Source: a virus
Strand: one strand, 5' to 3'
Virus record (IMG/VR): IMGVR_UViG_3300019487_000084
Span: 1-27,735 of that record
Length of the DNA: 27,735 bases
The notes under the pieces were generated by a model. That model searched no databases, had not been told where the DNA came from, and was given only the letters and a program-made list of their open reading frames with translations. This document shows positions 1-27,735 of this stretch, piece by piece. The stretch's first letter is position 1, and each line of letters begins with the position of its first letter. A program made the position numbers and the translations under genes.

Positions 1-424
1 TGACGAACTCCTCGACGTCACGACCGACCGCTTCCGCGATCATGGTCATGATGGTGTCAGCCAGACCTTCCATCTCAACCTGGTCTTCGAAGACCTCATC
101 GGAGATCGGCACCTCACCCTTGAGCAGCACGGTCGACAGCGTGACCAGACCCGTAGTCGGCTTCACGCGCTCGGCGTCGACCAGGCGAACACCCTGGACC
201 ACGACGGACCCGGCGCGCATGATGCGAGCCGCGAAGGTCAGGCGAGGCACCTCGAACTTCGTTGCGTTGCTGGTGACGTTGTTCGACTCCTTCAAAAGAA
301 TCGATTCGTCGATGGCGATCCGCAGGAACTGCCGAAGCTGATCCGGCGAGAGCAGACCACCGTTCGAACCTCCCGACAGATCGGACGAGGTGAAGGTGGC
401 TTTTTCGAGCCAGTTGAGCAACAT
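1..424 (-). CDS. Major capsid protein, HK97 fold (N-terminal part, runs off left edge)
   Basis: This gene encodes the shell subunit of the phage head. The first 141 codons are present and the rest lies beyond the left edge. The N-terminus carries GGLLSPDQLRQFL, then a stretch rich in TKFEVPRL and FAARIM, then GEVPISDEVFEDQVE. This is the usual spacing of an N-arm followed by the E-loop/P-domain start in HK97-type capsid proteins. Start codon is ATG at 424, preceded by a strong AAGGAGGG. It is the last gene of the head module visible here, after the protease and the small head protein, which fits a capsid gene. The family call comes from sequence pattern only. Confidence 0.82.
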   Translation of the reverse strand, partial: MLLNWLEKATFTSSDLSGGSNGGLLSPDQLRQFLRIAIDESILLKESNNVTSNATKFEVPRLTFAARIMRAGSVVVQGVRLVDAERVKPTTGLVTLSTVLLKGEVPISDEVFEDQVEMEGLADTIMTMIAEAVGRDVEEFV

Positions 425-450
425 GTCCGTATCCCTCCTTCGATCGGTAT

Positions 451-467
451 GCCCGGGATCGCCGGGC
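451..467. promoter_or_regulatory. GC-rich hairpin between the head-associated gene and the capsid gene
   Basis: A 6-bp perfect inverted repeat (GCCCGG/CCGGGC) with a 5-nt loop lies in the 59-nt gap upstream of the capsid gene's ribosome-binding site. No run of T follows on the minus strand, so it is not a standard intrinsic terminator. An mRNA-processing or stabilising element for the capsid message is one possible role, by inference. Confidence 0.4.
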
Positions 468-483
468 TAATTCTGGGTCCCGG

Positions 484-1134
484 TTACCGACCCGACTGCG
501 CCGTCTGCCCGAACAGCACGTTCGCGAACAATCCCTCACCCATCTTCTTCGGCGCGGCCTTGACGATCTGGTCCTGCCCGCCGACCTGGTTCGACTTCAG
601 TGGCTTGTCACCTGCCTTCGCCGGCGTCGCCAGCTCGGTGAGCTTGGTCAGCACCGCGGTCAGCGCGTCGAACTGCGGCGCGAGCGACTTGGCGACGGCT
701 TCAGGCAAGCTCTTCACCGTCTCGTACATCAGCTTCTCGGTGGCGGGGGTGACCACCCCGGTGTTGTCGACCTTGAACTGGTCACCCGTCGGGGCTTCCT
801 TGGCCATGGCCGCGGGCTCTTTGGCAACGCACTGACCGTTGACCATGTGCTGACCCGGAGGACACTCTTCCCCCGGATGCATAGCCTTCGGCTGAAACAA
901 GTCCGCGCCGTTGAGCAGCTTCGACACACCGTTCAGCGCCGTGGCAGACTTTGCCGGAAGGGAGACTTTGTCTTCCTGGAGCGCTTTCAGCGCCGCGGCG
1001 ACCATGCCGGAGAGATCTTCGAAGTTCTTCGCGACCTCTGCGGGGTCACCCGACTTGAGCAGGAGAAATGGTCGTCCCGTGGCAGGGGCGTCGACTGCGT
1101 CGACTCGATCAATCGTGAGGTCTTTGATCTGCAT
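484..1134 (-). CDS. Head-associated / scaffold-like protein
   Basis: A 216-residue protein directly upstream of the capsid gene. It opens with IKDLTIDRVDAVDAPATGRP and then FLLLKSGD, a pattern common in small phage head proteins and at the front of XkdF-type proteases. A short Cys pair (CPPGQHMVNGQC) sits near residue 95, and the rest is Ala/Lys-rich and probably helical. An ATG six codons further upstream (1152) is possible, but the ATG at 1134 has AGGGAGG five bases before it and is preferred. Position and composition suggest a scaffold or internal head role; no catalytic motif is visible. Confidence 0.55.
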   Translation of the reverse strand: MQIKDLTIDRVDAVDAPATGRPFLLLKSGDPAEVAKNFEDLSGMVAAALKALQEDKVSLPAKSATALNGVSKLLNGADLFQPKAMHPGEECPPGQHMVNGQCVAKEPAAMAKEAPTGDQFKVDNTGVVTPATEKLMYETVKSLPEAVAKSLAPQFDALTAVLTKLTELATPAKAGDKPLKSNQVGGQDQIVKAAPKKMGEGLFANVLFGQTAQSGR

Positions 1135-1216
1135 GAACGCCTCCCTGAGCATCTCTTGGGTTGTCCCACTGACGCTCGGAGGCGTTCGAGCTGTTCAAAC
1201 TATAAACCTGCGCTAT

Positions 1217-1357
1217 TTACTTTTCAACCTCTTTTTCTTCTGAGACCTTGAACAGAAGCTTGCCGCAGCCAGGACAGCGCGCTTCTGGCTCTTGGGGCTC
1301 AATACGAACAAGTTGCTGACAGCGAGAACGCGGGCACTTGATCTCTATGACCGTCAT
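1217..1357 (-). CDS. Com-like zinc-ribbon microprotein
   Basis: A 46-residue protein with two cysteine knuckles, CPRSRC near residue 8 and CPGCGK near residue 28, separated by a hydrophobic LVRIE segment, and an acidic/lysine tail. This resembles the Com-type zinc finger of Mu-like phages, which binds RNA and affects translation of a neighbouring gene; that role here is inference. The ATG overlaps the stop of the protease-fusion gene by ATGA, so the two are probably translationally coupled. A gap of about 80 bases with no gene follows before the head-associated protein. Confidence 0.6.
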   Translation of the reverse strand: MTVIEIKCPRSRCQQLVRIEPQEPEARCPGCGKLLFKVSEEKEVEK

Positions 1358-3429
1358 GAGTCTCCTACAATGACGACCTCACCCGCTGCATTCTTGATCT
1401 TGCGCGCCCACCCTTGCAAGCTGAAGCCCTTGAGCTGACCTGACTTGATGGCAGACCAGGCATTCTCGTCCCATACGACACCGAGCAACCAATCACCGGA
1501 GCGCACGATCTGATCATCAACCTTCCAGTCTGGTCCTCGGTAGATGTAGGACTCGACCGCCTGACCAGCGCCTCCGGTCCCTGCGCGATGCATCAGACCG
1601 ATCTTGACACCGCGACGCATGGCGTCCCACGCCGTGCGCTCAAGGTCCTCAGCGTCCATGAAGTCCTTGTGCAGGTCTAGCTCGGCCGCTGGATATGCGA
1701 CTCCCAGCGTATAGCGCTGCTCACCGGCTGCCTTGATGACCTTGTAACGCGAGAGCTGCGCGGAGGCCTCAGCGACCGAGACGACCTCGTGGCCTTCCTT
1801 GATCTTCACAATGTTCTTCGGCCAGACAATATGCTCGAAGCCGGCCTCGACAGACTTGGCGACCAGGTCGCCGAAGTCTCCCGACGTCAGAGACGGCGCG
1901 TCTTCGCCGACCTTCTCGAGCAGCCAGCCGTCACCGATCCGGCGCCAGAAGTACCTACCGGACATGAGAGGACTGCTCAACTGAAGCTCGACAGCGTCAG
2001 CAGCAGCGGCAACGAGCTGGTACGTTCCCGAATCGACCTTGATGAAGCGGTCACCCGTCTTGAATACGGGAATGTCGCTGGCTGTCATCCAGTTCATCGG
2101 ACCGATGGCCTTGAGCGTTCCTGGCGCGGTCGCAGGCCATGCCTCTGCCTGCGCATTGCCTTCCACCTCGAAACCCCAGTAACCACCAATGCGGTCCGAC
2201 GCGAAGCGTAGGACGAAGGACATCTCCGACTTTGCCTCGACCAGATCCGACAAGGACTGGCTCATCTGCTCAGGTTTGAGCCCCTTGAAGCGCGCCTGAA
2301 GGACGAAGGCCAGAGGCTGACCGGACAGCGGTAGGATGTCGTGGAACTTCTCGAACCAGTCCTTGTCGATGGGAGCAGCCATGGCAGTCCTCCCGGAGCG
2401 GTCTGGACACTGGGGGTCTCGAGGCAGACAGCCTTGCTGTGGCGGCTTGGCTGGCACGTCGGTCGATGTCAGCGTTGCCTTGAGGACCTGGCGCGCCAGA
2501 CGTAAACGTTCGTCGAAGGACATCGGTCCGTCGATTGGATACTTGGAGAATTCGACGTTGACCTGCTCGTCCAGCTCCGGTGCATTGCAGAAGCCAGACA
2601 TCGACTCCTCACCACCGCAGATCTTGCAGCGAGGGTGCATATTGGGATGAGTGAACTGAGCAGCCGCGAACTTGTGCTTCGCCATAGCCTCGGGGGTCTT
2701 CTTGCTCTGGCGAATGCGCTCGGTTTCCTCGTCATACTCCTTCTGCTTCTTCGGCGAGAGACGTTTGTTGACCTCGACAGCCGCAAGCTGGCGAATAGCG
2801 TCTTCCTTGGTATCGTGACAGCCGAGGGTGCGGGAGCCGTCCTGGGTCGTCACACACCACTTGTCCCCGCGCCGAACAATGCGCTTCGCTAGCCTCACTG
2901 TCTGCTGCATGAACCGTGACGTCCCTGCGAGGGGATAGTCCTCGCGGTCTGGACCCTTGACGCAGGTAACTGATTGGAAAATAATTGGAAACTGGGGGAT
3001 GTCCGGTACAGCATTGAGTTCGTCTCGAGTCGTATAGGCGAGGGTGATATGGGGAGTGAAGCTGTGCTCGTGCGAGACAGGTAGGTCAGCCGAATGCAAG
3101 GCTGAGACGAGGTTGTGACGGAACTCCCCCAGACCTGGCGAGTCGAACGAGGCATAGACCACGCGATCGGTTTCGTTCTGACTGAAGACGCCGACACCTG
3201 AGACGACCCCACTAACAGGCGCCGACTGCTCGACGAAGTTCGTGACGACCTTCTTGATAAGTTCCAAAGCATCGGGTGTGAAGGCATCGACCTTGCCCAT
3301 GTAGGCGAGCGTGATGTGCAACGCCTCAGGTGGTTCGCCCTCTGGCAGAGCCAGCTTCGCCGCTGCGTCCGGAGGTAGCATGAGCGCAACCATGACGCCG
3401 GTGCTGTTGACTTGCTTGAGAACGAACAT
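1354..3429 (-). CDS. Fusion: N-terminal 2H phosphoesterase (LigT-like) plus C-terminal XkdF-like maturation protease
   Basis: A 691-residue multidomain protein. Residues about 10-165 form a 2H phosphoesterase: two HITLAY motifs place the paired HxT residues at H38/T40 and H127/T129. Residues about 180-225 (WCVTTQDGSRTLGCH) are a short module seen in phage head proteins. A Cys cluster (CKICGG) follows near 268. Residues about 355-510 are an unassigned Trp-rich domain. Residues about 570-680 match XkdF-type putative serine proteases of prohead maturation, with H614 in GLMHR and S670 in GFSLQGWA as likely catalytic residues. Start is ATG with an upstream GAGGA. It lies between the gpF-like protein and the capsid genes, as expected for a maturation protease; the phosphoesterase fusion is unusual. 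Confidence 0.78.
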   Translation of the reverse strand: MFVLKQVNSTGVMVALMLPPDAAAKLALPEGEPPEALHITLAYMGKVDAFTPDALELIKKVVTNFVEQSAPVSGVVSGVGVFSQNETDRVVYASFDSPGLGEFRHNLVSALHSADLPVSHEHSFTPHITLAYTTRDELNAVPDIPQFPIIFQSVTCVKGPDREDYPLAGTSRFMQQTVRLAKRIVRRGDKWCVTTQDGSRTLGCHDTKEDAIRQLAAVEVNKRLSPKKQKEYDEETERIRQSKKTPEAMAKHKFAAAQFTHPNMHPRCKICGGEESMSGFCNAPELDEQVNVEFSKYPIDGPMSFDERLRLARQVLKATLTSTDVPAKPPQQGCLPRDPQCPDRSGRTAMAAPIDKDWFEKFHDILPLSGQPLAFVLQARFKGLKPEQMSQSLSDLVEAKSEMSFVLRFASDRIGGYWGFEVEGNAQAEAWPATAPGTLKAIGPMNWMTASDIPVFKTGDRFIKVDSGTYQLVAAAADAVELQLSSPLMSGRYFWRRIGDGWLLEKVGEDAPSLTSGDFGDLVAKSVEAGFEHIVWPKNIVKIKEGHEVVSVAEASAQLSRYKVIKAAGEQRYTLGVAYPAAELDLHKDFMDAEDLERTAWDAMRRGVKIGLMHRAGTGGAGQAVESYIYRGPDWKVDDQIVRSGDWLLGVVWDENAWSAIKSGQLKGFSLQGWARKIKNAAGEVVIVGDS

Positions 3430-3465
3430 GAGCTATATTCCTCACTTTGCCGGGAACTTTGGTCT

Positions 3466-4419
3466 CTATATTACTCCACTTGGTGGGCGAGGTGTCGGCG
3501 CCTCGACGACCCGGTCAGCTCTGGGCAGCTCGACTTCGACATTACCAGCCGGTTTGACAAGCACGCGCTGTCTACCTCGAGGTTCGTAGATTTCGGTACA
3601 GCGACACTGAATGATGTTCTCGGCTCTCCCCTTCGGGTCACCCGGGTACGCTAGCTTTTCGCCTCCGACTTCGTAATCCTCATCCAATGCGCGACGCTGA
3701 CGGTGCGCTTCCCGATGCGTTTCTCGCTCCCTACCATCGAGAACAGACAACCAGAACTTATCCATCTCCTCTCCGACTTCACGCGCCGCCTCCTGGTTAA
3801 CCAGGCTTGACGCGGCAAGCACCTCCGTACGCGCGATGACCATAGACCTGTTTGGAATCAATTCCTCGAGGTAGAGCTGCTCAATGCTGTTGGCGATCTC
3901 TCTAACCGTATCTCCTTCATGAACACCTCGTGCGAGAATAGCACGTAGCTTCTTGCGTGTCGTCTCACTGATGTCTACAACCTTCTGAGCTCCAAATTGG
4001 CGCAAGTAACGCTTGACGGCGTCATTCCAGGGGTCCTGAGGTCCCTTACGCACGAAGCCAGCACGCCGGAAACCAGCGAGCGTCTTCGGTCCGAAAGCTC
4101 GTCCAACTTCCACGTAGGACTTGGTTAGCGTGTCTGCCCACTTCTCCCGTTCAGACCGGAGGGTCCGGTCCAGACGCGACCCCACCTCTTCCGGCTCGTC
4201 TGCCTTGCTGATGGCCTCGAGAACAGCTGAGCGCTCGTCGCGGAAACGCTGTGCGACAAGGCCTCTGACGTAGCGTTGCCAGAGCGCTCGAGACGCAGCG
4301 ACCTTGCGAAGGTAGAGCTGCTCGGGTTTGTCGTCTTCGGGAATACCGATCGGTACGAAGACGACATACTTATCAAGCACTCGCAGCAGGACTTCGCGAA
4401 GGTATTTCCTACGTGTCAT
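3466..4419 (-). CDS. Head morphogenesis protein, SPP1 gp7 / Mu gpF family
   Basis: A 317-residue minor head protein. The C-terminal half carries the family signature: a helical VDISETTRKKLRAIL segment (148-162), IARTEVLAASS (195-205), RETHREAHR (232-240) and AENIIQCRCTEIYEP (266-280). The first 130 residues are helical and charged. Family members sit near the portal and are carried in the head, sometimes ejected with DNA. Its ATG overlaps the stop of the preceding gene by ATGA. A position next to the protease fusion agrees with a head role, although several unrelated-looking genes separate it from the portal. Confidence 0.82.
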   Translation of the reverse strand: MTRRKYLREVLLRVLDKYVVFVPIGIPEDDKPEQLYLRKVAASRALWQRYVRGLVAQRFRDERSAVLEAISKADEPEEVGSRLDRTLRSEREKWADTLTKSYVEVGRAFGPKTLAGFRRAGFVRKGPQDPWNDAVKRYLRQFGAQKVVDISETTRKKLRAILARGVHEGDTVREIANSIEQLYLEELIPNRSMVIARTEVLAASSLVNQEAAREVGEEMDKFWLSVLDGRERETHREAHRQRRALDEDYEVGGEKLAYPGDPKGRAENIIQCRCTEIYEPRGRQRVLVKPAGNVEVELPRADRVVEAPTPRPPSGVI

Positions 4420-5000
4420 CGCATGAGCAACAGCAGCTCATCATCATCAAGCTTGTTGACCATCGACGCACCGGAAATGACGATAGGCTCGCCAGCCATA
4501 CCCTTGCAGAAGCGCAGACCAGTCAGAACACCAGCGCCAGCAACAGGGAAGAACTCAGCAGTCAGACCTCGAGCTTCTCCAGTGAATGCGCATGCCACCA
4601 CCGCCGTCTGCTTTTTGATGTAATACTTGACGGGTCGAGGCTTCTCGACCTTCTTGCGAACTGGCGCCGGTCTGACGGGGATAGGTACCCACTGCGCCGG
4701 TTCGTAGATTGGTTCGACAGCCAAGGCCTCGAGCGCTGGTACCAGCCAGACCACACGGCCAAGATTGACCGTCGTGGCGAACCTTCGGCGCCGACCCGGC
4801 CTGAGCAGACCTGGCAGTGGCCGACCACCCTTCGAAGGTGCTTGGACAGGTGCTTGTGACGCGGACTCGAAGGGAACCAACGTACCAGTTCGAATTGTGG
4901 CAAGCGCCTCGAAAGGAATAGATGTTGAGGCACTTTGGATGGTAACTTCGCCAGCCGGAGCGCCGAATGGTGTTCCGTGCGGAGCTAGGCGAGTCGGCAT
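4416..5000 (-). CDS. Unknown virion-module protein
   Basis: A 194-residue protein I do not recognise. The N-terminal third is Pro/Ala/Ser-rich and looks disordered. A basic RPGRRRRF patch lies near residue 70, then a Pro/Val/Lys-rich linker, and then a compact Gly-rich C-terminal domain (VACAFTGEARGLTAEFF, GVLTGLRFCKGMAGEP) ending in an acidic-leucine tail. It begins three bases after the stop of the long repeat protein and overlaps the gpF-like gene by ATGA. A structural role such as a head-tail joining or tail component is likely from context only. Confidence 0.5.
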   Translation of the reverse strand: MPTRLAPHGTPFGAPAGEVTIQSASTSIPFEALATIRTGTLVPFESASQAPVQAPSKGGRPLPGLLRPGRRRRFATTVNLGRVVWLVPALEALAVEPIYEPAQWVPIPVRPAPVRKKVEKPRPVKYYIKKQTAVVACAFTGEARGLTAEFFPVAGAGVLTGLRFCKGMAGEPIVISGASMVNKLDDDELLLLMR

Positions 5001-5003
5001 GGC

Positions 5004-7940
5004 TTAGACGATGATGTATTGATCACTGACCGCTGGCGCTGTCGTGAATGCCGGCGTGACGGTGATCAGGTCGGTCGCTGGAGTAAAGGCAGTGATTTCC
5101 CGAGCTTGATACTTCTGGCTTCCCGTCAAGAAGATCACAAAACGCTTGGTCCAGAAGTCGGTGTCAGCCTGGGTCAGCGTCGAGTCTGCGAATCCGTTGA
5201 CTGTCGCTGAACCCGTCACGCTACCTGCGAACTCGACCTGCAACGCGCGCTTGAGCTGCGTCGCTTCCGTCGTCGAACCATCCACAGCTTTCATGTCAGA
5301 GTGGACTCGACCAGAGGTGAAGGCTAGCTGATCGGTCTGAGCCTTGACCGAACTGATCGTCGCATTCAGATTGTCAACGATCAACTTGCCGATGCTGCCC
5401 GCCGTCGTGAGCAGAGACGTCGCGCGGTCCCAGATTTCTTGGACCAGAGAACCACCTAGAGATGTGAGGGTTCTGGTCGCTGAGGTCCACACTTTGTCTG
5501 CTGCCGTCTGTGCGAACGCAGCCGCGTTGTTGATCGCAGCCGCTACTTCGTCGGCGCCGTTGAACGTCAGTCGCTTGACTTTCACTCCGATCGAGCTGGC
5601 TGTTGTGATATTCGACTCTAGTACATCCCACACAGCCACCGCCAGCCCCGTCGAGAACGCTGTTAGAGTCCGAGTTGTGCTCGTCCAGACTTTATCGGCA
5701 GCGGCCTGAGTGAACTGCGCCGCGTCGACTGCGTTGGCGACCAGACTGTAACCGGTCTTATCGCCTACAACCTGGGCATTGGCATCAACCCGTCCAGAGA
5801 TCAAAGCGTTCACCGCTACGCCGAGCCACAACGCCAGATCCACTCTTCCCTTTGGCAGTAGCGCGAAGATCGTCGTTCCATCTGGATTCGTTATCCAGTT
5901 CGGTGTCACCGATGCTAACTGCGTCGAACCCACATAATCGCTGACCAACCTCGCTTGGCCAGCCCCAGTGCCGCCCACCAACACCACTACTTGATCGTTG
6001 TAGAAGTCATCCGATGCACTCGCTCCTGCGTCCAATGTAATCGAGCCGGCAGCACCGGCAGCGGCGGTATTTCTTCGCACCACAGCCGATTCGATTAAGT
6101 TCCTGATCGCCTCCCCAAAGCTACCCGCTACTACATGACCGCTCCGTAGTTCATCCCATACCTTATCTACAATCGCGTCTTCCTCAGCCGTCGTCAGACT
6201 GTACCCCGTCTTATCTCCTACGACCTGAGCATTGGCATCGACTCGTCCTGAGATCAGGGTATTTGGTGTTGCACTCAGCCACCGCTGAAGGTCAACGTCC
6301 AGACGTCCTGAGATGAGCGCGTTCGGTGTCGTGCTCAACCAACGCTGGAGATCAACGTCGACCCTGCCGCTGATCAGCCCGTTCGGAGCGCTACCATTCC
6401 ATAGCCGAACGTCCACGGCTCCAGCCGGGATGATTTCGTACTCATGCGTCCCGACTGCTTGTGTTGTTGCCGGAGCAAACGTGATCGTATCTGTCCCAGC
6501 ATTGAACGCGGTGATCAGCCGGACCTGCCCAGCCAATGAGCCGCTGACGAACAGCAGCCACGTGCCTTTCCAGTAATCCGTGTCGGCTTCAGTTCTGGCA
6601 GCATCAACAAGCGTCGTCGTCGAGCCGCTGTCAGCCGTTCCGTTCGCCAGAGTCCCCAGAGAAGGGTGAGATGTGACTGCGGGTGCAGTCATCGTGCCAT
6701 CGATCCCAAGCCGATGTCGAATCTGTTCTCGTTCTCCCGACGTCCAATCTGTTGCTCCAGCACCCGCTGCCGGCACTCCTGCCGTTCTTAGAATCAAATA
6801 CGTATTAGTTCCGATCGCCTGTGTGAATGCAGGATCTACGGTCAAAGTATCCGTTGACGGATTGAACGCTGTGATCTTTCTGATCTGCCCTGCTACTAAG
6901 CCAGACGTGATCAATACCCAACTATCTTTCCAGTAGTCTGTGTCCGCTTCGGTTCGTTCCGCATCGACAATGGTCGTTGTCGAGCCAGAGTCCGCAGTCC
7001 CACTTGCAGCCTGAATGATCTTGTCAGCAGCTGCTTGAGCTAACGCCGCTGCGTTGTTAATAGCAGCAGCAACTTCATCTGATCCATTAAATGTTAGCCG
7101 CTTGACTTTCACACCAATACTGGATGCCACAGAGATTGCAGACTCAAGAACATCCCACACGGATACGGCTAACGAAGTGCTGAACGCTGTCAGAGTACGT
7201 GTCGCAGAAGACCACACTTTGTCCGCGGCGGCCTGGGAGAACTCAGACGAACCAATGGCGTCTGTTGCAATTGTTGCTGCCGTAACAGTGTCGTCCGCCA
7301 TCGAATTGACCCGCACCCGAGGTTCACCCCCGGTATTTGGATCAAGCACCGCGGCTCCGGCCCACCCTTTTATGTCCTGCCCCTCCGGAACCAGTATTTC
7401 AAATGTCGAAGCGCTGGAAGGATTTGTTCCCCACGCAGCTTCGACCGTTGCTACTTTCGTCGAGCCAACATAATCAGTAATAACACGCGCCTGCCCCTGC
7501 GCATTGGCAGGTGAATTGTTGGTGATATTGACGATCAGACCATTGTAGAAGTCGTCAATGGCTGAAGCTTCTGAGTTCAGTGTGATCGTTGTAGCAGCGC
7601 CTGCTTGAGCGGTACCAGTGCGAAGTGCCGGAAGACGCTTTGGATACAGCACCATCGGCGTTGTCTTGGCGCCGGATGTCGATGTCTTGACAATGATCGC
7701 CGTCGACTTCGTATCAAGTTCGCCTGCAATCAAGTCCAGGTAGTACATTCCGCTCGATGTTGCTAGCTCAGTCGCCTCGTTCGTTGCATCAGCAAAGGCG
7801 CCCTGATTTTGACTTAATTCAGAATCCAGACTGGCTGCCCCGGTCACGAGATCGCCGTCTGCATCAAGGATCGGGAACACGACCCTATAGCGCGCATTGT
7901 AAATCGGATATGGATGGGCGTCGCCGGACGATGCGGCCAT
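5004..7940 (-). CDS. Large modular repeat protein, probable tail/baseplate or fibre component
   Basis: A 978-residue protein starting with ATG at 7940, which shares its A with the TAA stop of the upstream gene (TAATG). The N-terminal domain (about 1-105; YRVVFPILDADGDLVTG) looks like an Ig/jelly-roll-type virion module. After that come repeats: two 71-residue blocks (236-306 and 745-815, VWDVLES and KVKRLTFNG), three beta-type modules built around ADSG..TEADTDYW (about 314, 434, 918), two DDFYN...GQAR modules (about 112 and 627), and a 20-residue unit in tandem (526-565). There are no transmembrane segments. Composition and repetition suit an extended exposed virion protein; the exact role is inference. 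Confidence 0.7.
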   Translation of the reverse strand: MAASSGDAHPYPIYNARYRVVFPILDADGDLVTGAASLDSELSQNQGAFADATNEATELATSSGMYYLDLIAGELDTKSTAIIVKTSTSGAKTTPMVLYPKRLPALRTGTAQAGAATTITLNSEASAIDDFYNGLIVNITNNSPANAQGQARVITDYVGSTKVATVEAAWGTNPSSASTFEILVPEGQDIKGWAGAAVLDPNTGGEPRVRVNSMADDTVTAATIATDAIGSSEFSQAAADKVWSSATRTLTAFSTSLAVSVWDVLESAISVASSIGVKVKRLTFNGSDEVAAAINNAAALAQAAADKIIQAASGTADSGSTTTIVDAERTEADTDYWKDSWVLITSGLVAGQIRKITAFNPSTDTLTVDPAFTQAIGTNTYLILRTAGVPAAGAGATDWTSGEREQIRHRLGIDGTMTAPAVTSHPSLGTLANGTADSGSTTTLVDAARTEADTDYWKGTWLLFVSGSLAGQVRLITAFNAGTDTITFAPATTQAVGTHEYEIIPAGAVDVRLWNGSAPNGLISGRVDVDLQRWLSTTPNALISGRLDVDLQRWLSATPNTLISGRVDANAQVVGDKTGYSLTTAEEDAIVDKVWDELRSGHVVAGSFGEAIRNLIESAVVRRNTAAAGAAGSITLDAGASASDDFYNDQVVVLVGGTGAGQARLVSDYVGSTQLASVTPNWITNPDGTTIFALLPKGRVDLALWLGVAVNALISGRVDANAQVVGDKTGYSLVANAVDAAQFTQAAADKVWTSTTRTLTAFSTGLAVAVWDVLESNITTASSIGVKVKRLTFNGADEVAAAINNAAAFAQTAADKVWTSATRTLTSLGGSLVQEIWDRATSLLTTAGSIGKLIVDNLNATISSVKAQTDQLAFTSGRVHSDMKAVDGSTTEATQLKRALQVEFAGSVTGSATVNGFADSTLTQADTDFWTKRFVIFLTGSQKYQAREITAFTPATDLITVTPAFTTAPAVSDQYIIV
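5496..5708 (-). repeat. Copy 2 of a 71-codon intragenic repeat
   Basis: Encodes residues 745-815 of the large repeat protein and is nearly identical in protein sequence to the block at 7023-7235. Many third-codon positions differ, so the duplication is old and the protein sequence has been kept by selection. Confidence 0.85.
6246..6365 (-). repeat. Tandem 20-codon repeat, two copies
   Basis: Two adjacent 60-base units encode the same 20-residue pattern (VDVDLQRWLS..PN.LISG). A shortened relative, GRVDANAQVVGDKTGYSL, occurs just downstream and again near residue 717. The units differ at a few bases. Confidence 0.8.
6429..6641 (-). repeat. Beta-module repeat (middle copy of three)
   Basis: This encodes a 71-residue GTADSG...TEADTDYWK module. 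A close copy lies at 6789-7001 and a more diverged third copy at about 5007-5189, at the C-terminus of the protein. All three keep ADTD[YF]W, ITAFN/TP and a hydrophobic end. Confidence 0.75.
7023..7235 (-). repeat. Copy 1 of a 71-codon intragenic repeat
   Basis: Encodes residues 236-306 of the large repeat protein; the partner is at 5496-5708. The shared core includes VWDVLES, SSIGVKVKRLTFNG and DEVAAAINNAAA. Confidence 0.85.
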
Positions 7941-9238
7941 TACGCAGCCCTTATACCTTGTCGACTCAGGCCCTTGAGTGCCATGTGGGGAACTCCCTCC
8001 CAACGGCGGTGTGTTGGCTGTCCTGCCGCAACGGCATCACCAAACGCGACATAACAGATTTGAGATGCCGCTGCCGGAGGATTGGTCCATGTCAGGCGAA
8101 ATGAGTTAGCAACAGCCGTCAAACTGTGGTCGGCTTCGCCATCCACAGTAGCTGGATTGGCAGCGGTAAGGAGGCGGATAGCTTTGGTCGTTACGGTCGT
8201 TTGGTCGCATCGTGTGTTCAGGGCTGCGTCGTCACCAGATATGCCACTTGTTCCTTCGTTGGTTCCGTCGCCACCGCCAAAGTGAAGGTTGCAGTCTAGA
8301 TCTCTAACGTTGGTATTAGCTATTTGGCCTGTGGCGACTAGAACAATTCCTACCGGCGTAAAACCTACACTGACGTCTTGATTGCAGTTACTGGTAGTGC
8401 AAGCGGCGGACGCACCTACTGCGTATTGACCGCCTTTAAGGAATAGGACTTGGCATTCCTTTGTGGAGCCAGGAGATGTCAACGCGTTAAGGGTACAACC
8501 GTCTGAGGTGAAATTGACAAAGTCAGCGTCAAACAAAAGAGTGGTGTCGTCGGTCAGACATGTCAGACATCTGTCGGTCCTCTGGCGCCTAATAAAGTTC
8601 ATGGTGCCGGTCATAGTTGCACCATCAACAGCATTAATACTTGTCGCCCATCTTACGGAGGAACTTTTTGCTGCGCCAACACCCCAGCGCACATTAGAGG
8701 TAAGGACTCCACCACCGCCAAGAGTACCCCCCAAAAAAATGGCAGCGTCGGGCGTAAACCCAGCACCCACCACGTCAAAATTGCCTGTCACAATTGGAAA
8801 TGGAAAGCTCATAACTTTTGCATCGGTTAAGTCAGCACCGCCTAAAGCGATATAATGAATGATGACTCCAGACGTCGTGGTACTGAAATCCACATCGAAT
8901 GTGGTCGATCCTATTGCGGAGATACTAGCGACGAGCATTAAGGAACTTGGATAATTAAAGACAGGGGTATTCACAAATAAAATAGCGGAGGAGCTAAGTG
9001 CGGTAACGTTATCGGTCGTTGCCACATTGTCGTCGTTGTTGCTGCTCATACAATGTTGCTCGCTAACCGATGTAGAACTAGCCATACCAAAGAAGAGAGG
9101 AGAATCAACGCCGATTCCTCCAGCCGTTAAAGTACCTCCGAACACAATAATGACTTTGGCTTGGAAGCCAGGTGTAACCGTGACTACTCCTGGCGACGCT
9201 GGTGCCGTGAACGTACCTTGCTTGAACTGAAGCGCCAT
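7940..9238 (-). CDS. Putative tail/surface protein with GFxP beta repeats, AT-richer than neighbours
   Basis: A 432-residue protein. It contains three related beta segments: TPGFQAKVIIVFGG (about 22), GAGFTPDAAIFLGG (about 157) and SVGFTPVGIVLVATG (about 290). These resemble modules in phage minor tail and surface proteins. It is rich in Ser, Thr, Gly and Ala and carries a dozen or so cysteines in the middle and C-terminal parts (CLTCL, CTTSNC). The DNA between about 8500 and 9150 is visibly richer in A and T than its neighbours, and its codon choice differs, which suggests acquisition from elsewhere. It ends in TAATG with the long repeat protein, so both are probably one tail module. The role is inferred from composition and context. 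Confidence 0.6.
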   Translation of the reverse strand: MALQFKQGTFTAPASPGVVTVTPGFQAKVIIVFGGTLTAGGIGVDSPLFFGMASSTSVSEQHCMSSNNDDNVATTDNVTALSSSAILFVNTPVFNYPSSLMLVASISAIGSTTFDVDFSTTTSGVIIHYIALGGADLTDAKVMSFPFPIVTGNFDVVGAGFTPDAAIFLGGTLGGGGVLTSNVRWGVGAAKSSSVRWATSINAVDGATMTGTMNFIRRQRTDRCLTCLTDDTTLLFDADFVNFTSDGCTLNALTSPGSTKECQVLFLKGGQYAVGASAACTTSNCNQDVSVGFTPVGIVLVATGQIANTNVRDLDCNLHFGGGDGTNEGTSGISGDDAALNTRCDQTTVTTKAIRLLTAANPATVDGEADHSLTAVANSFRLTWTNPPAAASQICYVAFGDAVAAGQPTHRRWEGVPHMALKGLSRQGIRAA

Positions 9239-9242
9239 TAGA

Positions 9243-9701
9243 CTATGTCCATTTCCGCTCCTGGTGCGCCGCGTTCATGATCGTGTAGTAGGAGTCGTCA
9301 GGCAGCAATGTGACGGTCTTGATGAGACCGGCCCTGAGACCTTCCGGGACGTCCGTCAGTATGCCCGCGCCGATCTTGCCTCTCGCCAGATCGAGCCAGT
9401 AGTAATCGCAGGGAGCCCCTTCGCGCTGAGTGACAGCTCCCGTGCCGAGTTCGATCTCACCTCCGCGAGTCCCGTGGAACATGTGAATGTAGTTCTCGGT
9501 CTCCAGTCGCTGGTTGATCGCCTTACCCTGCTCATCGTAGCCGTCTTGCTGCCAAATCTTATAGGTTGCGTCGAAATAGACGGTCACGCACTGAATTCCT
9601 GTAGCGCGGGATAATTCCCATGCGCCTAGAGTTTTCGGATCCAGACGTACCACCGAACCGTCCTCGTATGCAATGCGGACCCCGATCGGGATACCCGGCA
9701 T
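9243..9701 (-). CDS. Conserved-looking phage protein, unknown role
   Basis: A 152-residue soluble protein I cannot assign. It starts at ATG 9701, which shares a base with the preceding stop (TGATG) and has GAGGGAG upstream. The sequence is mixed alpha/beta with aromatic-rich stretches (VTVYFDATYKIWQQ, CDYYWLDLARG, DDSYYTIMNAAH). It ends four bases before the GFxP-repeat protein. A connector, adaptor or tail-assembly role is plausible from its position between the portal and tail-like genes, but nothing in the sequence proves it. Confidence 0.5.
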   Translation of the reverse strand: MPGIPIGVRIAYEDGSVVRLDPKTLGAWELSRATGIQCVTVYFDATYKIWQQDGYDEQGKAINQRLETENYIHMFHGTRGGEIELGTGAVTQREGAPCDYYWLDLARGKIGAGILTDVPEGLRAGLIKTVTLLPDDSYYTIMNAAHQERKWT

Positions 9702-10048
9702 CAGACTGCTCCCTCAATTCTCACAGCAGGTTCGAAGCTGAGGATGTCTCCTTGATTCTGGATGTCGACTGGCTTGCTGGACTTGAAAGGTTCTGACCAG
9801 AGGACAGTCCCGTCCTTCTGTTCGACTGAATAGCCGCTGACCGAACCCAACGGACCATCGAAACGCCAGGACAGACGACCGCAGGTCGCTATGTCATCGA
9901 TGATCTGCCAAACGCTTGATTCGACGACATGGGGTCGATAGCCGAAGCCCTTGACCTCCTGACCAGCATGCGTCAAACGCACAACCAAAGGCTGGCTCAA
10001 GAGCAGTTTGAGGACCTGACGCTCTACGGCCTTTGCCAGCCTGGCCAT
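9701..10048 (-). CDS. Small unknown virion-module protein
   Basis: A 115-residue protein with a basic helical start (MARLAKAVERQVLKLLL) followed by a beta-rich part (RLSWRFDGPLGSVSGYSV, VLWSEPFKSS). The start has GGGAG upstream, inside the end of the preceding gene. The next gene begins on its stop codon. The family is not recognised; the size and position between portal and tail-like genes would fit a head-tail connector or neck protein, as inference. Confidence 0.5.
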   Translation of the reverse strand: MARLAKAVERQVLKLLLSQPLVVRLTHAGQEVKGFGYRPHVVESSVWQIIDDIATCGRLSWRFDGPLGSVSGYSVEQKDGTVLWSEPFKSSKPVDIQNQGDILSFEPAVRIEGAV

Positions 10049-10054
10049 TTGGTT

Positions 10055-10588
10055 TTACTCCCGCTCGTGACAGCCGACCGCCTTGACACCGTCTCCACCC
10101 GGAATATCGAAGGTCCTCTCACTACCCTGCGCACAGCGGTCTGGGTCCATCTGTCGCAACCGGAAAGAGTCCTCAGTCTCGTCGACCGAGTCAGACTTAC
10201 GATCGTTACGCTGCGCCCATGCGACGGCTTCCTCGCGCGTGAAGCGATCCTTCGGGAAGATAAGCGTCTGGACGACCAACGGTGCTTGCTGCTTCGAGAA
10301 ATCCAGGCGCTCGATCTTGGTTGCCTCCCCCGCGTCCTTGCTGAGCAGACTGTCAAGGAAACGATCTCTTTTGAGATCCCAGACTGACTTTGGTGCCTTG
10401 TCGGGCTCTTCGTATGTCTGTGACGGCTCGACCTCAGGAGGCAGTGTCTTGGTGCGCGGCATGCTGGATTCAGGAAACTGCTCGGCTGCCGGCGTCGCAA
10501 CACCGGTCTTCACCGGACCCTTGCCGCCTGGAAGCGGTCCCTCGGTTCCTCCTGGCGTCCTCTTCTCGACGACGACATGCTGAGCCAT
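10055..10588 (-). CDS. Post-portal head protein, possible scaffold
   Basis: A 177-residue protein. The first 60 residues are Pro/Gly/Lys-rich and look disordered. The C-terminal part reads IFPKDRFTREEAVAWAQRND, then DSFRLRQMDP and GGDGVKAVGC. This FTxEEAxxWA...FRxRQ...GvkavvG arrangement recurs in phage head and protease-associated proteins. The ATG at 10588 follows AGGAG located in the last codons of the portal gene; an open frame continues further upstream, but that part overlaps the portal coding sequence and is rejected. The exact role is not known. Confidence 0.55.
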   Translation of the reverse strand: MAQHVVVEKRTPGGTEGPLPGGKGPVKTGVATPAAEQFPESSMPRTKTLPPEVEPSQTYEEPDKAPKSVWDLKRDRFLDSLLSKDAGEATKIERLDFSKQQAPLVVQTLIFPKDRFTREEAVAWAQRNDRKSDSVDETEDSFRLRQMDPDRCAQGSERTFDIPGGDGVKAVGCHERE

Positions 10589-10595
10589 GGCTGTT

Positions 10596-12542
10596 TTACT
10601 CCTGTGGTACTTCGGTGTCGACGGTTTGGATGATGCGCCCCTGGTCGTCTCGTACGACCTCCCGAACCATCGTTGCCTTCTTGGCTTCGGGAATATGAAC
10701 ATGCACAACAGGCGGTTCCTGACTTGCCACAGCTTCGGCGAGCTTGCCGACACTGGTCACGATAGGTTCAGTCGCTCGCTTGACCAGCTCTTCAGCCGGC
10801 AAGGGGTCTTCGAGGCCTGTTCGTAGCGCCTCGACCAGGTCTTCGAGCATCTGCTGACGGGGGTCAACAGCCGCGGCAGCGCCGAAACCGGGTAGACCAC
10901 CGCCTTCCAAAGGCTGAACGGTGATTGGTGGGATACCCAGATGCTTGATCGGTGGTAACCCCACCGCAGCAAGCGACTCGGCTGGGTCGAAGCCAGCCCG
11001 AATGAGCGCGCCGAGCTGCTCGACTCCTCCCCGCAATCGTTGGCCGTTGAAGTAATAGACGTCAAGTTCCGGTCGGTCGTTGACTTTATCCTCGCCGACC
11101 ATCTCTCGAGCTTGGTTTGGGGTAACGAATCCACCAGACACACCGCGGGAAGCGCGATCGAGGTCCTGCTCCATCTGCGTCAGGTCGATCTCCGCAAGCT
11201 TGAACTGGTAGCCCCCAGTATCGATGCCTCCCTTGTCGGGGTTGAACAAAGTCATCTTGACGCGATCCTCGATGACCCGTTGTAGTGGCTTGACCGATCC
11301 GATCTGGTATGCCTCGAGCATTTCCTTTGCTGCTGATCCACCGAGCGATCCCAGTTCCGCCCATCCGACACGGTAGGGAGGAACGTTATGAACGATTAGA
11401 ACTTCCTTGATGAGGTCCGTCCTGCGGAAGCGGAAGTGGCCGTCCCGGAGCTGCTGCGTTAGCTGAACTACATTCACAGTGACGTCAGGCGATCCAGACG
11501 TGACTAGTGTCGTGTGACCCAGTCCTCGATTGGCTTCGAGCTGCTGTCTGATCTCTTCAGCAATGCGCTGAGCCGCTGAGGCTTCTGCTGCATTGACGTG
11601 AATTGAACGGTCAGTCTGCCCGCCCGATGAGAACCATGAGACGTTGAACTCCCGGATAGCCGTCAGCTCGGCAATGGTCGGAATAGCCGACACCCAGCGC
11701 GGGATGCCGTACCACTGGGAACGGGGTGAATAGGTCTTGAACAGAATGAGTTCGGTCGCAATGTGAGCTGGGTCTTGCGGGACTTCAAGAGGTCCGTATT
11801 CCTTACCGTTCACAGAGTGTATGCGCTTCTGGCTACCGAATACTTTGAAGTATCGAATTCTACCAGCACGGACCTGGAGCCAGACCTCATCGTCAATGGT
11901 TGCTCGCAGCGTATGCGCTGGGAGAGGATACATCGCTCCGATTGTCCCGTCGGGGTTGCGCACGACTTCCCACGAGGACCAACCAATGCTCTCCAATTCC
12001 GTTGCAGCCTGCGTCAGCATCTCGCTGAAGGTATAGTCCGGTGTCAGATCCTCGAGCTGTTCCTTGAGACGCGCCGGCAATGTCGGGTCAAGTTGGTCGA
12101 CCTGACCGGCGACCTGGACGCCGTCTTCCTTGCGAATGCGAGCGCGCAGAGCGCCATACTTGCGGCGCTGTTGGATCGGTTCGAACATAGCTGAGCCATT
12201 ACCATTGGAGGGGACTGCGATTGGCTCAAAGACCTGGTCAGGTTCGCGAGGTGTTGGTGCCTGGTTGACATTTTCAGGTGCGACGAAGTCATAACCGCGG
12301 CCAGCGGCATCGTCAGCTTTGGTCATGATGGCTGCCGCATGAATGCTGTTCTCTTCCAGGAGCTGGAGAAGACGCTCAGGAGCAAGAGGTGGTTCGAGGG
12401 CAAGACCCTGCGTATAGAACGATGCGAATGGGTCTCTGATCTGATTGGAGCGAAGCTGATTGGTCCCGCCTTGCTTGACGACATAGGCGAGCATGCCGCG
12501 CGTGTGGTCGGCAGCCTTCTCGGTCTTACGGCGGCGCGCCAT
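10596..12542 (-). CDS. Portal protein (PBSX/SPP1-like)
   Basis: A 648-residue portal, the ring at the head vertex through which DNA is packaged and leaves. Recognisable elements are: the N-terminal segment ending in MTKADDAAGRGYDFV; LESIGWSSWEVVRNPDG; the core SPRSQWYGIPRWVSAIPTI with the following FNVSWFSSGG; the stem-region helix; VPPYRVGWAELGSLGGSAAKE; and QAREMVGEDKVNDRPELDVYYF. The C-terminal 150 residues are acidic and Pro-rich, ending in an HVHIPEAKK stretch. The start at 12542 has GGGAGG upstream inside the end of the dNMP kinase gene, a 17-base overlap. Length is somewhat above the common portal size because of the tail region. Confidence 0.88.
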   Translation of the reverse strand: MARRRKTEKAADHTRGMLAYVVKQGGTNQLRSNQIRDPFASFYTQGLALEPPLAPERLLQLLEENSIHAAAIMTKADDAAGRGYDFVAPENVNQAPTPREPDQVFEPIAVPSNGNGSAMFEPIQQRRKYGALRARIRKEDGVQVAGQVDQLDPTLPARLKEQLEDLTPDYTFSEMLTQAATELESIGWSSWEVVRNPDGTIGAMYPLPAHTLRATIDDEVWLQVRAGRIRYFKVFGSQKRIHSVNGKEYGPLEVPQDPAHIATELILFKTYSPRSQWYGIPRWVSAIPTIAELTAIREFNVSWFSSGGQTDRSIHVNAAEASAAQRIAEEIRQQLEANRGLGHTTLVTSGSPDVTVNVVQLTQQLRDGHFRFRRTDLIKEVLIVHNVPPYRVGWAELGSLGGSAAKEMLEAYQIGSVKPLQRVIEDRVKMTLFNPDKGGIDTGGYQFKLAEIDLTQMEQDLDRASRGVSGGFVTPNQAREMVGEDKVNDRPELDVYYFNGQRLRGGVEQLGALIRAGFDPAESLAAVGLPPIKHLGIPPITVQPLEGGGLPGFGAAAAVDPRQQMLEDLVEALRTGLEDPLPAEELVKRATEPIVTSVGKLAEAVASQEPPVVHVHIPEAKKATMVREVVRDDQGRIIQTVDTEVPQE

Positions 12543-13161
12543 GCCATCCTCCCATCATATGGTCGACCAGCTTGAACAGGTCGTCAAGCGAACCGTCGTT
12601 CATTAAAACACGGTCCCACGACTCCCACGCATCAAGACCGTGCTCGGATGCATGGTCATTATACTTCGCGGTTTGGTTCTGCCGCAGAATCTTAACCAGC
12701 TTACCATTGAACCGACGGATAGTGAAGGCTTCGTTGATGAAGCGCGTGTCAGACACAACGACATTGAAGGATTGCTTCATGAGCTGAGCGTAGTCGTTCG
12801 ACCATTGCTTGATCCAATAGTCAGTGTCATCACGACGTCGGACCTCGGTCCCGTACTCCTGGAGCAGTCGGCGCATAATGGGTGAGCGCTCGACGTTCAT
12901 GACGTAATCCAGCCTTCGGTCCCACCATTCTTCTATGTTCGGTTGAGATTGAGGGAGCTGAAGCGCTATTGGTAGATTCGGAAGACTACCAGCCAATTCA
13001 TCAGCTATAGTGATTTCCTTGCACGTCGCACGAAGTCGGGTCGCAACTTCCAGCTTCAACGCTCCAGCGAAACGCAAGACTCTGAAGCCGTATTTGCTAC
13101 TAAGGTGACTTGCAACTGCGTCCTTGCCTGATTCGATAATACCGTGCAAGCCGATCAGCAT
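12526..13161 (-). CDS. Deoxynucleoside monophosphate kinase
   Basis: A 211-residue P-loop kinase that phosphorylates dNMPs to dNDPs for phage DNA synthesis. The Walker A loop is GIIESGKD (7-14). The usual SDTRFINEA segment lies near residue 137, and a HASEHGL stretch (about 171) precedes a DRVLMNDGS region, all typical of T4 gene 1-like phage dNMP kinases. It sits next to a HAD nucleotidase, a nucleotide-metabolism pair between structural genes. The ribosome-binding site is weak (GGTGTGTC before ATG). Confidence 0.82.
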   Translation of the reverse strand: MLIGLHGIIESGKDAVASHLSSKYGFRVLRFAGALKLEVATRLRATCKEITIADELAGSLPNLPIALQLPQSQPNIEEWWDRRLDYVMNVERSPIMRRLLQEYGTEVRRRDDTDYWIKQWSNDYAQLMKQSFNVVVSDTRFINEAFTIRRFNGKLVKILRQNQTAKYNDHASEHGLDAWESWDRVLMNDGSLDDLFKLVDHMMGGWHGAPP

Positions 13162-13186
13162 GACACACCAACGGACCTTCGAAGCA

Positions 13187-13753
13187 TTACCGACCCTCCC
13201 GAACAGCTTCGAAGAACTGCGAGAGCGTCTTCACGCGGGGAATTGGAAGGTCGGTCTGGTTGTATGGTCGATCGATGAGATAGCATTTGATGCCATAACA
13301 GGCGCCGTTGAGGACATTTTCTAGCTTGTCTTCAATGATGTGAGACGCGCCTACGGCGTTGGCGATGTCGACCTTCTTGTTGCTGAGAATGACGGTGGGT
13401 TTCGGTATGCCGTAGGATGCGAGCCATTGTTCTGTCTGAAGCTTTGCCTTCTCCCCCACTCGGTTCGTCACGAAGTAGATTTCCCTTTGGTCGTTCAAAC
13501 ACCGCAGCTCTGCGAAGTCTTTGGTGTTTGCCAGCGCTGGGAGGTAACGCCAGAAAAGACGTTCCTGCTTCTTGACCTCGACCCAAACCAGATCAATCTC
13601 ACTGTCCGTCAATCCGAAGTCATTCCAGCATGTGTCGTGTGTCTTTTGCTTGACCTGGTGTTTTAGGATGCCTTCGGCAAGGCGGATGAAGCCGCAAACG
13701 AAGTCAGCAAGAACTCCATCGATATCAAAAACGATCGGCCTTAAGGTTACCAC
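13187..13753 (-). CDS. HAD-family phosphatase, 5'-nucleotidase-like
   Basis: A 188-residue HAD enzyme. Motif I is DIDGVLAD (D10 and D12), motif II is the threonine of FVTNR (T96), a lysine-rich SNKK (125-127) supplies motif III, and IIEDK (D142) supplies motif IV. Family members remove phosphate from (deoxy)ribonucleotides. Translation starts at GTG 13753, with GAGAGGAAAGAG before it. It is followed directly by the dNMP kinase, so salvage or control of dNMP pools is likely. Substrate is not determined from the sequence. Confidence 0.78.
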   Translation of the reverse strand: MVTLRPIVFDIDGVLADFVCGFIRLAEGILKHQVKQKTHDTCWNDFGLTDSEIDLVWVEVKKQERLFWRYLPALANTKDFAELRCLNDQREIYFVTNRVGEKAKLQTEQWLASYGIPKPTVILSNKKVDIANAVGASHIIEDKLENVLNGACYGIKCYLIDRPYNQTDLPIPRVKTLSQFFEAVREGR

Positions 13754-13772
13754 AGCTCTTTCCTCTCTCGTC

Positions 13773-14042
13773 TCAGAACTGCACAGGATCGCTGTCTTTC
13801 TTCCCTTTCCAACGAAGGACGCAACCCATAACTCCCGGTGCTGGAACGCAGTGCACGATCCCCATATCGTCCTGTACGCGGTGTGTGGTACTACCCTCGC
13901 GGTACCATAGCTTCATGGGTGTCTGAACGGTATGCACTCGCAAGTGTCCAGCATCGTCTGCAATCCATTCGTACGACCGCCAAAGCTCGTTACTGAGATC
14001 CAAAGGACCCTTCAGCTTGTGGTCGGACGCCTTCTCGATCAT
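13773..14042 (-). CDS. Small unknown phage protein
   Basis: An 89-residue soluble protein with LWRSYEWIADDAGHLRVH, MKLWYREG and CVLRWKGKK. The ATG at 14042 is preceded by AGGGAGGTTAACC, a strong site; the longer open frame upstream lacks support and overlaps other genes. Its start lies inside the last 53 bases of the upstream basic protein. No family is recognised. Confidence 0.6.
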   Translation of the reverse strand: MIEKASDHKLKGPLDLSNELWRSYEWIADDAGHLRVHTVQTPMKLWYREGSTTHRVQDDMGIVHCVPAPGVMGCVLRWKGKKDSDPVQF

Positions 14043-14175
14043 GGTTAACCTCCCTCTTGTCGTTTTGTCTGCGAGCCTTGCGACTGCGCTTCTTGGCATC
14101 GATACGAGGACCCCAGTAGCCTCCGCCATTCTTGGCACCGGCGTGCTCGGTTTTGATGCACCGACCGTAGCTCAC
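13990..14175 (-). CDS. Small basic phage protein (GGGYWG...AKKxSRKARRxxDKR type)
   Basis: A 61-residue, strongly basic protein. HAGAKNGGGYWGPRIDAKKR followed by SRKARRQNDKRE is a pattern I associate with small conserved phage proteins. It starts at GTG 14175, overlapping the preceding TGA by GTGA. Its last 17 codons overlap the next gene in another frame. A nucleic-acid-binding role is possible because of the Arg/Lys content, but this is inference. Confidence 0.55.
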   Translation of the reverse strand: MSYGRCIKTEHAGAKNGGGYWGPRIDAKKRSRKARRQNDKREVNHDREGVRPQAEGSFGSQ

Positions 14176-14504
14176 GCAGAGCTGACGGTGAGAACGTCGC
14201 GGTTTGGTCCGGACGGCCAGAAGGCGATCTTGCCAGCCAGGTCGGTCAGCTTCCAGCGCATCGAATACGGAGATTTGACCGCTAACAAATCCCCCGATGC
14301 TGGGTTATATCCGACGAAGCCCTTGTTTGCTGACGAGCCGTCGTCCTGATTGACCACCTTACCTGTCGTGCTGACGGTCTGACTATCCTTGTCAGTGAGC
14401 AGCAATTCAACAGTCTGACCAGTGATGGCGACGGGCGCTCCGTCGCCGCGCAGCTCATACTCAAGCGTCTTCGTCCAGCCTTCGACGACAGGAGTTGTGG
14501 TCAT
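14172..14504 (-). CDS. Small beta-rich structural protein (BppU N-domain-like)
   Basis: A 110-residue protein with WTKTLEYELRGDGAPVAITG, VELLLTDKD and SMRWKLTDLAGKIAFWPS. This resembles the Ig-like N-terminal module of baseplate upper/tail proteins, in which a polynomial-like input domain is followed by a gap and a W..TD..G strand. The ATG overlaps the preceding stop by ATGA. It lies far from the other tail-like genes. A virion role is likely but not proven. Confidence 0.55.
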   Translation of the reverse strand: MTTTPVVEGWTKTLEYELRGDGAPVAITGQTVELLLTDKDSQTVSTTGKVVNQDDGSSANKGFVGYNPASGDLLAVKSPYSMRWKLTDLAGKIAFWPSGPNRDVLTVSSA

Positions 14505-14623
14505 CTCTTCCTCGTGGTGTTGGTCACGACAGGCCGTTGCTTGGTTGTCGCGACGATGGGGTCAGGTAGAAGGATCCCCCATGCAACCGGCATCGAGACT
14601 TTCGGAGAGCTGACATCAGCCAT
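14501..14623 (-). CDS. 40-residue microprotein
   Basis: A 40-codon gene that starts at ATG 14623, eight bases inside the end of the previous gene, with GAGGG just upstream. It ends by ATGA overlap with the next gene. The sequence contains SMPVAWGILLPDPIV and a basic C-terminal TTRKR. It could be a short structural or accessory peptide; no family is recognised. Support comes from the tight coupling on both sides. Confidence 0.55.
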   Translation of the reverse strand: MADVSSPKVSMPVAWGILLPDPIVATTKQRPVVTNTTRKR

Positions 14624-14873
14624 GGCGCCCTCGTCGTGCTTCGGTCAGTCTGACCTTGCGCAGCTTGCTCACTGCGTAAGTCAATGCGTTGGAGATGGCT
14701 GTCTCGAAGTCATCTTCTGCCATAACTTCGACGCCATGCAGCGCGAATGCTCGCTCACCATCAGGTGATTGGAAAAGGACGGTCGCATGCCACAGATTGC
14801 CGTCTCGCCAGACGCGAACTGAGCCTGACTCTTTGCACGCCTCGAGAAGGGCTGAACCGACCACGTCAACCAT
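14616..14873 (-). CDS. Unknown 85-residue protein
   Basis: Starts at ATG 14873, one base after the stop of the metallophosphoesterase. It contains VRVWRDGNLWHATVLFQ and a helical DFETAISNALTYAVSKLRK segment, ending in a basic RRGRHG tail that also encodes the ribosome-binding site of the next gene. An open frame continues upstream but overlaps the recognised enzyme and is rejected. Function unknown. Confidence 0.6.
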   Translation of the reverse strand: MVDVVGSALLEACKESGSVRVWRDGNLWHATVLFQSPDGERAFALHGVEVMAEDDFETAISNALTYAVSKLRKVRLTEARRGRHG

Positions 14874-14874
14874 T

Positions 14875-16149
14875 CTAACCCACCTTGAAGCCTCCGGGAG
14901 GTCGCAGCTTGATAGGTCGTGCCCAGGTCGTTCCATACTTCTCATGTACCCCGATAAGCCACTGCGCCGGAAGGTCGCCGAGCTGGAGGCGCTTGAGACT
15001 AAACTCCGTACCACCCGGCCAGGACCCGTTGATCCATATCTCATTGAAGTGGGCTATCTGACTGATGTGCCCTGCTGCCATGTAATCGAAGTCGGAGAAC
15101 TGGTTCTTGAGCGCGCGAAGCAGCTCGCGATAGCGCTGCTTGTGACGAATGAAAGCGTAGAAGGGAATACCAGCCCAGCCCTGACCGGCGTCATCGCCAT
15201 GGACCAGGAGCCACTTCCAACCCAGGACATCGGCGACCGCCCACCATGTCTCAGGGATAGTCCAACGGATATTTGGGATCGTCTTGTGTCGGTCTGCCAT
15301 CATCTTATAGAGCAGGTAATCAAAATTGGAGAGAGGACTGTGCTCTCCTTTCTTGCCAAGCCGTCCGTGATTGCCAATGACTCCCCAACAATCGACCTGC
15401 TCGAGAAAGCCAGCGAAGTGTGCTGTGAACTGCGCGAAGGCGTCCCATCCGAACAGGACTTGCTGGACTAGGTTCATGTCGATCGACCGAAGCTGACCGG
15501 GGAAGATGGTCTCGCCCTCGACCATGTCACCAATGTAGAAGATGTGCAGCTTGCGGACGTTGGGATGGTATCGGGTCAGAATTGATGTCACCGTTTCTTG
15601 CAGGTAGGTGACCTCGCGCTGAAGGATGCGCGCGTTGAAGGCTCCAAGTCCTCCCGAGTCGCGTAGGTCGATCTTCGTACCCATCTGAACGTCGCTGATC
15701 AGCAGCACGGCTTCCTCGTTGTCTAGCGGACGAGTCGAGGCAACCTGGACGGATTTCGCCGGTGCGGGCGGTTCGAGGTGTTCAATGGCTTTGAGAATTC
15801 TCTCACCCAGGATGTCATAGAGGGTACTATGGCGTTCCAGCTCGCGGAGGCGCTTTGCCGCGATGACCCTCTCCATAGCCTTGGTCCGCGACTCGACATT
15901 TGCTCCCGAGATCATAGCAGTGGATCGGTGCTCGTAGGCGCGCTGCCTGGTCTCGGCTGTCTGGAAGACACCGTACGAAGCGCGCATGGAATGAATGGCC
16001 GAGCGCTTCAGGTCAGTCTTATAGCGTTTGTTCAGCTCGTCACACAGCTCACGATCAGTTAGATCCGGCGCGTGCTTCTTGAACCACTCGGTGAAGCCCG
16101 GCGTCTGGCTCCACTGGACCCGACCACCCTTGTTGACTTTTGCCTTCAC
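14875..16149 (-). CDS. Metallophosphoesterase (calcineurin-like) with N-terminal HTH-like region
   Basis: A 424-residue protein. The catalytic part has the two-metal motifs of calcineurin-like phosphoesterases: SDVQMG (D153), GDMVEGE (D208), GNHGR (N260/H261), VHGDD (H317) and AGHIS (H361). The first 70 residues (LTDRELCDELNKRY then KRSAIHSMR) resemble a helix-turn-helix. Family members hydrolyse phosphodiesters, including in nucleic acids, so a nuclease or nucleotide-processing role is likely. The GTG start at 16149 is chosen because it overlaps the previous stop (GTGA) and has AAGGGAG upstream; a TTG at 16173 is the alternative. Confidence 0.78.
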   Translation of the reverse strand: MKAKVNKGGRVQWSQTPGFTEWFKKHAPDLTDRELCDELNKRYKTDLKRSAIHSMRASYGVFQTAETRQRAYEHRSTAMISGANVESRTKAMERVIAAKRLRELERHSTLYDILGERILKAIEHLEPPAPAKSVQVASTRPLDNEEAVLLISDVQMGTKIDLRDSGGLGAFNARILQREVTYLQETVTSILTRYHPNVRKLHIFYIGDMVEGETIFPGQLRSIDMNLVQQVLFGWDAFAQFTAHFAGFLEQVDCWGVIGNHGRLGKKGEHSPLSNFDYLLYKMMADRHKTIPNIRWTIPETWWAVADVLGWKWLLVHGDDAGQGWAGIPFYAFIRHKQRYRELLRALKNQFSDFDYMAAGHISQIAHFNEIWINGSWPGGTEFSLKRLQLGDLPAQWLIGVHEKYGTTWARPIKLRPPGGFKVG

Positions 16150-16271
16150 CGATGGCGTCTCCCTTTTCGGCAACGGCAGGGTCGATTGTGTTGGTGGCTG
16201 GACTCCTGGGGAAACGGGCAGCAGCCCGTGCTACCGGCCTCCTCGCTCGTGTCGAAAATTGACCGTCGCAT
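16146..16271 (-). CDS. 41-residue Cys/Arg-rich microprotein
   Basis: A short gene with an excellent AAGGAGG placed five bases before ATG 16271 and a GTGA overlap with the metallophosphoesterase. The product has GCCPFPQESS and ends in CRCRKGRRHR, with four cysteines and a strongly basic tail. It may bind metal or nucleic acid, or act mainly as a leader that couples translation of the enzyme. No family is recognised. Confidence 0.5.
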   Translation of the reverse strand: MRRSIFDTSEEAGSTGCCPFPQESSHQHNRPCRCRKGRRHR

Positions 16272-16457
16272 GGCGGCCTCCTTCAGGAACGGGGTTATTA
16301 TGCCGTAGGTCGGTTTAGTCCGCTACCTTTCTCACCCAGCTCGAGCAAGCGCGCCACGACGTGGCGCCTGTTCTCCGGTTAGAGTTGTTGCTTCGAAATG
16401 CCAGAGCATGCGCAGCTCGTCTTCCCGTCCTGCTCGGCCTTGCTCTGGATCAGGCTG
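16272..16457 (-). other. 186-base gap without a convincing gene
   Basis: No ORF with a good start site was found here. In frame with the upstream membrane microprotein, past its TGA, the sequence stays open for 41 codons (to 16332) and contains EDELRMLWHFEATTLTGEQ. The stop context is TGA-C, which is prone to read-through. A strong hairpin lies inside this stretch. Confidence 0.4.
16351..16367. promoter_or_regulatory. 7-bp perfect hairpin
   Basis: GCGCCAC and GTGGCGC form a perfect stem around a three-base loop. No T-run follows on either strand, so intrinsic termination is unlikely. It could be an RNA-processing or attenuation element upstream of the microprotein-metallophosphoesterase pair. 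Confidence 0.4.
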
Positions 16458-16610
16458 TCAGTCATCGTCGTCATCGTCGTCGATTTGAAAGACGAAGAAC
16501 ACCGCGAAACAGATTGCTCCGAATCCCGTCCACTGCCAGTCGTGGATGATCAGGTATACACCTGACCACACGAAGGCAGCGGCAGCAATGGCGAGCGCAA
16601 TGGATCTCAT
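16458..16610 (-). CDS. 50-residue membrane microprotein with poly-Asp C-terminus
   Basis: Two hydrophobic segments (about 4-22, IALAIAAAAFVWSGVYLI, and about 29-43, TGFGAICFAVFFVFQ) are joined by HDWQW, followed by seven aspartates at the C-terminus. It is a likely small inner-membrane protein. The ATG overlaps the previous stop by ATGA. A host-membrane effect such as holin-like activity or exclusion is conceivable from topology alone. The stop is TGA followed by C. Confidence 0.65.
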   Translation of the reverse strand: MRSIALAIAAAAFVWSGVYLIIHDWQWTGFGAICFAVFFVFQIDDDDDDD

Positions 16611-16837
16611 AGCTGCGCGATTCGTCGGTGTCCGTTGATACGGCGCGAACGCTTCTGCATCGCCAGGCGCGACCGACGAAGCCGACGGTACCGAGTTAGT
16701 GTCGTACCGCGATCGAGCCAGGACTGGTCTCGGTTATCTTCCTTCTTCTTGCCGAAGAGTTGAGACAAGGACAGCATTGGCTTGCGGTCGTCCTTGATGC
16801 GCATGAGCGATGCAATGGCTCCGAGCATACGCTTCAT
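16607..16837 (-). CDS. Unknown basic 76-residue protein
   Basis: Starts at ATG 16837 with AAGGAGG upstream; a longer open frame before it is not supported. The N-terminus is amphipathic (MKRMLGAIASLMRI), then DDRKPMLSLSQLFGKKKED and a long Arg-rich tail. It overlaps both neighbours by ATGA. It could be a small membrane-associated or nucleic-acid-binding protein; no family is recognised. Confidence 0.6.
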   Translation of the reverse strand: MKRMLGAIASLMRIKDDRKPMLSLSQLFGKKKEDNRDQSWLDRGTTLTRYRRLRRSRLAMQKRSRRINGHRRIAQL

Positions 16838-17082
16838 CGTTTCCTCCTTCGTCTCTTGCGGGCTGGTCCATGAATAGCTTCGCACCACCTTCGGTTCGTC
16901 TCGCCTCCGGCCTCAGCACCACCGGACATGTAGTTCCCCTCCCCAACTCTTATATCATCCGATCCGGATCTAGCTGGTGCGTGAGATTCGCAGTAACGCA
17001 CCTCGAGGATTTCAGTGAATGGGTCAGCGTCGGGTTCGCACCCGGGGCAGTAGGACCTGGCGACGATCGGTGAGTCGTCCAT
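16834..17082 (-). CDS. Small Cys/His phage protein (CPGCEP...YCESH...AEAGG.TNR.WC)
   Basis: An 82-residue protein with CPGCEPD (about 12-18), RYCESHAP (about 29-36) and then YMSGGAEAGGETNRRWC, ending in PARKRRRRKR. The spacing of Cys and His suggests a metal-binding fold, and the SGxAEAGGxxNRxWC block is a pattern I have met in small phage proteins. It starts at ATG 17082 with GAGG upstream. Its last codons encode the AAGGAGG that serves the next gene. An internal ATG with a very strong GGGGAGGGG lies before the SGGAEAGG block, so a second, shorter product is possible. Confidence 0.65.
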   Translation of the reverse strand: MDDSPIVARSYCPGCEPDADPFTEILEVRYCESHAPARSGSDDIRVGEGNYMSGGAEAGGETNRRWCEAIHGPARKRRRRKR

Positions 17083-17299
17083 GTCGTCCTCGCTTGGCTC
17101 TGGTCAATACCGTTGCTCGCCAGAGCACCCGCTGTGCTACCCGAACAGCCTCGACAGGAGTCACTTGAGGGTCAGTATCATAATAGCATCCCCGGATATT
17201 GAGAGTAACGGCATAGGTCCGAGGCTTGCTATACGCGCGGAAGCACCACAAACCAATGAAGTGCTTGCCGAGCTGAGTCAGGTCTACAGCACTAACCAT
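17024..17299 (-). CDS. Unknown 91-residue protein
   Basis: Contains LGKHFIGLWCFRAYSK and a YAVTLNIRGCYYDTD strand region, then a helical VEAVRVAQRVLWRATVL and a basic tail. It overlaps the next gene by 59 bases in another frame and the previous gene by 16 bases. The start site is weak, so the exact start and end are uncertain, but the folded-looking first 70 residues support a real gene. Confidence 0.5.
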   Translation of the reverse strand: MVSAVDLTQLGKHFIGLWCFRAYSKPRTYAVTLNIRGCYYDTDPQVTPVEAVRVAQRVLWRATVLTRAKRGRHGRLTDRRQVLLPRVRTRR

Positions 17300-17508
17300 G
17301 TCATGATTCCCGAGACGACCCCCACACCTGCACCAATAAAGGTCGCGAACACCACCGACCTGCGACGGTCATGCCGAATCGCTACCTGACAGCGTAGGCG
17401 TGCCACGACTTCTATTCGCGCCGCGAGAACCTGTGAATTGATCCGCCGCAGGGATCCGAACTCACGAATGGTCTCTTCGATGACAGGCTCGACCCAGCTC
17501 CGCTTCAT
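17284..17508 (-). CDS. Tail-anchored membrane microprotein
   Basis: A 74-residue protein with a charged helical N-terminal part (VEPVIEETIREFGSLRRINS) and one C-terminal transmembrane segment (VVFATFIGAGVGVVSGIMTW). The ATG at 17508 overlaps the preceding stop by ATGA and has GGAGG upstream. It follows the lipoprotein and a small helical gene, so a role at the cell envelope is likely. Confidence 0.6.
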   Translation of the reverse strand: MKRSWVEPVIEETIREFGSLRRINSQVLAARIEVVARLRCQVAIRHDRRRSVVFATFIGAGVGVVSGIMTWLVL

Positions 17509-17645
17509 GACGCTAGCCTCCGGATCTCATCGAGGGTCTTGACGTGGTTGAATAGATCGGGACGCTCTACCGCAGCTAGCCGAGCCGCCTCGAGGTAACG
17601 CTTGGCCTCGATCAGCTTAAGCCAACTGCGGTAGATATCAGTCAC
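17505..17645 (-). CDS. 46-residue helical microprotein
   Basis: Starts at GTG 17645, overlapping the lipoprotein stop by GTGA, and ends by ATGA with the next gene. The product is mostly helical (YRSWLKLIEAKRYLEAARLA, then FNHVKTLDEIRRL) with a TPR-like feel to the first half. A longer open frame upstream overlaps the lipoprotein gene and is rejected. Function unknown. Confidence 0.6.
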   Translation of the reverse strand: MTDIYRSWLKLIEAKRYLEAARLAAVERPDLFNHVKTLDEIRRLAS

Positions 17646-18139
17646 TGGAGCTTGAACTGTGACGTGACCAGACGAGGCTCGGAATAGACCGGTCGGACGT
17701 CCTTGCCATTTGGATCTTTGCACATGACCCAGCTTCCCTCAGCTGTACCTGGCGAGAACAATCCGTTCGGATCGGCCTGCGGTAGGATCGCATAGCCGAC
17801 ATTGGCACGATAGTCCTCGATCTTCTGGGGGTTGGTGAACTGGGTCGAGTAGGGAATCGGGTACCCGATCGAGTCGCACAAGAAAACCAACCTTCCCGAC
17901 AGTTCAGCGAAGGTGTAGGTATAGGTGGTCAAGCCTGTCTGGTCTCGCATCTCGAGAATGTCTTTGAGCAGCTTGCGCTCACGGAAATTCTTGATTGCGG
18001 GCATGCCGACTTTGGAGGAGCCTTCAGACAGCGCGCGTTCCTGCTGTCGTTGCTGTGTCTGGTCACTGGTAGGTTGATATTCCGTGCAACCAGCCAGCAC
18101 CAGAAACAGGACTCCGATGCACAACCATCGCTTCATCAT
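17642..18139 (-). CDS. Phage-encoded lipoprotein
   Basis: A 165-residue secreted lipoprotein. Residues 1-18 form a signal peptide ending in the lipobox LAGC (C18 lipidated), followed by T at +2, which predicts outer-membrane sorting. The mature part has NFRERKLLKDILEMRD, YTYTFAELSGRLVFLCDSIG, YSTQFTNPQK and LPQADPNGLFSP. I recognise this combination from hypothetical phage proteins but know no function. It follows a single-pass inner-membrane protein, so an envelope role such as superinfection exclusion or lysis assistance is plausible. Start is ATG 18139, with a second ATG directly after it. Confidence 0.75.
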   Translation of the reverse strand: MMKRWLCIGVLFLVLAGCTEYQPTSDQTQQRQQERALSEGSSKVGMPAIKNFRERKLLKDILEMRDQTGLTTYTYTFAELSGRLVFLCDSIGYPIPYSTQFTNPQKIEDYRANVGYAILPQADPNGLFSPGTAEGSWVMCKDPNGKDVRPVYSEPRLVTSQFKLQ

Positions 18140-18163
18140 GGCTTCCCTCCTCAGATTGTGTGC

Positions 18164-18538
18164 TTATCTTGATTTCGCCGGCTTCGCCTCGTACTCGTCC
18201 GGGTCGGACAGAACCCGAACGTTGCGCAGGTCGGCAACGAAGGCGCGCAGGTCCGGCGGCAGACGGTCGAGATCGTAATGCGCCGTTCGATGTAGCATGA
18301 TGCTAGTCAGCGCCTCCTTGTGCGCCGGTGAGGCTTTGACGTAGTCAAGACGCATGGCCTGGAGTTCCTGGATCATACCGTCGTTGTAGGCCTGCGACTG
18401 CTTGAAGGTGTCGTGCCTGACCTGCTCGTACTTCGGAGAGAAAACTTTGTAGAGGAAGAAATGAATACCCTGACCCAATGCGAGCACGATGGCGAGCCCG
18501 AGCAATCCGATCCCTACAAGCCCGAGAACCTTTCTCAT
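18164..18538 (-). CDS. Single-pass inner-membrane protein
   Basis: A 124-residue protein with one N-terminal transmembrane helix (about 5-30, VLGLVGIGLLGLAIVLALGQ) and a soluble part, FSPKYEQVRHDTFKQSQAYN and then LHRTAHYDLDRLPPDLRAFV. The soluble part is helical. A strong GGGAGGGG precedes ATG 18538. It lies just before the lipoprotein, and the two may work across the envelope; they do not overlap as classical Rz/Rz1 spanins do. Confidence 0.7.
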   Translation of the reverse strand: MRKVLGLVGIGLLGLAIVLALGQGIHFFLYKVFSPKYEQVRHDTFKQSQAYNDGMIQELQAMRLDYVKASPAHKEALTSIMLHRTAHYDLDRLPPDLRAFVADLRNVRVLSDPDEYEAKPAKSR

Positions 18539-18556
18539 GATGGCTCCCCTCCCTAA

Positions 18557-18565
18557 GTTATATCA
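18557..18565 (-). promoter_or_regulatory. TGATATAAC element (possible extended -10)
   Basis: TGATATAAC matches an extended -10 (TGnTATAAT) at all but the last base and lies just before the ribosome-binding site of the membrane protein gene. Identical or near-identical copies occur at 19794-19802, 16949-16957 (ending G) and 22002-22010 (TATACC). No clear -35 is seen. The TGA here is also the stop of the zinc-ribbon gene. Confidence 0.3.
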
Positions 18566-18700
18566 TGGGTCCGAGCAGTCTCTCATATAGCCGCAGTTGG
18601 GACAGACGATCTTACAATGGCGGCCGGTCATGACGTGACCGCACCGCTCACAGGTGATTGACTCGTCCGTACTCTTCGACGCAGTCGAGGACGCTGTCAT
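18563..18700 (-). CDS. Zinc-ribbon microprotein ending CPNCGYMRDCSDP
   Basis: A 45-residue protein with CERCGHVMTG, HCKIVCPNCGYMRDCSDP at its end, and two CxxC knuckles plus extra Cys and His. This C-terminal pattern is familiar from small phage zinc ribbons. The start is uncertain: ATG 18700 has no clear ribosome-binding site, and the upstream part of the frame overlaps another small ORF. Coupled translation from that ORF is possible. Confidence 0.55.
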   Translation of the reverse strand: MTASSTASKSTDESITCERCGHVMTGRHCKIVCPNCGYMRDCSDP

Positions 18701-18806
18701 GCTGACAGGAGGTGTGCTCGTGCTTGAGCCAGTGATCGAAGGCGCGGTAGGCCATGGCCATGGCATCGGGTCCGATAGGAAAGACTGGCTCTGCGAATGG
18801 GATCAT
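18648..18806 (-). CDS. 52-residue microprotein overlapping the zinc ribbon
   Basis: Starts at ATG 18806 and reads FAEPVFPIGPDAMAMAYRAF, then DHWLKHEHTSCQHDSVLDCV, with a helical, His/Cys-containing second half. It overlaps the following zinc-ribbon gene by 53 bases in a different frame. The start site is weak (AAGAG). The balanced amino-acid composition suggests a real gene, and a frameshift joining it to the zinc ribbon cannot be excluded. Confidence 0.45.
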   Translation of the reverse strand: MIPFAEPVFPIGPDAMAMAYRAFDHWLKHEHTSCQHDSVLDCVEEYGRVNHL

Positions 18807-18818
18807 CACAGTAAGCTC

Positions 18819-19079
18819 TTAAGCCTCTTGGCACAACCGATACACAGCCGGACCTGCATTGATGAGCTGTTTTGGACCCAGCTCAATGATCCTCATGATC
18901 GGGGTGTCAGTTCCACAAGCCTGGCACCGACCTTCCCAGGTGCTGTTCCCATAACGAACTGAGATGTGGTCGGGGTGACAGGATTCGGACCTGCGACCTC
19001 CCGCTCCCAAAGCGGGCGCTCTGCCAGACTGAGCTACACCCCGATGAGATCTCTTCACACGACGTCGCTTCACCGACAT
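18819..19079 (-). CDS. Open frame running through tRNA-Pro, with a CQACG C-terminal part
   Basis: The frame opens at ATG 19079, crosses the whole tRNA-Pro gene without a stop, and continues for about 48 residues: YGNSTWEGRCQACGTD, then ELGPKQLINAGPAVYRLC. The C-terminal part looks like a small zinc-binding protein, but there is no ATG, GTG or TTG in frame between the tRNA 3' end and that part. It either begins inside or upstream of the tRNA, uses a rare start, or is a remnant. Confidence 0.3.
   Translation of the reverse strand: MSVKRRRVKRSHRGVAQSGRAPALGAGGRRSESCHPDHISVRYGNSTWEGRCQACGTDTPIMRIIELGPKQLINAGPAVYRLCQEA
18967..19043 (-). tRNA. tRNA-Pro (anticodon TGG)
   Basis: A full 77-base cloverleaf with CCA encoded. 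The acceptor stem CGGGGTG/CACCCCG is perfect, and its C1-G72 pair is typical of bacterial tRNA-Pro. The D-stem is GCTC/GAGC, the anticodon stem is CCCGC/GCGGG with loop TTTGGGA, and the discriminator is A. The T-loop reads TCCGAAT, so position 55 is C in place of the almost universal T. Confidence 0.92.
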
Positions 19080-19213
19080 ACTTCGTTCCCCCTACAGAGC
19101 TGAAGCGCTGGTGCCAGGTTCGACTTGGTCGTCGAGACTGCCTGGCAGATATACCCTCCTATGATGAACGTGGTGATTACCACAACCGCGATGACGATCT
19201 CTTTCAGTCGCAT
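19070..19213 (-). CDS. 47-residue membrane microprotein
   Basis: Begins at ATG 19213, two bases after the stop of the upstream gene. An N-terminal transmembrane segment (IVIAVVVITTFIIGGYIC) is followed by a short soluble tail with three cysteines and SNLAPALQLCRG. It ends 27 bases before the tRNA-Pro. It is probably a small inner-membrane or secreted peptide. No family is recognised. Confidence 0.55.
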   Translation of the reverse strand: MRLKEIVIAVVVITTFIIGGYICQAVSTTKSNLAPALQLCRGNEVCR

Positions 19214-19215
19214 GA

Positions 19216-19593
19216 TCAATGTCCTTCTTGAAGCTCGCGACTACTTTCGACCCACTGATTGGCGAGCTCTGCAATATGATCTCGCAGCTCTCCAGAAGTC
19301 CGATGCGCTGCCGTCTTCCGAGGTCCTCGGGCTGCCGGTCTGGTCGTTGAGGGAACCCAGATGAACAGCTTCGCAGTTCCCCTCTTTCCTCTGATCGCAA
19401 TGGAGTCAATACCGCGTTTGCGCATGGCGCAGCGCAGCGCCTTCGCTGCCAGTCGCTTGGCTCGGGGATGAGAGAGCTGGACGCCGGCTTGCTGACCAGC
19501 CTTCAGAGCCTTCACAATGGTCTCGAGCATGTCTGGTGCAAAAAGCTCCTGCTCCTTCGTCTTCTCGATCCAGATTTTGACGACCCTATCCAT
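19216..19593 (-). CDS. Unknown 125-residue protein
   Basis: A soluble protein with an amphipathic start (VVKIWIEKTKEQELFAPDML), a helical MLETIVKALKAGQQAGV segment, a basic middle (RAKRLAAKALRCAMRKRG) and a short beta stretch GTAKLFIWVPS, then a helical C-terminus. It is preceded by an AGAGG site in the last codons of the upstream gene. It may be a small regulatory or nucleic-acid-binding protein; family not recognised. Confidence 0.6.
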   Translation of the reverse strand: MDRVVKIWIEKTKEQELFAPDMLETIVKALKAGQQAGVQLSHPRAKRLAAKALRCAMRKRGIDSIAIRGKRGTAKLFIWVPSTTRPAARGPRKTAAHRTSGELRDHIAELANQWVESSRELQEGH

Positions 19594-19599
19594 AAGGCT

Positions 19600-19788
19600 C
19601 TACCTCTCCTCGTACATTGCTGGGAGGTGTTCGCCGCATTCGCTACATGTGATCTTGAAGACATCCCACTCCCGATCAAAGGTTACTCGAGGCGCTGCCA
19701 TGAGACGGCGGTCGGGGTGTTTGACAGCGCAGAGGAGAACGTCCTGGCCGTTGATCTCAATGATCGGATGCAGGCTGTCGATACCCAT
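19600..19788 (-). CDS. Small protein with CSECG motif
   Basis: A 62-residue protein: HPIIEINGQDVLLCAVKHPD in the first half and FKITCSECGEHLPAMYEER at the end. The CxxCxxH arrangement suggests metal binding, possibly with the Cys and His in the first half. A TGATATAAC element lies six bases before its ATG, leaving no room for a normal leader. It comes directly after the phosphoribosyltransferase gene. Confidence 0.6.
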   Translation of the reverse strand: MGIDSLHPIIEINGQDVLLCAVKHPDRRLMAAPRVTFDREWDVFKITCSECGEHLPAMYEER

Positions 19789-19806
19789 GCCTGGTTATAT
19801 CACCGT

Positions 19807-20271
19807 CTAGGCGAAGAAACCGTGTAGAGACCACATCGGAGTGACCCAGGCAGGTACCTGACCACGTGCAAACACAACAATCCCTTTGGCTTCCCGGCCA
19901 GCGCGCTGTTGTTCCATGCTGGCGCCGGTCGTCAAGACATCATCGACGATAAGCAAACCGCCTTCAGATCGGCGGTAGCGCTCAAGCTGCTCTGCCAGCC
20001 GAAGGCCTCCGCGGGGTACTCCCTCAACAGCTTGGAAGGCGAGGCGTCTGCCGATGATGCGAGCCAACGTAGCCCAGTCCTGATCGATGAAGGCATCGCA
20101 ATTCAGCTTCCAGAATGACTTGCTGCCAGAATGCAGCGTGAAGTCGTCCTGTTGAAAAACGTTGCCTGAATTGAGTCCGTTCAACAGTAATCGAACAGCC
20201 CGCACCTCTCGGTTAGACCGGCAAGCACCCTGCGCAGCCAGCGCATTGTGAATGTCCTGATCTGTGATCAT
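19807..20271 (-). CDS. Phosphoribosyltransferase-like protein
   Basis: A 154-residue type I PRTase fold. The PRPP-binding motif is LLIVDDVLTTGASM (106-119), and GVPRGGLRLAEQL (84-96) supplies the flexible-loop/PPi region. FWKLNCDAF and FARGQVPAWVTPMWSLH complete a pattern like orotate phosphoribosyltransferases of phages. The enzyme class transfers ribose-5-phosphate from PRPP to a base; the base is not known here. It starts by ATGA overlap with a HTH protein gene. Confidence 0.75.
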   Translation of the reverse strand: MITDQDIHNALAAQGACRSNREVRAVRLLLNGLNSGNVFQQDDFTLHSGSKSFWKLNCDAFIDQDWATLARIIGRRLAFQAVEGVPRGGLRLAEQLERYRRSEGGLLIVDDVLTTGASMEQQRAGREAKGIVVFARGQVPAWVTPMWSLHGFFA

Positions 20272-20534
20272 GACCTAGACCACCGTCCTTTCTGGTTCTT
20301 CATTGGTGGAGGATGGTACCGAACGCCATACGCTGGCACCCGAACGAGGTCTCGTAGCAGACGCGCCAATCTCGAAGCTGGTACACCAGCCTTCGATGCC
20401 ACTTCGTTAAGAGTTCTAGGAGTCTCATTCAGCGCTGCAAAGGCTCGCCGACGATCCTCGATCAGACCGGCGACTGTCTCTTTGCTCTGCTTGCGTGTCG
20501 GTCTGAGCGTAATATCTGATCCGGCGCCGATCAT
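20268..20534 (-). CDS. Winged-helix/HTH-like protein
   Basis: An 88-residue protein. RTLNEVASKAGVPASRLARL (about 40-59) reads as a helix-turn-helix, followed by VRVPAYGVRYHPPP as a possible wing. The first 35 residues are basic and helical. It overlaps both neighbours by ATGA, including the phosphoribosyltransferase downstream. It could regulate the local genes or modify a host regulator. DNA binding is inferred from the pattern. Confidence 0.6.
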   Translation of the reverse strand: MIGAGSDITLRPTRKQSKETVAGLIEDRRRAFAALNETPRTLNEVASKAGVPASRLARLLRDLVRVPAYGVRYHPPPMKNQKGRWSRS

Positions 20535-20806
20535 ATCGTCGCTGCTCTGACTTCCGCCTCGAGCAGCAGGCGTCGAGTGCGTTCGAGGGAAAGCAGGTCC
20601 ATCGTCATCTCAGGAATCTTGGCTGCCTCGATCTTCGCAGCCTCCAGCTTGAGCCTGGTCGATTCGATCAGCGCATCGAATGGCCACGCCTCAAGACGCT
20701 TGACCAAGTCATCTACCTCGATCGGTAGTATCTGGTCATTCAGTGCGCAACCGGCTGTGATGCCATTGCTATCCATCCACCCCAGAACTAACTCTCTTGC
20801 CGTCAT
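20531..20806 (-). CDS. Unknown helical 91-residue protein
   Basis: Begins with MTARELVLGWMDSNG and continues with LPIEVDDLVKRLEAWPFDAL and a long helix (ESTRLKLEAAKIEAAKIPEM). It overlaps both neighbours by ATGA. It is predicted soluble and helical, perhaps coiled coil in the second half. No family is recognised. Confidence 0.6.
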   Translation of the reverse strand: MTARELVLGWMDSNGITAGCALNDQILPIEVDDLVKRLEAWPFDALIESTRLKLEAAKIEAAKIPEMTMDLLSLERTRRLLLEAEVRAATI

Positions 20807-21207
20807 GCTGGGTCTCCCCCGTCTTCATGCTCGCGACCTTCCAGACACCACATACAGACACCCGTCTGGTCACTGAAGTCTCGAACCGTTGCGCAATAGA
20901 CATGCTTGGCCAGCGCAGGACCAAGGCAATCGACATACCAGAGGTGGTCCTGGTAAGTCGCTTTCTGAACCTTCTTGCAGGTCCGGGAGTTCGATGCCAT
21001 CTCCCAGAACAGCTTGAAGAGAGCTGCCTGGTAGAGCGCGCGCTGCGCAAGCAGCTCCCGGATAAGAGGTTTGTTGTCCTTAAGAAGCTTGCGCAACTCT
21101 TCGGTCATCGTCCCCGATTCAGACTTGATTGAGATTTTGCCATCGCGCAAGGGACGCAGGTCAGCTCCCCGCTCCAGCAGATGCAGCACTGCCGCGGCTG
21201 GTGTCAT
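20803..21207 (-). CDS. TubC N-terminal-like docking-domain protein
   Basis: A 134-residue protein. Residues 1-55 (AVLHLLERGADLRPLRDGKI, then TMTEELRKLLKDNKPLIREL) resemble the TubC N-terminal docking domain found in mobile-element proteins. The C-terminal part has CKKVQKATYQDHLWYVDC and CMWCLEGREHEDG, so metal binding is possible. ATG 21207 has a very strong GGGAGGAAGGAC. A TGATAAGAT motif lies upstream. Partner unknown. Confidence 0.6.
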   Translation of the reverse strand: MTPAAAVLHLLERGADLRPLRDGKISIKSESGTMTEELRKLLKDNKPLIRELLAQRALYQAALFKLFWEMASNSRTCKKVQKATYQDHLWYVDCLGPALAKHVYCATVRDFSDQTGVCMWCLEGREHEDGGDPA

Positions 21208-21253
21208 GTCCTTCCTCCCTACTTATCTTATCACTAGAACAGGCCGTAGAAAG

Positions 21254-21979
21254 TCACTTTACCCTCCCTTTGCCGTGACCGGCGCGTGCTGAGATGAACT
21301 GTCGCTTGAGCCATCGCTGCGCCTCGAAGTCGTGGTCGGGAGCCTGGCGACGCGAGCTGTGACAGAGGTCCTTGAGCTGCTTGCGGCATTCTTCGAGGCG
21401 CGACAGCCGACCTCGCAGCTTGTGCATCAGCCGACGCTCCTTGAAGTTCGTCGCGTGCTCTTCCTTCATCCGGTCCATGAGCTTGAAAGCGCGCAGGGCG
21501 AGCTGAATGGTCCTGACCTGACCTTGCCACTCCAGCTTCAGCTTGATCAGGTCTCGCCGAACAGCTAGCCACTTGAAGACACCGCGACGGAGCAGAACGT
21601 CATACACGAAGTCCGGGTCGACCTCTGGGTAGCGATCGCAAATATCCTTGACCACATATGTGACCTTGTTCTGGCGCTCGTTGTCGAGCGCTTGCTTGCG
21701 CTGCTTGGGACAGCGATCGCTGTGCAGCAGAAGTTCCGACACCGGATATCCGTCAGGTGTCATCTCACAGACGCATTCGAAGGGTTTGAGATTGACCCAC
21801 TCGATATGGTAGAAGCGAACGCTCTCCGTCCCTTCCTCGGACCGGACGACAGCCAAACCGTCACCGACCGAGTCCAGCGCGCAATACTTCCAGGCGTCCC
21901 GCTTCGTGAATCGAAATAGACAATCGACACCGGACCGCATCCATGCGGGGATTGTCAGCCCGCCTCCCGTGGTCGTCAT
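21254..21979 (-). CDS. Unknown 241-residue protein
   Basis: ATG 21979 is chosen because AAGGAGG lies seven bases before it; an ATG seven codons upstream lacks this. The first 75 residues are beta-rich (GVDCLFRFTKRDAWKYCALD, ESVRFYHIEWVNLKPFECVC), and the rest is helical, Lys/Arg-rich and ends basic (ARAGHGKGRVK). It follows the large terminase gene. A nucleic-acid-binding or packaging-accessory role is conceivable; no family is recognised. Confidence 0.6.
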   Translation of the reverse strand: MTTTGGGLTIPAWMRSGVDCLFRFTKRDAWKYCALDSVGDGLAVVRSEEGTESVRFYHIEWVNLKPFECVCEMTPDGYPVSELLLHSDRCPKQRKQALDNERQNKVTYVVKDICDRYPEVDPDFVYDVLLRRGVFKWLAVRRDLIKLKLEWQGQVRTIQLALRAFKLMDRMKEEHATNFKERRLMHKLRGRLSRLEECRKQLKDLCHSSRRQAPDHDFEAQRWLKRQFISARAGHGKGRVK

Positions 21980-22007
21980 GGTTTTCCTCCTTTCATGCAT
22001 TGGTATA

Positions 22008-23579
22008 TCAATCGAAGCGACGAGGTGGTTCGTGGTCTACCCTGGGGTCGCGAAGTATCTTGCTGCTGAGAAGATGAGGCTGCTGATGCCTGGCAGACCG
22101 CTGGACAAGACCCACGACATGACCCTCGCTCGGGGGCCTAGACATTTGATCGTGGAGACGCCGCAACGCCTGGGTGCACTGGTCAACTTGGTCGTCATAA
22201 CCAGACGGGAACGACGCGCACTCCCGAATGAAATTCTCCACCCATGGCGCAATCGCTGGATCAGGCAGGAAGACGTTGCCGGCTTCGACCATGTGAGAGA
22301 CAGCATAGGCACGCGCGATCTTCCCGCCTTCAGGATTCACAGCAATCAAACCGGGGATCTCATGCTCCAGTGAAGAGACGACCGCTGGACCGTTGGCTTT
22401 GTCCTCGACCAGCTTCTCCCGGATCATCGGCCATCTGGCAACGAAGGACCTGATGGCCTGGATAGTCGCGGGGAAGTCGAGACGCTCGCGGATCTGATCG
22501 AACAGGTAGCAGCTCGCACCGAACCGAGCCCACCCTCCCATCGCGACATAGTCCGAGTCAGCCAACCCCTTGAAGGCACAGTCCAAACTGAGAATAATGT
22601 CATCAGCACGCGACAGGTCTGGTAGTTCCCGGAAGTATTTCCACCAACCCCTCTTCAGGATACCTCCCTCGGCCGGTGCCGGAGTCTGCTGATGCTGCGC
22701 TGCGAAACCGTAAGAACCCAGGTCGATTCTTGCTTGGGCAACCTGCTCGGGGCCGAACCTGTCTGGCCATAGCAGCTCGCCCTCGAGGCTTCGAGGGTCA
22801 CGCCAACCAATGCGGGAGGGTAAGACTATTCGTGAAGCAGAGTATTCCGTCGGCAAGACTAGTGTCTCATAGCCTGCGTCCTTGGCTTCGAGGTGTCCGG
22901 CAAGGTCCTGTTCATGAACTCGCTGCATGATGATGACCCGTGCCGACTTCTTCGGATCGTTGCGCCGTGTTGACATGACCTCGTCCCACCACTTGCAGGT
23001 CGCTTTCCGTGTGACCTCCGAATGCGCCTCGAGGACGTTGTGCGGATCGTCGCAAACGATGACATCTCCACCCTCACCGGTGTTGGAGCCCTCAACCGAC
23101 GTCGCCAGACGATAGCCCGCATTGTCGTTCTCGTACCGTGTCTTCTCGTTCTGGTCTCCAATGAGCTGGAAGCACTGACCCCATCGAGCTTGGTACCACG
23201 GCGACTGGATGAGGTGGCGGCTGTCGACGCTGTCTCTGGTCGAGAGCGACTGTGCATAGGACGACGTCAACCACTTCAGACCCGGCTTCTCGATCCAACT
23301 CCAGGTCGGCCACATGACTGAGGCTGTACGAGACTTGCCATGACGCGGAGGAACGCTGATGATGAGGTCGCGGATCTGCCGGCGCGTGATGGCTACGAGG
23401 TGCTCGCAGATAGCATCAATGTGCCAGCCAGGGGTGAATAGCGCGTTGGGCTCAACGACCTGCCAAGCCTGCGCCACGTATTCGCGAAGGTGTTTGGTCG
23501 CCTTGAGTGTGTCTGTCTGCTCCTCGTCGACCAGCTCGAGAGGCATTTCCTCAAGGCTAACGGTTTGACGACGCGCCAT
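22008..23579 (-). CDS. Terminase large subunit (packaging ATPase/nuclease)
   Basis: A 523-residue TerL that drives DNA into the prohead and cuts it. Walker A is VPPRHGKSR (76-84) and Walker B is VIVCDDP (173-179). The RNase H-like nuclease has LSLDCAFKG (D333), VEDKANG (E392) and SGYDDQVDQ (D462/D463/D466). ATG 23579 has GGGAGG upstream; an upstream open frame of 50 codons has no good site. The C-terminal 45 residues are His/Arg/Pro-rich and unlike usual TerL tails. The next gene begins 29 bases later. Confidence 0.93.
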   Translation of the reverse strand: MARRQTVSLEEMPLELVDEEQTDTLKATKHLREYVAQAWQVVEPNALFTPGWHIDAICEHLVAITRRQIRDLIISVPPRHGKSRTASVMWPTWSWIEKPGLKWLTSSYAQSLSTRDSVDSRHLIQSPWYQARWGQCFQLIGDQNEKTRYENDNAGYRLATSVEGSNTGEGGDVIVCDDPHNVLEAHSEVTRKATCKWWDEVMSTRRNDPKKSARVIIMQRVHEQDLAGHLEAKDAGYETLVLPTEYSASRIVLPSRIGWRDPRSLEGELLWPDRFGPEQVAQARIDLGSYGFAAQHQQTPAPAEGGILKRGWWKYFRELPDLSRADDIILSLDCAFKGLADSDYVAMGGWARFGASCYLFDQIRERLDFPATIQAIRSFVARWPMIREKLVEDKANGPAVVSSLEHEIPGLIAVNPEGGKIARAYAVSHMVEAGNVFLPDPAIAPWVENFIRECASFPSGYDDQVDQCTQALRRLHDQMSRPPSEGHVVGLVQRSARHQQPHLLSSKILRDPRVDHEPPRRFD

Positions 23580-23622
23580 TCGTCGACCTCCCCCTGAACC
23601 ATAGACCGGCTGTGTTACGCTC

Positions 23623-23805
23623 TCAGACTCGTCGCACTTGACCCGTCCGATGTAGCTCTCCCAGCATCCGACGAAGTCGGCGATTGGGCAAGCGCGTATC
23701 CTTGGCAAGCTCGTAGATAGTCTTGCCATGGTCTTCAGTCAGGAGGGACAGCACAAGTGCGCGATGGAGGGAGAAAACAGCGAACTGATACGTTACTGCG
23801 TCCAC
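23623..23805 (-). CDS. Small HTH protein
   Basis: A protein of about 60 residues. HGKTIYELAKDTRLPNRRLR followed by RMLGELHRTGQVRRV reads as a winged helix with a C-terminal wing. The GTG start at 23805 has GAGG four bases before it, inside the previous gene; an ATG at 23832 would add nine residues but lacks a site. It lies just before the large terminase gene, where small DNA-binding packaging or regulatory proteins are common. Confidence 0.55.
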   Translation of the reverse strand: MDAVTYQFAVFSLHRALVLSLLTEDHGKTIYELAKDTRLPNRRLRRMLGELHRTGQVRRV

Positions 23806-24026
23806 GAAACCTCTGCTTCGGTTTCCAGCCATGCCGAATATCCGAAGGGCTTACGAGAGTCGTAGACCAGACGCGACGGTCCGAAGATCTCAACAGACCT
23901 GGCGTCGTGCGTCTCCCCACCGTGGGGTCGCTTGTCGACGCAGAATACTGGACGATCGTAGCCTTGCGCCTTGTTGAGCGCAACGTTGCCGACGGTCACA
24001 TAGACGCGGGTCAATGCCCCTGGCAT
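23793..24026 (-). CDS. Unknown 77-residue protein
   Basis: Starts at ATG 24026 (AAGGG upstream) or seven codons earlier. The protein has VYVTVGNVALNKAQGYDRP, FCVDKRPHGGETHDARSVEI and FGYSAWLETEAEVSW, a beta-rich arrangement. It overlaps the upstream Cys-rich gene by 16 bases and the downstream HTH gene by 13. Function unknown. Confidence 0.55.
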   Translation of the reverse strand: MPGALTRVYVTVGNVALNKAQGYDRPVFCVDKRPHGGETHDARSVEIFGPSRLVYDSRKPFGYSAWLETEAEVSWTQ

Positions 24027-24169
24027 GGTCCCTTGCAGATTTGGCACTCATGGATCTCCGCTGCGGTTTCGCACCCGAGGCAAGCCGTGCGTGAGCCGGT
24101 ACTTCGGTTGTTATCTTCGTCGTAGGCAATCGCTTGCATGATGACATCCCCGCACTTGGGACAGATCAT
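24011..24169 (-). CDS. Cys-rich zinc microprotein (four Cys pairs)
   Basis: A 52-residue protein with CPKC (3-6), CLGC (30-33), CQIC and CKGPC.GH at the end. The four pairs suggest two zinc sites. The ATG at 24169 follows the previous stop by two bases, with GGGGGAG upstream. It is one of many such proteins in this region; role unknown, perhaps RNA or protein binding. Confidence 0.65.
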   Translation of the reverse strand: MICPKCGDVIMQAIAYDEDNNRSTGSRTACLGCETAAEIHECQICKGPCQGH

Positions 24170-24171
24170 AG

Positions 24172-24507
24172 CTATGCTCCCCCGAGCAACTCGATTGGTA
24201 GTAGTTTCAGACGCAGCGCATTGAAAGAACCGATCAGCTCATCCATCTTGCGCGTGGTTTCCGCAAACTCCTTCTCAAGATTGTCGACACGCGAGACCAG
24301 CGTCTCGAAGTCTTTGCTGATGACATCAAGGAACTGCTTGATCTCCTGCGCCTTGTCCTTGCTAACGGTCGCGACGATTCCGCTCCCCTTGACCAGCTCG
24401 ATGGCCTTGGCGTAGTCACCTCCCGTCTGTTGCATGGCCTGTGACAGCTTGCGAACGAAGTTGACGTCGTTGGTGTCGGCATATCCCCGCTGGAGTGGAG
24501 TGGTCAT
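24172..24507 (-). CDS. Coiled-coil protein
   Basis: A 111-residue helical protein. FVRKLSQAMQQTGGDYAKAI and the segment SKDFETLVSRVDNLEKEFAE with KMDELIGSFNALRLKLL show heptad-like hydrophobic spacing. It starts with ATG 24507 and GAGGTG upstream. It may form oligomers; no specific family is recognised. Confidence 0.65.
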   Translation of the reverse strand: MTTPLQRGYADTNDVNFVRKLSQAMQQTGGDYAKAIELVKGSGIVATVSKDKAQEIKQFLDVISKDFETLVSRVDNLEKEFAETTRKMDELIGSFNALRLKLLPIELLGGA

Positions 24508-24536
24508 GGCTTCACCTCAAACTCGTAGGTCGCTGG

Positions 24537-24938
24537 TCATGACAACCACTTCTCATCTTTGTCAGTAATGGCGCGGCGCCGAGGAGTCGAACCTCGCGTG
24601 CTGGGTTTTGGAGACCCGGCTGAACGCCGGCCCGCGCCGCGTTGCCATGGATCAATACACCTGGTATTGATCAGTTCGTTGAGACGATAAGCTTCCTTCA
24701 CCGCCTCAGCAAGCTTCTGCGCTATCTCCAGACGCTCGCGCTCAGCGACGTCTTCCCGAACATAGATGATTCCCTTGTCGTCCGGCTTGTCAGCACAGCC
24801 ATGCATCGCGCACTGGACAACTCCGACCTGGGGTCGATACAGCAAGCCAGACCGACAACGAGGACAAAGCTCAATGCGCTCGTCGGGATCGGGCTTGAGA
24901 CTTCGCAGCATTACGTGCTCGGGTGCTAGCGGTCGCAT
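24537..24938 (-). CDS. Zinc-ribbon protein whose frame runs through tRNA-Trp
   Basis: A 133-codon frame. The first 95 residues look like a real protein: ELCPRCRSGLLYRPQ, CAMHGCADKPDD and then a helical VAERERLEIAQKLAEAVKEA. The last 35 residues are encoded across the whole tRNA-Trp gene and beyond it. ATG 24938 has GGGAGG upstream. The true end may be the stop at 24537, or the tail may be an artefact of tRNA insertion into the 3' end. Confidence 0.55.
   Translation of the reverse strand: MRPLAPEHVMLRSLKPDPDERIELCPRCRSGLLYRPQVGVVQCAMHGCADKPDDKGIIYVREDVAERERLEIAQKLAEAVKEAYRLNELINTRCIDPWQRGAGRRSAGSPKPSTRGSTPRRRAITDKDEKWLS
24569..24640 (-). tRNA. tRNA-Trp (anticodon CCA), short D-arm
   Basis: A 72-base tRNA with CCA encoded. 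The acceptor stem GCGGCGC/GCGCCGC is perfect, the discriminator is G as in bacterial tRNA-Trp, and the T-arm is CGAGG TTCGACT CCTCG. The anticodon loop is CTCCAAA. The D-arm is about four bases shorter than usual, with GG at positions 8-9, and the anticodon stem has a C-A mismatch at its base. It may be poorly folded, or it may be adapted. Confidence 0.8.
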
Positions 24939-25086
24939 GCGCCTCCCATTCTTTGTATCGATCGCTATGGTCTTCGCAGGTCCGTACCATCAGGACCTTC
25001 GTGATCAGCCACTTCATGACGGATTTAGAGCATCCATCCGGCCACTCGCAGAGCTTCACGGCGGCACCGATAGCGATGGTCTTCAC
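24871..25086 (-). CDS. 71-residue Cys/His protein
   Basis: Starts at GTG 25086, overlapping the previous stop by GTGA. Contains KLCEWPDGCSKSVMKW and MVRTCEDHSDRYKEW, a Cys/His arrangement that suggests a zinc site, followed by an Arg/Ala-rich tail. It overlaps the next gene by 68 bases. The start is set by the overlap; the C-terminal part is less certain. Confidence 0.5.
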   Translation of the reverse strand: MKTIAIGAAVKLCEWPDGCSKSVMKWLITKVLMVRTCEDHSDRYKEWEAHATASTRARNAAKSQARSRRAH

Positions 25087-25337
25087 ACTGCACGCACCCA
25101 ACCTTTGTTGAGATACTTCTCCGGTTTCACGAAGGCAGACCGAATGCGCGCCTCCTGCGCTTCCCAGTGGACGTCAGGGAACTCAAGCGGGTCTAGCTTC
25201 TGAGGTGTGAACCGAACCATACATCGAAGCTTCCCAAGCTTGGCACCGACAATGTAGTGCTCGCCTTCCCAAGATCCGAACATCTCAATACTGGTCGTGT
25301 CGCTGGAAGACAGGGTCCTTAGATCAATGCTGGTCAC
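25083..25337 (-). CDS. Unknown 84-residue protein
   Basis: The GTG start at 25337 has GGGAGTGG eight bases upstream and overlaps the previous tiny gene by 14 bases. The protein has IEMFGSWEGEHYIVGAKLGK and MVRFTPQKLDPLEFPDVHWE, which looks beta-rich with a helical ARIRSAFVKPEKY end. No family is recognised. Confidence 0.55.
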   Translation of the reverse strand: MTSIDLRTLSSSDTTSIEMFGSWEGEHYIVGAKLGKLRCMVRFTPQKLDPLEFPDVHWEAQEARIRSAFVKPEKYLNKGWVRAV

Positions 25338-25392
25338 GGTACCACTCCCAGGCTTCAACGAAGCCGAAGAAGACGAGGAACCAGAGAGTCAT
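25324..25392 (-). CDS. 22-residue hydrophobic micropeptide
   Basis: The peptide begins MTLWFLVFFGFVEAWEW and ends DQH. It starts by ATGA overlap with the previous gene, and its GGAGGAG site lies in that gene's last codons. The aromatic hydrophobic stretch could insert in a membrane. It could equally be a translation-coupling element for the next gene. Confidence 0.45.
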   Translation of the reverse strand: MTLWFLVFFGFVEAWEWYRDQH

Positions 25393-25595
25393 GGCTTCTC
25401 CTCCAATTGCAGCGACATAGTCATGAGGTTGAGCTGCTCCTTGTCCAGGAGGATACCTGCCACCATACCAGCGACGGCGATCGGTACGACCTGAAGCAAG
25501 ACGTGTTCACGGTCATGAAGTCTATATCGTACGATGACCTGGTCTGACTGTGCGAGGATGACCCACTTGTGTTCGTTGTGGTCACCGCCGTTCAT
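25389..25595 (-). CDS. Unknown 68-residue protein
   Basis: Contains HKWVILAQSDQVIVRYRLHD and a hydrophobic VVPIAVAGMVAGILL segment, which may be a short membrane or buried helix, then an acidic tail. It is coupled by ATGA at both ends. Function unknown. Confidence 0.55.
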   Translation of the reverse strand: MNGGDHNEHKWVILAQSDQVIVRYRLHDREHVLLQVVPIAVAGMVAGILLDKEQLNLMTMSLQLEEKP

Positions 25596-25876
25596 GCGTC
25601 GCTCCTTGGTCGGGCGCGCTTGACATCGACTTCAATGATGACCTGTTCAAGCAACGCTGTCTCGATACCGAGCAGGCGCGCGAGCTTATCTGCTGTCGTG
25701 GTCAGAGTAACTTCTTCTGAACCAGTCACGATATAGTCCATACCAGTCACGATATAGTCCATCGGCACGCCGTATTCTGTCATTTGCTTGATCTGCGAAC
25801 GCCAGGTCAGTGATCCGCCTTCCCGAATGAATTCCCGGAGGCGCTCGATAACAGCGGGGGTCAACCCTTCAGACAC
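25592..25876 (-). CDS. Unknown protein with a 7-residue tandem duplication
   Basis: A 94-residue protein starting at GTG 25876. It has a helical start (TPAVIERLREFIREGG), the perfectly repeated MDYIVTG MDYIVTG near residue 39, and a helical ADKLARLLGIETALLEQVII part. It ends in KRARPRSDA, whose codons also carry the AAGGAG of the next gene. Function unknown. Confidence 0.6.
   Translation of the reverse strand: MSEGLTPAVIERLREFIREGGSLTWRSQIKQMTEYGVPMDYIVTGMDYIVTGSEEVTLTTTADKLARLLGIETALLEQVIIEVDVKRARPRSDA
25721..25762 (-). repeat. Perfect 21-base tandem duplication
   Basis: Two adjacent copies of the 21-base unit at 25721-25741 and 25742-25762 are identical base for base and in frame, adding seven residues to the encoded protein. 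Identity at all positions indicates a recent event, such as replication slippage. Confidence 0.95.
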
Positions 25877-26019
25877 TGGGTTTCTCTCTCCAGGTCGCGC
25901 AGCTCAGCGCAGAGCTGGTCATACTCAGCATCGGAAATTGTGATCTGGCTGGGCATGGAATAGTAAATGAAGTCAAAGTTATTGATGAGATTGCGTAACT
26001 CGACCAGACGGTCACGCAT
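25861..26019 (-). CDS. Stand-alone NAD-dependent DNA ligase Ia-like domain
   Basis: A 52-residue protein, RLVELRNLINNFDFIYYSMP followed by ITISDAEYDQLCAELRDLER. It lines up with the N-terminal Ia domain of LigA, which binds the NMN half of NAD+. The tyrosine of the YH/YY pair and the D..YD residues that contact NMN in LigA are present. The adenylation domain that should follow is absent. ATG 26019 has AGGAG upstream and overlaps the preceding stop by eight bases. NMN or NAD+ binding, or interference with host LigA, is inference. Confidence 0.65.
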   Translation of the reverse strand: MRDRLVELRNLINNFDFIYYSMPSQITISDAEYDQLCAELRDLERETQCLKG

Positions 26020-26350
26020 CAGCTCGGCTCCTAGCGCGTCTCGGTGTAGGTGATTCGACGAAGGCAGGCTCAGTGTCCGCGGTCTTCGTTTGCCCAATTA
26101 GATCAGCCTCCCTGAGAATTTGCGCAAGCCAGGCGAGTGAACTCTTCGGCGCCAATGTCTCCGCCAGAGAGAGCAAGACCTTCTCGAGCTTCTGCTGGGT
26201 GTAATACTGCTCGGTGCGCTTGGCATTGCAGCGTTCGCAGTTTCCGTTCCGACACTTGCCGCATGCTGTGCCTGGGTTACACCCGCAGATGGTACAGATT
26301 TCGGCGCCCATGGCGTCCATGGCACTGAGAAATTCCTGGTCAGGTCCCAT
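26012..26350 (-). CDS. Zinc-cluster protein
   Basis: A protein of about 112 residues. EICTICGCNPGTACGKCRNG and NCERC supply seven or eight cysteines in a cluster, followed by a helical LEKVLLSLAETLA part and a basic tail RRARSRADA. ATG 26350 overlaps the previous gene by 11 bases; the start is uncertain because no strong site is seen. Function unknown. Confidence 0.6.
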   Translation of the reverse strand: MGPDQEFLSAMDAMGAEICTICGCNPGTACGKCRNGNCERCNAKRTEQYYTQQKLEKVLLSLAETLAPKSSLAWLAQILREADLIGQTKTADTEPAFVESPTPRRARSRADA

Positions 26351-26747
26351 GATGTAAGTATCGCTCAAGACGGTCAGCAAGTGCCTGGTCCAGCGCTGCT
26401 TCGTGCGGTAGCCTAAGCTTCTCGTTGCCGACCGAGCACGCGCACCCCATACATATCCACCCATGCGGGAGGTTCTGGTGCAGTTGGTAACCGCATCCGC
26501 ACTTCCAGGTGTTGCTACCTTGCTGATAGATGTTGACTGACCTCGACTTCCCTGAACGATTGACCATGTCGTCGAGGTCTTCTATGGTCGACCGGACCAG
26601 GGCTGCTTCAGCTGGCGTTGTCCTCGAGCAGTTCTGCCCCTTGTGACTTGCCATCCAGAGACCATATTGAGTTGCGGCTTCCTTACTGAATGGCAAGGTC
26701 GCCTCGAAGGACTGACCCCCGCATGCGCAGTCAGCTCGCCACGCCAT
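26340..26747 (-). CDS. Zinc-binding protein with three Cys clusters
   Basis: A 135-residue protein: CACGG near the start, a helical GLWMASHKGQNC part, then WKCGCGYQLHQNL and WICMGCAC. The start at ATG 26747 overlaps the end of the small terminase gene by 17 bases. The C-terminal end is helical and His-rich. A role in nucleic-acid binding is possible. Family not recognised. Confidence 0.6.
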   Translation of the reverse strand: MAWRADCACGGQSFEATLPFSKEAATQYGLWMASHKGQNCSRTTPAEAALVRSTIEDLDDMVNRSGKSRSVNIYQQGSNTWKCGCGYQLHQNLPHGWICMGCACSVGNEKLRLPHEAALDQALADRLERYLHHGT

Positions 26748-27162
26748 CAAGAACCTGCGTTCCGTCTGGCAGCTCTTTGATGACCGCACCCGCCATGACG
26801 GCCTTGGTCTTTCTGGCAATACCCGCCAGGACCTCGATCTCCTGGTCGGTCAGCAGCTTCGCCAGGATCGGTAGGGGAATGCTGGTCACGCCTGACCCAC
26901 CCGGTTCGATGATGAGCTTGTCTGGAGGCTTGCCGTAGGCGTAGTGATGCAGCAGGGTCACAACCTGGGGATGCTCAGTGCCATTGCGCAAGCGCGTTAA
27001 TCTGTTCTTGCTGACTTGCACATCCTCCAGGAACCCTCGAGCGATCTCCCGAATACGTTGGGTCGACTTGTTCGGGGTCCCCTTCACTCGACCGCCGAGC
27101 TTCCCCATTCCCTTGGTCCAGTTCGGGTTGCCCGATCCCTTTCTTCTTCCTGGTTTCTGCAT
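26731..27162 (-). CDS. Probable terminase small subunit
   Basis: A 143-residue protein. GRVKGTPNKSTQRIREIARG (about 26-45) followed by VVTLLHHYAYGKPPDKLIIE is the pattern of small terminase-like phage proteins that bind the packaging site. The C-terminal part is helical. ATG 27162 has GGAGGG nine bases upstream; an earlier start at 27210 would add 16 residues. The large terminase gene lies 3.1 kb downstream, separated by microgenes, so the call is by pattern and not by adjacency. Confidence 0.6.
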   Translation of the reverse strand: MQKPGRRKGSGNPNWTKGMGKLGGRVKGTPNKSTQRIREIARGFLEDVQVSKNRLTRLRNGTEHPQVVTLLHHYAYGKPPDKLIIEPGGSGVTSIPLPILAKLLTDQEIEVLAGIARKTKAVMAGAVIKELPDGTQVLDGVAS

Positions 27163-27331
27163 TAGATTCGACCCTCCTGCTTTCCAGCGTAGCATTCTGA
27201 CCGATCTCACGAAGCAGGATGTTGGTAATGTGATCAGCTATGGATCTACGGTAGCTTGCCGCCATGTCGGGTGTCATGTTTCTCCACATGGCATCAACGC
27301 ATCGAACGATCATCGGGAAGCTGTCAGCCAT
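26975..27331 (-). CDS. Uncertain protein overlapping the small terminase gene
   Basis: A 118-codon frame starting at ATG 27331, which shares its A with the previous stop (TAATG). The first 56 codons, before the terminase start, read like a real protein (MIVRCVDAMWRNMTPDMAAS, ADHITNILLREIGQNATLES). The remaining 62 overlap the terminase gene in another frame and look random. Either the gene is real and deeply overlapping, or a frameshift ends it early. Confidence 0.4.
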   Translation of the reverse strand: MADSFPMIVRCVDAMWRNMTPDMAASYRRSIADHITNILLREIGQNATLESRRVESNAETRKKKGIGQPELDQGNGEARRSSEGDPEQVDPTYSGDRSRVPGGCASQQEQINALAQWH

Positions 27332-27372
27332 TACAGCGCTCGCAGTCGTTTGAGAACTTCTCGAACTGTCAT
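27331..27372 (-). CDS. 13-residue mini-ORF
   Basis: The mini-ORF reads MTVREVLKRLRAL, with a good GAGGAAAACCC site before ATG 27372 and a TAATG overlap with the next gene. The sequence looks like the first residues of a common small phage protein type (MTVxExxxxLxxLPP...), cut short by a stop. It could be a leader or coupling peptide, or a remnant. Confidence 0.4.
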   Translation of the reverse strand: MTVREVLKRLRAL

Positions 27373-27381
27373 GGGTTTTCC

Positions 27382-27678
27382 TCAGGCGTTGCGAGGTCGC
27401 GCACGTCGGGCATCTATTGGTATGGGGATTGGTATAGGGATGGTGTTCTCGAACGCAGCCTTCAGCGCAAGACCTTCTGGGGACTTCGCGATCTGTTCAT
27501 ACACTGGCTTGGCGAGCTGATTCCCGGTCTCATCTGCGACCTTGCAGCGAGAGCAGACCGCGAACAGCTTGACGACAGGCTTTCCTCCAACCAGGTTGAA
27601 GCCTGGTCGCCACTCTGCTTTCATGGCATGACGACCCAGGAAGAGACAGGAGTTGAAGGACGTGGACGTCTCAGCCAT
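27382..27678 (-). CDS. Unknown protein with CSRC motif and IP repeat
   Basis: A 98-residue protein starting at ATG 27678, one base after the previous stop. Contains FNLVGGKPVVKLFAVCSRCK, a helical KPVYEQIAKSPEGLALKAAF part and an IPIPIPIPI run near the end, then a basic RRARPRNA tail. A start at the internal MKAEW is also possible. Function unknown. Confidence 0.55.
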   Translation of the reverse strand: MAETSTSFNSCLFLGRHAMKAEWRPGFNLVGGKPVVKLFAVCSRCKVADETGNQLAKPVYEQIAKSPEGLALKAAFENTIPIPIPIPIDARRARPRNA

Positions 27679-27679
27679 A

Positions 27680-27735
27680 TCAGTCAATCAGCTGTGACTT
27701 GATCTGTTCAAGGCAGGGTAGGGTCATTCGGGTAA
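27680..27735 (-). CDS. C-terminal fragment of a gene running off the right edge
   Basis: The last 17 codons of an open frame ending ...MTLPCLEQIKSQLID with stop TGA at 27680-27682. The next gene starts one base later, which supports that this is a real gene end. Most of the gene lies outside the window. Confidence 0.4.
   Translation of the reverse strand, partial: TRMTLPCLEQIKSQLID

Follow-up and report, generated by a model that had tools for sequence, protein, structure and literature searches.

The gene at 1354-3429 of the window (the whole stretch of DNA that was analysed, 27,735 nucleotides) joins a 2H phosphoesterase to a phage head protease. The 2H fold and its catalytic tetrad are predicted to be intact, the protease signature is intact, and fusion of such 2H domains to head proteins is recurrent. 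We give about an even chance to the reading that this is a head maturation protease with an enzyme cargo, and that the cargo is a nucleotide or RNA phosphodiesterase delivered from the head.

Positions 1354-3429 are a single open frame of 691 codons on the minus strand, with its ATG at 3429. The earlier note described HxT motifs (H38/T40 and H127/T129) at the N-terminus and an XkdF-like protease at the C-terminus. Both ends are as it said: PF13563 and PF02834 score above cut-off at one end and Peptidase_S78_2 matches with E 4e-17 at the other. It missed the middle, which has a DUF2188-like element and a LigD-phosphoesterase-like domain. The HxT motifs are not there by chance, since the Pfam families 2_5_RNA_ligase2 (E 2e-12) and LigT_PEase (E 7e-9) both match past their curated cut-offs. 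Nor is the fusion an assembly chimera. An independent contig (L008) carries the same 2H / DUF2188-like / middle / XkdF order, with identities of 62, 61, 55 and 78%. The full-length AlphaFold model has a mean pLDDT of 60.9 and is usable for the 2H and DUF2188-like parts only. Its listed matches to solved structures are all to the 2H part, and the comparison bears on that fold alone. The phrog_3684 element (DUF2188-like) also occurs in further phage proteins, and residues 184-222 fall under the cut-off of Pfam DUF2188 itself (E 0.09). The low-confidence stretch holds a CxxC..C cluster (HPRCKICGG...GFCN, residues 265-281, window 2587-2637) that is also present in L008 and is a possible metal site.

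Table 1. Coordinates in the window of the fusion gene, its parts and the head genes around it.
Feature	Position	Strand	Evidence
Virion structural / major head protein gene start, downstream, cut by contig end	2..424	-	phrog_1623 E 5e-27
691-aa fusion protein: 2H phosphoesterase / DUF2188-like / LigD-PE-like / XkdF head protease	1354..3429	-	open frame and domain matches; same order in L008
XkdF / Peptidase_S78_2 head maturation protease, residues 563-678; H614 and S670 likely catalytic	1396..1743	-	E 4e-17
Probable degenerate LigD 3'-phosphoesterase-like domain, residues about 340-520	1870..2412	-	profile matches and motif of kin
Low-confidence stretch with CxxC..C cluster, residues 244-341	2407..2700	-	pLDDT mostly 30-64
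DUF2188-like small domain, residues 184-222	2764..2880	-	phrog_3684 E 3e-11; pLDDT about 88
2H phosphoesterase domain, residues 10-169	2923..3402	-	Pfam PF13563 and PF02834; AlphaFold pLDDT 93.6; drCPDase Z 18.5
Tyr132, site of phosphate-binding Arg130 in E. coli LigT	3034..3036	-	Tyr in 80/80 head-fused viral relatives; Arg in 48/49 cellular ThpR
Second HxT motif, H127-I-T129	3043..3051	-	invariant 53/53
First HxT motif, H38-I-T40	3310..3318	-	invariant 53/53
MuF-like head morphogenesis protein, immediately upstream of fusion gene	3466..4419	-	PF04233 E 1e-10; phrog_2468 E 4e-44
Portal protein, farther upstream	10596..12542	-	phrog_12 E 1e-33
Terminase large subunit, farther upstream	22008..23729	-	phrog_38 E 1e-91

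The domain has the two HxT/S motifs and the predicted fold that define the 2H superfamily. Modelled alone from an alignment with 52 viral-contig relatives, it reaches a mean pLDDT of 93.6 and matches solved 2H enzymes. The best is the Deinococcus RNA 2',3'-cyclic phosphodiesterase drCPDase (Z 18.5, rmsd 2.6 over 160 residues), followed by the Thermus enzyme (17.5), E. coli LigT (about 15), AKAP18 (14.7), Usb1 (14.1) and rotavirus VP3 (14.0). The scores are 11.5 for a Burkholderia phage Acb1-type enzyme, 10.3 for FBB1 Acb1 and 9.3 for the penguinpox cGAMP enzyme. The structure comparison that the earlier note asked for supports a 2H fold. In 53 of 53 divergent relatives, a count that leaves out L010, the residues of the catalytic tetrad do not vary.

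The type anti-CBASS enzyme, T4 Acb1, is a solo protein, and the infected cell is where it is produced. The likeness to Acb1 that the earlier note drew holds in part. The domain does not belong to the Acb1 family, since PF23474 gives 18.8 bits for the whole protein and 21.8 for the domain alone against a curated cut-off of 27, and its fold is nearer to ThpR/LigT (18.5 and 15 versus 10.3). What it shares with Acb1 (T4 57B) is the HxT/HxT tetrad (PMC9117128), the Tyr five residues after both His and a TGxxVA start. Its C-terminal part is longer and appears to be without the Acb1 lid. By sequence register, the four base-stacking residues of Acb1, Y12, W74, F107 and W147, correspond to M13, F82, E121 and no clear equivalent, so that only W74 appears to have an aromatic counterpart. 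This counts against a defence role for a delivered enzyme, as does a nearest fold that is an RNA end enzyme and not Acb1. ThpR/LigT is not the family either. The TIGR02258 equivalog scores 48.9 bits, short of its curated cut-off of 65.7, and the window protein also differs from ThpR in being fused and in having Tyr for the Arg of HITLAR.

We scanned viral contigs with a 2H-domain profile and kept the best 80 matches, a sample that includes near-copies and is no census. The residue five after the second catalytic His is Tyr in all 80 of these head-fused relatives. It is Arg in 48 of the 49 cellular solo ThpR counted, and the lone exception is a miscounted motif. In E. coli LigT this Arg130 binds the product phosphate and the attacking water (PMC5283653), and TIGR02258 calls for its equivalent, where the window has Tyr132. 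This position is also Tyr in T4 Acb1 and in four divergent Acb1 proteins, which have a Tyr after the first motif too. The clade thus pairs a ThpR-like fold with a single feature of the active site that is Acb1-like. The marker separates the clade from cellular ThpR by one residue; it does not fix the substrate. The same kind of search in bacterial genomes splits its matches. Those ranked higher are long, fused and have Tyr (in Streptomyces, Nonomuraea, Chloroflexi and others), and those below are solo ThpR of 175-250 aa with Arg. The marker is a simple way to distinguish head-fused 2H domains from cellular ThpR, and it is also a point to mutate. One solo 2H protein, of 178 aa, has the Tyr of the head clade and lies near the end of a Calidithermus chliarophilus contig (L114).

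The protease scores 62.9 bits against PF14550 (Peptidase_S78_2), past the curated cut-off of 24. It shares its C-terminal place and the conserved His, Ser and Glu with the PBSX XkdF-type protease. H614 and S670 are invariant in 10 relatives and are the predicted catalytic pair. Its kin differ at the N-terminus. Some (L095, L096) are short and have no N-terminal enzyme. Two others (L091:503-3700 and L092:2664-5378) begin with an ATP-dependent DNA ligase (E 7e-14 and 5e-12), and behind it comes a LigD-phosphoesterase-like domain in which the LHFDLRL motif is intact. Searched against the PDB with phmmer, the ligase region of L092 yields chance-level matches only. L091 contains, in addition, a methyltransferase-like stretch. 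A related ligase protein is encoded close to the terminase gene of ANMV-1 virus. In L098:1913-5800 of the same virus, a gene labelled 'MutT-like phage hydrolase' reads like a putative portal protein, and after it comes an 866-aa ligase with phosphoesterase-like parts.

The ligase kin explain how we read the middle of the window protein. Aligned with L091 and L092, its best PDB profile matches are 3p4h (E 0.008), 3p43 (E 0.009) and 5dmp (E 0.12), all LigD-type phosphoesterase domains or look-alikes. Without these two sequences 3p4h is second, with E 0.18. The window has MSFVLRF where the kin have LHFDLRL, which means that the His and Asp are lost. The middle has no Pfam match to the LigD 3'-phosphoesterase (PF13298), and the catalytic LHxDxR residues are replaced. 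A LigD_N search of three related contigs found no match, so the reading is drawn from the profile matches and the motif of L091 and L092. On these grounds the middle is probably a decayed LigD 3'-phosphoesterase-like domain. A metallophosphoesterase paper that we considered (PMC12287305) is unrelated.

One can imagine a scenario where head proteins carry a repair kit for nucleic-acid ends, and the 2H enzyme hydrolyses the 2',3'-cyclic phosphates that anticodon nucleases or ribotoxins leave on RNA. The nearest folds are RNA 2',3'-cyclic phosphodiesterases, and the closest profile match is 5h7e (E 7e-12). The kin with ligase and phosphoesterase on the same protease also point to end processing rather than to defence, and the window retains what is probably a decayed copy of the phosphoesterase domain. 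However, the window genes that were scanned include no recognisable RNA ligase or kinase, and the window's phosphoesterase-like domain is without its His and Asp. The phosphate-binding Arg of ThpR has become Tyr in this clade, and in the work of Iyer et al. 2H domains of this type never occur together with RNA ligases (PMC5512222). We consider end healing unlikely.

The fusion gene sits inside the head operon, with the effector domain joined to a head-module protein, which fits the head-packaged effectors or polyvalent proteins of Iyer et al. 2017. All of the 80 closest viral relatives lie within ORFs of 274-1026 aa, and none has the size of a solo 2H protein. At least 61 are joined to portal, MuF, XkdF, S78, Mu-I protease/scaffold or protease-capsid domains, as assigned by Pfam, PHROG and purpose-built profiles. 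Among these best 80 the partner is a portal in 27 (several are portal-2H-MuF), an S78 protease with a scaffold-like part after it in 14, XkdF in 13, a Mu-I-type protease in 4 and a protease-capsid fusion in 3. The remaining 19 matched no partner profile, and some of them have weaker head matches. Within the head operon the 2H domain occupies several junctions: portal-2H-MuF (L081), MuF-2H-XkdF (L035), 2H-XkdF (window, L008), S78-2H-scaffold (L042) and 2H-protease-capsid (L015). In Arthrobacter phage Mufasa8 (L006:2134-5136) a Nudix-like domain can be seen by eye between the portal and MuF parts, and this portal-MuF gene adjoins a solo XkdF protease.

On a tree of 53 2H domains those joined to XkdF are not monophyletic (p-AU 1.4e-4, with partner labels set before the tree, the test picked after viewing it, and long branches). 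Going by this tree, fusion of 2H to XkdF has changed repeatedly. Repeated separate fusions to different head-module proteins suggest, if indirectly, that the enzyme is packed into the head and enters the bacterium inside the virus particle. The Dar anti-defence proteins of P1, which are packed, protease-processed and co-ejected (PMC12810830), are a precedent. We put delivery of the 2H enzyme by the head at somewhat better than even.

The fusions could be kept for co-expression alone. The 2H enzyme would then act late in the producing cell, with the fusion coupling its expression, or it would be a structural part of the procapsid. The gene does have a late operon position, and the decay of the neighbouring phosphoesterase-like domain implies that enzymes in this slot can lose activity. 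However, co-expression does not need repeated fusion to unrelated head proteins, and the invariant tetrad argues for retained catalysis. A 2H domain with no injected role seems very improbable to us.

The idea of injection is not ours. Iyer et al. 2017 (PMC5512222) described 2H domains on MuF and portal proteins and proposed that they are injected, in an RNase or anti-nucleotide-signal role. The idea was repeated in 2022 (PMC9503650). Their polyvalent proteins are MuF and portal fusions; here there are also fusions to XkdF, S78, Mu-I-type protease and protease-capsid proteins. An injected RNase, whether a Usb1-like 3' exonuclease or an RNA processing enzyme serving host takeover, would fit the Usb1 fold match and the positional equivalence with PBECR RNase fusions (PMC5512222). 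The fold is closer to the cyclic phosphodiesterases than to Usb1, though, and we find such an effector quite improbable.

For the head-delivered phosphodiesterase we infer packaging, cleavage, injection and substrate as follows. The XkdF part and the scaffold-like middle would bring the chain into the procapsid. At maturation the protease would cut its own chain as well as head proteins, and the N-terminal 2H enzyme would remain in the head and exit with the DNA. Release by self-cleavage, as the earlier note suggested, is plausible given the conserved His and Ser of the protease and the low-confidence stretch before the middle domain. Residues 244-341 may be the place of release, going by the model. 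The phosphodiesterase would be active ahead of any phage gene expression. It would open cyclic or 2'-5' phosphodiesters, most likely of a defence nucleotide (a CBASS-type signal or a 2'-5'/2',3'-cyclic species) and less likely at 2',3'-cyclic RNA ends. Viral LigT-like enzymes often counter nucleotide immune signals (PMC11410667). Once delivery is granted, a defence nucleotide as the target is an even call, and anti-defence activity is an inference here as in the earlier note. If the enzyme does arrive with the DNA, the phage would meet signalling defences with it before its own genes are read.

This architecture is already known from deposited phages. Arthrobacter Laroyevirus gp18 (Salgado, Laroye, LiSara), Kovu gp20 and Ottawa gp87, as well as Microbacterium ValentiniPuff gp7, likewise have a 2H domain and then an XkdF-type protease. 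Their genes directly follow portal and MuF-like genes and precede that of the capsid, an order like that of the window. The proteins are only about 370-390 aa long, without the DUF2188-like and LigD-PE-like middle, and their 2H domains are 28-38% identical to that of the window. Their database labels are 'RNA ligase', 'aldolase class I' or 'capsid maturation protease'. If the delivery reading is true, 2H fusions labelled 'RNA ligase', 'aldolase' or 'capsid maturation protease' need renaming. Culturable phages with a matching architecture exist, which makes the question directly testable. New as far as we searched are the three-part protein, in which a LigD-type domain has probably decayed, the Tyr marker, the fusions to several protease and capsid types, and the ligase-phosphoesterase-XkdF proteins.

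True Acb1 domains are also found on head proteins of isolated phages, which speaks for head delivery of 2H enzymes. With T4 Acb1 as the query, we found that a Rhizobium phage portal has an Acb1 domain at its C-terminus (PF23474, 114.6 bits, cut-off 27). This is L186:7-1833 of phage RHph_TM3_3_3, and loci L187-L260 are alike. Relatives occur on portals of Pseudomonas phiPSA1 and of Synechococcus, Sinorhizobium and Pseudanabaena phages. They also occur on 74 viral contigs, in ORFs mostly of about 600 aa among those read. The cyanophage Pam3 portal, all 621 aa of it and with such a C-terminus, is the sequence of the solved portal PDB 8hds. Several portal-Acb1 copies are without a recognisable second HxT, which was seemingly lost. 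We found no paper naming Acb1 on portals; Iyer et al. 2017 cover 2H on portals generally. The DSS3P8 'prohead protease' gp129 is not a fusion and is a solo Acb1-like protein of 150 aa.

A wider reading is tentative and on balance doubtful. Tailed phages would widely preload their heads with 2H phosphodiesterases by way of any protein that enters the procapsid (portal, MuF, protease, scaffold or capsid precursor), and so would destroy immune nucleotides from the moment of DNA entry. The present clade would combine Acb1-like activity with a ThpR-like fold and have the Arg-to-Tyr change as its mark, and the portal Acb1 would be the same strategy reached separately. The XkdF N-terminus would be an exchangeable slot that also takes ligase and phosphoesterase modules.

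Portal and MuF genes are usually adjacent. In the window about 6 kb of genes (4416-10595) separate them, including one for a 999-aa protein with no family match (5004-8003). A deoxynucleoside monophosphate kinase gene (12526-13161, phrog_139 E 3e-38) overlaps the start of the portal gene.
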